From positions 30,525 to 94,524 of the forward strand of contig JANSYO010000013.1 of assembly GCA_024742395.1 (NCBI GenBank): a stretch of 64,000 bases of DNA, given 5' to 3'. Positions within the stretch are counted from its first letter, which is position 1, and every line of letters starts with the position of its first letter. The DNA is from Cytophagales bacterium. Its GTDB lineage: Bacteria > Bacteroidota > Bacteroidia > Cytophagales > Spirosomataceae. The notes beneath the pieces were generated by a model. It saw only the letters and a list, made by a program, of their open reading frames with translations, had not been told where the DNA came from and did no database searches. A program made the translations under genes and the position numbers. This document shows positions 1 to 64,000 of this stretch, one piece after another.

Positions 1-488
1 TCACCCGGGATGAATCGAAGCCTTTCATAATTGAGGCCAATGGAACAGTAATAAAAGTACTGGGCACCTCTTTTAACATTTCAGCAAGAGACGAAAATGT
101 GAAAGTAAGTGTCAAATCGGGTAAAGTAGAATTTTCAAGCTCCCCGAATGAAAAAGTTATTCTTCAAAAAGGAGAAGAAGCCGTGTACGAAAGTCTTAAG
201 GACACCATTAAATCTGCCCCAATTCTTGACAGAAACGTCTTTGCTTTTAAAACCAAAGTATTTGAATTCAAAGAAACTAGTTTAGAAGAAGTGGTTAATG
301 TATTAAACAAAGGCTACCAATCAGATGTTAAGCTAGAGGGGGGTACATGGACTGATTATCAAATCACCACTCGTTTTGAAAATGAAAAACTAAGTGATGC
401 CTTAGATATCATTGCTCAAACCTTGGAGTTAGAGGTAGTCAAGAATGATGAAACCTACGTTTTGGCTAAAAAAACAAGAAATCAATAG
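1..488 (+). CDS. FecR-family anti-sigma/regulator, 5' truncated by window edge
   Basis: The reading frame is open from base 3, so the start and the N-terminal cytoplasmic and membrane segments lie outside the window. The visible part begins with the end of a FecR domain (motif VLGTSFNISA, then VKVSVKSGKVEF) and continues into a C-terminal DUF4974-type domain (about the last 70 residues, FKETSLEEVVNVLN onward). FecR proteins sit in the inner membrane and relay a signal from an outer-membrane STN-domain partner to an ECF sigma factor, usually encoded just upstream. The next gene encodes an STN protein and the one after it a TonB-dependent receptor, which fits this role. The nearest ATG in frame (base 99) lies inside the FecR domain and is not a credible start. 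Confidence 0.9.
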   Translation, partial: TRDESKPFIIEANGTVIKVLGTSFNISARDENVKVSVKSGKVEFSSSPNEKVILQKGEEAVYESLKDTIKSAPILDRNVFAFKTKVFEFKETSLEEVVNVLNKGYQSDVKLEGGTWTDYQITTRFENEKLSDALDIIAQTLELEVVKNDETYVLAKKTRNQ

Positions 489-569
489 GGGATAACGAGG
501 TAAACCTTGTCTTATTCTAAAACAAATACTTCAGCAAATTCTGAAGTCAGACAGAAAAAGATATTACAA

Positions 570-2393
570 ATGAACAAGCTATTACTCATCTCCCTTTTAT
601 TATTAAGTTCACTAAACTCCTGGTGCCAATCCGCCCTTCTAAGTCAAAAAATCGAACTTAATGTTGTAAATCAACCACTAGACATTGTCCTTAAAAGTAT
701 CGAAGCCAGGGCAGACGTTCGCTTCTCGTATAATCCTAAGGTAATCAATGCCAACAAGCTAATTACATACAAAACTAACGGAAGCTCCTTAGAGAACATA
801 CTCATTGAACTACTGGGAAAAGAATTTGAAGGGAAAGTAAGAGGAAATCACATTATACTTCAAAAAAGTAAAACACCCGAAAAAAAAGACTTTTACATAA
901 CAGGTTATATAAGAGACGGTGAAACCGGTGAAGAAATAACCAATGTTTCGGTATACGAACCACTGACATTGGCATCTACACTTTCTAACCTTAATGGCTA
1001 CTATAAAATAAAGCTTCCTAAAGACCAGCCTGATCTGGGCCTGAGATTTTCAAAAGAAAATTACGATGTAGCCATCGTAGAAGTTTATGGCAGAACAGAT
1101 CAAAGGCAAAACGTAACGCTGTTAAAAACCATGAAACCGAAGGTTCTGACAGAGCCAACATTTGCGATAGCCACCCCCAAAGTTAAAATAGATAGTACTC
1201 CTAAAAATTTGCAGGAATATATTGAAATGGCACACCCACAGCCCGTAGAGGTTCCTGAAGTAAAAACGAGTACAAAAAAAGTAGAATTGCCCAAATTAGA
1301 TTTGCCTAAAATAGATTTAAGTGATGAGTTTGCCGCCATAGATAGTGGCTACAGAAAGGGAAAAGATGATTTTCTAAACTGGCTTTTAACCACTAAACAG
1401 AATTTCCACTTAAGAAATAATATCGATAGCCTTTACAGACCATTCCAAATCTCCCTGTTACCCTATTTAGGAACCAATCTAAAGCTGAGCCCATTTGTCA
1501 CAAATGATGTCTCTATTAATATCATAGCCGGCTATACCGGTAGCGTTAGAAAACTGGAGTTAGGTGGTTTTGCCAACGTAGTAAGAGAAAACATGACGGG
1601 GCTGCAGGCTGCCGGAGCCTTAAATATTGTTGGTAAAAGAACCGACGGTGTTCAGCTGGCAGGTTCATCAAACTTTAACATTGGCGATGCACATGGTTTT
1701 ATAGCAGCGGGTGCTACTAATTTCAATTTTAAAAACGGTAGTGGTGTACACATGGCTGGTGCGTTAAACTTTAACCTAGGCTCTTTTACCGGGGTACAAA
1801 TAGCACCTGTTAATGTAACCGGCACATTAGTAAATGCCACTCAACTTGGAGTATTTAATTTTGCGAACGAACAAGTAAATTCATTACCTATTGGCTTTTT
1901 CAGCTATGTTCATAAAAATGGATATCGAAGATTTGAAATAGCCTTTTCTGAGCTAAATGCTACTGAACTTAGTTTTAAATCTGGTGTAAAGGGCTTCTAT
2001 AATGTCTTTAATGCCTCTTTTAATTATGGCCAGGCCAATAAACCCTTATTTGGTGTAGGTTACGGATTAGGCACTTCCTGGAATTACTCTAAAAGATTTA
2101 GTTCTAATCTGGAGGCCGTGGTAATGTCTTACGTTCCTGAAACGGATGATTATTTTGACAATTGGAATTCTCATTTAAGATTAAGCTTAGGCTTTGAAGC
2201 CAAAATCACTAAAAGGGTGGCTATTTTCGCTGCTCCAACTTTAAATTTTTACACTTCCAGCAATGATGGACTAGATTTTTCTGAATACAAATTCTTGTTA
2301 TCACAAAGGAACGTCAACTGGTTCGGCGATAATTCAAATGCCTATTCATGGCTTGGATACAAAGTTGGTTTACGAATTTGCAATAAGTCCTGA
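570..2393 (+). CDS. STN-domain and carboxypeptidase-regulatory-like outer-membrane protein
   Basis: Exported protein with a signal peptide (MNKLLLISLLLLSSLNSWCQ), an STN domain (about residues 22-100, Secretin/TonB N-terminal short domain), a carboxypeptidase-regulatory-like beta-sandwich (about 108-170), a charged linker rich in Pro/Lys, and a C-terminal part with repeated glycine/asparagine strands (GVQLAGSSNFNIG, GVHMAGALNFNLG) resembling LA_2272-type surface repeats or a beta-barrel. It has no TonB plug. STN domains normally contact FecR, whose gene is directly upstream (81 bp). An in-frame TTG at 507 gives 21 more residues; the ATG at 570 is preferred because it places the signal peptide at the N terminus. 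Function is inferred: a signal transducer or surface protein of the FecR system. A strong terminator follows the gene. Confidence 0.82.
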   Translation: MNKLLLISLLLLSSLNSWCQSALLSQKIELNVVNQPLDIVLKSIEARADVRFSYNPKVINANKLITYKTNGSSLENILIELLGKEFEGKVRGNHIILQKSKTPEKKDFYITGYIRDGETGEEITNVSVYEPLTLASTLSNLNGYYKIKLPKDQPDLGLRFSKENYDVAIVEVYGRTDQRQNVTLLKTMKPKVLTEPTFAIATPKVKIDSTPKNLQEYIEMAHPQPVEVPEVKTSTKKVELPKLDLPKIDLSDEFAAIDSGYRKGKDDFLNWLLTTKQNFHLRNNIDSLYRPFQISLLPYLGTNLKLSPFVTNDVSINIIAGYTGSVRKLELGGFANVVRENMTGLQAAGALNIVGKRTDGVQLAGSSNFNIGDAHGFIAAGATNFNFKNGSGVHMAGALNFNLGSFTGVQIAPVNVTGTLVNATQLGVFNFANEQVNSLPIGFFSYVHKNGYRRFEIAFSELNATELSFKSGVKGFYNVFNASFNYGQANKPLFGVGYGLGTSWNYSKRFSSNLEAVVMSYVPETDDYFDNWNSHLRLSLGFEAKITKRVAIFAAPTLNFYTSSNDGLDFSEYKFLLSQRNVNWFGDNSNAYSWLGYKVGLRICNKS

Positions 2394-2418
2394 ATCACTA
2401 TATCAGATTTTTAATTTT

Positions 2419-2455
2419 CAACCTCCTTTCAATGCTGACTGGGGGTTGTTTTTTT
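2419..2455 (+). terminator. Intrinsic terminator after the STN gene
   Basis: The arms CAACCTCC (2419-2426) and GGGGGTTG (2441-2448) pair over 8 bp with one G-U, with a 14-base loop, and are followed directly by seven T residues (2449-2455). It separates the FecR/STN pair from the TonB receptor downstream, or attenuates readthrough into it. Confidence 0.8.
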
Positions 2456-2538
2456 ACAAATATTCGCAAGAAATAACGTTCTCGCATAGGGGTATAGCTT
2501 AGCCCAATTGTCTCATAGTAAATTACTTAAAACAAATC

Positions 2539-4977
2539 ATGAGAACAAAAAAGCTATTACTTATCCAATTTTTATTCTTCGTCAAATTAAGTCTCTCAGG
2601 GCAAGATTTAACTCAAACAATTCGTGGTAGAGTCATTGATATTGATGGTAAATTTCCATTAATAGGGGCCACTGTGAACCTAAACTTTGGAGGAATCTCC
2701 TCCTCCACTTTTACTGATACCAACGGCTCTTTCAAATTTGAAGAAATACCAATTGGAAGGCATAATTTAAAAATCAGCTATATAGGTTACGAGAGCAAAA
2801 CCCTTCCAAACCTTGAGCTGACCTCAGGGAAAGAAATCGTCTTAGAAATACAAATGCTGGAATCTCTTAACAAGATGAATGCGGTCATAGTTAAGGCCAA
2901 CAAAAACAAAGGAGAAGTTAGCAATGACATGTCCTTAATCAGCTCCAGATCAGTCACTGTAGATGAAACTCAGCGATATGCGGGCTCTTTCAATGATCCT
3001 GCCAGAATGGTTTCATCTTTTGCAGGCGTAACGGCAAATCCCGAAGGCAATAATGACATTGTGGTGAGAGGTAATTCTCCTAAGTACATACAATGGCGAC
3101 TGGAAGGAATAGAAATTCCAAACCCAAACCATTTTGGAGATGTGGGCGGCACAGGTGGTCCTATCAGTGCCCTTAATAGTAACTTACTTGCAAATTCTGA
3201 CTTCTATACTGGAGCTTTCTCACCAGAATATGGCGATGTACTTTCGGGAATATTTGATGTGAAATTCAGAACAGGCAATAATGAAAAGTCTGAGTATGCT
3301 TTTGGTATTGGTGCATTAGGTATAGATGCCACCTTTGAAGGCCCCTTTAAAAAAGGCTACGCTGGCTCCTACCTTTTTAATTATCGATATTCATCACTCG
3401 CACTACTAGATAATCTGAAACTTGTTGATTTTGGAGGCATTCCTAAATATCAGGATGGGGCTTTTAAAATCCATCTTCCCACAGAAAGAATTGGTTCATT
3501 TTCCCTTTTTGGACTCATGGGTAAAAGTAGTATTACAGAAAATTATGACTTTGAAGATCAAGTTTCGCTTACAGGAAATACCGTATTCCAAAGCACTACA
3601 AAGGCTGTTTTTCAGCTAAATAACAATCTCTATACTTCAGGCTTAAGACATATTTACTCTATCAATAAAAAAAGTTATGTTGAAACTATGGTTTCCTATT
3701 CAGGCTCCTCCATCAATGAAGATGAAAAAGAAAACTTAAGCGGATTTATCCTTAACATGGCGGGTGAATCCTTACGAGATTCCAGTACAAATTCGTATGA
3801 GACCTACTATACTAAAATAATTAATAGTGCCTTTAGAACCTCCATTCGCTTTAGTTCAAAAGTAAATCAAAAACACAAGATTGAACTGGGCAGTAAATAC
3901 ATTTTACAAGCAAATGATTTCAACGAAAAATATGCTTTACAAAAAGCAAAACCACTATTTACTTCTATTGATTTTAAAAATAATTTATGGTCTATTCGAA
4001 ATTACGCTGCCTGGAAATTCCGACTTAATGAAGCTATAACTTTTGTTTCAGGTCTCCATCACTTTCATGTTCCTTTAACAGGTGAACATTCTGTAGAACC
4101 ACGAATAAGTATGAGGTGGAGTTTGAAAAGCGGCGGTACTTTCAATGCCGGCTATGGTAGGCACAGTACTATGGAAAACGTCAGTAATTATTATGCTAAA
4201 GTGCAGAATGATGCCGGAGGCATAACAGAGCCTAACAAAGATTTGCTTTTATTAAAAGCTAATCACTTGGTTTTGGGTTATGAAAAACGTTTCACCCAAA
4301 ATCTCATGGGTAAACTGGAAGTTTACTATCAAGGCTTAGATCACTTACCAGTCAAAAACGACCCGGCAAGCTATTATTCTACCATAAACGAAACAGAAGG
4401 GTTTCCTAACATTGCTTTGGTAAGCAAAGGAACCGGACAGAATTATGGCATAGAATTTACATTGGAACGCTTTTTCGTCAATAATTTCTATTACATGTTT
4501 ACTTCCTCAGTATATCAATCAAAATATAAGTCACTGGAAAATGTGTTGCGAAACACCCGATATAACGGCAATTACGCCTTCAATGCATTAATTGGAAAGG
4601 AGTTTGTGAATTTGGGAAGAAAACGAAACATAACTATAGGACTCAATGCCAAGCTATTCTACGTGGGGGCCAGGAAAATTATTCCACTTTTAAGAGACGA
4701 ACAAGGGAATTTAAAGGTGGACCTGGAAAATGATCGATATTACGATGCAAGTAAAGCCTACGAATATGGTCTAGATGATGTTTTTCAGATCAATACCTCA
4801 GCATCATTGAAGATTAATAAATCAAAATCTACACATGAGTTTGCTATTGATATCATCAACACGAATAACAGTCAAGCCAGACTCTATGAATATTACGATA
4901 GAAACGTAGAAGGAAATATAGAATATGGAAGACCCTTAAGTTTTCTGCCCAATATCGTCTACAGGGTTCATTTTTAG
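2539..4977 (+). CDS. TonB-dependent receptor with carboxypeptidase-regulatory-like domain
   Basis: An 812-residue outer-membrane receptor: signal peptide ending near LSLSG, an N-terminal CarboxypepD_reg-like domain (about 27-115, TIRGRVIDIDG to the conserved VEVTV-like strand), a TonB plug (about 130-250, with IVVRGNSPKYIQWRLEGIEI and SPEYGDVLSGIFD) and a 22-strand-type barrel ending in an aromatic residue (YRVHF). It takes up an unknown substrate with energy from TonB-ExbBD. No SusD partner is present, so it is not a SusC/D pair. It follows the FecR/STN pair, but a terminator intervenes. It is clearly related to the receptor at 5879-8164 in the plug region. No consensus promoter was found in the 80 bp before it, which would suit an ECF-type promoter. 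Confidence 0.9.
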   Translation: MRTKKLLLIQFLFFVKLSLSGQDLTQTIRGRVIDIDGKFPLIGATVNLNFGGISSSTFTDTNGSFKFEEIPIGRHNLKISYIGYESKTLPNLELTSGKEIVLEIQMLESLNKMNAVIVKANKNKGEVSNDMSLISSRSVTVDETQRYAGSFNDPARMVSSFAGVTANPEGNNDIVVRGNSPKYIQWRLEGIEIPNPNHFGDVGGTGGPISALNSNLLANSDFYTGAFSPEYGDVLSGIFDVKFRTGNNEKSEYAFGIGALGIDATFEGPFKKGYAGSYLFNYRYSSLALLDNLKLVDFGGIPKYQDGAFKIHLPTERIGSFSLFGLMGKSSITENYDFEDQVSLTGNTVFQSTTKAVFQLNNNLYTSGLRHIYSINKKSYVETMVSYSGSSINEDEKENLSGFILNMAGESLRDSSTNSYETYYTKIINSAFRTSIRFSSKVNQKHKIELGSKYILQANDFNEKYALQKAKPLFTSIDFKNNLWSIRNYAAWKFRLNEAITFVSGLHHFHVPLTGEHSVEPRISMRWSLKSGGTFNAGYGRHSTMENVSNYYAKVQNDAGGITEPNKDLLLLKANHLVLGYEKRFTQNLMGKLEVYYQGLDHLPVKNDPASYYSTINETEGFPNIALVSKGTGQNYGIEFTLERFFVNNFYYMFTSSVYQSKYKSLENVLRNTRYNGNYAFNALIGKEFVNLGRKRNITIGLNAKLFYVGARKIIPLLRDEQGNLKVDLENDRYYDASKAYEYGLDDVFQINTSASLKINKSKSTHEFAIDIINTNNSQARLYEYYDRNVEGNIEYGRPLSFLPNIVYRVHF

Positions 4978-5402
4978 AAAATAACTACATTTTGGAAATC
5001 TGCGGAGTTTACACAATCAGTAGTTAAAGCATCTTCCCAAATGGGTGCCATGCATCTATTTGGAAAGATGAATTTTGCAGTGGCTTCTGCCCTACTACAT
5101 GCTCAGGCAGGCCGCTGCATGAAGTTGACTATGGCCATTCAAGGCGAGTTAGGCAATAGAATAAAACTTTGTGTATAGATCACAGAGAATGGCTCTGTTA
5201 GGTTTTCTGAACCTAGTCCGTTAATAGACAAAACCATTATTTGAGAATTCTCAGAAAAGAAAAATATAACGGTTTGATAGTCAATGAATCTCGAAATTCT
5301 TATATTCATTGCTTGTCGTACTCTTTTTGCTAGCAAGAAATGAAAATACGACCAGCTATTTATTGTCAAACCATTGCCTAGGGCATTATCACCTATTGAA
5401 CC
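4978..5402. other. 425-bp gap with no assignable gene
   Basis: No confident gene, promoter or repeat was recognised. The frame directly after the receptor stop stays open for about 66 codons (to 5178) and reads like ordinary protein (for example GAMHLFGKMNFAVASALL), but it has only internal ATGs, the first at 5041, and no family match that I know. A minus-strand open frame (5139-5417) overlaps the start of the CBS gene and has no support. The stretch could hold a decayed gene fragment. Confidence 0.4.
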
Positions 5403-5873
5403 ATGAAAAATTTCCAATCAAAATCTCCGGTACAAGAAAAAGAATTACAGCTTAAAGTACCTTCTGTCACTGATTACATGACACCTGTCAGCAGACTGAT
5501 AACTATAAAAGAAGATACGCCGGTTCTTGAAGTTTTGGATTTGCTTTTAAGCAAAAGAATTACCGGAGCACCCGTATTAAATGATCAGGGAGAAGTTGTG
5601 GGCCTAATTGATGATAAAGACTGCCTGAACATTCTTTTAGGTGGTGCTTATTATAATCATCCGGTAGAAAAAGACACTGTGGGCGAATACATGTCAAATG
5701 TCATGAAAAGCATTTCAATAGACTTTGATATTATCAACGTAGCTAACACCTTTCTTACCACGCCTTACAAAAGACTACTCGTCATGGATCATGATGGCAA
5801 ATTAGCTGGTCAAATCAGCAGAAGAGACATTCTTAGAGCCATTAAAGACATGAACATGGGAAGTACCTGGTAA
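5403..5873 (+). CDS. CBS-domain pair protein
   Basis: A 156-residue cytoplasmic protein made almost entirely of two CBS domains (about residues 25-85 and 95-152; motifs ITGAPVLNDQGEVVGLID and RLLVMDHDGKLAGQISRRDI). Such pairs bind adenine nucleotides or other ligands and regulate partner proteins, but the ligand and partner here are unknown. The gene stands alone between two TonB receptor genes and its stop is 5 bp from the end of the convergent receptor. No clear promoter was seen upstream. Confidence 0.88.
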   Translation: MKNFQSKSPVQEKELQLKVPSVTDYMTPVSRLITIKEDTPVLEVLDLLLSKRITGAPVLNDQGEVVGLIDDKDCLNILLGGAYYNHPVEKDTVGEYMSNVMKSISIDFDIINVANTFLTTPYKRLLVMDHDGKLAGQISRRDILRAIKDMNMGSTW

Positions 5874-5878
5874 TTCTT

Positions 5879-8164
5879 TTAAAACTCCCAACGGTAGTTT
5901 AACATCGGAACCATACCTAGCTGATATTTGGTAATAACAGTACCTTGATACGCATCATAATAATCAAAAGCTACATTCTGGTAATTTGCTACGTTTTGTA
6001 AGTCTATTGACCACATTCTATTCAGTTTGTCTTTTGATCTTTTCAGATAGACTCTAATGTCTGGTCTAAAGTAGTCAGGACGTTTTTCTGTCAATCCGCT
6101 GTTGTAGTCAAAAACAGTTTTCATCGCCAGTTTTGATGCGTCTAAATCAATAGTGTAATTTCTAAAACCGCCCATCCAAACTATACGGGTATTTACGCCC
6201 AAAACTCTACTTTTCGATACTTCCCATTCTTTACCTATGGTTATATTGAAAATATAATTACCACTGTATCTTGACTCATAGAAATTGCCATCGAGTGCTT
6301 TATATTCAGATTTATAAAGTGTTGTATTGGCGAGTGCAAAGAATCCGTTGTCCAGATACTTATTGAAATTAAGCTCTAATCCGTAATTTCTTCCTTCGCC
6401 TTCATTCACTAATGAAGATGGGTCAACATATTCAGTCAGGTTTACCCCAACCAGGTGAGCCTGATTTCTTGAACTCAAATCGTGGTGAACAGATTGATAA
6501 TACAGCTCAGCAGTCAATGAAGATGATTTACCTGTGGCTGTCGAATAATTCAGAACAAATTGATCTGACAACGTAGGCTTTAGATTGGAATTTCCGGCAT
6601 ACAACCATGATGAAAACAATTGCGAGTGTCTTCCATAAGCTATATTCAGATTACTCTTTGCATTTATCATAAAGCCAAGATTAGCCCTTGGCTCCAGACT
6701 TGATGTACTGTTTAATGTATATGTCAGATAATGTAATCCCAAGGTTAAATTAGCTCTCTCTCCCAAACTCGTATTGTATTGAAGAAAAGGCTGTAAAATC
6801 ATGGAAGAGAAATCTCCAACAAGGTCATTCTGAAAAGAGCTGATTGAGTCTGCTGTCTGTGTTAGATATACGCCTGCTTTCAGCCCGGCACCAGATTCAA
6901 ATCTATTGGTAACTATACTACTCAGTGAGAGTTTAGAGGTGTTAGAAACATCGTTTGAAGAAGGTAGGTAATACGAACTAACGGGGTTTATCTCCTGAGT
7001 TCTTTCATTTCTTAAACCCGAATACACTATTGCATTTTTCCAAAGCAAATTCGGACTGAAGGTTTTAGAATGCGTTACACCTGCCGCTCCCATTTTACCA
7101 TAAAAGTTAATCGCAAACAAATCCTTTTCAAACTCAGGGCCAGTCCCCTCTTCATCGTCAAAAGTGAATTCATTTGAGTTTAGACCTCCCATACCAAAAA
7201 ACGTAATGTCTCCTAATTTTTTATTCGGGAAGCTTAAATTCACAGCTAAGTCCTGAAACTTAATAGACTCTCCTCCAAAACTCAAACCGCCTAAAGCCAA
7301 CAGACCCGTGAAAGAGTATCTATAATTAATTAAATAGCTACTTCCTTTTTCTTTATTTATGGGGCCTTCAGAGGCTAAATCTACACCAATAAGACCTACC
7401 TGAGCGGTGTGTTCGTATTCTTTATTGTTCCCTTTTCTTAATCTCATATCCATCACACCAGATAGGGCATTACCGTATTCCGCCGGAAAAGCTCCTGTCA
7501 GGAAGTTCATGCTACCCATCATTTGGGCAGAAACCATGTTTGTTCCACCGGCATTAACTGTGGCCTGATCAGAAAATGTACCGGCATTGGCCAAATGATT
7601 TGGGTTCACTATCTCAATTCCTTCAAGCCTCCATTGCAAGCCCCTGGGATTGTTTCCTCTAATGCTCATTCCATTCGCCTGATCATTGGTATTCGCCACA
7701 CCGGGAAACGAAAAAGCGAGCCTTGCCGGATCAAAAAAGGTAGCAGGATAACGCATCACTTGTTCTACAGTGATTGACTGAATGCTGGTTTTAGCTCCAC
7801 TGAGATTTGGGCTTGCAGCTGTTATTTGCACTTCCTCAAGATCAGTGACAGCTGGTACAAGATAAACCGGCACTATAAGCTCTTTATTAGAAGCTAAAAG
7901 CAATTCTTTCACCAGCTGCCTGGTAAAACCTACAGCAGAGACTGAAAGCTCTACCCTACCTACGGGTACATTGTTTATCACAAATTCTCCGTTTGAATTG
8001 GTTTGGGCATTAAGAGTTGAACCCTCTACCTGAACCGTTACATTTTCAATTAAGGCCTCTGTTACAGCGTCTTTCACCTGCCCTCTAATGGTTCCGGTTT
8101 GTTGTGCTTGCCCTGCAAAAAACAGACAAAATAGAAATGGTAGTAGTAGTAAGCTTTTTTTCAT
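5879..8164 (-). CDS. TonB-dependent receptor with carboxypeptidase-regulatory-like domain
   Basis: An outer-membrane receptor of about 761 residues: signal peptide (MKKSLLLLPFLFCLFFAGQA), CarboxypepD_reg-like domain (TGTIRGQVKDAVTEALIENV), plug (MSIRGNNPRGLQWRLEGIEI, AEYGNALSGVMDM) and a barrel ending LNYRWEF. The ATG at 8164 is chosen over one 12 codons upstream because it places the signal peptide at the N terminus and lies downstream of a TACTTTTG box. Substrate unknown and no SusD partner. The plug shares long blocks with the receptor at 2539-4977 (PAR..FSF.GV, RGN.P..QWRLEGIEI.NPNH), so the two are paralogues. Confidence 0.9.
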   Translation of the reverse strand: MKKSLLLLPFLFCLFFAGQAQQTGTIRGQVKDAVTEALIENVTVQVEGSTLNAQTNSNGEFVINNVPVGRVELSVSAVGFTRQLVKELLLASNKELIVPVYLVPAVTDLEEVQITAASPNLSGAKTSIQSITVEQVMRYPATFFDPARLAFSFPGVANTNDQANGMSIRGNNPRGLQWRLEGIEIVNPNHLANAGTFSDQATVNAGGTNMVSAQMMGSMNFLTGAFPAEYGNALSGVMDMRLRKGNNKEYEHTAQVGLIGVDLASEGPINKEKGSSYLINYRYSFTGLLALGGLSFGGESIKFQDLAVNLSFPNKKLGDITFFGMGGLNSNEFTFDDEEGTGPEFEKDLFAINFYGKMGAAGVTHSKTFSPNLLWKNAIVYSGLRNERTQEINPVSSYYLPSSNDVSNTSKLSLSSIVTNRFESGAGLKAGVYLTQTADSISSFQNDLVGDFSSMILQPFLQYNTSLGERANLTLGLHYLTYTLNSTSSLEPRANLGFMINAKSNLNIAYGRHSQLFSSWLYAGNSNLKPTLSDQFVLNYSTATGKSSSLTAELYYQSVHHDLSSRNQAHLVGVNLTEYVDPSSLVNEGEGRNYGLELNFNKYLDNGFFALANTTLYKSEYKALDGNFYESRYSGNYIFNITIGKEWEVSKSRVLGVNTRIVWMGGFRNYTIDLDASKLAMKTVFDYNSGLTEKRPDYFRPDIRVYLKRSKDKLNRMWSIDLQNVANYQNVAFDYYDAYQGTVITKYQLGMVPMLNYRWEF

Positions 8165-8211
8165 TTTATGGGTTAGGTTTCCTGATTTCATTGAAAGCAA
8201 AAATTAGTTTG

Positions 8212-8219
8212 CAAAAGTA
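8212..8219 (-). promoter_or_regulatory. Bacteroidota -7 box (TACTTTTG) before the TonB receptor
   Basis: The minus strand reads TACTTTTG, an exact TAnnTTTG match, about 48 bases before the ATG at 8164. The -33 element is imperfect (CTG 20 bases upstream). Confidence 0.5.
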
Positions 8220-8294
8220 AGCTTTAATAAAGAATTAAACAGATTTTTTCGACCTTGCGTATAGATCAGTCGCCGACAATGATAATAACTTGCT

Positions 8295-11200
8295 ATGTCC
8301 ATATATAAAATTTACGGTTCGTCTGCCGGTTCTGGAAAAACCTTTACTCTAACAAAAACATTTCTGAGACTTCTGCTTCAAACAGATGAGTCTCACTATT
8401 TTAAGCATATTCTGGCTATAACTTTTACTAACGATGCGGCAGCAGAAATGAAGGAAAGGATTCTTCAAACCCTGAAAGAGCTTTCAGGTGAAGAAGAAAA
8501 ACTATCGGGCAAGTCGAAGGCAGTTTTAGAAGCTCTAAAACCCGAATTAAATGGCTTAGAGTACCGAGAAATTCGACAAAGAGCCACTGCAGCATTTGAT
8601 CGGATTTTAGAAGATTATTCTGACTTTAATGTAAAGACCATTGACAGCTTTGTTAATCAACTGGTGACTTCATTTTCATTAGATCTGGGCTTACCGTATA
8701 ACTACGAGGTCATTCTCGATAAGGAACCCATCCTTCTAAAAGCGGCCGAAAGAGTTTTCGACAAAATAGGAACTGATGGGCATGACCATATCTCTGAACT
8801 GGTTCAAAACTTTGCTGAAGAACAAGCAGATGAAGGAAAAAATTGGCAAAATTTATTACCTAATCTCGCCCAGTTTGCTTCTAATCCTTTTGATGATCAA
8901 TACTATAATCTAATTCAAAAAAATGAAGGTTTAGATTATGCCGACTATTTAAAAATTAAGAAACAGATAGATCAACACATCGCTATCATTAAGAATACCT
9001 ATCTGCAATTCGGGAAAAAGGGTAAGGCACTTTTAGAGGAAAATGGCTTATCCGTTGATGATTTCTCTTACGGAAAAGGTGGCTTTGCATCAATTTTCCT
9101 CAAACTGGAAGATCCAGAAAACGACATGTTAAATAAGGAGTGGGATCCCGGAAAAAGAATAATTGAGGCAATTGAAAAAGATGTTTGGTACACCAAAAAA
9201 ACTCCTGTATCAACGCAAAATGCAATAGACAAAATCAACGGTGATCTCAAATCATTCTATTTTGAAGTAATGGATTTTCTGGATACCGAAAAACCAAAGT
9301 ATATGCTTTGTAAAGAGGTCAGAAAAAATCTAGACAATCTGGCTCTGCTTGACGAAGTAAAATCTGAATTCTACAAGATTCTTCATGAAAATGATCAAGC
9401 CTATATAACGGACTTTAACAGAAGAATAAATAAGGTCATAGCCTCAGAACCCATTCCCTATATTTTTGAGCGTCTGGGCGAAAGGTACAACCATATACTC
9501 ATAGATGAATTTCAGGATACCTCTGATATTCAATACTATAATCTTCTACCCCTGATTGAAAACGCCCTTTCTAAGAATCAATTTAATATGCTGGTGGGTG
9601 ATCCCAAACAGTCTATTTATAGATGGCGAGGAGGTAAGGTAGAGTTGATGATTCACCTCCTAAATAAAAATACAGAGGCTCTGAAAGAGAACCCTCTCCT
9701 AAGCCTTCACCAGCATTTTACTGTAGACTTTACTTCAGACTTTTTGTCTAATGAGCATTTGGATAAAAACTATAGAAGTAAGAAAGAAATAATTGAGTTT
9801 AACAGAGACTTCTTTAAGCGAATTGCAGAAAGCAGTGACGAAAACATGGTAAAAAGTGCCTTTGAAAACGCTGCACAAGATACACATGCGGGCACTAAAG
9901 ATGGTGGGCATGTAGAGCTTTGTATTAATGAAAACGATAAAACCGATGACTTGGAATGGAACCAATCAAAAATTTTATCTACAATTACCGAAGTCTTAAG
10001 TCAAGGTTACGGCCTGGGGGATATTGCCATACTTTGCAGAAATAAAAAAAACGCAGCTGCACCTATAGCTGAATTTTTGATTTCTGAAGGTTATCCTGTT
10101 ATCTCGGCAGACTCACTTCTCTTAAAAAACAATCTTGGTGTTAACTTTCTCATCAGCCTGCTTATGGCTTATCAGGATGATGCCCGTTCTGATGAAGCCA
10201 TCTTGCTTTATCACAGATATAAAGGCCTGAAATTTCCTGATAAGCTTAATCAGACCAATATCTGGATGTTTCTTAAAACCCAGGACATTGATATTGATTT
10301 ACATATTCTTAGTGCCTTTGGCCTATTTCAACTCACTGAGTCAATGGCGAATAAGGTAGGACTATTTGAAGATGTTGCCGGCCTGCCCTACCTTTTCGCC
10401 TTGTTTGATCTGGTTCAGAACTACGTTAAAAATATGGGAAACAGCTTGGCAGATTTTCTTGATTATTGGCATCAATCCGGCAAAATGACCTCAGTAAGTA
10501 TTGCCAAGCCTGATGCCATTACTGTTTCTACCGTCCATAAATCCAAAGGACTGGAATATCCCATAGTCATTGTGCCATTTGCCAATTGGTCTGTTGTACC
10601 GCAGAACAACTCAAAAGCCTGGTATGATTTATCTCAATTTAAATACCCTGAGTTCAGTGTGGGCGATAAGCAAATTTGTGCCTCACCTATCACATTCAAA
10701 AAGGATTTGAAGCTAACGCCGGTTGCAGATCAATACCAACAGGAATTGGAATTCAGTAAGCTGGAAGCTCTGAATATTCTTTATGTTGCTTTTACAAGAC
10801 CTGTAGACAGGCTGTATATATTAAGTAAAAAGCCGGCAAGAGGGGAGTCAAATACAATTTACACCATTTTAACCTCGTTCCTTGGTCCTTACCAACTAGA
10901 TGATAATCAAGAATATACAAAAACTTTCTATCAAGGCTTAAACAATAAGTCGGTAAAGGAAAAAGTACTAGAACCTACTTACGCTTTGGAAACCATTCAT
11001 AGCAATGAGAATCTAGGCAAGCTAAGAATAAAATCAAGTGTAGATAAACTATTCAATGAGCAAAACCAACGTGATAAAGGTAACCTCATACACACGTTGT
11101 TTTCAGAAATTGTTATGGCCACAGATCTGGAACAGGCCTTGCGAAAACTTCAACTCGACGGACTCATCAACGAGACTGAAAAAGTAGAATTAAAAAAGGA

Positions 11201-11492
11201 TGCCGCCGAGTTGATGAATCATCCTGCTCTTCACCCACATTTTCATGGAGATATTCAAGTAGAAAATGAAAGAGATATTTTGGTTAAAAACGAAGACTTT
11301 AGCAGACCAGACCGTGTGGTCATCAAAAACAACTCTGTCACTATCATTGATTATAAAACAGGTCAAAAAAGAAAGGCTCACGAATATCAGATAAAACATT
11401 ATGGCGAATTGTACAGAAATATGGGCTATGATCAGGTAGAACTCCTGCTAGTCTATTTAAACCCTACAGAAGTGGTTCCTATTCGCTTTTGA
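8295..11492 (+). CDS. UvrD/RecB-family helicase-nuclease (AddA/RecB-like)
   Basis: A 1065-residue superfamily 1 helicase with a C-terminal nuclease. Motifs in order: Walker A SSAGSGKTFTL (about 9-19), motif Ia ITFTNDAAAEMKERI, Walker B LIDEFQDTSD (about 408), motif III VGDPKQSIYRWRGG, motif IV KNYRSKKEI, motif V VSTVHKSKGLEYPIVIVP, motif VI LYVAFTRPVDRLYI. The C-terminal PD-(D/E)XK nuclease is intact: GNLIHTLFSEI, then RPDRVV and IIDYKTGQ followed by a Gln/Tyr motif. The family processes double-strand DNA ends for RecA recombination, usually with an AddB or RecC partner; none is encoded next to it here. The CCA transferase gene starts one base after its stop. Confidence 0.9.
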   Translation: MSIYKIYGSSAGSGKTFTLTKTFLRLLLQTDESHYFKHILAITFTNDAAAEMKERILQTLKELSGEEEKLSGKSKAVLEALKPELNGLEYREIRQRATAAFDRILEDYSDFNVKTIDSFVNQLVTSFSLDLGLPYNYEVILDKEPILLKAAERVFDKIGTDGHDHISELVQNFAEEQADEGKNWQNLLPNLAQFASNPFDDQYYNLIQKNEGLDYADYLKIKKQIDQHIAIIKNTYLQFGKKGKALLEENGLSVDDFSYGKGGFASIFLKLEDPENDMLNKEWDPGKRIIEAIEKDVWYTKKTPVSTQNAIDKINGDLKSFYFEVMDFLDTEKPKYMLCKEVRKNLDNLALLDEVKSEFYKILHENDQAYITDFNRRINKVIASEPIPYIFERLGERYNHILIDEFQDTSDIQYYNLLPLIENALSKNQFNMLVGDPKQSIYRWRGGKVELMIHLLNKNTEALKENPLLSLHQHFTVDFTSDFLSNEHLDKNYRSKKEIIEFNRDFFKRIAESSDENMVKSAFENAAQDTHAGTKDGGHVELCINENDKTDDLEWNQSKILSTITEVLSQGYGLGDIAILCRNKKNAAAPIAEFLISEGYPVISADSLLLKNNLGVNFLISLLMAYQDDARSDEAILLYHRYKGLKFPDKLNQTNIWMFLKTQDIDIDLHILSAFGLFQLTESMANKVGLFEDVAGLPYLFALFDLVQNYVKNMGNSLADFLDYWHQSGKMTSVSIAKPDAITVSTVHKSKGLEYPIVIVPFANWSVVPQNNSKAWYDLSQFKYPEFSVGDKQICASPITFKKDLKLTPVADQYQQELEFSKLEALNILYVAFTRPVDRLYILSKKPARGESNTIYTILTSFLGPYQLDDNQEYTKTFYQGLNNKSVKEKVLEPTYALETIHSNENLGKLRIKSSVDKLFNEQNQRDKGNLIHTLFSEIVMATDLEQALRKLQLDGLINETEKVELKKDAAELMNHPALHPHFHGDIQVENERDILVKNEDFSRPDRVVIKNNSVTIIDYKTGQKRKAHEYQIKHYGELYRNMGYDQVELLLVYLNPTEVVPIRF

Positions 11493-11493
11493 A

Positions 11494-12981
11494 ATGCTTA
11501 CTTTTGCAGCACGAACCGAACAGATAAGCTGCTTGAATTTTAAACAACACCTATCAGAGCTACCCATTTTTACTACTATCGGAGAAGCTGCCGATGATCT
11601 AAATGTAGAAGCTTACGTCATAGGCGGATACGTCAGAGACCTCATTCTTAACAGATCTAACAAAGACATCGATGTGGTTTGTGTAGGTAGCGGAATTGAG
11701 CTGGCTGAAAAAGTAGCGGAAAATTTAGGTGCTACCCGTGTAAATGTTTTCAAAAATTTCGGTACTGCCCAAATACCTCACCCTGAGCTTGACCTTGAGT
11801 TTGTAGGAGCCAGAAAAGAATCTTACCGCTCAGACTCCCGTAAACCCATTGTGGAAGATGGTACGCTTCAAGACGATCAAAACAGGCGGGATTTTACTAT
11901 CAATGCTATGGGACTTTGCCTGAATAAAAATCGTTTTGGCGAACTCATGGATCCTTTTGAAGGACAAAAGGATCTTGAAAGAAAAATCATTAAAACACCC
12001 CTTGAACCCGGCATTACCTTCTCTGATGATCCTTTGAGGATGATGAGAGCTATTCGTTTTGCTACGCAATTAAAATTTGATATTGATGGCGAAACATTTG
12101 CCGCAATTTGTTCAATGAAAGATCGCATCAGTATTGTCTCTCAGGAGAGAATATCTGACGAATTAAATAAAATCATTCTGGCTGATACACCTTCTTATGG
12201 TTTTAAATTACTAGATCAAACAGGGCTATTACCAATTATTTTTCCGGAGTTTGTAGACTTAAAAGGGATAGAATACAAAGATGGAAAAGGGCATAAAGAT
12301 AATTTTTATCATACCCTTCAAGTACTCGATAATATTACTCAAACTACCGATGACCTTTGGGTACGGTGGGCGGCTATATTGCATGATATTGCTAAACCCG
12401 CTACAAAAAGATTCAATAAAAAAGCAGGCTGGACCTTCCATGGCCATGAAGAATTAGGAAGCCGATGGGTCAAAGGCATTTTCAGAAGAATGAAGCTTCC
12501 TTTGGATCAAAAAATGAGATCAGTGACAAATCTGGTTCGTTTGCATTTAAGACCCATTGCTCTTGCCAAAGAAGGCGTTACAGACTCCGCACTGCGGAGA
12601 CTTTTAGTAGAGGCAGGTGATGACATCGAGAATTTGATGAAGCTTTGCCGAGCTGATATCACTTCAAAAGACCGCTCTAAAGTCAATAAGTATTTAAAGA
12701 ACTTTGACAAAGTAGAAGAACTTCTTATTGAACTGGAAGAAAAAGACCATCTACGTAATTTTCAACCGGTGATTACCGGTGAAATTATTATGGCCATGTT
12801 TGATTTACCTCCATCTAAGGAAGTTGGAACTTTAAAAGCGGCTATTCGGGAAGCTGTCATTGACGGGCAAGTACCCAACGAGCTTAAAGAAGGCTACGAT
12901 TTTGTAAAAAAAGAAGGAGAGATAATGGGCTTTCAGGTGGTCAAGCCTTTTGAAGAGGTTATCACAACTTCATTAAATTAA
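11494..12981 (+). CDS. cca: CCA-adding tRNA nucleotidyltransferase with HD domain
   Basis: Adds or repairs the 3' CCA end of tRNAs. The 495-residue protein has the class II nucleotidyltransferase head (GGYVRDLILNRSNKDIDVV; the Asp pair of DID binds the metal), the RRDFTINAM template region, the RNA-binding segment DDPLRMMRAIRFATQL, and a C-terminal HD domain (ILHDIAKPATKRF, FHGHEELGSRWV) found in many bacterial CCA enzymes. It starts one base after the helicase gene and is probably cotranscribed with it. The last 20 bp overlap the convergent DUF2851 gene. Confidence 0.93.
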   Translation: MLTFAARTEQISCLNFKQHLSELPIFTTIGEAADDLNVEAYVIGGYVRDLILNRSNKDIDVVCVGSGIELAEKVAENLGATRVNVFKNFGTAQIPHPELDLEFVGARKESYRSDSRKPIVEDGTLQDDQNRRDFTINAMGLCLNKNRFGELMDPFEGQKDLERKIIKTPLEPGITFSDDPLRMMRAIRFATQLKFDIDGETFAAICSMKDRISIVSQERISDELNKIILADTPSYGFKLLDQTGLLPIIFPEFVDLKGIEYKDGKGHKDNFYHTLQVLDNITQTTDDLWVRWAAILHDIAKPATKRFNKKAGWTFHGHEELGSRWVKGIFRRMKLPLDQKMRSVTNLVRLHLRPIALAKEGVTDSALRRLLVEAGDDIENLMKLCRADITSKDRSKVNKYLKNFDKVEELLIELEEKDHLRNFQPVITGEIIMAMFDLPPSKEVGTLKAAIREAVIDGQVPNELKEGYDFVKKEGEIMGFQVVKPFEEVITTSLN

Positions 12982-14236
12982 CCCCTACTCCACAAGACAG
13001 GCACTGGCGTTTTGTACAGAATTCGTTGTAAAGCTCTATACTTCCCTGACTGTCAGACATTGTTTTAATTTCTAAATCCAAAGATTCCCAAAGACGGGTT
13101 ATTCGGTTTCGTTCTGCCGGTATTGCTTCTAAAAACGAAATTGCCCTATCTGTTTTGCTCTGTTCATCGGTATAGCTACCATAGGCAATTAGTACCGGAA
13201 CTACCGTATTGATAATTAAATTGTGAATCGAAGATTTCCCAAGTCCATTTTGAGGTCTAGCACTCTTTTTTCCAAAATGGTAGTGTTCTCGCCAATAAAC
13301 AGACAAAGCTGATTTAAAATAGGCTTCTATTTCTTTAAAATTAGCAGTCTCAGTAAATACATCAAAAAAACTTTTTTGCCTCGATATTAATGCAGCAATT
13401 TCGGCCAATCGTACGGTTGGAAAATTTGCAGGTCTTGTTCTCAAAAATTTCCATTCCGAGATATTGAGCTCCCTTTCTTCTAAGCCATGTTTAGCTCTTA
13501 AGAAAGTATATTCCTTCTTTAATTTCAAAGCATATTCATCGTCCTCATCATTTAAGAAACCTGCCACACCATAAAGCAAGGCCTGTGTTTGTATCTCTGA
13601 AGAGCTATATTTCCTAAGAAGTTTGAGTGGAATATTTTCAGCCAAATGCACAAAAGCATGATTGTTTAGCTTAAAGCCAAAATTCCCTAAAAGTACCTGA
13701 TAAACAGTCTCTTCCCAATCTCCCAGATTACTGGCTAATCTTTTTAAAACTACTTTAGCCTTTCTTTGTAGACGCTGCATTAATGCTTTATCTAACATGC
13801 TCATTTTAATGATATCATCTACCTTATGAAAATCTGAAGAACAAGGAACTGTAGCCGGAGAAAGCACCAGACTTTTGTATTTATCAATGATATTTTGGTT
13901 GGTTAGTGCGGCTAGCTCTAAGGTAGGCAATGCTTTACCGTCTTTGCCTGTTATTTCCTTATCATGCTGCCAGACTACATGCAGAATTACATTATCATAG
14001 GCAGAATCTTGTTGATGATTGTGCCGAAGCCAATCTGAGGATTTCAGATGAATCTCCACACTTCCTACCCATTCTAAGAGGTCAATTTTGACACGGGCTT
14101 CTTTAAAATCCGGACCAGAATCCCTGTTTAAAATACCTTGTTTCAGAATGGATATTTCTGTGTTAGAAGTGGTTTTTAAAGCAGATTTATCAAACTGTTG
14201 GTATTGCCAGATGTAGTGCAAAAACTCCTCTTTCAT
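12962..14236 (-). CDS. DUF2851 family protein
   Basis: A 424-residue protein recognised as DUF2851 by its N-terminal block (EEFLHYIWQYQQFD, LNRDSGPDFKEARVKI, GSVEIHLKSSDWLRHNH) and its Cys-containing C terminus (FCTKRQCLSCGVGVNL), where three cysteines could bind metal. No signal peptide, so probably cytoplasmic. The family is common in Bacteroidota and its function is not established; the GSVEIH...DW pattern has been likened to nuclease folds, but that is only a suggestion. It overlaps the 3' end of cca by 20 bp and lies downstream of pyrF on the same strand. Confidence 0.85.
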   Translation of the reverse strand: MKEEFLHYIWQYQQFDKSALKTTSNTEISILKQGILNRDSGPDFKEARVKIDLLEWVGSVEIHLKSSDWLRHNHQQDSAYDNVILHVVWQHDKEITGKDGKALPTLELAALTNQNIIDKYKSLVLSPATVPCSSDFHKVDDIIKMSMLDKALMQRLQRKAKVVLKRLASNLGDWEETVYQVLLGNFGFKLNNHAFVHLAENIPLKLLRKYSSSEIQTQALLYGVAGFLNDEDDEYALKLKKEYTFLRAKHGLEERELNISEWKFLRTRPANFPTVRLAEIAALISRQKSFFDVFTETANFKEIEAYFKSALSVYWREHYHFGKKSARPQNGLGKSSIHNLIINTVVPVLIAYGSYTDEQSKTDRAISFLEAIPAERNRITRLWESLDLEIKTMSDSQGSIELYNEFCTKRQCLSCGVGVNLMKL

Positions 14237-14310
14237 TGCTGTGCGAATATCTAAATCTCAAATAATTGAGTTAAAGATAATAAAACACTGGAATTCCTTC
14301 CTTTTGGGTA

Positions 14311-15135
14311 TTAAAGATACTGAGAGAGAAGGTCAGCCATTTGAGACTGGAGTTTCCTGGCCTCCTGAGCAGCTACTTCAGCAAAATCTTCTTTATCTGA
14401 TGCATAGATTATTCCTCTTGAAGAATTTACCAGAAGTCCACACATAGAGTTCATTCCGTTTTTCGCTACCTCTTCCAGGCTTCCACCTTGTGCCCCTACC
14501 CCAGGAACCAGCAGAAAGTGATCCGGAATAATCTTTCTGATCTCTTTCAATGCCTCAGCCTTAGTGGCTCCTACCACATACATTAGCCTGTCTGCATTGC
14601 CCCATTCAGCTGACTTCTTCAATACCTTTTCATAGAGTTTCTCTTCTCCTATCTGAATTTGCTGAAAATCTGCAGAACCACCATTAGAGGTTAGGGCCAA
14701 AAGTATAACCCACTTATTGTCAAATTCTAGAAAAGGACTTACTGAATCTACTCCCATATAAGGAGCTACAGTAATAGAATCAAAAGACATTCCTGAAGCT
14801 TCTTTATCAAAAAAAGCTCGAGCATATAATTTTGACGTATTTCCTATATCTCCTCTTTTTGCATCTGCAATGGAAAAACAATGCTCGGGTATTATCTCTA
14901 AGGTTTTTTGAAGGCTTAACCAACCTTTTGGACCCATAGCCTCGTAAAAGGCAATATTGGGTTTGAAGGAGACAGCATATGGGCTGGTAGCTTCAATAAT
15001 TTGCTTATTGAACTCAAAAACAGGGTCATCCAAATGCAGTAGGTGTTTTGGAATTTTTTTTATGTCAGTATCTAAACCCACACATAAAAAGGATTGTTTT
15101 TTCTTTATTTGCTCAAAAAGCTCCTGTCTGGTCAT
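14311..15135 (-). CDS. pyrF: Orotidine 5'-phosphate decarboxylase, long (type 2) form
   Basis: Last step of de novo UMP synthesis: decarboxylates OMP. The 274-residue TIM barrel shows the substrate-binding GLDTD near residue 20, KPNIAFYE, and the catalytic [13 protein letters not shown] with Lys93. Length and the [10 protein letters not shown] form match the bacterial subfamily 2 enzyme. The ATG at 15135 ([10 protein letters not shown]) is chosen; a longer frame begins at 15234 but its first 33 residues do not look like the family. Other pyr genes are not in the window. Confidence 0.93.
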
Positions 15136-15207
15136 GAAATTCAAATTTGATTGCAATTTAGGATGAAATAGGTGTCTTTGCCATTTTTCTAGTCCTGAAA
15201 TACTAGC

Positions 15208-15215
15208 TATTTTTG
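15208..15215 (+). promoter_or_regulatory. Bacteroidota -7 box (TATTTTTG) before rfbC
   Basis: Exact TAnnTTTG match 28 bases before the rfbC start. Upstream at 19 bases is TTT instead of TTTG, so the -33 element is weak. Confidence 0.5.
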
Positions 15216-15243
15216 TGGCCGATTTAAACCCCAAATTACCTGA

Positions 15244-15774
15244 ATGGAATTTCGTAAAACCAGTATTGAAGGCTTAATAGAAATTAAACCTCGTATTTTT
15301 AAAGATTCTCGAGGCTATTTTTTTGAGTCATACCAGCAGAAACTTTTTCAGGAAAACGGGATCAGTGAAATCTTTGTTCAGGATAATCAATCCTACTCTA
15401 CCAAAGGAGTATTGCGTGGACTTCACCTTCAAAAAGAGCCTTTTGCCCAAGGGAAGCTCGTTAGAGTGGTCATGGGCAAAGTACTAGATGTGGCTGTAGA
15501 TGTGAGACCAGGTTCTCCAACTTTTGGCCAATATGAGTCTGTTATTCTGGATGCCGAACAAAACAATATGTTTTACGTACCTCCCGGGTTTTTACACGGA
15601 TTTGCGGCTCTGGAAGACACCATATTTTCTTACAAGTGTACGAACACTTATCATAAGGAGTCTGAGCTTGGCATAAGATGGAATGACCCCGATATCAATA
15701 TCGACTGGGGACTTGAGCATCCTTTGGTTTCAGAAAAAGATCAGGAGCTTCCTTTTCTGAAAGAGGTGTTTTAA
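15244..15774 (+). CDS. rfbC: dTDP-4-dehydrorhamnose 3,5-epimerase
   Basis: Cupin-fold enzyme of dTDP-L-rhamnose synthesis (RmlC/RfbC), making the 3,5-epimer of dTDP-4-keto-6-deoxyglucose. The 176 residues include RGYFFESY, the substrate-contacting GVLRGLHLQ with catalytic His61, [13 protein letters not shown] and the Tyr-containing [12 protein letters not shown], all at family positions and family length. The other rhamnose genes (rmlA, B, D) are not nearby, so it stands alone between pyrF and the rlmB-like gene. Its stop overlaps the convergent methyltransferase gene by 4 bp. Confidence 0.95.
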
Positions 15775-16583
15775 TCAACTGAAACTCCTTGTCTTACCAC
15801 TTCAAAAAGCATAATTCCGGCAGCAACAGAGACATTTAAAGAGCCTATTTTGCCTAACATGGGTATCTTACCCAGTACGTCGCATTTTCTAATGAGACTA
15901 TCTGAGATACCATCTTCCTCAGAACCCATCACTATCGCAATAGGGCCTGATAAATCATGACTGGAATAAATGTCAGAGGTTTTCTCTGTACAACCAATTA
16001 CCTTAAAACCACTATTTTGGAGATATTCTACGGTTTTAGTCAAATCGTTTTCTTTGCAAACCGGTATGTAACTTAAGGCTCCGGAAGAGGTTTTCATAGC
16101 ATCAGAGTTTACCTGAGCCGCTCCTCTCTTAGGAATTACTATGGCATCTGCACCACTCGCCTCGGCCGTACGGGCTATGGCTCCGAAATTTCGTACATCG
16201 GTAATCCGATCCAGAATAAGTACTATAGGTGTTTTACCTTTCTCAAAGGCTTCCTGAACTACATTGCTTAAATCAGCATAGTGAATGGCTGAAACAAAAG
16301 CTATAACACCTTGATGGTTTTTACCCGTAATTCTATTTAGCTTTTCGGTAGGAACAAACTGCACAATTACTCCCCTTTGACGAGCCAGCTTTTCTACCTC
16401 CTCATGAGAAAAGTCCTTTTGCACCATCACTTTTTCAACCTCCTTCTCTGACCTCAGAAGCTCTATCACCGACTGTACACCAAAGACAAAATCATCCGGA
16501 TTTTGTGTGGGTGCCGGCTTATGAAATTTCCTTTTTGATCCTTGTTTAGAATCTCTTATTCCAAAACGCTTCCTGTTCTCCAT
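15771..16583 (-). CDS. rlmB: TrmH-family RNA 2'-O-methyltransferase (RlmB-like)
   Basis: SpoU/TrmH knotted methyltransferase that methylates a ribose 2'-OH; RlmB acts on G2251 of 23S rRNA. After a basic N-terminal tail (KQGSKRKFHK) comes the substrate-binding domain (FVFGVQSVIELL, NHQGVIAFVS) and the catalytic domain with motif 1 DRITDVRNFGAIARTAE, motif 2 AIVMGSEEDGIS and motif 3 IPMLGKIGSLNVSVAAGI, which form the knot. ATG 16583 is preferred over TTG 16604. The start lies 28 bp inside the end of the GWxTD gene, so the two are probably translationally coupled. The exact target nucleotide is inferred. Confidence 0.88.
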   Translation of the reverse strand: MENRKRFGIRDSKQGSKRKFHKPAPTQNPDDFVFGVQSVIELLRSEKEVEKVMVQKDFSHEEVEKLARQRGVIVQFVPTEKLNRITGKNHQGVIAFVSAIHYADLSNVVQEAFEKGKTPIVLILDRITDVRNFGAIARTAEASGADAIVIPKRGAAQVNSDAMKTSSGALSYIPVCKENDLTKTVEYLQNSGFKVIGCTEKTSDIYSSHDLSGPIAIVMGSEEDGISDSLIRKCDVLGKIPMLGKIGSLNVSVAAGIMLFEVVRQGVSVD

Positions 16584-17842
16584 GCTTCTACAAACGGGTA
16601 CCAATAGGCTCCATACTCGGGATACCGAACAAGCTCATAATGGTCTTCGCTAAATTGATTTGGTTTTCTATAAAATGTAAATATGATTTCCGAAAAATTG
16701 GCACTTTGTGAATACAGCCACACTTCTCTTAATCCGTTTCTTTGAATTCTCGACGGCGGACCCAAAACAAGGTAAATCATCCCTTTGTCCGTTTTCCAGC
16801 CCTCCTTATATGTTGTAAAAAGTTCATTAGACTTTTCTACTCTTCTGAAGTAAGTCTTTATTATTCGTTTAGCCACTGCTTGGTTTCCGGAGGTCATCGT
16901 TAAGAAATACAGGTCTAATGCTTTCTTGAAGTCCTTTGTTTCCTGAAGTTTATTAATCTCATCATTGGTACTCATATAAACTAAAGGTTGAGTTAGGCCT
17001 TCAGCCTTTGTTAATCTTGGGTAGTGCTCATTTACCACCAGAAAACCGTAACCATTTTCAAGATTATTCTCATTATCAAACAAGATATAGCTTCCTTCTT
17101 TATCAAAAATTAGTTCCTGACCAGATTTAATTGCTATAGTTTCCTGTTCTACATAATTCACCAGTTCATTCCTCTTACTGGTACTCATAGGAGATAAGGC
17201 TGCAGGAGAGGTAGAAGAATATCTCTTGATTACCAAATTATGAGAGAAACCATCCATTGATTTAAAGACCGTCTTTTGACCTACTCTTACAAAAGATTCA
17301 AAACTTGGTTTATCTGATCCTGAAATATACATTCCAAAACGTCTGTTTGGTCTTGAACCACTGAAATCAATATAGGTTTCATTGGTAAACTTTCTGGATG
17401 CAGAGAGGTCAATGAACTCAAGAGCCAAAACTGCCTCATTGTGATCGCGTAAACGAGGAATATTGAATTGCAGATAAAGCAAATTGTCTGAAAGACTATT
17501 TTTCCCTTCGCCCATATTAACCTTTCCAGACTCAAGCTTTTCCTTTATTCCGGTAGGTGTTTGTAGTATCCAGCTGGCCTTTATTCTTTTAGCAATGTCC
17601 TGAATATCATTAATATCATTTCTTTTGAGATTCTCTACTTTCGCCTCAAGGAAAACAACTACTTCCAGAGAATCTTTTAAAATATATTCTGTTTTAATAG
17701 AAGAGAAGTAAGGTCCTTCCTCCTTTTGATTTTCTTTTCTATCACCTGTAGACCCAGCACCAACTACGGTTTTGTTCTGAACTTTACAGCTGGTAGCCAG
17801 AAAAAATAAGACTAAAATGTGTAGTACGCTTTTTTGCATCAT
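16556..17842 (-). CDS. GWxTD-domain lipoprotein
   Basis: A 428-residue predicted lipoprotein: a signal peptide with lipobox ATSC (Cys near residue 19) after MMQKSVLHILVLFFL, a beta-rich middle region, and a C-terminal GWxTD domain of about 100 residues containing YKEGWKTDKGMIYLVLGPP and REVWLY. The GWxTD family is widespread in Bacteroidota and related phyla and has no settled function. It overlaps the downstream rlmB-like gene. A TATATTTG box lies just 11 bases before the ATG, implying a very short leader. Confidence 0.85.
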   Translation of the reverse strand: MMQKSVLHILVLFFLATSCKVQNKTVVGAGSTGDRKENQKEEGPYFSSIKTEYILKDSLEVVVFLEAKVENLKRNDINDIQDIAKRIKASWILQTPTGIKEKLESGKVNMGEGKNSLSDNLLYLQFNIPRLRDHNEAVLALEFIDLSASRKFTNETYIDFSGSRPNRRFGMYISGSDKPSFESFVRVGQKTVFKSMDGFSHNLVIKRYSSTSPAALSPMSTSKRNELVNYVEQETIAIKSGQELIFDKEGSYILFDNENNLENGYGFLVVNEHYPRLTKAEGLTQPLVYMSTNDEINKLQETKDFKKALDLYFLTMTSGNQAVAKRIIKTYFRRVEKSNELFTTYKEGWKTDKGMIYLVLGPPSRIQRNGLREVWLYSQSANFSEIIFTFYRKPNQFSEDHYELVRYPEYGAYWYPFVEAWRTGSVLE

Positions 17843-17852
17843 AAATTGAACC

Positions 17853-17860
17853 CAAATATA
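17853..17860 (-). promoter_or_regulatory. Bacteroidota -7 box (TATATTTG) before the GWxTD gene
   Basis: Exact TAnnTTTG on the minus strand, 10 bases from the ATG at 17842. No matching -33 TTTG at about 19 bases, so the call is tentative. Confidence 0.35.
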
Positions 17861-17901
17861 GGTATTAACGAAAAATCATCGCGTCAGGTGCCCTTTATTT
17901 T

Positions 17902-18273
17902 ATGAGAGATATAAATTCTAGAGAAGATGTAGAAAATTTAGTTAACCGATTCTACGAATATGTGCATGCCGACCCCAAAATGGCACCGGTTTTTGTCATG
18001 CCTAAAGAGCAATTCGAACGGCATTTAGAACGGACTTATAACTTCTGGGATAATTGGCTTTTTCAAACCGGAAATTACCACGGTGGTCTCATGTGGGCTC
18101 ATATTGAAAAAAATATGCAGTCCCCAATAACCACTGAACTATTTGAAAGATGGCTGGCTCATTGGTTTAGAACCACCGATGAGTTGTTTAAAGGAGATAA
18201 GGCAGAATTTGTAAAATCCAAAGCGTTAGAGTTAGGTCAAATGATGAATGCCCGCCTAAACAGGCTTAGTTGA
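17902..18273 (+). CDS. Truncated hemoglobin, group III type
   Basis: A 123-residue all-helical protein with the pattern of group III 2-on-2 globins: DINSREDVENLVNRFYEYV at the N terminus, FWDNWLFQTGNYHGG in the middle, and AHIEKNM followed by ERWLAHWFRTTDELFKGDKA, where helix F/G residues hold heme. The expected proximal His is in the AHIEKN or AHWF segment; I cannot tell which without alignment. Likely cytoplasmic oxygen or NO chemistry. The gene is divergent from the GWxTD gene with 59 bp between, and ends 8 bp inside the convergent metX. Confidence 0.85.
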   Translation: MRDINSREDVENLVNRFYEYVHADPKMAPVFVMPKEQFERHLERTYNFWDNWLFQTGNYHGGLMWAHIEKNMQSPITTELFERWLAHWFRTTDELFKGDKAEFVKSKALELGQMMNARLNRLS

Positions 18274-19288
18274 TTTCTTTTTCCCATTCTGAAATGGCTT
18301 TAGTCATTTCTTCAAATTCTATTAAGAAACCGTCATGTCCGTAATCAGAATCAATCTCCACATATTTAGCTCCGGTAATTCCCTCTGCTATGAATGCTTG
18401 CTCAGCAGGAGGAAACAAAACATCTGAGGATATTCCGATAACCAAAGTTTTTGCCTTCACTCTGCTCAGGGCATCTTTTAAAGAACCTCGGTAGCGGCTT
18501 ACGTCATGAGAATCAAACATTTTGCTTAGGACCCAATAGGAAAAAGCGTTAAACCTTCTTTGAATTTTCTCTCCTTGATAGTTCTGATACGTATTGGCCC
18601 TAAAGAAATCTATCTGGCCTTCATCTCTTGATTGCGTTCTATTATACGTCTGGTAGTTTCTGTAAGACAATAAGGCCATTGAACGAGCTACCTTCATTCC
18701 TTCTCTTCCGGCATCTTCATGACTTTCTTGCCAGGTAGGGTCTGTTTGAATGGCCATTCTTTGGCTCTCATTAAAAGCAATGCCCCAGGGTGAATGATAA
18801 GAGTTTGTAGAAAACAATATTAACTTCTCACAAACCTCCGGATCTGTAACTGCCCATTCCAGAGCCTGCTGACCACCCAATGAGCCTCCCATTAAGGTGT
18901 TAATTTTTTCAATCTTCAGGTGATCTTTTACCAAATTCAGACAGGTTACCACATCTCTGATAGTGAGCATTGGGAAATCATGGAAATATGGTTTTCCTGT
19001 GTTAGGATTAACACTCAGTGGATTAGTACTGCCATAATGTGATCCTGGTACATTCACACACACAACAAAATCTTTACCTGGATTGAAGTGTCTATTCTCC
19101 CCTATCAGGCCGTTCCACCAGTCTGACGGATTTGCATTACCTGTGAATGCATGACATACCCACACTACATTAGATTTGGTTTCATTTAATTTACCATAAG
19201 TAGTGTAGGCCAGTTCTACCTCGGGTAAAAACTCACCGCTTTCAAGTTTTAATGGAGACTTTTGAGTAAAAATGTGGTTTTCTAACAT
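18266..19288 (-). CDS. metX: Homoserine O-acetyltransferase
   Basis: Transfers acetyl from acetyl-CoA to homoserine, the activating step of methionine synthesis. The 340-residue alpha/beta hydrolase has the nucleophile elbow MGGSLGGQQALEW with Ser136, Asp289 (GISSDVLFPP) and His318 (DYGHDGFLIE) forming the triad, plus the oxyanion-hole CHAFTGNANPSDWW. It lies directly downstream of metY (39 bp), whose product uses O-acetylhomoserine. The start codon follows without a gap the U-tract of a terminator-like hairpin in the metY-metX spacer, leaving no room for a normal ribosome-binding site. Confidence 0.95.
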   Translation of the reverse strand: MLENHIFTQKSPLKLESGEFLPEVELAYTTYGKLNETKSNVVWVCHAFTGNANPSDWWNGLIGENRHFNPGKDFVVCVNVPGSHYGSTNPLSVNPNTGKPYFHDFPMLTIRDVVTCLNLVKDHLKIEKINTLMGGSLGGQQALEWAVTDPEVCEKLILFSTNSYHSPWGIAFNESQRMAIQTDPTWQESHEDAGREGMKVARSMALLSYRNYQTYNRTQSRDEGQIDFFRANTYQNYQGEKIQRRFNAFSYWVLSKMFDSHDVSRYRGSLKDALSRVKAKTLVIGISSDVLFPPAEQAFIAEGITGAKYVEIDSDYGHDGFLIEFEEMTKAISEWEKEIN

Positions 19289-19318
19289 AAAAAAAGGTGA
19301 GGCCAGGCAAGCCTCACC
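19289..19318 (-). terminator. Terminator-like hairpin between metY and metX
   Basis: On the minus strand GGTGAGGC (19318-19311) and GCCTCACC (19303-19296) form a perfect 8-bp GC-rich stem with a 7-base loop, followed by seven T residues (19295-19289). The next base begins the metX ATG at 19288. It has the form of an intrinsic terminator placed inside the operon. Confidence 0.85.
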
Positions 19319-19327
19319 GTTAAGTAA

Positions 19328-20638
<1,311 letters not shown>

Positions 20639-20719
20639 TTAATACATCGCAGGTCAACAAAGACACGCGTTTCCGACTATCGGAGTAAACCAAAACGATG
20701 AAAATTGTTAATCGATTGG

Positions 20720-20837
20720 CTTATAAGTCCCAAAGGCCATTTTGGCACAGTTAGGTAGGTATTGGCACCTTATCGCCTATGGCGGGACAGGTTGCCCGAG
20801 GTTCAAAGAGCCCATTCTCTCCCCTCGTCTTTATAAA
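20720..20837 (-). ncRNA. SAM riboswitch (SAM-I/S-box class) controlling metY-metX
   Basis: Read on the minus strand, this leader carries the S-box core: GGGCTCTTTGAACCTCGGGC followed by AACC, then AAGGTGCCAATACC, matching the conserved GATGAAACCCGGCAACC-like and AAGGTGCTAATTCC-like blocks. Helix P1 closes it: TTTATAA (20837-20831) pairs with TTATAAG (20727-20721). It lies about 100 bases before the metY ATG. The expression platform is not obvious: no strong terminator hairpin with a U-tract was seen between the aptamer and metY, so control may be at translation or through a weaker structure. The class follows from known consensus; no covariance model was run. Confidence 0.88.
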
Positions 20838-20879
20838 TCAATCCAATATGGCAGAGAATCTACCTTTGAAAAGATGTCG

Positions 20880-20911
20880 CAAATATAAGTCTCTGTATTT
20901 TGAACTGGCAA
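20880..20911 (-). promoter_or_regulatory. Promoter of the riboswitch-metY-metX transcript
   Basis: Minus strand TTG (20911-20909), a 21-base spacer, then TATATTTG (20887-20880), an exact -7 box. Transcription would begin about 35-40 bases before the riboswitch P1 helix. Confidence 0.65.
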
Positions 20912-20963
20912 GTATTTTTCAGTTTTAATCTTGATGATTAAAAGAATTGTTAACTTTTCAAAC

Positions 20964-21398
20964 CTAGTTCTTCCTGACAAAAATCAATTTAGAGTCTGAT
21001 GAAGAACCACTTATCTCAACAATGTGCCAATTGGGTGAAGCCAAAAAATCAGGATAAAAATAAAATTTATTCGCCAAAGCAAGTTTCATTGTAAAGTCAT
21101 TAAATGCCTTATCGTTTACAAAATCGCGTTGCAGATAACCCAGATCATAAGTATAGGTAAATCCTTTAACGAAGCCGCTGGAAACTCTTTTAACCTCAAA
21201 TATTCCTTTAAAATTTTGCTTATTAAACGAACCGGAAATTATGCCTTCATCAGCTAGTATGTCAATAAATATTGATTCATTTAAAACCGGCTGAAAGTCT
21301 TGAGAGTCTGGATTCCCCGCGGTAAGAAAAAAATATCTTTCCTGAGCTGTTACAGATAGACTTAAAACGCAAAAAACAGAAAGTAGATACCCTTTCAT
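20964..21398 (-). CDS. Exported hypothetical protein
   Basis: 144 residues with a clear signal peptide (MKGYLLSVFCVLSLSVTAQ) and a mature part rich in Phe/Tyr and beta-strand-like segments (RYFFLTAGNPDSQDF, GIFEVKRVSSGFVKG). I do not recognise a family. Its start codon overlaps the stop of the pabC-like gene by one base, so it is probably the last gene of the pabB-pabC operon, though its role in folate synthesis is doubtful. Confidence 0.7.
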   Translation of the reverse strand: MKGYLLSVFCVLSLSVTAQERYFFLTAGNPDSQDFQPVLNESIFIDILADEGIISGSFNKQNFKGIFEVKRVSSGFVKGFTYTYDLGYLQRDFVNDKAFNDFTMKLALANKFYFYPDFLASPNWHIVEISGSSSDSKLIFVRKN

Positions 21399-22006
21399 TA
21401 TAGCTCTGTTAGTTTTATAACATCGTTATCTATTTGAAAGGAATATACCATTTCGAAATCCCTCATGGCATTTATCAAAGCGATTTTCGAAAAATGTGGT
21501 AAATCTTCAACTCTAATTTCTTTTTCTTTGATTAGTCCTTTATCAAGCAAAAAGCTACGCTTTACCCCCTTCAAAAGGTAAGTAGACGGCGTTACCCATT
21601 GATGCCCATCATGCAAAACCACATTACAGTAAGAGGTGTCTGTGACAAAACCATTTTTCACAAAAAGAACTTCGTCCTGCTCAGATTCCGCTACGGCATC
21701 CAATAGAAACTTTCGGTCAGTAGATTTATAGTTGTAATCATAATTACCCGCATCTTTAATTTCCATTGTCTTATGTGCGGCAAGCGAATACGGAAAGTAA
21801 TCTACAGTTTGAATATTCTTTTTATACCTTACTTTGCAACGGTACACCTGATCATCTTCTGGTGTCAATTTTATATTGGCAAGTAAAGAAATGGCCTGGT
21901 TCTCCCCCAGAGCCTCTCTTCTGGTTCTGTTCATCCTTTCTTCATGATAATCTAAAAGAAAGAATTCACCATTCTGATATTTTATGGTCTCAAAGTACTG
22001 GAACAT
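21398..22006 (-). CDS. pabC: Aminotransferase class IV protein, likely aminodeoxychorismate lyase
   Basis: A 202-residue fold-type IV PLP enzyme (FETIKYQNGEFFLLDYHEERM, then FVTDTSYCNVVL, TPSTYLLKGVKRSFLLDKG). Class IV members include branched-chain aminotransferases and 4-amino-4-deoxychorismate lyase. The gene overlaps pabB upstream by 17 bp, which points to PabC: removal of pyruvate from aminodeoxychorismate to give p-aminobenzoate for folate. The protein is shorter than E. coli PabC (269 residues), as in many Bacteroidota versions, so the name rests on context. Confidence 0.75.
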   Translation of the reverse strand: MFQYFETIKYQNGEFFLLDYHEERMNRTRREALGENQAISLLANIKLTPEDDQVYRCKVRYKKNIQTVDYFPYSLAAHKTMEIKDAGNYDYNYKSTDRKFLLDAVAESEQDEVLFVKNGFVTDTSYCNVVLHDGHQWVTPSTYLLKGVKRSFLLDKGLIKEKEIRVEDLPHFSKIALINAMRDFEMVYSFQIDNDVIKLTEL

Positions 22007-23000
22007 AAATCTTACTAATCATTTCTTTGTATTCACTATCTGCAGAGCTTCTAGAGGTAATGCCTCCGCCACTCTTAAAAAACATTTCCCCGTTTCTTAA
22101 TTCTACAAACCTAATCATTACTGCCGAATTGAGTTTCTTGCCATCAAAAACACCAAAAACTCCAGTATAAAAGCCTCTTTCCCCATTATAAAGCGTAATC
22201 TTCTCCGCTTCGTTAATAATTTCTAAAGTTTTGGGTTTAGGTGCCCCGGAAATAGAACCGGCGGGCAAAAGTTCAAAAAACAGATCCCCAATCTTCTCTT
22301 GCCAGTTCTCTGGCAATTGACCACACACTTCAGAACTCACCTGAAGCAGCTCCGTACCATCTTGCTTCTTTATTTTTTCAATATACCTAAAACGCTCAAC
22401 CCACACTTTATTGGCAATTTTACTTAAATCATTTCTAATCAAATCTACAATAGTGGTGTGTTCATATTTTTCCTTTCTATCAGATAAAATAATATTTTCT
22501 GCGTTAGGAAAATGTGCATCAATGGTACCTTTCATTGGAAAGGAAGAAATTTGTCCGGAAGCGTTTATCTGAACAAAAGTTTCAGGTGAAAAACAGAAGA
22601 ACCTATCCTTCACAAAAAGCTTATATTTTGCTTTGGCCCGCAAAAAAAGCTGCTCAGCTTGCCAATTAGCCTTAATTGGTGTTTCGGCAGTCAAATTTGT
22701 GAGGAAGCTATTCCCTTTTTGTAAATGTCTATGCACTAAGCCAAAGGCACTTTCGAATGTTGAAAATGATATAGGTTCTTTCTGCAGCTGCAATTCTACT
22801 GAGGCAGAACTTTCGGGATTGTGATAGTTTCTGTATTCCAGAAAATTATCTTCCATGGAATACCTGATCTGCTGATTATTGACAGCATGCAATGGGAGAA
22901 TAAACGGCTCTTTCAAAGCAAAGTCAAACACAAACAAAAAGGGTGTCCTTTCAGCACCCATTTTATTCATTTGATCTATTACCTTTTCTTTTAGCTCCAT
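21990..23000 (-). CDS. pabB: Aminodeoxychorismate synthase component I
   Basis: Chorismate-binding enzyme of the TrpE/PabB family, 336 residues, short because the N-terminal TrpE-like part is reduced. Signatures are SFLTNLTAETPI, SDRKEKYEHTTIVDLIRNDL, and the catalytic core PAGSISGAPKPKTLEIINEAE followed by GERGFYTGVFGVFDG. It aminates chorismate on the way to p-aminobenzoate, with a PabA glutaminase presumably encoded elsewhere. Coupling to the pabC-like gene (17-bp overlap) favours PabB over anthranilate synthase. It lies 9 bp after gcvP on the same strand. Confidence 0.88.
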   Translation of the reverse strand: MELKEKVIDQMNKMGAERTPFLFVFDFALKEPFILPLHAVNNQQIRYSMEDNFLEYRNYHNPESSASVELQLQKEPISFSTFESAFGLVHRHLQKGNSFLTNLTAETPIKANWQAEQLFLRAKAKYKLFVKDRFFCFSPETFVQINASGQISSFPMKGTIDAHFPNAENIILSDRKEKYEHTTIVDLIRNDLSKIANKVWVERFRYIEKIKKQDGTELLQVSSEVCGQLPENWQEKIGDLFFELLPAGSISGAPKPKTLEIINEAEKITLYNGERGFYTGVFGVFDGKKLNSAVMIRFVELRNGEMFFKSGGGITSRSSADSEYKEMISKIYVPVL

Positions 23001-23009
23001 TAAAATGGC

Positions 23010-25916
23010 TTAAGCCTCTATATATTCTTCTATTGGCAAACAGCTACAAACAAGATTACGATCCCCATAGGCCGAATCTATTCGACTAACTGAAGGCCAA
23101 AATTTTGCAAACCTTAAATGATCAACCGGAAAAGCGGCTTTCTCTCTTGAATAGGGGCGAGTCCAGTCGTTGGCCATCACCACTCTCATACTATGTGGTG
23201 CATGTACCAATACATTACTTTCTTTATCCGCATCACCGGTTTCTATTTCCTTAATTTCATTTCTAATGGCTATTAAGGCATCACAAAAACGATCCAATTC
23301 TTCTTTCGACTCTGACTCTGTAGGTTCTATCATTAAGGTACCTGCCACCGGAAAAGAAACCGTTGGCGAATGGAATCCATAGTCAATCAGTCTTTTAGCG
23401 ATATCCTCTACCTCAATGCCTGCAGTTTGCTTGAATTCTCTGCAATCCACAATCATTTCGTGGGCACATCTGTCATTGGCTCCCGAGTATAAAATCTTAA
23501 AAGAGCCTTCCAATCTGGATTTGATATAATTAGCATTAAGTATGGCATACTTAGTTGCATTGGTAAGACCATCGCCTCCCATCATTGCAATATAGGCGTA
23601 AGAAATAGGAAGAATGCCTGCACTACCCCATGGGGCAGCAGATATGGCATGTATTGATCCAAAAGAATAAGAATCTGAATACTTATCTACATGCCTTCTG
23701 GCTTTCATTTCTACATGACCTGGTAAGAAAGGTTCCAAATCCTTCACTACTCCAATTGGCCCCATTCCTGGCCCTCCACCTCCATGAGGGATACAAAAAG
23801 TTTTGTGAAGATTGAGGTGACACACATCAGCTCCGATTCTTCCTGGAGAAGTTAAGCCTACCTGTGCATTCATATTGGCACCGTCCATATACACACGGCC
23901 TCCATGATCATGTATTATCTTACAAATCTCTCTTATTCCTTCTTCAAAAACTCCATGAGTAGAAGGGTAAGTAACCATTAAACAAGAAAGTTCTGTGGCA
24001 TGCTCTTCTGCTTTTTGTCTCAGATCCTCTAAATCTATATTTCCTCTTTCATCACATGCCGTTACTACTACTTTCATTCCTGCCATTACTGCAGATGCCG
24101 GATTAGTACCATGAGCAGATGAAGGAATAAGAGCCACATTTCTTTGACCCTCTCCTCTACTTTCATGAAACGCCCTGATTACCATTAAACCTGCATATTC
24201 ACCTTGTGCACCTGAGTTGGGCTGAAGAGATACTGCATCAAAACCAGTTATTTCGCAAAGCCAGGCCTGTAGGTTTTTAAATAATTGATGATACCCTTCC
24301 GTCTGATTGGCTGGGGCAAAAGGATGAATATTGGCAAACTTAGGCCAAGTAACAGGAATCATCTCTGTAGTGGCATTCAATTTCATGGTACAGCTACCCA
24401 ATGAAATCATGGAGTGTACCAGAGATAAATCTTTATTTTCTAAAGATTTTAAATATCTGAGCATTTCATGCTCAGTATGATGTGTTCTGAAAATGGGATG
24501 GGTCATAAAAGCTGATTCTCGTTTCATGCCAATCGCAAACTCCGATTCAACCTCTCCCTTCAGATTCATTAAAACTCTTTCACCTCTTGCTTCTGCAAAA
24601 ATTTCTAAAAGCTCTGCTACGTCTTCCAGTGTTTTGTTTTCATCGAAACTGACTGAAATTGTATCCTTGTCTATGTATCTGAGATTTATTTTCTTGGCTA
24701 ATGCCAATTCCATCACCTTCTCTGCATCATGTACATCTACTGAAACTGTATCAAAAAAGTCATGATGATTAATATGATAGTCTAAACCCTGTACTGAATT
24801 GGCAAAAAAACGGGCCAAGCCATGTACCCGTTCGGCGATCATTTTTAGGCCTTCAGGACCATGGTACAATCCATAGGCAGAAGAAAGTACAGCCAGAAGC
24901 ACCTGTGAGGTACAGATATTCGAGGTGGCCTTTTCTCTTCTAATGTGTTGCTCACGAGTTTGAAGAGCCATTCTGTAGGCATCATTGCCCTCTGCGTCTT
25001 TTGACAGGCCTATGATTCTTCCCGGAATCTGACGTTTATACTCTTCTTTTGCCGCAAAAAATGCCGCATGAGGTCCGCCAAGACCCATAGGGATTCCAAA
25101 ACGCTGAGCCGTTCCCAGCACTACATCAGCTCCCATTTCACCTGCAGGTTTCAATAAAACCAGGGATAATAAGTCAGCCGCAACGGCAACCTGAATATTT
25201 TGAGAATGAGCTTCAGAAATTAATTCAGAATAATCCTTTACTTCTCCATTCTTCCCGGGGTTTTGAATTAACAGGCCAAAAACCTGTTCATTCAATACAA
25301 TCTCGCTTTCATCTACTACCTTCACTTCAATACCAATAGAGCTGGCTCTTCCTATAACCACATCTATGGTTTGCGGAAAACAATTTGATGAAATCAGGAA
25401 AGTATGAGCCGTTTTCTTTTGACTACCTTTTCTATTGGCATAAAACATACTCATCGCTTCAGCGGCGGCCGTAGCTTCATCTAACAAAGAAGCATTAGCT
25501 AATGGCATAGCTGTTAAATCACAGATCATGGTCTGAAAATTAAACAACATCTCAAGTCTCCCTTGAGCAATTTCTGCCTGGTATGGCGTATAAGCCGTAT
25601 ACCAGCCAGGATTCTCCAAAATATTACGAAGTATTACGGCCGGAAGTCTCGTATCATAATATCCTAATCCAATAAAAGATTTGAAAATTTGATTTTGATC
25701 TGCGAGTTGTTTCATTTGATCCAAAAACTCTACTTCTGATAGAGCTGCTGGAAGATTGAGATCCCTCTTCAGTCTAATTCCCGAAGGAACCGTTTGGTCA
25801 ATGAGTTCTTCTAAATTATTCACATTAACCGTTTGGAGCATAGCTCTAAGGTTCTCTTCTCTTTTTCCGTGATGTCTGTCTTCAAACTTTTCACGGGCAG
25901 TGAGGTCCAGGATCAT
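23010..25916 (-). CDS. gcvP: Glycine dehydrogenase (decarboxylating), P-protein of the glycine cleavage system
   Basis: A 968-residue homodimeric-type P-protein holding both halves: an N-terminal half ([40 protein letters not shown]) and a C-terminal half with the PLP site [18 protein letters not shown] and [16 protein letters not shown] block ([16 protein letters not shown]). It decarboxylates glycine and loads the aminomethyl group on GcvH. ATG 25916 ([17 protein letters not shown]) is chosen; the longer frame from a TTG at 25955 is rejected since that codon lies inside a -7 promoter box. No glycine riboswitch was seen in the 129-bp upstream space. pabB follows in the same direction, so C1 and folate genes are adjacent. 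Confidence 0.96.
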
Positions 25917-25952
25917 ATTGGTCTTTTTAGTAGTAAGTCTCAGAATGTCACG

Positions 25953-25960
25953 CAAAAGTA
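25953..25960 (-). promoter_or_regulatory. Bacteroidota -7 box (TACTTTTG) before gcvP
   Basis: Exact TAnnTTTG on the minus strand, 36 bases before the ATG at 25916. TTTTG occurs further upstream but with about 24 bases of spacing. The box decides the start choice for gcvP. Confidence 0.5.
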
Positions 25961-26045
25961 CTAAATGCGAATTGCTTGATAAAACAAAATGTTCGTACGT
26001 TTAAGGAAAATAAAACTTGTTCATTAAAAAATTCAAGCATTGAAA

Positions 26046-27089
26046 ATGTCATTTAAAAAAATAAGAACAGTCCTGTTACTCCCCTTACTGTCAATAAACT
26101 CTCTTATTGCTCAAGATCTTTCTGTGAAATATGCTGAAACCATTACTCAGGATGATCTTAAAATGCATCTCAGTTACATAGCCTCGGATGAATTAGAGGG
26201 CAGAGAAACAGGAAAAAGAGGACAATATTTAGCCGCTCTATATCTGGCAGACCAATTTGAAAAATTAGGTCTCACCAAAATAGTACCTCTCGGAAAGTAT
26301 CACTCCTACTTTCAATGGTTTAATGTAGCCGCAAAAGGGAAAAGACAAACTTTGCTTGCAAAGGATCAAACCCTACCTGATGGATTCGAGGAATTAGCTA
26401 GTATGAATGTACTGGGCTTCTTGGAAGGAACCACCAAAAAAGAAGAAGTTATTGTAATTACTGCTCATTATGACCATTTGGGAATAGGCAGTAAAGGTGA
26501 AATACACAATGGTGCCGATGACGACGGAAGTGGCACTTCTGCAGTATTAGAAATAGCCGAAGCTTTCTCCAAAGCTAAACAAGATGGCCATGGCCCGGAA
26601 AGAAGCATTCTTTTTATGCTTGTAGCAGGAGAAGAAAAAGGATTACTAGGCTCAAAATATTTTGCAGATCATGACCCGGTAATTCCACTACACAAGATCG
26701 TTTGTAATTTAAACATTGACATGATAGGTCGTAAAGACGAGCATCATGAGAGTGATGAATACATCTATATAATAGGCTCTGATAAAATATCTTCAGAACT
26801 ACATCGAATCAATGAAGCCGAGAACATAAAACATACTGATTTTTTACTCGACTATACCTACAATGACGAAAAGGATCCAAATCGGTTTTACTATCGATCT
26901 GACCACTATAATTTCGCAAAGAATGGCATACCTGTAATATTCTATTTTAGTGGAGTTCATGAAGATTATCATAAACCCGGAGACGATATTGACAAAATTC
27001 TATTCTCGAAATACTCCAAAATAACAAAGCACATTTTTTATACTGCCTGGACTATAGTCAATAAAACGGATAGATTGATCATTGACTAA
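26046..27089 (+). CDS. M28-family zinc metallopeptidase, exported
   Basis: A 347-residue protein with a signal peptide ending near SLIAQ and an M28 (aminopeptidase Y/S-like) catalytic domain. Predicted two-zinc ligands and base are visible in order: TAHYDHLG (His), NGADDDGSGT (Asp), GEEKGLLGS (Glu base and ligand), NIDMIGR (Asp), and HEDYHKPGDD (His). Likely cleaves N-terminal residues from peptides in the periplasm or outside. ATG 26046 is taken over TTG 26040. The gene is divergent from gcvP and is followed by a 363-bp gap, so it is probably monocistronic. Confidence 0.9.
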   Translation: MSFKKIRTVLLLPLLSINSLIAQDLSVKYAETITQDDLKMHLSYIASDELEGRETGKRGQYLAALYLADQFEKLGLTKIVPLGKYHSYFQWFNVAAKGKRQTLLAKDQTLPDGFEELASMNVLGFLEGTTKKEEVIVITAHYDHLGIGSKGEIHNGADDDGSGTSAVLEIAEAFSKAKQDGHGPERSILFMLVAGEEKGLLGSKYFADHDPVIPLHKIVCNLNIDMIGRKDEHHESDEYIYIIGSDKISSELHRINEAENIKHTDFLLDYTYNDEKDPNRFYYRSDHYNFAKNGIPVIFYFSGVHEDYHKPGDDIDKILFSKYSKITKHIFYTAWTIVNKTDRLIID

Positions 27090-27452
27090 GTTTTATTAGA
27101 CAATTCAGGGAATTTTATATACATCTCCAATCTATTTTCCGTAATACACGATAACAATGAAAGCCGAGTATAATTAAAAATGACAGGAGCATCTGATTGA
27201 AACCAAGAATATACCTCCTGTTTATTTAAATGATGATTTTGACAATATTCGAAAAGTCCAACAAAATATTATTTGGAATTAAAAAAAGGCAATGTAAATG
27301 TTTTTCGTTCTAAGGTATTTTCCTTAGAATTGCCGAAGTTTTGTTTGATTATTTAGGGCTAAATAGACTCTAAGAACTCTTTCAAAACATGTTAAAATTA
27401 TTTCAAATCATAATTTTTAAGTTTTACAAATACCCTAAAAATTTCTAATCTA
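27090..27452. other. 363-bp intergenic region before exbB
   Basis: AT-rich and without an open frame of interest. It contains a wide inverted repeat ACAGGAG (27183-27189)/CTCCTGT (27215-27221), possibly part of a poor terminator for the M28 gene, and a tight perfect hairpin TTCTAAGG/CCTTAGAA (27308-27329). The promoter of the exbB cluster should be here, but no exact TTTG-N19-TAnnTTTG was found; TAAGTTTT near 27418 is the closest -7-like match. Confidence 0.5.
27308..27329. repeat. Perfect 8-bp inverted repeat upstream of exbB
   Basis: TTCTAAGG (27308-27315), 6-base loop TATTTT, CCTTAGAA (27322-27329). There is no U-tract after it on either strand, so it could be an operator or leader hairpin; its role is unknown. 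Confidence 0.45.
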
Positions 27453-28286
27453 ATGGAAAAGAAGACAACTGTTCCTGCGGCGAACAAGCCGGCAACCAAA
27501 AAAGCAGCAAAGCCAAAAAAGTCTGGCGGCCTTAATGCTGCAATCATTATTCCTATTCTTTTAATTCTTGGTATCGGTATCTGGAAATTTTTACTAGGTG
27601 ATCCATCTAACTTTGATGAGGCTGGTCATCCGGCAAACATGCTAGGTATTGTTTACTCTGGTGGAGTTATTGTACCTATCCTTATTACCTGCTTCCTAAT
27701 TGTTGTCGTTTTCTCTGTAGAACGTTTCATCACAATTGGAAAAGCTTCTGGTAAAGGTAATCTTGATGCCTTCGTTGGTAAGATTCGTACTATGCTTAAC
27801 AATGGTCAGCTTGAAGAAGCTATCAAAGAGTGTGACAAGCAGCAAGGAACTGTAGGAAACGTAGCTAAAACAGCTCTTGCTAAGTACAAGGAGCTTGTGA
27901 ATGAAAAAGAATTCTCAAAAGATCAAAAATTAGCTGCTCTTCAGAAAGAAGTAGATGAAGCTACTACTTTGGAACTTCCAATGTTGGAGAAAAACTTATC
28001 AATTCTTTCAACTCTAGGTTCTGTGGCTACTCTAATTGCACTACTAGGTACTGTACTTGGTATGATTCGTTCATTCTTCGCTATTGGTGAAGGTGGTGGA
28101 GCTCCAGATGCAGCTGAACTTGCAACGGGTATTGCGGAAGCCCTAATTAACACAGGTCTTGGTATTGGTACATCTGCTATCGCGATTATCATGTACAACC
28201 TGTTCACTGCTAAAATTGATGGCTTAACATTCAAAATCGATGAGATTGGAATGAGCTTGCAGCAAACATTCTCTGCAAATAATTAA
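27453..28286 (+). CDS. exbB: MotA/TolQ/ExbB proton channel protein
   Basis: Inner-membrane component of the TonB energising motor, 277 residues. A cytoplasmic Lys/Ala/Pro-rich N-terminal tail (about 1-26) precedes one membrane segment, a second at about 70-92, a cytoplasmic loop, and the conserved pair of C-terminal helices carrying LSTLGSVATLIALLGTVLGM and ALINTGLGIGTSAIAIIMYN. The MotA/TolQ/ExbB domain fills the second half. First gene of exbB-exbD-exbD-tonB, which supplies proton-motive force to the TonB receptors in this window. Confidence 0.95.
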   Translation: MEKKTTVPAANKPATKKAAKPKKSGGLNAAIIIPILLILGIGIWKFLLGDPSNFDEAGHPANMLGIVYSGGVIVPILITCFLIVVVFSVERFITIGKASGKGNLDAFVGKIRTMLNNGQLEEAIKECDKQQGTVGNVAKTALAKYKELVNEKEFSKDQKLAALQKEVDEATTLELPMLEKNLSILSTLGSVATLIALLGTVLGMIRSFFAIGEGGGAPDAAELATGIAEALINTGLGIGTSAIAIIMYNLFTAKIDGLTFKIDEIGMSLQQTFSANN

Positions 28287-28347
28287 TCAACTAAATTTTT
28301 AGTTTTAAGAATTTATTGTTTAACTTTAAGCATTAATCAAAGATAAT

Positions 28348-28938
28348 ATGGCAGCAGTAAAACCAAAACGACACGGTCCGGCAATGGACATGACAGCGAT
28401 GTGTGACGTAGCCTTCTTATTGCTTACTTTCTTTATAATGGCCAGTTCATTTAAGAGTGAAGAAACAGTAACGATAGATACGCCATCATCCATATCAGAC
28501 GAATTAATCCCTGAGACAGATATATGCATGGTTACAATTGACCCAAACGGTAAATACTATTTCGGTATTACTGATCCTTCTCAGAGAGACGATTTCGCTA
28601 AAGTTCTAAGTGACAAGTATAACCTTGGACTTACGAACGCAGAAATGGTACAATACACTTCTTTAGCTGAAGTAGGTGTTCCTATGAAGAAACTGAAGAA
28701 TTATATTGGACTTACAGAGCAACAAAGAGCAAAAGTAGAACTTGAGGGAATTCCTCTTGACTCTGCCAACGCTGAACTTGTAGACTGGGTTAAGCTATAC
28801 GGTGAAACTTTTAGAGGTTCTAAAATTGCGGTGAGAGGTGATGGTAAAACTCCATATCCTGCTCTTAAAAACCTGTTTGACGAATTTGGAAAGGCAGATT
28901 TAAATAAGTTTCAGCTAATCACTAAAACAGAAAACTAA
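28348..28938 (+). CDS. exbD: ExbD/TolR biopolymer transport protein, copy 1
   Basis: 196 residues: a short cytoplasmic N terminus, one membrane helix (about 20-38) with the functionally required acid Asp20 in TAMCDVAFLLLTFFI, and a periplasmic domain longer than in E. coli ExbD (141 residues), with an inserted segment of about 60 residues (FAKVLSDKYNLGLTNAEM onward). Works with ExbB to convert proton flow into TonB movement. Two ExbD genes in a row (the next begins 2 bp after) are typical for Bacteroidota. Confidence 0.92.
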   Translation: MAAVKPKRHGPAMDMTAMCDVAFLLLTFFIMASSFKSEETVTIDTPSSISDELIPETDICMVTIDPNGKYYFGITDPSQRDDFAKVLSDKYNLGLTNAEMVQYTSLAEVGVPMKKLKNYIGLTEQQRAKVELEGIPLDSANAELVDWVKLYGETFRGSKIAVRGDGKTPYPALKNLFDEFGKADLNKFQLITKTEN

Positions 28939-28940
28939 AA

Positions 28941-29468
28941 ATGGCAGAAGTAGTAGTAAAAGGTGGCAAAAAAGGAGCCGGTAAGCCTGATATGACTCCG
29001 ATGGTGGATTTAGGTTTTCTTTTGATTACGTTCTTTATTTACACCACCACGTTTAGTAAGCCTAATGTTATGGGGTTTGCTACACCAAAGAAGGAAGATG
29101 ATCCTGAAGTTACTGAGAAGGTAGATATAAAAGTATCTAATACGATCACAATAATTTTAGGAGAAGATGATAGAGTATTTTGGTATCAAGTACCTCTTCA
29201 ATCTGTAACAGCCGATGATCTTGTTGAAACAGATTACTCAGCTGAAGGGATTAGACAGGCTATTCTGGAAAGAAAAGCTAAGGCCTTGGATCAAAATGTA
29301 TGGACTGTAATTATTAAGCCTACAGACGATGCTACCTGGAAAAACACGGTAGATATTCTGGATGAAATGGCCATTACAGAAAGTGATAAGAAAGCGGTAG
29401 TAGATCTCCAAAGAGTGGAGAAAGAAGCCTACTATACGAAAATCGGTAAACCAATGCCGGTTGAATAA
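28941..29468 (+). CDS. exbD: ExbD/TolR biopolymer transport protein, copy 2
   Basis: 175 residues with the same plan as copy 1: basic Gly/Lys-rich N terminus, membrane helix with Asp23 in TPMVDLGFLLITFFI, and a periplasmic domain (DDRVFWYQVPLQSV, DVDILDEMAITES-like end). The two ExbDs are divergent in sequence, so they probably form a heteromeric complex or act as alternatives. Begins 2 bp after the first exbD; tonB follows after 34 bp. Confidence 0.92.
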   Translation: MAEVVVKGGKKGAGKPDMTPMVDLGFLLITFFIYTTTFSKPNVMGFATPKKEDDPEVTEKVDIKVSNTITIILGEDDRVFWYQVPLQSVTADDLVETDYSAEGIRQAILERKAKALDQNVWTVIIKPTDDATWKNTVDILDEMAITESDKKAVVDLQRVEKEAYYTKIGKPMPVE

Positions 29469-29502
29469 TAAAATTGAGATAATAATAGTAATCTGATACT
29501 AT

Positions 29503-30348
29503 ATGGATCCTAACAAAAGTAACGTAAGTGAAAGCTTAGATGATATTATCTTCAAAACAAGGAATAAGGAGTATGGTGCCTATTTCCTTAGGAAGAACTA
29601 TTCTAAGTTTTTAACGAAAGCGGCGGTTTACGGTATCGGTGCATGTTTACTTCTTATTGGAGGAGCTTGGGGCTTTCAAAAGTTCATAGCCCCTAATCTG
29701 GAGAAGGAACAAATCGATGTAGTTGATATTGACCTGTCTGCACTAAATGAAGATTTGGAAGAAGAGGAGCCACCTCCTCCGCCACCACCACCTGAAGAAG
29801 AGCCACCTCCACCTCCACCAGAAGTGAAGCAGGTTCAATTCCTTCCTCCTGAGCCTAAGGCTGATGAAGAAGTAGTAATTGAAGAGCCGCCTCCAACTAT
29901 CGAGGAGGTTGAGAAAGCAGTAATCTCTAATAAGGATGTAGAGGGTGATGACGTAACTGACGTTTTCACACCACCACCTCCACCACCTCCCGCTGTAACT
30001 AAACCTGCCGGTTTAGGAAAGCCTAAGGAAGAAGAGATTTTTACTGCGGTAGAACAACAACCTGAGTTTCCGGGTGGAACGTCTGAAATGTACAAATATA
30101 TTGGTAACAATATTAAGTACCCTGCTGCAGCTCAAAGAGCTAACGTATCCGGACGTGTATTCGTGAAGTTCGTGGTTGAAAAAGATGGTTCAATTGGTAA
30201 AATAGATGTTCTTAAAGGAATCGGATTTGGTTGTGACGAAGAAGCTATTCGAGTTATCAAGTCTATGCCAAAGTGGAATCCCGGACGTCAGAATGGAAAG
30301 AACGTTAGAGTATGGTTTACCATGCCTGTGTTCTATCAGTTAGAGTAA
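29503..30348 (+). CDS. tonB: TonB energy transducer
   Basis: 281 residues: an N-terminal cytoplasmic segment (SLDDIIFKTRNKEYGAYFLR, a form common in Bacteroidota TonB), one membrane helix (about 44-64), an acidic proline-rich spacer with runs of six to eight prolines (about 85-165), and a C-terminal TonB domain (about 205-281; FPGGTSEMYKYIGNNIKYP, VSGRVFVKFVVEKDGSIG, GRQNGKNVRVWFTMPVFY) that touches TonB boxes of outer-membrane receptors. Its stop overlaps the start of the next small gene. Confidence 0.94.
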   Translation: MDPNKSNVSESLDDIIFKTRNKEYGAYFLRKNYSKFLTKAAVYGIGACLLLIGGAWGFQKFIAPNLEKEQIDVVDIDLSALNEDLEEEEPPPPPPPPEEEPPPPPPEVKQVQFLPPEPKADEEVVIEEPPPTIEEVEKAVISNKDVEGDDVTDVFTPPPPPPPAVTKPAGLGKPKEEEIFTAVEQQPEFPGGTSEMYKYIGNNIKYPAAAQRANVSGRVFVKFVVEKDGSIGKIDVLKGIGFGCDEEAIRVIKSMPKWNPGRQNGKNVRVWFTMPVFYQLE

Positions 30349-30566
30349 TGCCGCAAAAGATAGATAATAATAAGCTGTGGAGGCTTACTAAAATAGCTCT
30401 CAATGTAGCTATGGGAATGGTTTATCTAATCATAGGTTTCTTTATCATTAAGAAGCAATGGTTTATTTCCAGTCTCGATATTACAGTAAGTTATGCACTG
30501 GGCGGAGTTTTGATACTCTATGGGGTATTCAGGATTTACCGAGTCTACAGCGAATCTAAAAAATGA
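30348..30566 (+). CDS. Small two-helix membrane protein
   Basis: 72 residues; the ATG at 30348 shares an A with the tonB stop (TAATG), so it is translated with tonB. After a short basic N terminus there are two hydrophobic helices (about 16-34, MGMVYLIIGFFII; about 45-62, ALGGVLILYGVFRIY). No family recognised; similar small proteins follow tonB in other Bacteroidota, as far as I recall. A strong terminator ends the transcript just after it. Confidence 0.75.
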   Translation: MPQKIDNNKLWRLTKIALNVAMGMVYLIIGFFIIKKQWFISSLDITVSYALGGVLILYGVFRIYRVYSESKK

Positions 30567-30567
30567 T

Positions 30568-30597
30568 AAAAAGGCCATCTTCTTGATGGCCTTTTTA
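30568..30597 (+). terminator. Intrinsic terminator after the exbB-tonB cluster
   Basis: GGCCATC (30573-30579) pairs with GATGGCC (30585-30591), loop TTCTT, extended by A/T pairs (AAAAA upstream, TTTTT downstream). Clear intrinsic terminator, possibly bidirectional. Confidence 0.88.
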
Positions 30598-30665
30598 TTT
30601 AACCAAACTTCATCATAAGAACCTGACGATCCGTTAAATGGTTAGTATAGAAAACAAAACAAATT

Positions 30666-31568
30666 ATGAGATACATTTTGCTATTAGCAGTCGCATTTTC
30701 TATTGTATCTTGTAATTCTTCTCAAAAAGCTGAAGAGTTACATGTTAATAAAGGTAGAATTACTGTAGCGGCTGATGAATCATTCAAACACATAGTAGAT
30801 GCACAGGTAGCTGCATATAAAGCCCATTATCCTGAAACGGAATTTGATGTTATTTATACACCTGAACAGAAAGCAATTGGGCTCATGCTGAGTGATTCAG
30901 CTGAACTTGCTGTAGTTTCCAGAGAGCTTACAGCAGAGGAACAAAAGTATTTTACCAGTCGTCAATTAGAATACTTACCCGGTAGAATGGCATGGGATGC
31001 GGTCGTACTTATTGTCAATAAAGAAAACCCGCTTGAAAAAATTACAACTTCTTCTATTAAAGAAATTCTAGAAGGAGAGAACACAGAAAGAAAGCTTGTT
31101 TTTGATAATAGCAGCTCAAGTAATCTTAACTTCTTGCTCAATTACTTTAACCCTCAGAATCTTTACAGAGAAAATATCTTTGCGGCGAATGGAACCTTAG
31201 ACGTTTTTAACTATATAGAGAAAAATAAAAAGGCCATCGGTGTAATTGGTATGAACTGGATCAGTGATGAAGACCATAAAGAATCCAGAGAACTTAGGGA
31301 AAGAGTAAAGATATTATCTGTAGGTGAAACTTTAGAAACAGTTTACCAACCTACCCTCTCCACTGTCAGAAAAAGCGAATACCCATTTATAAAGACCGTT
31401 TACCTACATACTACTCAGCACAGATGGGGAGTGGCAAAAGGCTTTGTTCGTTTCGCTTGTTCACAAATTGGGCAACTGGTAGTAGAAAAAATGGGATTAC
31501 AACCCTTTTATTTAATTCCTAAGAAGTACCAAATGTTCGATAGCAAAGAAATTGTTACGACAGAATAA
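30666..31568 (+). CDS. PstS-like substrate-binding lipoprotein
   Basis: 300 residues with a lipoprotein signal (MRYILLLAVAFSIVSC, Cys16) and a type II periplasmic-binding fold similar to phosphate-binding PstS (ITVAADESFKHIVDAQVAAY, AELAVVSRELTAEEQKYF, WDAVVLIVNKENPL, IGVIGMNWISDED). No permease or ATPase genes lie nearby, so uptake of phosphate is unproven; the setting between tonB and a TPR gene is a recurring Bacteroidota arrangement and may mean a role in the envelope or in sensing. It follows a terminator and has its own leader of about 70 bp. Confidence 0.82.
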   Translation: MRYILLLAVAFSIVSCNSSQKAEELHVNKGRITVAADESFKHIVDAQVAAYKAHYPETEFDVIYTPEQKAIGLMLSDSAELAVVSRELTAEEQKYFTSRQLEYLPGRMAWDAVVLIVNKENPLEKITTSSIKEILEGENTERKLVFDNSSSSNLNFLLNYFNPQNLYRENIFAANGTLDVFNYIEKNKKAIGVIGMNWISDEDHKESRELRERVKILSVGETLETVYQPTLSTVRKSEYPFIKTVYLHTTQHRWGVAKGFVRFACSQIGQLVVEKMGLQPFYLIPKKYQMFDSKEIVTTE

Positions 31569-31735
31569 TCCCTTTTATCTGTTAACATTTCATTTATAAA
31601 CTATTGATCTAGGAAAAAGTCAAATTAATACTGGAAAAGAGCAGTTACATTTAAAAAACTCTTTCGATACAGTTTCTTTTTTATTTATTTTGCGAACTCT
31701 TTTTTAAAAACAGATAACCTTAACAGGAAGTGAAG

Positions 31736-33451
31736 ATGAAGAAAATTATTAAATCACTGTTTTTAGCACTTTCTACGGTATTTTTATTCTCCGTAGCAAG
31801 TAAAGCTCAGACAGTAGAAGAAGGCTTAAGACACCTTAATGCCGAACGTTACTTAAAAGCTGGTGAAGTTTTTAATAAACTAACCACAGCTAATCCAACA
31901 GCTGAGAATTATTTTGAGCTTGGCCGTTATTACTTAAATACCGCTGACCCCGCTTCTAATATCAAGGCTGCGGAAGAAGCTTTCTCTAAAGGTAATGCTT
32001 TGGATAAAAACGGTAACCCAATTTCAATGATTGGATTGGCATGGGTAAAAATAGCTCAGAAAGATTTTGCCGGTGCAAAATTAATTCTTGATGACGTCTT
32101 CAAAAAAGGTAAATATGCTAAAGACTCTGAATTACTTTACAGAGCTGGTGAAGGATATGCCATTAAAGGTTTGCCTAACGATCCTGCAGAAGCCGTTTCT
32201 TACATAAACCAGGCTCTTGAAGTTAAAAAAGTAGACAACCCGGAGTATTACATGGTTCTTGCCAAAGCTTACGATATTCAAAACGAAGGTGGGGATGCAA
32301 TGAACGCATTGCAAAACGCCATCAGATTTAACCCAGCTGATAAGGCCTATGTATATTCTTTTATGTCAAGAATCTGGCTGCAAGGTAAAAACTACAAAGA
32401 AGCACAAGATGCTTTCAACAACTCTATTGCTGCGGATGTTGAGCACGCTCCAGCCTACAGATATCAATCATCTTTCCACCAAACATATCAGAACTGGGAT
32501 AAAGCTGCAGAAGCTGCAAGTAACTACCTGAAATACAGTGACGGTGATTGTGGAGCGAAATTAAGATATAGCAAGATCGCCTTCATTGCGAAAGATTTCG
32601 ACAATGTTCTAAAGACTTTAAAAGAGATCGAATCTTGCAATGAAGATCCAATTGTTCACAGATTATCAGGTATTGCTAAGTTTGAATTAGGTAATAGCAC
32701 AGAAGCTATTAATGATCTAAAAACCTACTTAGACAAAGCGGACAAAGAAGAGATTTTTGGACTTGATTATGGATTTATCGGTAGAGCATACCTTGCTCTA
32801 GACGATGAAGCAAATGTAGAGTCAAACGAGAAAATGGCTATCGAATACATGGAAAAAGCAATTGCCATGGAAGATACCACTTTTGATTACTACACTACTT
32901 TAGGTGCACATTTTCAGGAGAAAAAAGATTATCCTCAAGCCGCAAATTTCTACAAGAAGGCTGTAGACACTAAGAAAAAGCCAGATGGACAAGATTATTT
33001 CCGTCTTGGAATCCTGCAATATCAAATCCAGGATTGGCCTAATGCTGATGAGTCTTTTGATAAGGTAATTGAGTCTTACAAAGATACTTGGGCTCCACCA
33101 TATATCCTGAGTGCAAGAATTAAGACCTACCGTAACCCGGAAGATACTCTCTATTCTTACCATGAAAGGTATCAGCAATACTTAGATGTTTTAGGAGATG
33201 AAGGGAAGGCTAACCCTCAATTCAAAAGAGATGTAGCTGATGCTTATAAGTACTTAGCTGGTAGAGCAATGGCTGTTGATAAGGACATTGTAAAAGCTAC
33301 AGCACTAATTGATGAGTTACTTAAGTATGATCCTGATAATCAGGAAGCTATTCAATTGAAGAATTCAATTAATGGTATCGTACCTGAGGAAGAACTGATG
33401 GAAGACGGAGTTGCCTCTCCTGATAGCAGTAAAGCTGCCGGAGTGAAGTAA
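31736..33451 (+). CDS. Exported TPR-repeat protein
   Basis: 571 residues: signal peptide (MKKIIKSLFLALSTVFLFSVASKAQ) followed by a long solenoid of tetratricopeptide repeats, seen as recurring patterns such as AENYFELGRYYLNTADPASN, YYMVLAKAYDIQNEGGDAMN and FYKKAVDTKKKPDGQDYFRL. It is probably a periplasmic scaffold. It lies downstream of exbBD-tonB and the PstS-like gene. ATG 31736 is used over GTG 31730; an AGGAAG-like ribosome-binding sequence sits just before. Ends with an acidic, low-complexity tail and a strong terminator. Confidence 0.88.
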   Translation: MKKIIKSLFLALSTVFLFSVASKAQTVEEGLRHLNAERYLKAGEVFNKLTTANPTAENYFELGRYYLNTADPASNIKAAEEAFSKGNALDKNGNPISMIGLAWVKIAQKDFAGAKLILDDVFKKGKYAKDSELLYRAGEGYAIKGLPNDPAEAVSYINQALEVKKVDNPEYYMVLAKAYDIQNEGGDAMNALQNAIRFNPADKAYVYSFMSRIWLQGKNYKEAQDAFNNSIAADVEHAPAYRYQSSFHQTYQNWDKAAEAASNYLKYSDGDCGAKLRYSKIAFIAKDFDNVLKTLKEIESCNEDPIVHRLSGIAKFELGNSTEAINDLKTYLDKADKEEIFGLDYGFIGRAYLALDDEANVESNEKMAIEYMEKAIAMEDTTFDYYTTLGAHFQEKKDYPQAANFYKKAVDTKKKPDGQDYFRLGILQYQIQDWPNADESFDKVIESYKDTWAPPYILSARIKTYRNPEDTLYSYHERYQQYLDVLGDEGKANPQFKRDVADAYKYLAGRAMAVDKDIVKATALIDELLKYDPDNQEAIQLKNSINGIVPEEELMEDGVASPDSSKAAGVK

Positions 33452-33470
33452 TTAATGTATTTCATGGAAG

Positions 33471-33503
33471 AAAAAGCCTGACATATGTCAGGCTTTTTCT
33501 TTT
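33471..33503 (+). terminator. Intrinsic terminator after the TPR gene
   Basis: A perfect 28-base palindrome (33471-33498) with arms AAAAAGCCTGACAT/ATGTCAGGCTTTTT, continuing into further T residues. Works in principle on both strands. Confidence 0.9.
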
Positions 33504-33541
33504 GTATTGCTGAAGAGTAGTCAGCTTATCAGAATTAATGA

Positions 33542-33549
33542 TAAATTTG
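33542..33549 (+). promoter_or_regulatory. Bacteroidota -7 box (TAAATTTG) before adk
   Basis: Exact TAnnTTTG 26 bases before the adk ATG. No TTG at about 19 bases upstream. Confidence 0.45.
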
Positions 33550-33575
33550 CCTTTTTGTAACCAAAACTCTCTTTG

Positions 33576-34148
33576 ATGTTTAATCTTGTAATTTTTGGCC
33601 CTCCGGGAGCAGGAAAAGGAACCCAATCTGCCAAAATAATCGAAAAGTACAATCTAGCTCATATCTCCACAGGCGATATGTTCAGAATGCATATAAGTCA
33701 GGATACTGCCCTTGGAAAAAAAGTTAAGGAACTTTTGGCCGAAGGGATATTAGTACCCGATTCTATCACTATCAGCATGCTGGAAGAAGAAGTTGATGCC
33801 AATCCTGATGTTTCGGGTTTTATTTTTGATGGCTTTCCCAGAACAGTAGCTCAGGCAGAGTCACTAGATACTTTTTTGGCGTCTAAAGACGAAAGTATTA
33901 ATCTGGTTCTTCAACTTGATGTAGACCAGGAAGAGATCAGACACAGAATTGAAGAAAGAAGAAAAGTTAGTGGTAGAGCCGATGATGATGCCACTAAATT
34001 AATACGAAGAATCGACGAGTATTTTGAAAAAACGGTTCATGTTTTGCCCTATTATGAAAAGCACAATAAGCTCGTCAAAATAAAAGGTGTGGGTGAAATA
34101 GAGGATATTTTCACAAACATTTCAAAAGAAATAGATAAGCATATCTAA
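33576..34148 (+). CDS. adk: Adenylate kinase
   Basis: Interconverts ATP + AMP and 2 ADP. 190 residues with the P-loop GPPGAGKGTQS (about 8-18), the AMP-binding HISTGDMFRMHI, GFIFDGFPRTVAQAE and RIEERRKVSGRADDD. The lid is short, with no zinc-binding cysteines, as in the short-form enzymes common in this phylum. ATG 33576 is chosen over an adjacent upstream TTG. obg follows 74 bp downstream on the same strand. Confidence 0.96.
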   Translation: MFNLVIFGPPGAGKGTQSAKIIEKYNLAHISTGDMFRMHISQDTALGKKVKELLAEGILVPDSITISMLEEEVDANPDVSGFIFDGFPRTVAQAESLDTFLASKDESINLVLQLDVDQEEIRHRIEERRKVSGRADDDATKLIRRIDEYFEKTVHVLPYYEKHNKLVKIKGVGEIEDIFTNISKEIDKHI

Positions 34149-34222
34149 CCGTTAAATCGGATTCTGGTCATTTCTTTTAAATTAAATCTTATCCTCTTTA
34201 CTTTTACTAAAGCAACTTCTAA

Positions 34223-35209
34223 ATGTCAGGGAACTTCATTGATTACGTAAAATTGCATTGCAAATCCGGAAAGGGAGGTGCTGGTTCCACTCATTTTAGA
34301 AGAGAAAAGTTCGTTGACAAAGGTGGGCCTGATGGTGGCGACGGTGGCAGAGGAGGCCATATTATCTTAAAAGGTAATGCTCAGTTATGGACATTGATCC
34401 ATTTAAGATATCAAAAGCATATAAAAGCTGGCAATGGTGTAGCAGGCGGTGGAAGTCGCAGTACAGGTGCTCAAGGTCAGGATACGTATGTGGAAGTTCC
34501 TCTTGGTACTGTAATACGGAATGCCGAAACCAATGAAATATTGGCGGAAATTACTGAGGACAAGGAAGAGATTATCCTTTTCGAAGGTGGTAGAGGGGGT
34601 TTAGGAAACTCTCATTTCAAGACCTCTACCAAACAGACGCCTCATTACTCTCAACCGGGCGAACCCGGGAAAGAAGATTGGCTGATTTTTGAATTGAAGG
34701 TTTTAGCCGATGTGGGTCTTGTAGGATTTCCCAATGCCGGAAAAAGTACATTACTCTCTGTGGTATCTGCTGCCAAACCTCAGATTGCCGATTATGCCTT
34801 TACTACTTTAACCCCAAATCTGGGAGTAGTAAATTATTATGATGAAAAATCATTTATCATAGCAGATATACCGGGAATCATTGAAGGAGCGGCTGAAGGA
34901 AAAGGACTTGGATTGCGATTCTTAAGACATATTGAACGTAATTCCATCTTGCTTTTTATTGTTTCAGCTGAAGATGAAGATATTAAAGGCCAGTACAACA
35001 CCCTTCTAAACGAATTAAAAAAACATAATCCTCAATTATTAGATAAAAAGAGGGTTCTGGGAATATCAAAAATTGATGTTCTGGAAGAAAAAGAATTAAA
35101 AAAAATAATGAAGAAACTACCCAAGGATTTACCTTCAGTAGCATTTTCTTCGTTAACCCTAACCGGAATAGACGAGCTAAAAGATCTTCTTTGGAAACAA
35201 ATGGAATAG
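34223..35209 (+). CDS. obgE: Obg-family GTPase (ribosome assembly)
   Basis: A 328-residue essential GTPase bound to the 50S subunit. The N-terminal glycine-rich Obg fold (about 1-158: [34 protein letters not shown]) precedes a G domain with G1 GFPNAGKST, the switch [11 protein letters not shown]3 DIPGIIEGA and G4 as SKID rather than NKxD. It has no C-terminal OCT extension, as in shorter Obg proteins. Probably follows adk in one transcript. Confidence 0.96.
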
Positions 35210-35273
35210 TCTTTGCTCTATAGTGCTTTCATACAGAGACTAATACACAAAATCCATTTATTTGGGTTAGGAC

Positions 35274-37991
35274 ATGAAATTTATTCGACAAGCACTGCTA
35301 TTATACCTGGTATTTCTTTGCCCAATCATAAAGGGGCAGGGTTTGGATATTACTTTTCCCTCAGAACGAGCAGTCTTCCAAAGAAACAATGGCAACGCCT
35401 CCATTATTTATATTGCCGGTAACTATAGAACGAAGCTTGATAAGATAGAAGCTAAACTTGATGCTATTCAGGGTGGTCAAAGTATAGGATGGACCACCAT
35501 AGTAGACAGGCCTTTCTTTGGTAATTACAGAGGTTCTCTTGTGGCTGCAGGAGGATGGTACAAACTGTCGGTTAGAGGATGGTATCAGGGCCAGGTAGTC
35601 GCAGAAAGTACCGTGAATAAATTTGGAATTGGAGAGGTTTTCCTTATTTCGGGCCAATCCAACGCTCAAGGCTATTTTGGTAGAGGACAGCGTGGTGCCT
35701 ATGATGATAGAGTTAATGTGGTCTCCAATTTTATCAGTGAAAGCGGTAATCAACCTCCATATCCATCTTTTGGTCATTTGGATGCCGAATCTCCCATTGC
35801 TCCTACAGGTAAAGGAGCATGGTACTGGGGAGAATTAGGCGATATGCTGGCGGCACAATTAAATGTCCCAATCTTGTTTATGAATGCGGCCTGGGAAGGA
35901 TTTCAAGTTTCTCAATTTGCGAAATCTTCAGACGGAGCACCTGGAGTTAATCCTTACTCTTACAACCAAGCTCCACCTGGCTACCCTTTCGGTAGTATTG
36001 CTGATGCTTTACATTTTTATACGAACCTTACAGGAATTCGTGCAATTTTATGGCATCAGGGAGAAAGCGATAATTATTTGAGCACGGGGTTTAATCAATA
36101 TGCCAATGACTTACTTAAAGTTATCAATGATACAAAAGGTAAAACAGGTAAAGATATAAGTTGGGTAGTCGCCAGGGTTTCAAAGGACGCAAACAGAACT
36201 TTTCAGCCTATCATTGATGCTCAAAATTTCGTTATAAATAATCATGGCAATGTCTTCGCCGGACCAAACACTGACAACATTTTTGACAGAACAGATGGGG
36301 TGCATTTTTCTACTTCCGGGTTTTCAAAAGTAGCCAATGCATGGGCACAGTCATTAAACCAGGACTTCTTTCAAAGATCTACACCACAATTTGGAAACCC
36401 TCCGTTGCAAATTCAGCCCTTTTGTGGTTTAGAGGATAAGTCAAAACCAATGCTTCTTTCCGCCCCTCAAGGCTATGTCAGTTATAACTGGAATACCGGA
36501 AGTAAGGAGCGTACCTTACAAATTGGGCCTGGTTTCTATCAGGGACTGGCAAAAGATATTTTTGGAAATGTATATTACTCCGCTCCTATAGCCTATGACA
36601 ATTCTCTCATACCTACAAAACCTACTTTAACGGCTTCTGGTCCTACAGAGTTTTGTGCGGGTCAAAGTGTAGAGCTAATTACGAATAATGATTTTCAAAA
36701 TTACTGGAGTAATGGAGCTGAAGGCAAAAAGATTACCGTTCAGAATGCAGGTGAGTATTTTGTAACTCATGTTAATATTTACTCATGCAATGCCAGCAGC
36801 AATTCGGTTAAAGTCACCAATTTCCCAACACCTCAGCCACAAATAATAGCTTCTGGCCCACTGGAAATTTGTTCAGATCAATCTTTGACCTTATCTACTA
36901 ATCTTGAAAATGGAATTATTTGGAGTACGGGCGATCAAACTAAAGATATTGTAATCAATACTTCCGGGTTCTATTCCTTAAAAGGGAAAAATGAATTTGG
37001 GTGTGAAGGTCAATCAGAAACTGTAGAAGTTAAAATCAAACCCGCAGCCATTCAGCCCTTAGCAGTCAATTTAGGTGAAGATGTTTTTTGTCAAAAAGAC
37101 TCTACAATTCTTCGGGTAACCAATCTTCAAAACATGAAATGGAGTACAGGGGCCAGTACATCTGAACTCATCGTGTCTACTACAGGAGAGTACTTTGCAT
37201 TGAATACGAATGAGTTTGGCTGTACCGCCAAATCAAAAACCTTTAATATTCTGGTTAATCCTATCCCCCAAAAGCCTTCCATAATTATTGAAGGTGATAT
37301 AGAGGTGTGCGATGACGAGATTGTAAAACTTAAAGCTAGCTCTGCTTACAGATACCATTGGAATACCGGCCATACCGAAGAGGAGATTGAAGTTAAAGCC
37401 TCAAAAGAGGTTTTCTTAAAAACATCCAATGAATTTGGCTGCTTCTCAGATGCCTCTGACCCGGTAGGCGTAGTCATTCTCGAAAAACCCAAAAATCCCA
37501 ATATCCTGCAGACCGGTACATTTACCCTTTCGTCTGTTTTTAGTACTGATACTTCAGATATAGATTATCAGTGGCAAGTTAATGATCAGGCTTTAGACAA
37601 AAATGCTCATTTTATTAAAGCCAGAGTTAGCGGAGATTACACCGTTCGGGGACTTCGAACCTATCAATTACAAAACGGTAATTCTAAAACATGCACCTCG
37701 GAACTTTCTGAGCCATATCAATATTATATAGATCCAAATTCAAAAGGATTTAGTATCTATCCGAACCCAATTGAGGATGGTATCGTACATATTGAAACTC
37801 TTGAAGATGTTGATAATGCAACTGTAACTATTTACGGTTTAGATGGCAGGCCATTCTTTACAGATTATGTAGACGTATTTAATGAACCAAAGACCTTTGA
37901 TATTCATAAAATACCTACCGGTAAGTACATCATAAAAGTTAGAAACAATCGTTCAAGGTTTTATAAGAAAATAATGATTGAGCAACCATAA
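35274..37991 (+). CDS. T9SS-secreted sialate O-acetylesterase-like protein with four Ig-like repeats
   Basis: A 905-residue protein with a signal peptide (ends near IIKGQ), a beta-sandwich (about 25-118), then a SASA/SGNH esterase domain with nucleophile motif LISGQSNAQG (Ser129), ILWHQGESDN (about 258-267) and catalytic Asp341/His344 in DGVHFS. There follow four repeats of about 85 residues, each with a Cys near the start (FCAGQSVEL, ICSDQSLTL, FCQKDSTIL, VCDDEIVKL), a W..G motif and a Cys near the end (NEFGC), and then a C-terminal T9SS type A sorting domain (YPNPIEDGIVHIE, IPTGKYIIKV). It should be exported to the cell surface and perhaps deacetylates a glycan, but the substrate is unknown. 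Tandem paralogue follows after 5 bp. Confidence 0.85.
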   Translation: MKFIRQALLLYLVFLCPIIKGQGLDITFPSERAVFQRNNGNASIIYIAGNYRTKLDKIEAKLDAIQGGQSIGWTTIVDRPFFGNYRGSLVAAGGWYKLSVRGWYQGQVVAESTVNKFGIGEVFLISGQSNAQGYFGRGQRGAYDDRVNVVSNFISESGNQPPYPSFGHLDAESPIAPTGKGAWYWGELGDMLAAQLNVPILFMNAAWEGFQVSQFAKSSDGAPGVNPYSYNQAPPGYPFGSIADALHFYTNLTGIRAILWHQGESDNYLSTGFNQYANDLLKVINDTKGKTGKDISWVVARVSKDANRTFQPIIDAQNFVINNHGNVFAGPNTDNIFDRTDGVHFSTSGFSKVANAWAQSLNQDFFQRSTPQFGNPPLQIQPFCGLEDKSKPMLLSAPQGYVSYNWNTGSKERTLQIGPGFYQGLAKDIFGNVYYSAPIAYDNSLIPTKPTLTASGPTEFCAGQSVELITNNDFQNYWSNGAEGKKITVQNAGEYFVTHVNIYSCNASSNSVKVTNFPTPQPQIIASGPLEICSDQSLTLSTNLENGIIWSTGDQTKDIVINTSGFYSLKGKNEFGCEGQSETVEVKIKPAAIQPLAVNLGEDVFCQKDSTILRVTNLQNMKWSTGASTSELIVSTTGEYFALNTNEFGCTAKSKTFNILVNPIPQKPSIIIEGDIEVCDDEIVKLKASSAYRYHWNTGHTEEEIEVKASKEVFLKTSNEFGCFSDASDPVGVVILEKPKNPNILQTGTFTLSSVFSTDTSDIDYQWQVNDQALDKNAHFIKARVSGDYTVRGLRTYQLQNGNSKTCTSELSEPYQYYIDPNSKGFSIYPNPIEDGIVHIETLEDVDNATVTIYGLDGRPFFTDYVDVFNEPKTFDIHKIPTGKYIIKVRNNRSRFYKKIMIEQP

Positions 37992-37996
37992 GGTAA

Positions 37997-40276
37997 ATGA
38001 GACTTACTTCTCTGTACAAAATCTTTTTCCTCACCACTTCACTACTTTCCTCTTTAACAGGCTTCTCCCAGTTATTTCTCGATTATCCGGTTAACCGTAT
38101 GGTTATCCAAAGAGAAAATAATGGATATGCTGATTTACAAATTGCAGGCTTCGTCACTCAAAAAATCGATAAGATAGAAGCTCGTCTCAGCCCGTTTAAA
38201 AGTGGGCAGGGAATAGATACCGGTTGGCAAATTATCTCTACTTCCCCTAAGGCTTCGCAGTTTATTGGCAAAATCAGGGCGTATGGAGGCTGGTATAAAT
38301 TAGAAGTAAGAGCATCATATAATAATCAGCTTGTGGCTTATACAGGAGTAGATCATGTAGGAATTGGTGAAGTATTCGTGATATCCGGGCAATCAAATGC
38401 TGAAGGAAACGAAGTTTACGAAGGTGGATCTACCGGCACTATAGAAGACAGGGTTTCTGTTATTAATTACAAGGACTCTTTTATGGAGGAAGATAAGCTG
38501 CCCTTTTTCTTTAGCCCTTTAAAAGATAACACCAAAATAGGTCCCTATAACCCTGTCCCTTGGTTCTGGGCAGGTTTTGCCGAAAAAATAGTTGCTGAAT
38601 ACAATGTACCTGTCTTGCTTTTTGGTTCTGCAGTGGGTGGCATGGGAAGTGAGTTTTGGCATGGCTCCATGAAAGGCATTGATTATACCGGGCCTTATGC
38701 CATTCAGGTGAAATTCCCAGGAAGCCCTTATGGAGTTATCAAAAGAACATTGCAGAATTACATTAGCCGAACCGGTGCCAGAGCAATACTTTGGCAGCAA
38801 GGAGAAAGTGATGCCTTTACAGATCCTTATACTTATTTCACTCGTCTAAAAGATGTTTCGCAACAAACTGCCATAGATATTGACGCAAATCTGAAATGGA
38901 TAATGGCCATCTCAAGCAGAACCCCTAATCCTACAAATGCCGCCTATGCTCAGCAACTGACGATAGACAACTTATCCAACGTTTATCAGGGTCCCAATAC
39001 AGATTATATTCATGGATCGGAATATCGAGCAGATGGTATTCATTTTCATAAAGAAGGTTTGAAACTGGCTAGTACCCTTTGGTTTGAAGCCATTAAGTCT
39101 CAAAACTTACTGCAAGTTATAGAACCAATTAAGCCCAAAGACTTCTTTTACCTTAATGTAGCCTGTTCATCAGAAAACTCTTCAAGCCTGACAGCAACAG
39201 TTCCAAATGGGTATGACACTCCTGTGTGGTCAAACGGCAGTACAGCCTTTGCACAAGAGCTTGATTCCGATCTTATGAATGCGAAAGCACGAAAAAAGGG
39301 AGTTGTATACTTTAGTCCGAGATTGCAGCTTAATCAAAAAGAATTCAAATCTGAAGACATTTCAATAACTGGAAGTACTGAATTTTGTGAGGGTTCTACC
39401 AGCAATTATATCAATAGTACCGCCTCTCTGCCTCAATGGAATACAGGAGAAACCAGCTTGAGTATTCTTCCAAAACAAACCGGCAACTATTATTTTAAAT
39501 GGAATAATATTTATGGCTGCCAGTTTACTTCGGATACTGTAGGTATTAAAATACATCCTAAGCCAATACCACAAATAACCTTCAGCACCGGACAGCCCAG
39601 ATTCTGTGAAGACGAGAGTATCATCCTCAGTACAGCCAAACAATACAAGACTTATATCTGGGCAGAAAATGAGAATACCCCAACTTTTGAAACCAGTACG
39701 TCCGATAATATTTCTTTAGTTGTTACTGATGAAAACGGATGTGAATCAGATCTATTGAATTCTAGGGTAGAACTATTGAATAATCCAGAGCCACCAATTA
39801 TCTCTAAACTCAGTCCTTTCACATTGGAAGCTAATCCGCTTTCAGTTGGTCAGCCCTTGATCTGGTATAAGGATAATGTTGATCTGAACTACTCATCCCC
39901 CCAATTAAAAGTTACTGAAGCAGGAAACTACCAGGCTAAAACCTGGTTGGAATATTACTCTTCCAGTATGCCAACTTATACTTGTTTTTCAGAACTCTCG
40001 AATGAAGTGGTTCTGATGAATGATGATTTTGATCCGCCAATAAGAATTTGGCCTAATCCTGCTACCTCAGAAATTCAAGTAGAAATGACCTACGAACCGC
40101 AAGATTTAAATCTTCTTGTTTATTCAGTAGATGGCAAACTTGTGGATAAAACCATTGTTTCTTTTGACAAGGGATCGCCAATTTATAGCGTTAAGAACCT
40201 TGAATCCGGGAATTATTTTATCAAGCTTGGTAGCCGAAGTAACTATGTAGTGCATAAGTTAAGTGTTCAACACTAG
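37997..40276 (+). CDS. T9SS-secreted sialate O-acetylesterase-like protein, tandem paralogue
   Basis: 759 residues with the same plan as the preceding gene, from which it is separated by 5 bp: signal peptide, beta-sandwich, SASA/SGNH domain (VISGQSNAEG, Ser133; LWQQGESDAF; DGIHFHKEG), and Ig-like repeats with the same Cys/W..G pattern (one degenerate, then FCEGSTSNYINS and FCEDESIILS), ending in a T9SS type A domain (WPNPATSEIQVEM, LESGNYFIKLG). It has fewer repeats than its neighbour. The pair arose by duplication and are probably cotranscribed. They differ over most of their length, so the duplication is old. Confidence 0.85.
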   Translation: MRLTSLYKIFFLTTSLLSSLTGFSQLFLDYPVNRMVIQRENNGYADLQIAGFVTQKIDKIEARLSPFKSGQGIDTGWQIISTSPKASQFIGKIRAYGGWYKLEVRASYNNQLVAYTGVDHVGIGEVFVISGQSNAEGNEVYEGGSTGTIEDRVSVINYKDSFMEEDKLPFFFSPLKDNTKIGPYNPVPWFWAGFAEKIVAEYNVPVLLFGSAVGGMGSEFWHGSMKGIDYTGPYAIQVKFPGSPYGVIKRTLQNYISRTGARAILWQQGESDAFTDPYTYFTRLKDVSQQTAIDIDANLKWIMAISSRTPNPTNAAYAQQLTIDNLSNVYQGPNTDYIHGSEYRADGIHFHKEGLKLASTLWFEAIKSQNLLQVIEPIKPKDFFYLNVACSSENSSSLTATVPNGYDTPVWSNGSTAFAQELDSDLMNAKARKKGVVYFSPRLQLNQKEFKSEDISITGSTEFCEGSTSNYINSTASLPQWNTGETSLSILPKQTGNYYFKWNNIYGCQFTSDTVGIKIHPKPIPQITFSTGQPRFCEDESIILSTAKQYKTYIWAENENTPTFETSTSDNISLVVTDENGCESDLLNSRVELLNNPEPPIISKLSPFTLEANPLSVGQPLIWYKDNVDLNYSSPQLKVTEAGNYQAKTWLEYYSSSMPTYTCFSELSNEVVLMNDDFDPPIRIWPNPATSEIQVEMTYEPQDLNLLVYSVDGKLVDKTIVSFDKGSPIYSVKNLESGNYFIKLGSRSNYVVHKLSVQH

Positions 40277-40347
40277 AGAGTTCTTCACAAAGTACAATAA
40301 AACCATCTTGTCTTACAGATAAAACTTGGTTTTGCACAATTCAATAT

Positions 40348-40378
40348 TTTGATTAGAGTGATACTCATTGTAATTTTG
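40348..40378 (+). promoter_or_regulatory. Near-perfect Bacteroidota promoter of the nuo operon
   Basis: TTTG (40348-40351), 19-base spacer, TAATTTTG (40371-40378): a full match to TTTG-N19-TAnnTTTG, 23 bases before the nuoA ATG. It gives the nuo operon its own start independent of the secreted-protein pair upstream. Confidence 0.85.
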
Positions 40379-40400
40379 CAGCTTAAAATCAAAGAAGAGA

Positions 40401-40775
40401 ATGAACAGTAACCTACCACAGGATTTTCAGCCAATTTTGATCCAGTTTCTTCTGGCGATTGGGTTTGTGGTTTTTACCATCATTATTACGCATGTTTTAG
40501 GCCCAAGGCTTAAAAACAAAAGAAAGGAAGATCCTTTTGAGTGTGGTATTGAATCTGTAGGAGATGCCCGTACGCCTATTTCGGTACGTTATTTTCTAAT
40601 TGCCATTTTGTTTGTTCTGTTCGATGTCGAAATTATTTTCATGTACCCATGGGCTGTAAACTTTAAAAGTTTAGGTTGGTTTGGGTTTATGGAGATGCTT
40701 TTCTTCGTTACTTTCTTAATGGCCGGTTTTTATTATATAGTTAAAAAAGGAGTTCTGGACTGGGAAAAAGAATAA
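40401..40775 (+). CDS. nuoA: NADH-quinone oxidoreductase subunit A
   Basis: Small membrane subunit of complex I at the junction of the arms, 124 residues with three membrane helices and the family block [20 protein letters not shown] (loop cysteine) and [20 protein letters not shown]. First gene of the nuo operon, 22 bp before nuoB. Confidence 0.95.
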
Positions 40776-40797
40776 AAGCCAAACTCTAAAAAGAAAT

Positions 40798-41337
40798 ATG
40801 AGCGAAATAAAAACAGTTCCCGCCCCTGACGGATATCAAGGATCAGGTTTTTTTGCTACTTCACTTGATAAGGTTATTGGCCTTGCCAGAAGCCATTCTT
40901 TGTGGCCTTTACCTTTTGCTACTTCTTGCTGTGGTATTGAGTTCATGGCCACCATGGGAGCACATTATGATATCTCCCGTTTTGGATCAGAAAGACCTAG
41001 TTTTTCTCCAAGACAAGCCGACCTCCTTATGGTAATGGGTACCATAGCCAAGAAAATGGCTCCGGTAGTAAAACAAGTTTATCTACAAATGGCTGAACCC
41101 AGATGGGTAATAGCTGTTGGTGCCTGTGCTTCATCCGGCGGTGTCTTTGATACTTATTCTGTATTACAAGGAATTGACCGGGTTATTCCGGTAGATGTTT
41201 ATGTACCTGGCTGTCCGCCAAGACCTGAACAAATTCTCGATGGACTTATGCAAGTGCAGGAATTGGCAAAAAATGAGTCTTTAAGAAGAAGAGAATCTGA
41301 GCAATATAAAGCACTACTGGAATCTTACAATATTTGA
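40798..41337 (+). CDS. nuoB: NADH-quinone oxidoreductase subunit B
   Basis: 179-residue peripheral-arm subunit carrying iron-sulfur cluster N2, the last cluster before quinone. Ligand cysteines are in [20 protein letters not shown] and [10 protein letters not shown]. Normal family length and order; nuoC starts 3 bp later. Confidence 0.96.
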
Positions 41338-41340
41338 TCT

Positions 41341-41841
41341 ATGCTAAGCAATCAAGAGATAGTAGAAGAATTAGCAGCCCATTTTGGAGATAAAGTTTTA
41401 GGGTTTGAAGAGCCACATGGCCTTCTAACTTTTACTACTTATCCTGATACCATTATTCCTTTACTTCAATTCATCAAAGAAAGCGACAGACTGCGTTTTA
41501 AGTTTCTTACAGATATCACTGGTGTGCATTATCCTGATGCACAGGGTAAAGAGTTTTGTGCGGTATATCATGTGCATAGTTTTGAAAACGGAATAAGAAT
41601 CAGAATCAAGGTCTATTTACCTAAAGAAGATCCAAGTATTCCTACAGCTGTTTCTATACATGCAGGAGCTAATTGGATGGAAAGAGAAACCTTTGATTTT
41701 TACGGGATCATCTTTACCGGCCACCCAAATTTAAAGAGGATCCTAAACATGGATGATATGGACTATCACCCTATGCGTAAGGAGTATCCGCTGGAAGATG
41801 CTACCAGAGAAGATAAAATTGACGCCCTTTTTGGAAGATAA
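41341..41841 (+). CDS. nuoC: NADH-quinone oxidoreductase subunit C
   Basis: 166-residue peripheral subunit (30 kDa family). Signature blocks are FKFLTDITGVHYPD, WMERETFDFYGIIFTGHPNL and RKEYPLED. It is encoded separately from NuoD, unlike E. coli where C and D are fused. Tight operon spacing (3 bp) on both sides. Confidence 0.95.
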   Translation: MLSNQEIVEELAAHFGDKVLGFEEPHGLLTFTTYPDTIIPLLQFIKESDRLRFKFLTDITGVHYPDAQGKEFCAVYHVHSFENGIRIRIKVYLPKEDPSIPTAVSIHAGANWMERETFDFYGIIFTGHPNLKRILNMDDMDYHPMRKEYPLEDATREDKIDALFGR

Positions 41842-41844
41842 GAT

Positions 41845-43083
41845 ATGTCAGACGAAATAAAACATTTAGAAAACCTATCTAATGCTCTGACGGTAAACCA
41901 ACCGATTCAGGAAGAGCAGGAACTTACTACATTGAACCTTGGTCCTACACACCCGGCAACTCATGGTATTTTCCAGAACATCCTTCAAATGGATGGAGAC
42001 AAGATAGTTTCCGGAGAGCAGACTGTAGGCTATATTCACCGTGCTTTCGAAAAAATCGCAGAAAGAAGGCCATTCTATCAAATCACAACATTGACAGATA
42101 GAATGAATTACTGCTCGTCACCCATAAATAATTTTGGATGGCATCTGACGGTTGAGAAATTACTCAATATTGAGGTTCCAAAAAGAGCTCAGTATATCAG
42201 AGTAATCATGATGGAGTTGGCCAGAATCTCTGATCATTTAATTTGCAACTCCATTTTGGGTGTAGATACTGGAGCCTATTCAGGTTTTCTATATGTATTT
42301 CAGGAAAGAGAGAAAATTTACGAAGTATACGAAGAAGTATGCGGTGCAAGATTAACGACCAATATGGGTCGTGTTGGTGGTATGGAAAGAGACCTCTCTC
42401 CTACTGCACTTGCAAAAATTAAAGATATCGTTTATAACACTTTGCCTAAAGCAATGGCTGAGTTTGAGCGATTAATGAACAGAAACCGTATTTTCATCGA
42501 TCGTACGGTCAACGTAGGTAGCATTACTGCTGAAAGGGCCATGGAATATGGTTTTACCGGCCCCAATCTAAGAGCAGCGGGAGTCGACTATGATGTCAGA
42601 GTTATGGAGCCCTATTCTTCCTACGAAGATTTTGACTTTGAGATCCCAGTAGGACATAATGGTGATACCTATGACAGATACATGGTTCGTAATGCAGAAA
42701 TTTGGGAAAGCTTGAAAATCATAAAGCAAGCTTTAGAAAACCTTCCTGAAGGACCGTATTATGCTAACGAAGATCACTATTATCTTCCTCCCAAAAAAGA
42801 AGTTTACAGAAGTATGGAAGCTCTGATCTATCACTTCAAAATAATAATGGGTGAGATTGAAGCTCCAATTGGTGAGGTATATCAGGCGGTAGAAGGTGGA
42901 AACGGAGAAGTAGGCTATTACCTTATCAGTGACGGAGGAAGATCTCCTTACAGATTACATTTTAGAAGACCTAGTTTCATTTATTATCAGGCGTATCCAG
43001 AGATGTGTAAAGGCCTGACAATCTCTGATGCCGTAGCTATTATGAGTAGTTTAAACGTAATAGCCGGCGAATTAGATGCATAA
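41845..43083 (+). CDS. nuoD: NADH-quinone oxidoreductase subunit D
   Basis: 412-residue 49 kDa-type subunit forming the quinone site with NuoB. Family blocks: TLNLGPTHPATHGIFQ, GYIHRAFEKIAE, RMNYCSSPINNFGW, GARLTTNMGRVGGMERDLS. The quinone-binding His/Tyr region PTHPATHG is intact. nuoE begins within or just after its last codons. Confidence 0.96.
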   Translation: MSDEIKHLENLSNALTVNQPIQEEQELTTLNLGPTHPATHGIFQNILQMDGDKIVSGEQTVGYIHRAFEKIAERRPFYQITTLTDRMNYCSSPINNFGWHLTVEKLLNIEVPKRAQYIRVIMMELARISDHLICNSILGVDTGAYSGFLYVFQEREKIYEVYEEVCGARLTTNMGRVGGMERDLSPTALAKIKDIVYNTLPKAMAEFERLMNRNRIFIDRTVNVGSITAERAMEYGFTGPNLRAAGVDYDVRVMEPYSSYEDFDFEIPVGHNGDTYDRYMVRNAEIWESLKIIKQALENLPEGPYYANEDHYYLPPKKEVYRSMEALIYHFKIIMGEIEAPIGEVYQAVEGGNGEVGYYLISDGGRSPYRLHFRRPSFIYYQAYPEMCKGLTISDAVAIMSSLNVIAGELDA

Positions 43084-43084
43084 T

Positions 43085-43573
43085 ATGACAGCAACAGTAG
43101 CATTTACTCCGGAAAGACTGGAGAAAGTAAAAGAAATCATTGGCAGATATCCTGAGGGTAAACAAAAATCTGCTCTACTTCCCGTATTGCATTTAGCACA
43201 GGAACAGCACGGTTGGGTAAGTAGTGAAACCATGGATTACGTGGCAGAACTGCTAAATATTCAGCCGGTAGAAGTTTACGAAGTAGCCACGTTCTACACC
43301 ATGTTTCATCTAGAACCAGTAGGTAAACATGTTATAGAGTACTGCCGCACAGGCCCTTGCTGTACCATGGGCGGAGAAGAAGTTTATGCTCATTTAAGAG
43401 AGCGTTTAGGAATTGAGACTGGAGAAACTACCGCAGATGGTAAATTTACTATCAAAGAAGTAGAATGTCTTGCCGCCTGCGGCTGGGGTCCGTGTTTTCA
43501 GATAAGAGAAAAATATTACATGCATCTAACCAATCAAAAGGTAGATGAAATTATTGATGAGCTAAGTAAATAG
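43085..43573 (+). CDS. nuoE: NADH-quinone oxidoreductase subunit E
   Basis: A 162-residue 2Fe-2S (N1a) thioredoxin-fold subunit that pairs with NuoF in NADH oxidation. Cluster ligands are in YCRTGPCCTMGG (C-x4-C) and VECLAACGWGPCF (C-x3-C). ATG 43085 follows the nuoD stop; an alternative ATG at 43076 overlaps nuoD. nuoF starts 5 bp later. Confidence 0.95.
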   Translation: MTATVAFTPERLEKVKEIIGRYPEGKQKSALLPVLHLAQEQHGWVSSETMDYVAELLNIQPVEVYEVATFYTMFHLEPVGKHVIEYCRTGPCCTMGGEEVYAHLRERLGIETGETTADGKFTIKEVECLAACGWGPCFQIREKYYMHLTNQKVDEIIDELSK

Positions 43574-43578
43574 AATTC

Positions 43579-44931
43579 ATGGCAGAAAGCATCAAAATAT
43601 TAACAGAGCATTTTCATCAGGAGGGCATTGAGAAACTGGATGTTTATAAAAAACACGGTGGATATGCCGGATTAGAAAAGGCTTTGAAAACTATGTCGCC
43701 TGAGCAGGTGGTAGAAGAAGTTAAGACTTCCGGAGTCAGAGGTCGTGGTGGGGCCGGCTTCCCAATGGGAATGAAATGGGGCTTTTTGGCAAAACCTGAA
43801 GGCGTGCCTAGATACCTGGTGTGTAACGGCGATGAATCTGAACCAGGCACGTTCAAAGATCATTACCTGATGATGAAATGTCCTCATTTGCTGATTGAGG
43901 GAATGATCATATCGAGCTTTGCCTTGGGAGCGAACACCTCCTTTATTTATGTAAGAGGAGAGCTTATGTATGTAATCAACATTCTAGAAAAGGCTATTGC
44001 GGAAGCAAAAGCAGCAGGATATCTTGGAAAAAATATTTTAGGGACCGGTTTTGATTTAGAATTGGTAGTTCAGCCTGGTGGCGGTGCATACATTTGCGGT
44101 GAAGAAACAGCCTTGTTAGAATCTTTAGAAGGCAAAAGAGGCAACCCAAGAAACAAGCCTCCTTTTCCGGCTGTAAAAGGCCTTTATCAGTGCCCTACGG
44201 TAGTAAATAACGTAGAGTCTATTGCTACTACTCCCTGGATCATGCTGAACGGTGGAGAAGCTTATTCTAAAATAGGAATAGGAAGAAGTACCGGAACCAA
44301 ACTCATTTCAGCATCTGGCCATGTGAAAAATCCTGGTGTTTATGAAATAGAATTAGGCTTACCGGTAGAAGAGTTTATTTATTCTGATCAATATTTAGGA
44401 GGAATAAGAGAAGGACATGACCTTAAAGCTGTGGTGGCCGGTGGATCATCAGTTCCTATTTTGCCGAAGCATCTGATTCTAAAGACTGCAGCCGGAGAAC
44501 CGAGACTCATGTCATACGAATCGCTATCTGAAGGAGGCTTTGCCTCTGGCACCATGCTGGGTTCTGGTGGTTTTATAGCCATGGATGAAACAACTTGTAT
44601 TGTTAGAAACACATGGAACTTTGCCAGATTCTATCGCCACGAATCTTGCGGACAGTGTTCTCCATGCCGAGAAGGTACAGGCTGGATGGAAAAAGTACTT
44701 TACAGATTAGAGCACGGTAAAGGAAACGAAAGAGATATTGATCTTTTAGTAGACGTTGCAAAGAAAATTGAAGGAAACACTATTTGCCCACTTGGTGATG
44801 CTGCGGCCTGGCCGGTAGCAAGTGCTATCAGACATTTTAGAGAGGAGTTTGAGTGGCATGTAAGACATCCGGAATTGGCTATCGCCCCGGGTGCTGTTTT
44901 TAACAAAGAAACAGAAGCAGTTTTGAATTAA
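43579..44931 (+). CDS. nuoF: NADH-quinone oxidoreductase subunit F
   Basis: 450-residue NADH- and FMN-binding subunit with cluster N3. Visible: FMN/NADH-binding RGRGGAGFPMGMKWGF and CNGDESEPGTFKDHYLM, CGEETALLESLEGKRGNPR, and the N3 cysteines ESCGQCSPCREGTGW with a fourth Cys in NTICPLGDAAAWP. Intact. The next gene, an SGNH hydrolase, starts 1 bp after the stop, in place of the expected nuoG. Confidence 0.96.
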   Translation: MAESIKILTEHFHQEGIEKLDVYKKHGGYAGLEKALKTMSPEQVVEEVKTSGVRGRGGAGFPMGMKWGFLAKPEGVPRYLVCNGDESEPGTFKDHYLMMKCPHLLIEGMIISSFALGANTSFIYVRGELMYVINILEKAIAEAKAAGYLGKNILGTGFDLELVVQPGGGAYICGEETALLESLEGKRGNPRNKPPFPAVKGLYQCPTVVNNVESIATTPWIMLNGGEAYSKIGIGRSTGTKLISASGHVKNPGVYEIELGLPVEEFIYSDQYLGGIREGHDLKAVVAGGSSVPILPKHLILKTAAGEPRLMSYESLSEGGFASGTMLGSGGFIAMDETTCIVRNTWNFARFYRHESCGQCSPCREGTGWMEKVLYRLEHGKGNERDIDLLVDVAKKIEGNTICPLGDAAAWPVASAIRHFREEFEWHVRHPELAIAPGAVFNKETEAVLN

Positions 44932-44932
44932 T

Positions 44933-46108
44933 ATGAAAAACTTCTTTTACATATTGATCATGATCTTGGTTACACTAATTGGTGCAGAATTAGTGTTGAG
45001 GCTTTTTATAAAGCTTCCTGATCCGTATCAACATTTGAGAAGTCAAAAATATTCTACAGGCTCAGTGATTCGCTTGCAAAACACCAGAAATACAGATCTG
45101 GCATTTGTTTTCAATCCTAATGAGTTGTTCCCTAAGGAGGAGAAGAATATTATTAATATTCACATTAATAATCAAGGATTCAGACATCATGAGGATGTAG
45201 ATACCAGCAGAAATGAATTCAGTATTTTTGCTATTGGGGGTAGTACTACCCAAGGATACGATTACGCCTATGAGAAAACCTGGTGTCAGGTTCTGGAAAA
45301 AGATCTGGAAGCAAGTCTCAAGTCTCCAATAAACGTTTATAACGGGGGTACTGCGGGTGCAGCAATGTTTGATCACATTGCACTTCTGCAAAACAGAACC
45401 ATACATTTGCAGCCAGACATGGTCATTTTGTTTGCCGGAGTAAATGATTTAAACCTTCTTCTGGGCGATGACAATATTTACCGCTTCGACGATGTTTTTG
45501 AAACCCAGGAGTCAATCAGTTGGTATAAACTGGGACTAGCCCGTTTCACTCTCTATAAACTTTTTCTGAATGCTAAGCGAAGAGTCCATGCAAATGAAGA
45601 CTCTCCACTTTTCAGAAAAGCAGATGAGAATGATACCACTATACCAGAAGGCACCCCGGTACAATTTGCAGATCATAAAGCACCACCTATTGAAACCGAG
45701 GCATTGCCATTAGGTAAAAATCCGGTGTTAGATTATGATTATTATTCCAGAATGGTTCGGTCGTTTATTGCCACTTGCAAGGTAAATAACATTCCAGTTG
45801 TGGTTATGACTCAGCCAACCACATGGAAATCATCGGACGAAAGACTTCAAAAATATCATTGGATGCATAAAAACAGAGAGAATAAATTCTCAAAAGAATT
45901 TATGCAAAACAGCATGGATTTAATGAATAACAATGTTCAGCAAATCTGCGAAAATCAAAAGGTACCACTGCTAAGAATCGAAAAACTTATCCCTAACAAT
46001 GGTGAATACTTTTATGACGATTGTCATTTTACACCTAAGGGCTCTGTTTTTGTAGGGAATACTCTGGCAGAATTTATCAAAGAAAATAATCTCATTAAGA
46101 TAGATTAA
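44933..46108 (+). CDS. SGNH/GDSL hydrolase-fold membrane-anchored protein embedded in the nuo operon
   Basis: 391 residues with an N-terminal hydrophobic segment (MKNFFYILIMILVTLIGAELVL), probably an uncleaved anchor with the domain outside the cytoplasm. An SGNH-hydrolase domain follows: block I FAIGGSTTQGYDYAYEKTW (Ser in GGST), block III FAGVNDLN (Gly/Asn oxyanion hole), and near the C terminus a block V DDCHFTPKG with the Asp/His pair. The family includes esterases and acyltransferase partners; no substrate can be named. It starts 1 bp after nuoF and its stop shares bases with the nuoG start (TAATG), so it is coupled to nuoFG translation. No complex I homologue is known to me in this family. 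Confidence 0.85.
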   Translation: MKNFFYILIMILVTLIGAELVLRLFIKLPDPYQHLRSQKYSTGSVIRLQNTRNTDLAFVFNPNELFPKEEKNIINIHINNQGFRHHEDVDTSRNEFSIFAIGGSTTQGYDYAYEKTWCQVLEKDLEASLKSPINVYNGGTAGAAMFDHIALLQNRTIHLQPDMVILFAGVNDLNLLLGDDNIYRFDDVFETQESISWYKLGLARFTLYKLFLNAKRRVHANEDSPLFRKADENDTTIPEGTPVQFADHKAPPIETEALPLGKNPVLDYDYYSRMVRSFIATCKVNNIPVVVMTQPTTWKSSDERLQKYHWMHKNRENKFSKEFMQNSMDLMNNNVQQICENQKVPLLRIEKLIPNNGEYFYDDCHFTPKGSVFVGNTLAEFIKENNLIKID

Positions 46109-47196
46109 TGGAAGAAAATACTTTTAAAGTAACCATAGACGGTATAGAAACCCGAGTAGCACCAGGCACTACTATTCTGCAAGCAGCCAGACAAATAGGG
46201 CCTGAAGTGGCTCCGCCAGCCATGTGCTATTACAAACCTTTGGAAAAATCTGGAGGTAAATGTAGAGCTTGTTTGGTAAAAGTGGCACAAGGCTCAGAGA
46301 GAGACCCCAGACCTATGCCTAAGCTTCTTGCCTCTTGCATAACACAAGTTCAAGATGGAATGGTAGTAGAAAACTACACCAATGAGGAAGTTGTAGAAAC
46401 AAGAAAGGGTATAGTAGAGTTCTTATTATTAAACCATCCTTTAGATTGCCCTGTATGCGATCAGGCTGGTGAATGTAGCTTACAAGACTTCGCCTTTAAG
46501 CATGGAACAGAGGCTCAGCGATATGAAGAGGAGCGTCGTACCTTTGAAAGAGAAGATATAGGCCCGCATATACAACTTCATATGAATCGTTGTATACTAT
46601 GCTACAGATGTGTACATACCGCAGATCAAATCACGGACGGTAGATGCCATGGTGTTATGTACAGAGGAGATCATGCCGAAATCAGCACGTACATCAGTAA
46701 GGCGGTAGACAATGACTTCTCAGGCAACATGATTGATGTATGTCCTGTAGGTGCCTTAACAGATAAAACGTTCAGGTTTAAAAACAGAGTATGGTTCTCC
46801 AAACCTGTTGATGCCCATAGAGATTGCGATAAGTGCCACGGTAAGGTACATTTATGGTACAAAGGAGAAGAGGTTATCAGAGTAACAGGCCGTAAAAATC
46901 AATGGGGAGAAGTGGATGAATTCATTTGCAACTCCTGTAGGTTTGAACATAAAGAAACCAAAGATTGGGTGATAGAGGGGCCGGCTAAAATGCCACGCCA
47001 CTCTGTACTTTCTGCTAATAAATACAGAGCTGACCTTGTCAAGAAACCAGCATATGCTCTGAATTATGCAGAACAGAATTTCAAGAAAATAGATGATTCA
47101 AGACCATACGATAAGACTCTTTCTGAAATTAAAGAATCAGAAGATTATCAGGCCTTAATGGAAAAAAACAAATCTTACAAACTCCTAAACAAGTAA
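46108..47196 (+). CDS. nuoG: NADH-quinone oxidoreductase subunit G, short form
   Basis: 362 residues, far shorter than E. coli NuoG (about 900). Present: the N-terminal 2Fe-2S ferredoxin domain (AMCYYKP, GGKCRACLVKV), the His/Cys3 4Fe-4S domain (HPLDCPVCDQAGECSLQDF), the CxxCxxC 4Fe-4S domain (NRCILCYRCVHTAD, DVCPVGALTD) and the start of the next Cys domain (DCDKCHGKVHLWY, CNSCRFEH). The molybdopterin-like domain is missing. Short NuoG of this kind recurs in Bacteroidota, so it is not a truncation in this strain. The ATG overlaps the SGNH gene stop. Confidence 0.92.
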   Translation: MEENTFKVTIDGIETRVAPGTTILQAARQIGPEVAPPAMCYYKPLEKSGGKCRACLVKVAQGSERDPRPMPKLLASCITQVQDGMVVENYTNEEVVETRKGIVEFLLLNHPLDCPVCDQAGECSLQDFAFKHGTEAQRYEEERRTFEREDIGPHIQLHMNRCILCYRCVHTADQITDGRCHGVMYRGDHAEISTYISKAVDNDFSGNMIDVCPVGALTDKTFRFKNRVWFSKPVDAHRDCDKCHGKVHLWYKGEEVIRVTGRKNQWGEVDEFICNSCRFEHKETKDWVIEGPAKMPRHSVLSANKYRADLVKKPAYALNYAEQNFKKIDDSRPYDKTLSEIKESEDYQALMEKNKSYKLLNK

Positions 47197-47201
47197 ACTG
47201 A

Positions 47202-48344
47202 ATGGATTCGGTTTTTATCATAAAATCATTAATCATACTAGGGATTTTCGCTATTTCATTGACCATAGCGGCCTACGAAACTTATTTTGAGCGTGTAATT
47301 GCGGCTTTTATTCAAGACAGAGTGGGACCAGACAGAGCCGGCCCCTTCGGTCTTCTTCAGCCTTTAGCAGATGCCGGCAAACTATTCTTTAAAGAGGATT
47401 TTATACCAGGCATGGCAGACAAATGGTTGTTTATCTTAGGACCATCACTGGCCATGCTAACAGCTCTTATGACAAGTGCAGTCATTCCTTTCGGGGATAG
47501 TATTTTATATGATGGTCAAGAAATTCTTGTTCAAGGTATTGAGGTTAACATAGGAATCCTATGGGTATTTGGTGTGGTATCCTTAGGAGTTTATGGTATA
47601 TTGATAGGAGGATGGGCGTCAAATAACAAATACTCCTTATATGGAGCTATCAGAGCAGCTTCTCAAAATATCTCCTATGAACTAGCAATGGGGCTTTCTA
47701 TTATCGCTGTTTTGATGATGGCCAGTTCTTTATCTTTGAGAACTATTGTAGAAAGTCAACATGGAATGAACTGGAATATCTTCTACCAACCATTGGGCTT
47801 CATCATATTCCTTACTTGCTCTTTTGCTGAATGTAACAGAACTCCTTTTGATCTTCCTGAATCAGAAAATGAACTGGTAGCAGGCTATCATACAGAATAT
47901 GGTTCTATGAAATTAGGTCTTTATCTTTTTTCAGAATACGTCAACATGTTTATCTCATCGGCTGTTATTGCTACGCTATTTTTAGGTGGCTTTAACTATC
48001 CTGGTATGGATTGGGTTTACGCTACTATGACAGAAAACTTTGGAGCAGTGGTGGGTCATAATCTATCTACTTTGGCAGGTACTCTTGTATTTTTTGCTAA
48101 GATTTTTGCCTTCATTTTCTTATTCATGTGGGTAAGATGGACATTACCCAGATTCAGATATGATCAATTGATGGACTTAGGCTGGAAAGGTTTGATACCT
48201 TTAGCTATAGTTAACTTAATCATTACAGCTGCTGCAGAGCTTTCAGGACATGCTCTTTTAGTAAACTGGATAGGCCTTGGAGTCTTCATTGCCTTAGTTT
48301 ACGCGTGGTCAGCTATTTTTGGAACAAAGAAAACAAGCCTTTAA
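47202..48344 (+). CDS. nuoH: NADH-quinone oxidoreductase subunit H
   Basis: 380-residue, about 8-helix membrane subunit forming the quinone channel between arms. Signatures: RVGPDRAGPFGLLQPLADAG and AECNRTPFDLPESENELVAG, plus the Glu-rich loop and a conserved WVRWTLPRFRYDQLM. Family length, intact. nuoI starts 1 bp after its stop. Confidence 0.96.
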   Translation: MDSVFIIKSLIILGIFAISLTIAAYETYFERVIAAFIQDRVGPDRAGPFGLLQPLADAGKLFFKEDFIPGMADKWLFILGPSLAMLTALMTSAVIPFGDSILYDGQEILVQGIEVNIGILWVFGVVSLGVYGILIGGWASNNKYSLYGAIRAASQNISYELAMGLSIIAVLMMASSLSLRTIVESQHGMNWNIFYQPLGFIIFLTCSFAECNRTPFDLPESENELVAGYHTEYGSMKLGLYLFSEYVNMFISSAVIATLFLGGFNYPGMDWVYATMTENFGAVVGHNLSTLAGTLVFFAKIFAFIFLFMWVRWTLPRFRYDQLMDLGWKGLIPLAIVNLIITAAAELSGHALLVNWIGLGVFIALVYAWSAIFGTKKTSL

Positions 48345-48345
48345 T

Positions 48346-48912
48346 ATGCAATTAACCGACAGATCAAAGAAAACAGATAAAACGCCTTTGACCTTGGCAG
48401 AGAAAAGCTATCTGCCCGGTATAGCCAAAGGACTTGGAATTACTTTAAAGCACTTTTTCTCTAAAAAGGCAACGATCAGATATCCTGAACAAAAAAGATA
48501 TCTTGGTCCAATTTTCAGAGGGCACCACATACTCAAAAGAGACGAAGAAGGACGTGAACGATGCACGGCATGTGGATTATGTGCCGTAGCTTGTCCTGCA
48601 GAGGCCATCTCTATGGTGGCAGCCGAAAGAGTAAAAGGCGAAGAATCTCTTTACAGAGAAGAGAAGTATGCAGCTTCTTATGAAATCAATATGCTTAGAT
48701 GTATCTTCTGTGGTCTTTGCGAAGAAGCTTGTCCTAAAGAAGCTGTTTATTTAAGACATGATAAGTTTGTGCCCGTGTTTACCAGCAGAGATCAGGTGAT
48801 TTACGGCAAAGATCAGCTTGTAGAAGACATGAACGAGCGATACGAGCGTGACGCCTGGACAAAAGAAGAAATGCAAAAATTATGGGCTCAGCAAAAGCCT
48901 GTTAACTATTAA
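48346..48912 (+). CDS. nuoI: NADH-quinone oxidoreductase subunit I
   Basis: 189-residue subunit with two 4Fe-4S clusters (N6a/N6b), ligated by CTACGLCAVACPAEA and CIFCGLCEEACPKEA. The ATG at 48346 directly follows the nuoH stop; a longer in-frame start at 48319 lies within nuoH and is less likely. Adds a basic amphipathic N terminus (GITLKHFFSKKATIRYP). Confidence 0.95.
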   Translation: MQLTDRSKKTDKTPLTLAEKSYLPGIAKGLGITLKHFFSKKATIRYPEQKRYLGPIFRGHHILKRDEEGRERCTACGLCAVACPAEAISMVAAERVKGEESLYREEKYAASYEINMLRCIFCGLCEEACPKEAVYLRHDKFVPVFTSRDQVIYGKDQLVEDMNERYERDAWTKEEMQKLWAQQKPVNY

Positions 48913-48918
48913 GAATTT

Positions 48919-49464
48919 ATGGATTTTCTAGATACAATTAAAAGCCTTTCAATGACCCAATGGTCATTTTATGTCGTATCCATTTTTACACTTTTTGGTG
49001 CTTTAGGTACTATCATGTCTAAGAATGCGATCCATAGTGTCATTTATCTTATTCTAACCTTCTTTTCTTTATCTGCTCATTACGTTTTACTGAATGCCCA
49101 GTTTCTGGCAGCTGTAAATATTGTGGTGTATGCGGGGGCCATTATGGTTTTGTTTTTATTCGTGGTCATGTTTCTTAATATTAGAGATGAAGCCTCTGAA
49201 CTCAATAACAATAAGGTAATGATTGCAGCCTCCATCGTAGGAGGAACTATCGGTCTTATACTTGTAGCGGCTATACGTTTGACTGACATTCCACGAGTAA
49301 ACCCTTATACATATCAGGTGAAAACAGGTTTTATTGAAACTTTAGGAAAGTTACTTTACAGTAAATACCTTCTACCTTTTGAACTTGTTTCTGTTCTGTT
49401 TCTAATAGCCATGACCGGTGCTGTTATGCTTGGAAAGAGAGAAAAAGGAGAGCGTAATTTCTAA
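48919..49464 (+). CDS. nuoJ: NADH-quinone oxidoreductase subunit J
   Basis: 181-residue membrane subunit with about five hydrophobic helices, including VVYAGAIMVLFLFVVMFLNI and LFLIAMTGAVMLGKREKGER, the typical NuoJ end. The stop overlaps the ATG of a GNAT acetyltransferase gene (TAATG) where nuoK would be expected. NuoK, L, M and N are not in the window. Confidence 0.95.
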   Translation: MDFLDTIKSLSMTQWSFYVVSIFTLFGALGTIMSKNAIHSVIYLILTFFSLSAHYVLLNAQFLAAVNIVVYAGAIMVLFLFVVMFLNIRDEASELNNNKVMIAASIVGGTIGLILVAAIRLTDIPRVNPYTYQVKTGFIETLGKLLYSKYLLPFELVSVLFLIAMTGAVMLGKREKGERNF

Positions 49465-49958
49465 TGAAAGCCTCTGAAAGACTTACTTTTACTCAGCTTA
49501 ACTTAAGTCACAAGGAGGAGTCTGTATTACTCTCTACTAATGAACAAACCATGAAGTATATTCGTGGTGGAGCGTTAAACAAAATAAAGGCAGAGGAAAG
49601 GTTTGAATATCAACTTGAGCTTAACTCAGCGAGTCCTGATTTCGGCTTTTTTAGCTGCTATTTGAAAGAAAGCAGCACCTATATTGGCAATGCAAAATTC
49701 ACTCATTTTGAGGATGAATATATTGAAGTAGGCTATGCTCTTTTACCTGCATATTGGGGTATGGGTCTAGCCACAGAAATTTTGGTCAGTCTCATTGCTC
49801 ACGCCAAAACCGTAAAAGATTCAAAGCCACTGATAGGGATTGTAGAAACAAGAAACAATGCCTCTCTTCATGTGCTGGAGAAGCAAGGTTTTGTTTTTAA
49901 AGAAATGAGATCAAATGAAGGAATTGAGATAGCACTTTACACTAAAACCAATTACTAG
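49464..49958 (+). CDS. GNAT-family N-acetyltransferase
   Basis: 164 residues of the RimJ/RimL-like GNAT type: LNLSHKEESVLL, EYIEVGYALLPAYWGMGLAT (acetyl-CoA binding motif region, about 85-110), TRNNASLHVLEKQGF. It transfers acetyl from acetyl-CoA to an unknown amine, perhaps a protein N terminus. Its start overlaps the nuoJ stop, so it is part of the nuo transcript. The gamma-CA gene begins 1 bp after it. Confidence 0.88.
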   Translation: MKASERLTFTQLNLSHKEESVLLSTNEQTMKYIRGGALNKIKAEERFEYQLELNSASPDFGFFSCYLKESSTYIGNAKFTHFEDEYIEVGYALLPAYWGMGLATEILVSLIAHAKTVKDSKPLIGIVETRNNASLHVLEKQGFVFKEMRSNEGIEIALYTKTNY

Positions 49959-49959
49959 T

Positions 49960-50478
49960 ATGGCTACTATTCTTCCAGTTAAAGGTAAATTGCCGGTTAT
50001 CCCAGAAAATTGCTGGCTGGCTCCAAACAGTACTGTAGTGGGCGATGTAGAAATGGGTAATGACTGCACAGTATGGTTTAATGCTGTCATAAGAGGTGAT
50101 GTAAACTCAATAAGAATGGGCAACCAGGTGAATATTCAAGATGGAGCGGTGATACACTGCACCTATCAAAAAACTCAAACCATTCTTGGCAATCATGTAA
50201 GTGTAGGTCACAATGCCATTCTTCATGGCTGTGTAGTTGAAGATGAGGTACTCATTGGTATGGGTGCAATTGTCATGGATGGGGTGCACGTAGGCAAAAA
50301 CAGTATCATCGGTGCCGGAGCAATTGTAACGCAAAATACAGTTATTCCACCCGGAACTGTGTGGGTTGGAAATCCGGCCAAATATTTAAAGGACGTTTCA
50401 GAAACTGCCGGAGAAGTCTTTATGAGAACAAGCAATAATTATGTAACGTATGCAGGATGGTTTGGCAAAGAAGAGTAG
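49960..50478 (+). CDS. Gamma-class carbonic anhydrase family protein
   Basis: 172-residue left-handed beta-helix protein of hexapeptide repeats (VVGDVEMGNDCTVWFNAVIR, GMGAIVMDGVHVGKNSIIGA). The three zinc histidines of the gamma-CA family are present: His66 (VIHCTY), His84 and His89 (VGHNAILHG), along with Arg45, Asp47 and Gln60. CO2 hydration is expected if active; many relatives (CamH/YrdA/PaaY) are weak or untested. It is the last gene of the nuo transcript, 1 bp after the GNAT gene, and convergent with the next gene, 1 bp apart. Confidence 0.9.
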   Translation: MATILPVKGKLPVIPENCWLAPNSTVVGDVEMGNDCTVWFNAVIRGDVNSIRMGNQVNIQDGAVIHCTYQKTQTILGNHVSVGHNAILHGCVVEDEVLIGMGAIVMDGVHVGKNSIIGAGAIVTQNTVIPPGTVWVGNPAKYLKDVSETAGEVFMRTSNNYVTYAGWFGKEE

Positions 50479-50479
50479 T

Positions 50480-51187
50480 CTAGTTACTTCCGTTAAAAAT
50501 GGCGTCTCTAGAGCCCTGATTTCTCGGTGAATACTCCCCCTTCTTGTAGGCCTTATTACTAAAAGATCCGTTTTTAATAGAACTTATGAAGCTTTTCCAA
50601 GCTATTGGATTCAACAGTGGATTAGTAGTCACAGAACCCCTGCTTTGAATATTTTGCAGTTGCTGATTCATGGCATACCTATAATTCTGATCAGCACTCA
50701 TACCTTGCATTGCTATAGCCCTGTCAAGATTATCTCTGCTTAAGTTTTCTTCCATATAGGCTCTCTCGCGAGCATCAGGCAGCTCCATTTCAATCAGTGC
50801 CAACTTAAATTCTTCTTCATTGCTAAAAGGATATACTTTAACTTCTTTTAACATCTTCGCATCCTCATTTAGCTCCACTACGGCAGAATATGTAAGCATA
50901 ACATCACGTGGAATAATATGATATTGCTTCTTAAACCCTAGGTAACTAAACACGATACTATCGCCGGGGAATACGTTTAAAAGGAAGTATCCCTTCTCAT
51001 TTGTAAGGGTACCTCTACCTGCTCTTTCATTAATAATATATGCCCCGGGAAGAGGCTCATCTGTCTTACCATCAATCACAAAGCCACTAAACGTAATGAA
51101 TTTCTTGTCTCCTTGGGCATAACTTTCTGAGGCCCCTAAAAGAGCTAAAAATAACATCACAAAACCCACCAACCGCTTTAACATCAA
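50480..51187 (-). CDS. Exported protein with carboxypeptidase-regulatory-like domain
   Basis: 235 residues: signal peptide (LVGFVMLFLALLGASESYAQ), one CarboxypepD_reg-like beta-sandwich (about 30-115; FSGFVIDGKTDEPLPGAYII, GTLTNEKGYFLLNVFPGD, SYLGFKKQY) and a C-terminal part rich in Asn/Gln/Ser (AIAMQGMSADQNYRYAMN). Seen in other Bacteroidota as a partner of envelope biogenesis genes, but function is unknown. Its ATG overlaps the cdsA stop by 4 bp; it is the last gene of the gldD-cdsA operon. Confidence 0.8.
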   Translation of the reverse strand: MMLKRLVGFVMLFLALLGASESYAQGDKKFITFSGFVIDGKTDEPLPGAYIINERAGRGTLTNEKGYFLLNVFPGDSIVFSYLGFKKQYHIIPRDVMLTYSAVVELNEDAKMLKEVKVYPFSNEEEFKLALIEMELPDARERAYMEENLSRDNLDRAIAMQGMSADQNYRYAMNQQLQNIQSRGSVTTNPLLNPIAWKSFISSIKNGSFSNKAYKKGEYSPRNQGSRDAIFNGSN

Positions 51188-52023
51188 GAGAATATTTTTA
51201 GAAAAGTAACAATAAATGGAATTGAAAGCAATAGGCCATCAAACCTGTCAAGGAAACCGCCATGACCCGGAATCATGCTTCCTGAGTCCTTTATAGCTAT
51301 ACTCCTTTTAAATAATGACTCCACCAAATCTCCTAAGGTGCCGGTAATGGCAATAATAAGAGCTATGGTAAGCCATTTCCAGAGAGATAGGTCCTGATAG
51401 TACCTTGAAATCAGAAACGCAACCAGCAACGAGCTTATTGCACCACCAAAAAAGCCTTCCCAAGTCTTCTTTGGAGAAATTCTTTCAAATAGTTTTCTTT
51501 TGCCCACTAAAGTACCTGCAAAATAGGCCCCACTATCATTAACCCATAGAATCAATAATATACCTAACATCAAAAGTGGTTTATAGGTTTCGGGTTCTAT
51601 ACCTAATTCGATAGCCAAAGAAAAGGGTACAGCCACATAGATGATGCCTAGAAATGTATAACCCAAATTGGTAAAGGGTTTTGGGTCTGAACGCTTGTAG
51701 AGCTTAATGAAAAAAGTAATGGTTAGTAAAGGAATGATGGCATAATAGTATTTAAACGGCCAAACTTTACTTTCAATAAAATAGGTCAAAACATTAAGCA
51801 CGACTCCGCAGAATGTTCCGTAAATAGTCAAAGGGATGTTCCCATTAAGTCCTACCAACCGGTAAAACTCTGTTTGTGTTAAAACTGCAATCAAAAGAAA
51901 GATCAACCAATATGTTAAAGGCGAATAGAACATCGCAGAAATGATAATGACCACTCCTACTATTGCCGCTATAATTCTTTGGGTAAGATTTGAGTAATTA
52001 TCTAGTCTCTTCGTCATGCTCAT
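51184..52023 (-). CDS. cdsA: Phosphatidate cytidylyltransferase
   Basis: Makes CDP-diacylglycerol from phosphatidic acid and CTP, the branch point of phospholipid synthesis, in the inner membrane. 279 residues with about eight hydrophobic helices and the family signature near the C terminus (KRSIAIKDSGSMIPGHGG, then DRFDGLL). It overlaps the DUF2007-like gene upstream by 26 bp and the regulatory-like gene downstream by 4 bp. Confidence 0.95.
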   Translation of the reverse strand: MSMTKRLDNYSNLTQRIIAAIVGVVIIISAMFYSPLTYWLIFLLIAVLTQTEFYRLVGLNGNIPLTIYGTFCGVVLNVLTYFIESKVWPFKYYYAIIPLLTITFFIKLYKRSDPKPFTNLGYTFLGIIYVAVPFSLAIELGIEPETYKPLLMLGILLILWVNDSGAYFAGTLVGKRKLFERISPKKTWEGFFGGAISSLLVAFLISRYYQDLSLWKWLTIALIIAITGTLGDLVESLFKRSIAIKDSGSMIPGHGGFLDRFDGLLLSIPFIVTFLKIFS

Positions 52024-52240
52024 TTAGAAAGGCTTCAGTAATAATTCGGGCGGCGTCCATATCTTTTGTTCTTACATACACAAAATAGGCTCCAAAAACG
52101 GGGTATATACTGTCCTTTTTATTTATTAATACACACTCAATTTCATTGTTTTGCAATTCATTTTTGAGGAGTTCCATTTGCATGGCATTCTCAGACTTAT
52201 GAATGATTTGCCAGTCTTCTGACTGTGTTGAAAATATCAT
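51998..52240 (-). CDS. DUF2007-like putative signal-transducing protein
   Basis: 80 residues matching the small DUF2007 pattern: WQIIHKSENAMQMELLKNEL then NNEIECVLINKKDS and YVRTKDMDAARIITEAF. Alpha-beta, cytoplasmic, ligand unknown. Starts 4 bp inside gldD's end and runs 26 bp into cdsA, so it is part of a tightly coupled operon. Confidence 0.78.
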   Translation of the reverse strand: MIFSTQSEDWQIIHKSENAMQMELLKNELQNNEIECVLINKKDSIYPVFGAYFVYVRTKDMDAARIITEAFLNEHDEETR

Positions 52241-52821
52241 TTTTTCCAGGTTAATGTTTCTAAAATATGCCAGCAGTCTTCTTTCATGTACTCTATCACG
52301 GGTCTTAAAGAATCGTTTAAGGTAGGCTCCATTAAATAAAGTGCACCCCTGAGATAATGCTTACTTGTGTCTGTCATATAGAACTGAAAGTGGCTGGGCA
52401 CCTCACCTTCTAACTCTATGGTAACAGCACGTTTGCCATTTTTTAACTCCACTACCTGCTCTTTCTGGGAGGTTGCTTTCACATGATGCTTTCCTGCCAG
52501 CTTAAAGGCGTCGTCAATATGCTTTGAGAGCTTATTCAAATCTCCATTCAAAGGCTTGTAAGTAAACTGAATAAGGGAGTTTAGTTCAGGATATCGTACT
52601 ATCACCCAGTCAGGTTCTGCCTGACCAAAGGTATCAGGCTCTAAGACTGCCGAAGTTGAGTATTCAAAAGAATACGGATGCTGCTCTTGCATTTTTTGAT
52701 ACTCATGAGGCGGTAATTCTATCCGGTTAAAACCTTTCGGTTTTGGGGTAAAAATTTCCTGACCTCCACATGCCCATAAAACATTACAAGCTGCAAAGTA
52801 TAACAATATCTTCTTTATCAT
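52237..52821 (-). CDS. gldD: Gliding motility lipoprotein GldD
   Basis: A 194-residue lipoprotein (MIKKILLYFAACNVLWAC, Cys near residue 18) with the GldD pattern: IFTPKPKGFNRIELPPHEYQ, HPYSFEYS, LIQFTYKPLNGDLNKLSKHI, then QFYMTDTSKHYLRGALYL. GldD is required for gliding in Flavobacterium johnsoniae and is found with the T9SS. ATG 52821 is chosen; a longer frame from 52848 begins inside the -7 promoter box. First gene of an operon with the DUF2007-like gene, cdsA and a regulatory-like gene. Confidence 0.9.
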   Translation of the reverse strand: MIKKILLYFAACNVLWACGGQEIFTPKPKGFNRIELPPHEYQKMQEQHPYSFEYSTSAVLEPDTFGQAEPDWVIVRYPELNSLIQFTYKPLNGDLNKLSKHIDDAFKLAGKHHVKATSQKEQVVELKNGKRAVTIELEGEVPSHFQFYMTDTSKHYLRGALYLMEPTLNDSLRPVIEYMKEDCWHILETLTWKK

Positions 52822-52845
52822 GAATTCTTCTAAGAATACTTCTGG

Positions 52846-52875
52846 CAAAGATACTCAATGAAACTTCATCCACAA
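52846..52875 (-). promoter_or_regulatory. Promoter of the gldD-cdsA operon
   Basis: Minus strand TTG (52875-52873), a 19-base spacer, TATCTTTG (52853-52846): a full Bacteroidota promoter match about 25 bases before the gldD ATG. It overrules the longer gldD start. Confidence 0.8.
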
Positions 52876-53025
52876 TTGCCAAAGAAGGGCTCATTTCTAA
52901 AAAGCAACTATTTTACCTGGTATTCCTCCCTAATATTAGTGATACCGCCGTAAAGCCATTCTGCAGAATTTTGACAGATCAATTAATTGTTTTTGAGTCT
53001 GATCTTTTAATAAAGTTGTATCACC

Positions 53026-53343
53026 ATGAAAAAATCGAATAAACTCATTTTTTTGGGAGCTAAAACAAGCCTTTTCCCCGCTGAAGTCACACACCTTGAA
53101 GCAGAAATAAACTATACCAAAGTCTATACAGCCAATGGCCAGAATTTGGTATTATCCAGCACCATGAAATCTGTTATGGAATGCCTGCAAGAGCATGGAG
53201 ATTTTATAAGGATAAGCAGAAAGCACGTAGTAAATATGGAGTTTGTAAAATCGACCAGAAAAGATAGCCTTACGCTAATAAATGGATTAAAGCTTAATCC
53301 CTCCAGAAGAAAAAGAAGACAATTAAACCATCTATTTTCATGA
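53026..53343 (+). CDS. LytTR DNA-binding domain protein, no receiver domain
   Basis: 105 residues, essentially one LytTR domain: VTHLEAEINYTKVYTANG, VLSSTMKSVMECLQEH, FIRISRKHVVNMEFVKSTRK, LTLINGLKLNPSRRKRRQL. LytTR domains bind DNA at spaced direct repeats; stand-alone versions lack the phospho-receiver, so how it is controlled is unknown. Its stop overlaps the ATG of the next gene (ATGA), so the two are cotranslated. The basic end (SRRKRRQLNHLF) is as in the LytTR recognition strand. About 200 bp of upstream sequence with no clear promoter. Confidence 0.88.
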   Translation: MKKSNKLIFLGAKTSLFPAEVTHLEAEINYTKVYTANGQNLVLSSTMKSVMECLQEHGDFIRISRKHVVNMEFVKSTRKDSLTLINGLKLNPSRRKRRQLNHLFS

Positions 53344-54221
53344 AACACATTGCGATAATACTTCCACTTTTTATTTTTTCAATTTCAGCATTTGCAGTAC
53401 CTATCTCTATTCCAAATGCTTCTTTTGAGGCTTTCCTCGTTAATGAGGGATTTGATAGCGATGGGTTAGTAAATGGCCAAATGGCTGACACCGACGTTTT
53501 ATCAATGACCAATCTCAATTGCACGAACGATTTGAGTATTACTGGTAATGTTGATCTAAAAGAATTTTCTAACCTTGAAGCCATAAATATAAGAGGGTCA
53601 GGAATAGGTTCCATAGATATCACTGGCCTTATAAGCTTAGTTCATTTAGATATTGGTGGGCCCAATATTATCACTGTGGACTTGAGTACAAATACCAGCC
53701 TTGAATTTCTGGGATTATGGGAAGGAATTGAATATATTGACTTAAGTCAAAACCTAAATTTGATTAATTTTTATGCCTCATTCACAGAATTAAAATTTCT
53801 GGATTTATCGAACAATATTAACATAACCTGGTGTCAGATAACTAATAACAGCCAACTTGGCAGAATTAAATTACATACTGATGTTGGATCCTACTCAAGT
53901 AGTGTTGGCATCTTTAATAACCCTGCCCTTTTCTGCATTGAGGTAAATGACATGATTCTTGCACTGAATAATTTTAATTCACTCATTTGGTTGATTAGTG
54001 GAACACATTCTTTACCCAACCCGTCAAATCCCTTTAGTTTAAGTTGCCCATCTACACCTTCAACTACCGCACTTGTTCTTAAACCCAACCTGTTAGAATT
54101 ACCTAGGCAAAGCAATACAGAGATTACAGCCTTAACCAGTACAAAACCAGGAAGTTTGGTATGGAGCACTGATGATAATTGCGTCAAAGTCTATAACGGC
54201 ACTTCATGGAATTGCTTATAA
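53340..54221 (+). CDS. Exported leucine-rich-repeat-like protein with conserved C-terminal tail
   Basis: 293 residues: signal peptide (MKHIAIILPLFIFSISAFA), an N-terminal cap (IPNASFEAFLVNEGFDSDGL) and irregular leucine-rich repeats of about 20 residues (LKEFSNLEAINIRGSGIGSI, ITGLISLVHLDIGG, NTSLEFLGLWEGIEYIDLSQ, ELKFLDLSNN). The last ~50 residues form a separate tail ending DDNCVKVYNGTSWNCL, shared with the next gene. Surface or periplasmic, binding role likely. Begins within the LytTR gene stop. Confidence 0.75.
   Translation: MKHIAIILPLFIFSISAFAVPISIPNASFEAFLVNEGFDSDGLVNGQMADTDVLSMTNLNCTNDLSITGNVDLKEFSNLEAINIRGSGIGSIDITGLISLVHLDIGGPNIITVDLSTNTSLEFLGLWEGIEYIDLSQNLNLINFYASFTELKFLDLSNNINITWCQITNNSQLGRIKLHTDVGSYSSSVGIFNNPALFCIEVNDMILALNNFNSLIWLISGTHSLPNPSNPFSLSCPSTPSTTALVLKPNLLELPRQSNTEITALTSTKPGSLVWSTDDNCVKVYNGTSWNCL
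54171..54221 (+). repeat. Repeat unit 1 coding the shared C-terminal tail
   Basis: The last 51 bases of the LRR-like gene. Compared with 54767-54817 they differ at six positions, all silent: both copies encode the same 16 residues and a stop. Confidence 0.85.
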
Positions 54222-54232
54222 CCAAAAAAATT

Positions 54233-54817
54233 ATGAAAAAACTTACATGTCTCTCACTTTTGTTCCTGGGGTTGCTATCCAAATCATTTTCTCAGGAAAT
54301 CGAAGCTACTTTCCCCGGTGGAAGCATGGGGGTAATGGTTCAATGGGGAAACAGCTCTGCAACACCCGCATTAGACTCTGGCACCAACAAATATGTTCTT
54401 TGGGTAAGCTCAATTAGTTTTCAAACATTGATGTACAGGCAAAATGGATATTGGTACATCTGGATAGCTCAGTTTGGTCAATACGGCGGAGATTATGGAA
54501 GATGGAAATATCCCATTCAAAGTACTTCGGCCGACCCTCCATGTACAGGAACCTGGGAGTTTTATCCTCCCGGAAGCTCAACCACCAACGGGCAAACCCG
54601 TGATTTCACCATGGTGCCAACTAATGGAGCCGTTTGCTCCGTACCACCTCCTCCATCTGTTCAGTCAACCATTCTGGCACCCACCGGCTTAACATTGCCA
54701 CAGCTTTATAACACGCAAATTTTTGGAATCACCTCTCCTCAACCCGGACAAATGGTTTGGAGTATTGATGATAATTGCGTAAAAGTTTATAATGGCACTT
54801 CCTGGAATTGCCTCTAA
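54233..54817 (+). CDS. Exported protein with the same C-terminal tail
   Basis: 194 residues: signal peptide (MKKLTCLSLLFLGLLSKSFSQ), an aromatic-rich domain of about 110 residues (VLWVSSISFQTLMYRQNGYW, GQYGGDYGRWKYP, GTWEFYPPGSS), a proline linker (VPPPPSVQST), and the same C-terminal tail as the preceding gene (TSPQPGQMVWS, then DDNCVKVYNGTSWNCL). No known family recognised. Starts 11 bp after the LRR-like gene, so it is cotranscribed with it. ATG 54233 is preferred over 54206 because the signal peptide follows it directly. Confidence 0.72.
   Translation: MKKLTCLSLLFLGLLSKSFSQEIEATFPGGSMGVMVQWGNSSATPALDSGTNKYVLWVSSISFQTLMYRQNGYWYIWIAQFGQYGGDYGRWKYPIQSTSADPPCTGTWEFYPPGSSTTNGQTRDFTMVPTNGAVCSVPPPPSVQSTILAPTGLTLPQLYNTQIFGITSPQPGQMVWSIDDNCVKVYNGTSWNCL
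54767..54817 (+). repeat. Repeat unit 2 coding the shared C-terminal tail
   Basis: Last 51 bases of the second exported protein gene; partner of 54171-54221 with 45 of 51 identical bases and an identical protein product. Confidence 0.85.
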
Positions 54818-54833
54818 CTTATTTCGAATCTCT

Positions 54834-54878
54834 GGGTTGAAATTTTTGTTCTATCTTCACGAACAAAGATTTCAACCC
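54834..54878. repeat. 18-bp inverted repeat directly before the acyl-CoA oxidase start
   Basis: Left arm 54834-54851 and right arm 54861-54878 pair over 18 positions with one G-U, around the 9-base loop TATCTTCAC; the ATG is at 54880. No U-tract follows on the plus strand, so it is not a terminator. It could be a regulator operator or an RNA hairpin that hides the ribosome-binding site. Confidence 0.85.
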
Positions 54879-54879
54879 C

Positions 54880-57183
54880 ATGACATATTCCCCTGGCATC
54901 ATTTCGGTGCTTCCTCTTTTCTACATTGGCTGGTCTGACTCAGTTTTGAGTCCTTCAGAAATGAAAATGATTCAAGATCAGATCAATCAAATGAACTTTT
55001 TAAGCAAGGAAGAGCAAAAGACACTCTTAAAATGGACAGATCAGAAAAATCCTCCTGATGAGGAGACTTTCAAAAATTGGCTGATTGAAATAAAAAAGGA
55101 AGCTGCAAAGCTCAATATTTCTTCGAAGGTTTCTCTGGTAGATTTGGGCATTCAGATGGCCAAGGCTTCTTCCGGAACTAAAAGTGAACAAATCTGGGAT
55201 TCGCCAAAAGTAAAGCATTCCATCAAAGAACTGGAGGCCGCATTAGGGGTGAGTCATCAGCTTTCTCAATTAACCTTTTATCAGGCTGTGTTGCCGGAAA
55301 TAAGTTCGGGCCTGGTAGAAGAGAAAAGCTTTGACCCGGCAAGTATTCAGAGCATTCTTGACGGTAAATATGCTGAACTAAAAAGCAAGACTAAGAAACT
55401 CATCATGGATGATTTCTTTGAGGTACCGTATGATTTGAAGGAAAAGGATGCCCTCAGATTAAAGATTCTGGAACAATGCAAAGCCGTAGCAATGCAAGGA
55501 TATGGAGCTTACGCTTATCCAGAGGAATATGGTGGAGCAAATTCTCCTGGTGGAAACGTCGCCATTTTTGAAACTATGGCCATGGGCAATATCAGTCTCC
55601 TGGTGAAATTTGGAGTTCAGTTTGGCCTTTTTGGGGGAGCCATTTTGCAGTTGGGCACAAAGAAACATCACGATAAGTATCTGACTAAAACAGGAACCTT
55701 GGAATTACCCGGCTGTTTTGCCATGACAGAAACCGGTCATGGAAGTAACGTTCGGGGTTTAGAAACTACAGCTACGTATAATCCAGAGGATAAAACCATC
55801 ACAATAAACTCACCTACAGTACATGCAGGTAAAGAATACATTGGTAATGCATTGCATTCAAAAATGGCCGTTGTTTTTGCACAGCTTATTGTAGGTTCAG
55901 AAAATCACGGTATACATGCCGTAATGGTACCACTCAGAAACGATCAACATGAAACATTGCCCGGTATTACCGTAAAAGATAATGGCTACAAAATGGGTCT
56001 TAATGGCGTAGATAACGGTCGCATTTGGTTTGATCAGGTCAAAGTGCCTTTAGAGAATCTTTTGGATAAGTATGGTGGTATAACAGAGGATGGACTTTAT
56101 GAAAGTAGCATTGAAAAGGAATCGAAAAGGTTTTTCACCATGCTGGGAGCTCTGGTAGGCGGTAGAGTATCAGTAGCTGCTGCATCAAATACTGCTGCCA
56201 AAAAATCGCTTGATATCGCTATAAGGTATGCTTTGAAAAGAAGACAATTTGAGTCTGGTATTGAAGAAACTGAGACTCTGATTCTTGATTACCCTACCCA
56301 TCAGGAAAGATTGTTCCCCTTGATTGCCAAATCCTATGCCTTGAATTTTGCTCTTGAGTCTTTAAGAGAAAAATTTGAAAAAGAGTATTATTCCACAGAT
56401 AAACGAGAGGTAGAAACTTTGGCCGCTGGCCTCAAAAGTTATGCCTCCTGGCATGCAACTGATACCATACAGGAATGTAGAGAAGCCTGTGGCGGAAAAG
56501 GCTATTTAACTGAAAACGAGTTTACTGATTTAAAAGCAGACACAGATATATTTACCACTTTTGAAGGCGATAATTATGTGTTACTACAGCTGGTAGCTAA
56601 GGCTCTACTAACAGATCTTAAACAAGAATTTAACGATGGAGGCTTTTTGGCAGTGGCCAGGCATGTTATGAGCAGGATTAGTACTTCGGCTAAAACCCTG
56701 AACCCCCTTTCTTCAAGAAACACCAATGCAGAGCATTTGCTCAGCACTGATTTCCAGATGGATGCACTTGAATTCAGAGAGCAAAAACTTTTATTCAGCC
56801 TTTCAGACAGAATGCGGAGTTTCATAGGCAAAAAACTCAATCCCAATGATATCTTCTTAAAGACACAGTCACATATGATTGTTTTGGCCAATGCCCAAAT
56901 CGAAAAATATATTTACTCCGAATTTAAAAGTGGGATAGATAAATTAAACGATAGCCCGGAGAAGAAAGCTCTTGTTTTAATGCTCAATACGTTTGCCCTG
57001 GATGCCATTCATCGGGATAAAGGCTGGTTTTTAGAGAATGATTACCTAAGTGGCGACAAGTCAAAAGCTATCAGGAAGGTTTTACACGGTCTTTACAGGC
57101 AAATACGGCCAGTGGCAGGTCAATATGTAGAAGCATTTGGTATCCCGAAAGTGCTTAGGAGGGCACAGATTGTCAATGGCTAA
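54880..57183 (+). CDS. Acyl-CoA oxidase/dehydrogenase-family protein
   Basis: 767 residues, of the peroxisomal acyl-CoA oxidase type rather than the shorter acyl-CoA dehydrogenase. An extra N-terminal helical region (about 1-150; VLPLFYIGWSDSVLSPSEMK) precedes the FAD-binding core (ELPGCFAMTETGHGSNVRGL, GLNGVDNGRIWFDQVKVP, YALKRRQFES) with ACGGKGYLTENEFTDLKAD and the likely catalytic Glu in TTFEGDN, followed by a C-terminal helical domain. Oxidises fatty acyl-CoA in the cytoplasm. The dhfr gene overlaps its end by 8 bp. A perfect-looking hairpin precedes its start, pointing to regulation. Confidence 0.88.
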   Translation: MTYSPGIISVLPLFYIGWSDSVLSPSEMKMIQDQINQMNFLSKEEQKTLLKWTDQKNPPDEETFKNWLIEIKKEAAKLNISSKVSLVDLGIQMAKASSGTKSEQIWDSPKVKHSIKELEAALGVSHQLSQLTFYQAVLPEISSGLVEEKSFDPASIQSILDGKYAELKSKTKKLIMDDFFEVPYDLKEKDALRLKILEQCKAVAMQGYGAYAYPEEYGGANSPGGNVAIFETMAMGNISLLVKFGVQFGLFGGAILQLGTKKHHDKYLTKTGTLELPGCFAMTETGHGSNVRGLETTATYNPEDKTITINSPTVHAGKEYIGNALHSKMAVVFAQLIVGSENHGIHAVMVPLRNDQHETLPGITVKDNGYKMGLNGVDNGRIWFDQVKVPLENLLDKYGGITEDGLYESSIEKESKRFFTMLGALVGGRVSVAAASNTAAKKSLDIAIRYALKRRQFESGIEETETLILDYPTHQERLFPLIAKSYALNFALESLREKFEKEYYSTDKREVETLAAGLKSYASWHATDTIQECREACGGKGYLTENEFTDLKADTDIFTTFEGDNYVLLQLVAKALLTDLKQEFNDGGFLAVARHVMSRISTSAKTLNPLSSRNTNAEHLLSTDFQMDALEFREQKLLFSLSDRMRSFIGKKLNPNDIFLKTQSHMIVLANAQIEKYIYSEFKSGIDKLNDSPEKKALVLMLNTFALDAIHRDKGWFLENDYLSGDKSKAIRKVLHGLYRQIRPVAGQYVEAFGIPKVLRRAQIVNG

Positions 57184-57673
57184 GATTTCGATTATTGCGG
57201 CTATGAGCCAAAACCGAGCCATAGGAAACCAAGGATCATTGCCCTGGCCTGAACCTATTCCAGCTGACTGGGAGCATTTAGAAAAAGTGTCCAAAGGCAA
57301 AAAGATGATTATGGGTCGTAAAAGTTATGAGGACAAACATAGAGTATCATCAAAGGCCGGAAACTATGTGGTAAGTAGTCAATCAAACCTTGAACTTGAT
57401 GAAGGTTTTCAGCAAGTGGGCTCTTTAAAAGAGGCCCTGGAGTTAACCCGGAAACAAAAGGAAGTTTTTGTAATTGGCGGCAACTCGCTTTTTGAAGAAG
57501 CTATACTACTTTGTGATAACCTTTATTTGACCGAGGTACAAGAGAATTTTGAAGGAGATACTTTTTTCCCGGAGTTTGATTCTTCAGCATTTAAGACTGA
57601 GTACGCCATTAATTTTGCGGTTTCTGATGAAAGCCCCTACCCCATGGTGATTAAGAAAATGGTCAGAGTATGA
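57176..57673 (+). CDS. folA: Dihydrofolate reductase
   Basis: Reduces dihydrofolate to tetrahydrofolate with NADPH. 165 residues with ISIIAAMSQNRAIGNQGSLP (substrate and cofactor site), KMIMGRKSYEDKHR, and EVFVIGGNSLFEEAILLCD; WPEPIPADWEHLE supplies the acid residue expected near Asp27. ATG 57176 overlaps the acyl-CoA oxidase end by 8 bp; a longer frame (57137) lies wholly within that gene and is rejected. pabB/pabC lie elsewhere in the window. Confidence 0.93.
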   Translation: MAKISIIAAMSQNRAIGNQGSLPWPEPIPADWEHLEKVSKGKKMIMGRKSYEDKHRVSSKAGNYVVSSQSNLELDEGFQQVGSLKEALELTRKQKEVFVIGGNSLFEEAILLCDNLYLTEVQENFEGDTFFPEFDSSAFKTEYAINFAVSDESPYPMVIKKMVRV

Positions 57674-57758
57674 GGATGTTTCATAACCTAAATCGGAGGA
57701 TCAAATTGTTTTTCGATTCAAATACTTCAATAAAGCAAGATCAATCAGGCAGTCTGGC

Positions 57759-57766
57759 TAAATTTG
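57759..57766 (+). promoter_or_regulatory. Bacteroidota -7 box (TAAATTTG) at the ABC-F start
   Basis: Exact TAnnTTTG ending just 4 bases before the ABC-F ATG (57771). If used, transcription would begin at or within a base or two of the ATG, giving a leaderless mRNA. No TTG 19 bases upstream. Confidence 0.4.
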
Positions 57767-57770
57767 CCGC

Positions 57771-59639
57771 ATGAATTATTTATCCGCAGAGAATATTGGC
57801 AGAGACCTTGGTGAGAGATGGCTTTTTAAAGGACTCACCTTTGGTATTTTACAAGGTGAAAAAGTAGCCTTAATTGGATCTAATGGCTCTGGTAAAACCA
57901 CCCTGTTAAATATGGTAGCAGGGGTTACAGAAACAGATGGCGGAGAAATCAGCATCAGAAAGGATATCAGAACCGGTTATCTGGAGCAAGACCCTGATCT
58001 GAATGAGCATCAGACTGTATTGGAAACCATTTTCAATGCTGAGAATGAAATTACTACCGCTATTAAAAATTATGAAATAGCTACTGAGACCAACGATGTA
58101 GATCTGATGGCTACGGCTATTGAAACTCTCGATGCACTTCAGGCATGGGATTACGAAGCCAAAGTGAAGCAAATTCTTGGTAAACTAGGTATTCATGATT
58201 TTGACAAACTTATTTCTCAACTCTCCGGTGGTCAAAGAAAACGTGTGGCTCTGGCCAAGGTTTTAATAGATAATCCTGACTTTATTATTCTGGATGAGCC
58301 TACTAACCATCTGGATCTGGAAACTATCGAATGGCTAGAGGGCTATCTGGCCACCTCTAACACTACCCTCTTCCTTGTTACGCACGATCGTTATTTCCTG
58401 GATAAAGTATCAAATAGAATTATGGAATTGGCCAATAATCAAATTCATAAATTCACTGGAAACTATGCGTACTATTTAGAGAAAAAAGCGGAGCGTGAGG
58501 CTATAGATGCTGTGGTGCAGGAGAAAAACCAACAGCGATTGAAAAAAGAACTGGAATGGATGCGTAGACAACCCAAAGCCAGAACAACCAAAGCTCAGTA
58601 CAGAATTGACGCTTTCCATGATCTAAAAGAAAAAACGAGTGGCCATAAGAAAGAAGAGAAAATAGAACTGAATGTCCGTACAGAAAGGATGGGCAAGAAG
58701 ATTATTGAAATTCACGATATTTCAAAATCTTATAATGGCAAAACCTTTATTGACCATTTCAATTACACCTTTAAGCGAGGTGATAAAATAGGGATTGTAG
58801 GCAAGAACGGAATGGGTAAAACCACCATGCTGGATATCATCATGGGTCTCACAAAACCAGACAGCGGTAAAGTAGTGAAAGGGGATACCATTAAAATTGG
58901 ATATTACTCACAAGGAGGATTAGATTTTAGTGAAGATCAGAAAGTAATTGACGCCATTAGAGAATACGCGGAGTTTGTGAAATTAGGCGATGGCAGAGAA
59001 TTGTCTATTTCTGCATTTTTAACTATGTTCTTGTTTCCGCCTAAAGTTCAGCACAACTATATTCATAAGCTATCTGGTGGCGAGAAAAGAAGATTACAGC
59101 TCATGAAGGTATTGGTACAAAGCCCAAACTTCCTTATTCTGGATGAGCCAACCAATGACCTTGATATTGACACACTGAACGTGCTGGAGGAATTCCTGGA
59201 GGCATACTCCGGCTGTTTGCTGGTAGTATCTCACGATAGATATTTCATGGATAAGATCATTGACCATGTCTTTGCTTTTGAAGGCCATGGCTATATTAAA
59301 GATTTTCCCGGGAACTATACGGAATATAGAAATTACAAAGACGAGCAGGAAAAAGAACAACAAGCAGAAGCAAAACCCAAGGAAGAAATAAAAGAAGAGA
59401 AGGCTGCCGTAGTTACAGAAGAAAAGAAGAAACTGAGCTATAAAGAAAAGAGGGAGTTTGAACAATTGGAAAAAGATATGGCAGCCATGGAGAAAAGAAA
59501 AGGAGAGATTATTGAACTCATGAATGGCGGCGAAACAGATTTTGAAAAACTGCATGCACTTGGTGCCGAATTAGAAAATATCAAATCCTCACTGGAAGAA
59601 AAAGAATTCAGATGGCTAGAACTCTCTGAGCTTGCCTGA
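57771..59639 (+). CDS. ABC-F family ATPase (Uup-like)
   Basis: 622 residues with two ABC ATP-binding domains and no membrane part. First: Walker A GSNGSGKTT (about 35-45), LSGGQRKRVALAKVL, DEPTNHLDL. Linker about 240-310 (EWMRRQPKARTTKAQYRIDA). Second: GKNGMGKTT, LSGGEKRRLQLMKVL, DEPTNDLDI. The C terminus is a Lys/Glu-rich coiled coil (about 545-622). ABC-F proteins act on ribosomes or on DNA repair; the C-terminal coiled coil resembles Uup. Precise role is not determined. Confidence 0.92.
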   Translation: MNYLSAENIGRDLGERWLFKGLTFGILQGEKVALIGSNGSGKTTLLNMVAGVTETDGGEISIRKDIRTGYLEQDPDLNEHQTVLETIFNAENEITTAIKNYEIATETNDVDLMATAIETLDALQAWDYEAKVKQILGKLGIHDFDKLISQLSGGQRKRVALAKVLIDNPDFIILDEPTNHLDLETIEWLEGYLATSNTTLFLVTHDRYFLDKVSNRIMELANNQIHKFTGNYAYYLEKKAEREAIDAVVQEKNQQRLKKELEWMRRQPKARTTKAQYRIDAFHDLKEKTSGHKKEEKIELNVRTERMGKKIIEIHDISKSYNGKTFIDHFNYTFKRGDKIGIVGKNGMGKTTMLDIIMGLTKPDSGKVVKGDTIKIGYYSQGGLDFSEDQKVIDAIREYAEFVKLGDGRELSISAFLTMFLFPPKVQHNYIHKLSGGEKRRLQLMKVLVQSPNFLILDEPTNDLDIDTLNVLEEFLEAYSGCLLVVSHDRYFMDKIIDHVFAFEGHGYIKDFPGNYTEYRNYKDEQEKEQQAEAKPKEEIKEEKAAVVTEEKKKLSYKEKREFEQLEKDMAAMEKRKGEIIELMNGGETDFEKLHALGAELENIKSSLEEKEFRWLELSELA

Positions 59640-59735
59640 TATTTTATGTGTGATAACTATTCTTAATTTCTTTATAATTGAAAAAGGTTTTCATTTCTGA
59701 GGAATCCCTTTATTTTTACGCAAAAGCCACCACTC

Positions 59736-60386
59736 ATGGAAAGCGTCGTAGACTTTTTTCAATATTTAACTAACTCAGAAGAGATAATTCAAACAGGAGG
59801 ACTCATAGCCATTGTGCTGATAGTCTTCATTGAAAATGGTCTGTTTTTTGGGTTTTTCCTGCCAGGAGACTACCTCCTGTTCTTGTCTGGAGTATTCTGT
59901 GGACTGGGCATTTTGACTGTCAATTTTTACCTTCTTTTATTGGCCGTTTTTGCAGCGGCTGTATTGGGCTCATTTACAGGTTATATTTTTGGTTTCTATT
60001 TTGGCGAAGCCCTGGAGTATAAAGAAGAAAATATCTTTTTTAAGAAAAGGTATCTTATCAGAACTAAGAAATACTTTGAGAAATACGGAAGCAGAACCCT
60101 CATTATAGCCCGTTTTCTACCTATTATAAGAACCTTTGCCCCTATTCTGGCGGGTTTAGTAAAAATGAAACCATTTACCTTTTCTATTTATAATGTGGTA
60201 GGTGCTGTTTTATGGGTAGGTGGCCTGGTATCAAGTGGTCATTATTTAGGGGTGCATTTTCCTGGCATAATTGATTATGTACATTACATTATTCTCTTCT
60301 TTTTAGCCATTACCACTTTTACGGTTATTAAAGGTTATCTCTCTGCCAAGCAGGAGATTGAAACTGATCTGGATAAAGGAAAATAA
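59736..60386 (+). CDS. DedA-family membrane protein
   Basis: 216-residue integral membrane protein of the DedA/SNARE-associated family. Signatures: FIENGLFFGFFLPGDYLLFL, GFYFGEALEYKEE and FGSRTLIIARFLP-like block (KYGSRTLIIARFLPIIRTFA), with about five hydrophobic segments. DedA proteins have been linked to undecaprenyl-phosphate recycling and envelope homeostasis; the role here is by family. Convergent with the OmpA gene; 60 bp separate them. Confidence 0.9.
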   Translation: MESVVDFFQYLTNSEEIIQTGGLIAIVLIVFIENGLFFGFFLPGDYLLFLSGVFCGLGILTVNFYLLLLAVFAAAVLGSFTGYIFGFYFGEALEYKEENIFFKKRYLIRTKKYFEKYGSRTLIIARFLPIIRTFAPILAGLVKMKPFTFSIYNVVGAVLWVGGLVSSGHYLGVHFPGIIDYVHYIILFFLAITTFTVIKGYLSAKQEIETDLDKGK

Positions 60387-60446
60387 AAAAAGAGCCCCCA
60401 GCTTTTACACCAGAGGCCCCAGATTATAAAAAAGGAACACACATTT

Positions 60447-61361
60447 TTATTTGTTCGCCAGATCCGGATTTAAAAGATCATAAAACTGATCTAGTTTTGG
60501 CATTAAGATGATTCTTGTCCTTCTGTTGATAGCCTTGTTCTGAGGCGTATCATTCGGCATTAACTTATTAAACTCACCACGCCCGGCAGCAATTAACCTG
60601 TTAGGATCAATGTTGTAACGGGTCTGAAGAACTCTAACTACTGAGGTAGCTCTCTTTACACTCAGATCCCAGTTGTCCTCTAAAACATCTGTCTGTATAG
60701 GCGTGTTATCTGTGTAACCTTCTACCATTACTTCAAGATCAGGTCTTGACTTAATGATTTTAGCAATTTTACCTAACACCTCGTTTGCACGTGCAGTTAA
60801 TTTATAGCTGCCAGAATTGTACATCATTGCATCTGAAAGGTTAATCATCACCACCGTTTTGTCTACCTTAATTTCTACGTCTTTGTCATCAAGGTCAAGA
60901 CCAATACTGCTCTTCAGGTTCACTGCCAAAGCCAGATTAATAGAATCGACCTTTGTCTTCGCTGCTTGCAATAATCTGATGTATTTGTCTTTTTCTCCCA
61001 GCTGAGTCAATGTTTTGTCAATGTTGCTGTTCGCAGTTTTTGACAATACGGTAAGACCCTCTACCTGAATTAACTGTTGATCTCTGTTTTTCTGAAGATC
61101 TGCCACCTGAGCTCTTAAGTCACTAATTTGCTCTTCACGTAGTTTAATTACACTGCTTGACTCCACCTTATTTGAGCTTAAATCGCTCTGAAGTTTTACA
61201 TTTTGCCTATTGGCACTTGCCAGTTCTTCATTACACTTAGAAAGACTGGCGTCAGACTGACTTAGTTTTGACTGGATATCCACATACTTTTTCTTACTCA
61301 CGCAAGAAACCATGCTACCGGCAGCCAAAAAAGAAATCAAAACCCATTTAAGACTTTTCAT
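60447..61361 (-). CDS. OmpA/MotB-domain lipoprotein
   Basis: 304 residues: lipoprotein signal (LKWVLISFLAAGSMVSC, Cys near residue 20), a coiled coil of about 110 residues (KLSQSDASLSKCNEELASAN, VIKLREEQISDLRAQVADLQ), then an OmpA-like peptidoglycan-binding domain (about 185-300; VMVEGYTDNTPIQTD, LSVKRATSVVRVLQ, AAGRGEFNKLMPND, KAINRRTRIIL). Anchors the outer membrane to peptidoglycan. ATG 61361 is used rather than TTG 61367. Upstream about 190 bp separate it from the histidine kinase. Confidence 0.9.
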   Translation of the reverse strand: MKSLKWVLISFLAAGSMVSCVSKKKYVDIQSKLSQSDASLSKCNEELASANRQNVKLQSDLSSNKVESSSVIKLREEQISDLRAQVADLQKNRDQQLIQVEGLTVLSKTANSNIDKTLTQLGEKDKYIRLLQAAKTKVDSINLALAVNLKSSIGLDLDDKDVEIKVDKTVVMINLSDAMMYNSGSYKLTARANEVLGKIAKIIKSRPDLEVMVEGYTDNTPIQTDVLEDNWDLSVKRATSVVRVLQTRYNIDPNRLIAAGRGEFNKLMPNDTPQNKAINRRTRIILMPKLDQFYDLLNPDLANK

Positions 61362-61409
61362 TTTCAATTGTATTTGATTGTTTGTTTAAATAAAATAACC
61401 GTTTGCCCT

Positions 61410-61429
61410 TTGGCTTTGTATCAAGCCAA
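61410..61429. repeat. Short hairpin upstream of the OmpA gene
   Basis: TTGGCTT (61410-61416) and AAGCCAA (61423-61429), 6-base loop. No U-tract; role unknown (leader structure or coincidence). Confidence 0.4.
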
Positions 61430-61554
61430 TGGGACAGGTTAAATCTCAAAAGGTTCTTTGTAGAATGTGTTTCCTTTATAATCTTTATCGACTTAACAGA
61501 TACAAAGAAATAACTATAAGCTTTATTTCAGCTTAAGTAGCCCTTAAATAAAAC

Positions 61555-62919
61555 TTAAATTTTAAATCTTATTCTAAAGCGGTTAATATCAGCCCCTTCG
61601 GTTTCATATGTAAGTGCAGCTTCATGAAAGTCAAGTATCCTTTTTGACATTCTTAAACCCAAACCATAACCGGTAGACTTTCGTGAATTAGCCCCACGCA
61701 TAAATGACTCAAAAAGCCTTTTTTGTTCTTGATTTGTAAGAATGGGACCATTGTTTTCTAAAAGTACTTCTACAGATTGCTGCCCGTGAATAATAGTTAC
61801 TTTCGATTTATGATCTGAGGAATATTGAAAGGCATTTTTGAGCAAATTAGATATGGCAATCTGAAGTATAGATTTAATGCCTTTGGTCTCAAGAATTAAT
61901 TCGGCACCATCTACCTCTTTAATCTCAAAATTTAGTTCATATTCCGGATTCGTCTTACGTAAATTTTCATAAGCCATAAAGATGATTTCATCTATTCTCA
62001 CATTTTCAAAATCAAGCTTTTCAGCTTCCTTTTCCAATTTAGATAGTAATAATAGCGAATTGATTATATCAGATAAATGGTGGATATCAGATTTGATATT
62101 CACCAGGTATTCCTTCACTTCAGGTTTATGTTCAAAATTCTGAAGCATACCTTCAATCTGAAAAGCTATTCGGGTTAGGGGCGTTCGTAATTCATGTGAA
62201 GCATTGGCTGTAAACTCCTTTTGGGTATCAAAAGCTTGTTCTATTCGGCCAATCATGCTATTAAAAGTGCGGGTAAGAGTATCCATTTCATCGCTGTTCC
62301 CACTTTCTAATATCCTATGATTCAGCTTACTACCCGTAATTCTCACTATCTGCTCATTAAATCTGGATAGCGGAGAAAGAAGTGTTTTAACCAAAAATAA
62401 GGTCAGTAGCCAAACCAATACCGTACCAGCCAAAAAAGTGATAATTAAAACATAGAGCAGGAACTCCAGCTTTCGGTTTCCATACTTATCTTCTGCAGAA
62501 ATTATGGCAAAATAATCTCTGTCTTCATAACTGTAATAAACACCCACCACCTCATTTAAGCCCTCCTTTCTATAAAAAAAAGGATCTTTTCTTAGAACGG
62601 CCAGATCTTTACTGCTCCAGTTTATCCGGGCGTCATCAAGACTGCTGTATATTAGATCAAAACCATCGTCAAAAACCAAAATTTTCTCATCAAAGAGCTT
62701 ATTGATACTGTTTTGGTCAATCAGTTTCAGCAGTTGCTTATCCACTTCCTTTACTTCCAGCAGAAGTTTAGCGGTAGTCAGGGCCTTATCTTCCAGCCTT
62801 TTTACAAACTCATCTTCTCTGTACTGAGCAGAAGTGGTATAAATAATAATACAGGCCAATGCCAGAATAGCTGAAAAAACCGATGCTGCAGAAATCGATA
62901 TCTTTCTTCTTAAGGTCAT
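61555..62919 (-). CDS. Membrane sensor histidine kinase
   Basis: 454 residues: membrane helix 1 (about 12-32), a periplasmic sensing region (about 33-150), helix 2 (about 155-178), HAMP (about 180-232), HisKA with phospho-His242 (EFTANASHELRTPLTRI), and a HATPase_c domain (NLLKNAFQYSS N-box, LENNGP G1, STGYGLGLRMSKRI G2). Pairs with the response regulator, whose stop its start overlaps by 4 bp. The stimulus is unknown. Confidence 0.94.
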   Translation of the reverse strand: MTLRRKISISAASVFSAILALACIIIYTTSAQYREDEFVKRLEDKALTTAKLLLEVKEVDKQLLKLIDQNSINKLFDEKILVFDDGFDLIYSSLDDARINWSSKDLAVLRKDPFFYRKEGLNEVVGVYYSYEDRDYFAIISAEDKYGNRKLEFLLYVLIITFLAGTVLVWLLTLFLVKTLLSPLSRFNEQIVRITGSKLNHRILESGNSDEMDTLTRTFNSMIGRIEQAFDTQKEFTANASHELRTPLTRIAFQIEGMLQNFEHKPEVKEYLVNIKSDIHHLSDIINSLLLLSKLEKEAEKLDFENVRIDEIIFMAYENLRKTNPEYELNFEIKEVDGAELILETKGIKSILQIAISNLLKNAFQYSSDHKSKVTIIHGQQSVEVLLENNGPILTNQEQKRLFESFMRGANSRKSTGYGLGLRMSKRILDFHEAALTYETEGADINRFRIRFKI

Positions 62920-63602
62920 GACTCGTTTTTGAGGTAATAACCAAAGCCTGGTTTTGTGTGAATAAGGTGTGGAGTAAACTCTTTGTCAATCTTCTTTCTT
63001 AAAAAATTGATATACACTTCAATGGTATTGAGACTGGTCTCAAAATGAATATCCCAGATTTGCTCCGCAATGGTTTGCTTTGAAACCACCCTGCCATTGG
63101 CTTTAGCCAAAAAAACCAACAATTGGTATTCCTTCTTTGTTAACTCGATAGTCTTACCACCTCGCTTTACTATCATGTCTGTTTCATTGATTTCCAGATC
63201 AGCAACACGTAGTACATTAGCCTTTGTCTCCTCTTTGCCGCCCCTTCTGAGTACAGAGTTTATACGAAGGATAAGTTCTTCAAAATGAAAAGGCTTAACC
63301 AGATAATCATCGGCTCCGTTATTGAATGCATCCTTCTTATCCTGAATATCGCCGTAGGCCGTCAGCATAATAATTGGGGCAGTAAACCCTTCTTCTCTTA
63401 GCCGCTTACATACCTGAAGGCCGTTAAGCTGAGGCACATTTATGTCTAACAAAAAGATTTCAAATTTATGCTGCTTTACCATTCTGAATAGAATGTCGCC
63501 ATCAAATACCACTTCGCAATCAAAGCCTCTGGAGTCCAGAAAACTCTTTACTTCTTTGGCTAGTGTTGCATCATCTTCCAGAATTAAGGCTTTGATTCCC
63601 AT
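62916..63602 (-). CDS. OmpR/PhoB-family response regulator
   Basis: 228 residues: a receiver domain with acidic pocket LEDD, phospho-acceptor Asp53 (FLLDINVPQLNG), Thr81 (MLTAYGD) and Lys103 (YLVKPFHFEE), then an OmpR-type winged helix (about 130-228; KRGGKTIELTKKEYQLLVFL, TSLNTIEVYINFLRKKID, LIHTKPGFGYYL). First gene of the RR-HK operon, with the kinase directly downstream. Confidence 0.95.
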   Translation of the reverse strand: MGIKALILEDDATLAKEVKSFLDSRGFDCEVVFDGDILFRMVKQHKFEIFLLDINVPQLNGLQVCKRLREEGFTAPIIMLTAYGDIQDKKDAFNNGADDYLVKPFHFEELILRINSVLRRGGKEETKANVLRVADLEINETDMIVKRGGKTIELTKKEYQLLVFLAKANGRVVSKQTIAEQIWDIHFETSLNTIEVYINFLRKKIDKEFTPHLIHTKPGFGYYLKNES

Positions 63603-63698
63603 TTTATTATTCTTCTATTGCTAAACAATTTACCCTTAAGTTATCAAAAATGTATTGCTACACTTCTGTAAGGTTAATCCCTTTAGCGATTACAGTTA

Positions 63699-63706
63699 CA
63701 AAATTA
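63699..63706 (-). promoter_or_regulatory. Bacteroidota -7 box (TAATTTTG) before the two-component operon
   Basis: Exact TAnnTTTG on the minus strand, about 97 bases before the regulator ATG at 63602. No clear -33 TTTG at about 19 bases. It lies just past the stop of the partial gene upstream. Confidence 0.4.
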
Positions 63707-63714
63707 TGATTGAA

Positions 63715-64000
63715 TTAAATTGCAGTTAGCTTATTGAACACCTTTAATTCCAATTGCTTGCCATCAAAAACAGCATAGGAGTCAAAAACTATCCAATCGC
63801 CAATATTGATATAGCGTGCTCCATGCTCTAACGGTAAATCAAGCTTACAGTGTCTGTGCCCAAAAATATAATAGTCAAATAACTTCCCCTCAGCCTGTAG
63901 CTGCTTGCAATAGCGGTAAAGAAGTTCTTTATCGCCATTCTCAAAGGCCTTAACGGTGTCATTGGCTCTGTTCTTTTTCCAAGAATTTAAAGACCAGGTG
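63715..64000 (-). CDS. UDP-2,3-diacylglucosamine diphosphatase-like metallophosphatase, 5' truncated
   Basis: Stop codon at 63715-63717 with the frame open to the window edge; 94 residues of the C terminus are visible and the start lies outside. The sequence contains the calcineurin-type metal motif IFGHRH (two His) followed by INIGDWIVFDSYAVFDG, the arrangement seen in LpxH-type enzymes that cleave UDP-2,3-diacylglucosamine to lipid X in lipid A synthesis. The preceding motifs are out of the window, so the exact enzyme is inferred. Confidence 0.8.
   Translation of the reverse strand, partial: TWSLNSWKKNRANDTVKAFENGDKELLYRYCKQLQAEGKLFDYYIFGHRHCKLDLPLEHGARYINIGDWIVFDSYAVFDGKQLELKVFNKLTAI

What the first reader, a model, noticed from the sequence alone, without database searches (positions are those of the whole stretch)
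53026..54817. LytTR-only regulator fused by overlap to two exported proteins with an identical C-terminal tail
A receiver-less LytTR protein overlaps an exported LRR-like protein (ATGA), and a second exported, aromatic-rich protein follows. Both end in the same 16 residues, DDNCVKVYNGTSWNCL, within a homologous ~50-residue tail. The coding sequences of that end differ only at silent sites (six of 51), showing selection on the protein. The tail may be a surface-attachment or sorting module not linked to the usual T9SS domains; the LytTR protein may control the cassette. I know of no described system of this form.
Basis: partly seen in the sequence, partly recalled or inferred. Interest (0 to 1): 0.7.

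Follow-up and report, generated by a model that had tools for sequence, protein, structure and literature searches.

The report
Sensor-wired LytTR and surface-protein cassette
In front of this small regulator gene and its two exported-protein genes lies a near-copy of a DNA palindrome that, in related bacteria, sits before a sensor pair's own regulator gene and before other exported-protein genes, so the cassette is likely one output of that sensing circuit; the protein tail that drew attention is a widespread module of such proteins, not one unique to this spot.

Summary
In detail: a receiver-less LytTR gene (53026-53343) overlaps an exported LRR-like gene by ATGA, and a second exported gene follows; both end in the same 16 residues with 6 silent differences in 51 nt. 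The tail is not confined to this locus: it recurs in 20 of 222 genomes of the family and in Flavobacteriia, mostly C-terminal, sometimes directly behind the signal peptide.

The LytTR link is real within the family: 7 of 20 tail-gene stretches fetched hold a LytTR gene, once fused in frame. But the clearest control element is another. A palindrome, TCCCTA-N4-TAGGGA, lies 84-99 bp upstream of LytTR (one mismatch). In relatives it stands before a NarL-type response-regulator gene (19 of 30 loci; control 4 of 600), before receiver-less LytTR genes and before exported genes: 21 of 25 perfect sites in genomes with that regulator, 3 of 16 without, 69 of 600 random positions.

Best reading: the cassette is an output of a two-component regulon, LytTR acting as relay or amplifier. 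Binding, expression and tail function are inferred. Ten paper searches listed no such system. Interest 0.6.

The parts
52927..52942 (.). palindromic operator TCCCTAATATTAGTGA, one mismatch from TCCCTA-N4-TAGGGA; 83 bp between it and the LytTR start codon
   Evidence: only match with at most one mismatch in the 64-kb window, none in 5 mononucleotide shuffles; the aligned position in the G130 cassette holds TCCCTAGGATTAGGGA; genome searches
53026..53343 (+). receiver-less LytTR regulator, 105 aa
   Evidence: PF04397 43.7 bits, E 3.4e-11
53340..53343 (+). ATGA stop/start overlap between LytTR and the first exported gene
   Evidence: sequence; an exact -4 overlap occurs in 7 of the 46 LytTR/signal-peptide pairs in 5 genomes, this one included
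53340..54221 (+). exported LRR-like protein with C-terminal tail, 293 aa
   Evidence: relative P0003
54057..54218 (+). tail module of the first exported protein; last 16 residues at 54171-54218
   Evidence: 62% identical to the second tail over 50 residues; codon comparison
54233..54817 (+). exported protein, 194 aa: small beta-rich domain (precomputed Pfam PF26696) plus tail
   Evidence: model pLDDT 85, pTM 0.64
54653..54814 (+). tail module of the second exported protein; last 16 residues at 54767-54814
54834..54878 (.). 18-nt inverted repeat with 9-nt loop just before the next gene, possible end of the transcript (inferred; no T run seen)
   Evidence: I2, 94% complementary

Best explanation
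The cassette (palindrome, receiver-less LytTR gene, two exported tail proteins) is likely one output unit of a two-component regulon: a NarL-type response regulator encoded elsewhere in the genome is predicted to bind the TCCCTA-N4-TAGGGA palindrome 84-99 bp upstream of the LytTR start and to switch on one transcript. Shown: the palindrome, its place, its recurrence before the response regulator's own gene, before LytTR genes and before exported-protein genes in related genomes, and the gene overlap. Inferred: that this regulator binds it, that the effect is activation, and that the LytTR, made from the same transcript, relays or amplifies the signal (part of the receiver-less LytTR genes of the family have 21-bp direct repeats upstream, the known LytTR site geometry; this cassette has none in strict form). 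The exported proteins would act at the cell surface; the tail is predicted to be a small unit of three short strands with two invariant cysteines, with weak profile matches to phage virion and tail-fibre families, and likely serves assembly or docking.
For: Same cassette in G130 (LytTR, ATGA, two tail proteins) inside a locus with histidine kinase, response regulator, papain-like peptidase and three palindromes. Kinase: HisKA_3, HATPase; regulator: Response_reg 76 bits, GerE 65 bits. Regulators of G000 and G147 are 73 and 68% identical to that of G130. Palindrome at two mismatches or fewer 70-154 bp before the regulator in 19 of 30 loci returned (6 perfect, 8 with one, 5 with two); control stretches of the same size in the same loci 33 of 600, and 4 of 600 with each locus' best site masked. 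Perfect sites: regulator, LytTR or signal-peptide gene start downstream for 21 of 25 in regulator-bearing genomes, 3 of 16 in others (p 6e-5), 69 of 600 random positions (41 of 43 perfect sites examined). 13 receiver-less LytTR genes in 12 genomes stand behind a site with at most one mismatch to the relaxed form TCCCYA-N4-TRGGGA. The 11 of them on a tree of 124 need 6 changes (some branches weakly supported), so the site follows a shared regulator rather than one LytTR clade. In G131 the same gldD/acyl-CoA-oxidase gap holds a perfect palindrome before another exported gene.
Against: No binding or expression data. G131 and G042 carry such sites but have no regulator match at E 1e-65 or better. 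G163, G160 and G168 have LytTR, tail genes and a regulator relative, yet no palindrome with one mismatch or fewer in the stretches fetched around their cassettes. 11 of 30 regulator loci lack a site with two mismatches or fewer. The window's copy has one mismatch, and kinase and regulator are on another contig (C87). With one mismatch allowed the reversed control pattern gave 3 matches in G130 against 4 (in G000 1 against 14); only the perfect pattern is clean there (3 against 0). In G039, G041, G042 and G044 the site lies between LytTR and a divergent gene that could be the target instead. One of G217's seven perfect sites precedes a gene without signal peptide. LytTR autoregulation of this very cassette has no direct support.
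Confidence: 0.6

Rival explanations
1. The LytTR itself binds the palindrome and is the regulator of the cassette and of the other palindrome genes; the two-component system is a neighbour or a target.
For: 13 receiver-less LytTR genes stand behind such sites; the window, G130 and G217 LytTRs fall in one clade (3 of 4 tips, support 0.88) and the five of G039, G041, G042, G044 and G122 in another.
Against: LytTRs behind the site come from several lineages; sites occur in regulator promoters without any LytTR in the fetched 14-16 kb (G088, G053); described LytTR proteins bind direct repeats (PMC6193735, passages read), whereas GerE-type regulators bind inverted repeats (recalled).
Confidence: 0.15
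2. A LytTR regulatory system of the HdrRM kind: the downstream exported protein holds the LytTR inactive until a signal arrives.
For: Receiver-less LytTR followed by a coupled gene, as in hdrRM and brsRM; in three loci LytTR is fused in frame to a signal-peptide-like stretch and an exported domain (L102, L058, L275), which would make a membrane-spanning regulator; 21-bp direct repeats upstream of receiver-less LytTR genes in 15 of 101 regions against a mean of 3.5 at other spacings.
Against: The window's exported proteins have one N-terminal hydrophobic stretch and no further one (19-residue maxima 1.26 and 0.63), so nothing stays in the inner membrane if it is cleaved; no strict repeat upstream in the window.
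Confidence: 0.15
3. The tail is a C-terminal sorting or surface-attachment signal.
For: In 76 of 80 kept loci of one scan the motif ends within 17 residues of the C-terminus of mostly exported proteins.
Against: The same module sits behind the signal peptide of long proteins (L041, L110, L103) and inside others (L039, L095); no match to curated sorting-domain models. The scan's pattern favours one variant of the motif, and 80 of 118 relatives were kept.
Confidence: 0.1

Closest known systems
LytTR regulatory systems (HdrRM, BrsRM; PMC6193735, passages read)
   Same: Receiver-less LytTR gene first in an operon, coupled to the next gene; direct repeats about 21 bp apart upstream of part of the family's receiver-less LytTR genes
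   Different: Next gene encodes an exported protein, not a transmembrane inhibitor; the window cassette carries a palindrome and no strict direct repeat; a two-component regulator is likely upstream
NarL/LuxR-type two-component regulons (site geometry recalled)
   Same: HisKA_3 kinase next to a receiver-GerE regulator; inverted-repeat operator, also in the regulator's own promoter
   Different: Operator sequence, the LytTR genes, papain-like peptidase and exported tail proteins as outputs; I know of no described regulon of this make-up
Type IX secretion C-terminal domains, including GCX_COOH (NF045639; its link to type IX secretion is recalled)
   Same: Exported Bacteroidota proteins with a shared end; one palindrome-linked protein of this genome does end in GCX_COOH
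   Different: The tail matched none of these models in the scans made and is not confined to C-termini
Phage virion / tail-fibre families (PHROGs)
   Same: Weak profile matches of the tail to several PHROGs, a few of them named tail fiber or virion structural protein; short structural matches to phage proteins, mostly uncharacterised (best ones 41-51 columns, rmsd 0.6-2.4)
   Different: Evidence weak: best PHROG E 5.8e-5 (an unnamed family), named ones 1.1e-4 to 0.05; the short BFVD matches have E above 0.03 and their range in the model is not shown; carried by exported chromosomal proteins

Membership tests
LytTR regulatory system (LRS) | LytTR DNA-binding protein without receiver domain | tested here: met
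LytTR regulatory system (LRS) | co-operonic transmembrane inhibitor protein | tested here: not met
   both downstream proteins have a single N-terminal hydrophobic stretch by a hydropathy rule; whether it is cleaved is not known
LytTR regulatory system (LRS) | 9-bp direct repeats about 21 bp apart upstream of the promoter | tested here: not met
   window: no 9-mer pair with one mismatch or fewer at 20-23 bp in 250 bp; one pair with two mismatches at 20 bp, overlapping the palindrome. Family: 15 of 101 regions at 21 bp
LytTR regulatory system (LRS) | positive autoregulation | not testable with these tools
   needs expression data
NarL-type two-component regulon | HisKA_3 kinase paired with receiver-GerE regulator in the genome | tested here: met
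   G130 pair; G000 relatives on contig C87, kinase 57% and regulator 73% identical
NarL-type two-component regulon | inverted-repeat operator in the regulator's own promoter and at target genes | tested here: met
   19 of 30 regulator loci; 21 of 25 perfect sites; window copy with one mismatch
NarL-type two-component regulon | direct binding and regulation | not testable with these tools
   needs binding and expression assays
Type IX secretion C-terminal sorting domain | match to a curated sorting-domain model | tested here: not met
   NCBIfam and Pfam scans of the window proteins and relatives
Type IX secretion C-terminal sorting domain | always at the C-terminus | tested here: not met
   module behind the signal peptide in L041, L110
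Phage tail-fibre module | significant profile or structure match | tested here: inconclusive
   no tblastn match of the second tail in 50,697 phage records at E 0.1

The most novel reading that the evidence does not exclude
A new extracellular sensing island of this family: a kinase/regulator pair, a papain-like CWAAS peptidase, a membrane protein and a small protein ending in GGGG...PPP (a possible peptide-signal precursor cut by the peptidase) drive, through one palindrome, stand-alone LytTR relays that are translationally coupled to exported adhesin-like proteins.
Probability: 0.15. Interest if true: 0.8.

Novelty: new variant of a known kind. Interest (0 to 1): 0.6.

Why it matters
If right, it explains what many stand-alone LytTR genes of these bacteria are for: private regulators coupled, by overlap or fusion, to single exported proteins, some of them wired to a common sensor by a palindrome. 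It gives a sequence that predicts surface-protein genes under one sensor in several genera and makes the circuit testable with one binding assay and one deletion strain.

Tried and rejected

My signal-peptide rule is crude: it called 102 of 249 other genes in the same loci and 18 of 59 window genes positive, made at least one false call (L051) and missed at least one likely signal peptide (L265). So the count of 46 of 99 receiver-less against 9 of 51 receiver-bearing LytTR genes (p 6e-4) is approximate. Left out of the 99 by the filter: ORFs over 185 aa (with them the three fusions) and matches with long extra stretches; for G217 only 20 of the listed receiver-less genes were fetched. In the repeat test the receiver-bearing set (57, with duplicates) has no hit at 21 bp but a peak of its own, 7 regions at 39 bp, that I did not explain. 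The regulator search scored 13 candidates per genome. The family is unnamed in the genome set; I take it as Spirosomataceae because contigs of G160 and G168 have the lengths of records titled Runella aurantiaca and Spirosomataceae bacterium.

A published account was sought in 10 paper searches; from PMC6193735 I read passages, of the others only listings and abstract starts.

Full report
Observation. The three genes are as described. LytTR is a 105-aa stand-alone DNA-binding domain; it overlaps the first exported gene by ATGA; the second exported gene starts at 54233 going by the database proteins. The two C-termini share 16 residues with five silent codon changes (six nucleotides) in 17 codons; over 50 residues the tails are 62% identical. 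The N-terminal parts differ in kind (LRR-like against a PF26696 domain), so the tail is a portable module.

The tail elsewhere. In the own genome it matches a third gene, on contig C87, at E 2.7e-6 and others weakly. In 222 genomes of the family 20 have matches at E 1e-5 or better, 33 places. A scan of public genomes by a pattern from the tail found 118 relatives and kept 80 loci, most of them Chryseobacterium, with Pedobacter, Sphingobacterium and others. In 76 of 80 the motif ends within 17 residues of the C-terminus of a mostly exported protein. In 3 of 80 a LytTR gene is in the held DNA, and these 3 are the records behind G160, G168 and G147, seen before. In other proteins the module follows the signal peptide (L041, L103, L110). 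It has no curated family in the libraries scanned. Two Cys, two Gly and one Trp are invariant in 36 aligned sequences. Profiles point weakly to phage virion and tail-fibre families; the short structural matches to phage proteins carry no range, so their link to the tail is my assumption. It is a common structural unit, not a private tag.

LytTR partners. Of 20 tail-gene stretches fetched in related genomes, 7 hold a LytTR gene (L092, L093, L094, L101, L102, L103, L110), in six of them directly upstream of a tail gene or fused to it. In G130, same genus, the cassette repeats with ATGA overlap and two tail proteins, far from gldD. In G147 LytTR, signal-peptide-like stretch, exported domain and tail are one 311-aa frame. 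More broadly, in five genomes 46 of 99 receiver-less LytTR genes are followed within 100 bp by a signal-peptide gene on the same strand, against 9 of 51 receiver-bearing ones (p 6e-4, crude rule); seven overlap by exactly 4 nt. Two further in-frame fusions to long exported proteins were seen (L058, L275). Upstream of 101 receiver-less LytTR genes 9-mers repeat at 21 bp in 15 regions, against a mean of 3.5 at spacings outside 20-23 (maximum 7), and in none of 57 receiver-bearing ones, which have an unexplained peak of 7 at 39 bp. 21 bp is the LytTR site geometry described for HdrR (9 bp, 12 bp, 9 bp; PMC6193735, passages). The window itself has no such pair with one mismatch or fewer.

A palindrome. 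Aligning the window and G130 upstream regions showed TCCCTAATATTAGTGA against TCCCTAGGATTAGGGA in the same place. A genome search found the element clustered: in G000 four perfect copies on contig C87, one of them beside the third tail gene, and the window copy; in G130 three copies within 4 kb of the cassette. The reversed control gave, with one mismatch allowed, 1 match in G000 against 14 and 3 in G130 against 4, and none in either for the perfect pattern. At these sites stand a response-regulator gene in both genomes, the LytTR cassette in both, the C87 tail protein, a reprolysin-like exported protease, and in both genomes a 76-aa secreted-looking Cys-rich protein.

The two-component system. 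The kinase (HisKA_3) and regulator (receiver plus GerE) are adjacent, with the palindrome between or at the kinase end. G147 has kinase, palindrome, regulator, membrane protein, small lipoprotein-like protein, peptidase, palindrome, two exported genes, palindrome, LytTR-tail fusion, in this order. Regulator relatives at E 1e-65 or better occur in 69 of 222 genomes. In the 30 loci returned, the palindrome at two mismatches or fewer lies 70-154 bp before the regulator in 19; random 220-bp stretches of the same loci hold one in 33 of 600, and in 4 of 600 when each locus' best site is masked.

Specificity. The perfect palindrome occurs 43 times in 30 of 222 genomes: in 14 of 44 genomes with a regulator at 319 bits or more and in 16 of 178 others (p 3e-4). 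Of the 41 sites whose context I examined, 21 of 25 in regulator-bearing genomes and 3 of 16 in others have a regulator, receiver-less LytTR or signal-peptide gene start downstream (p 6e-5); random positions 69 of 600. Thirteen receiver-less LytTR genes in 12 genomes lie behind a site of the relaxed form with at most one mismatch; the 11 placed on a tree of 124 are scattered, with two clusters and some weak branches. In G039, G041, G042 and G044 a divergent gene shares the site.

The locus. In G131 the gap between gldD and the acyl-CoA oxidase, where the window cassette lies, holds a perfect palindrome and a different exported gene without LytTR; in G130 the gldD locus holds a lone LytTR gene. 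The gap seems to exchange its content.

Mechanism. I commit to: kinase to response regulator to palindrome to one transcript with LytTR and two exported proteins, LytTR then relaying or amplifying. Shown are sequences, positions and co-occurrence; binding, direction of regulation, the LytTR step and the tail's role are inferred. Against it: sites without the regulator (G131, G042), cassettes with a regulator relative but without the palindrome (G163, G160, G168), 11 of 30 regulator loci without a clear site, one mismatch in the window copy.

Known or new. It works like a NarL-type regulon and resembles LytTR regulatory systems in gene order, but misses the LRS membrane inhibitor and, in the window, the direct repeats. 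My 10 paper searches listed no account of this circuit; most subscription papers are not in that library.

Noticed in passing
L376:10863-11369, L374:11590-12009, L442:6183-6662, L444:5655-6179, L445:8203-8745: Beside the peptidase and kinase genes lies a small protein ending in GGGG...TPPP or a variant; in the G088 and G053 loci it and the peptidase seem to lack a signal peptide. A possible peptide-signal precursor, untested.
   Followed up: partly
L374:9558-9788 (-) and L376:15086-15316 (+): A homologous 76-aa secreted-looking Cys-rich protein (CCKG-WS-W motif) follows a perfect palindrome in both genomes.
   Followed up: partly
L058:2616-6001, L275:649-3507 (-), L102:4087-5022: In-frame fusions of a LytTR domain to a signal-peptide-like stretch and an exported protein.
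   Followed up: partly
L298, L323, L059, L326, L277 upstream regions: Clear direct repeats of 10-11 matching bases at 21 or 23 bp spacing upstream of receiver-less LytTR genes, different in sequence from gene to gene.
   Followed up: partly
L120-L195: The YNGT-W-C module ends many exported proteins of Chryseobacterium and other Bacteroidota, often with a further Cys at the very end; no curated family matched in six proteins scanned.
   Followed up: partly
L114:4949-6161: G131 has another exported gene behind the same palindrome in the same gldD/acyl-CoA-oxidase gap.
   Followed up: partly
G099 and G106 genomes: 47 and 38 copies of TCCCYA-N4-TRGGGA against 2 and 1 for the control, only 3 and 2 of them with an A/T core; probably a repeat family.
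   Followed up: no
window 52849-53025: The palindrome lies between gldD and LytTR and could also touch gldD expression; not tested.
   Followed up: no
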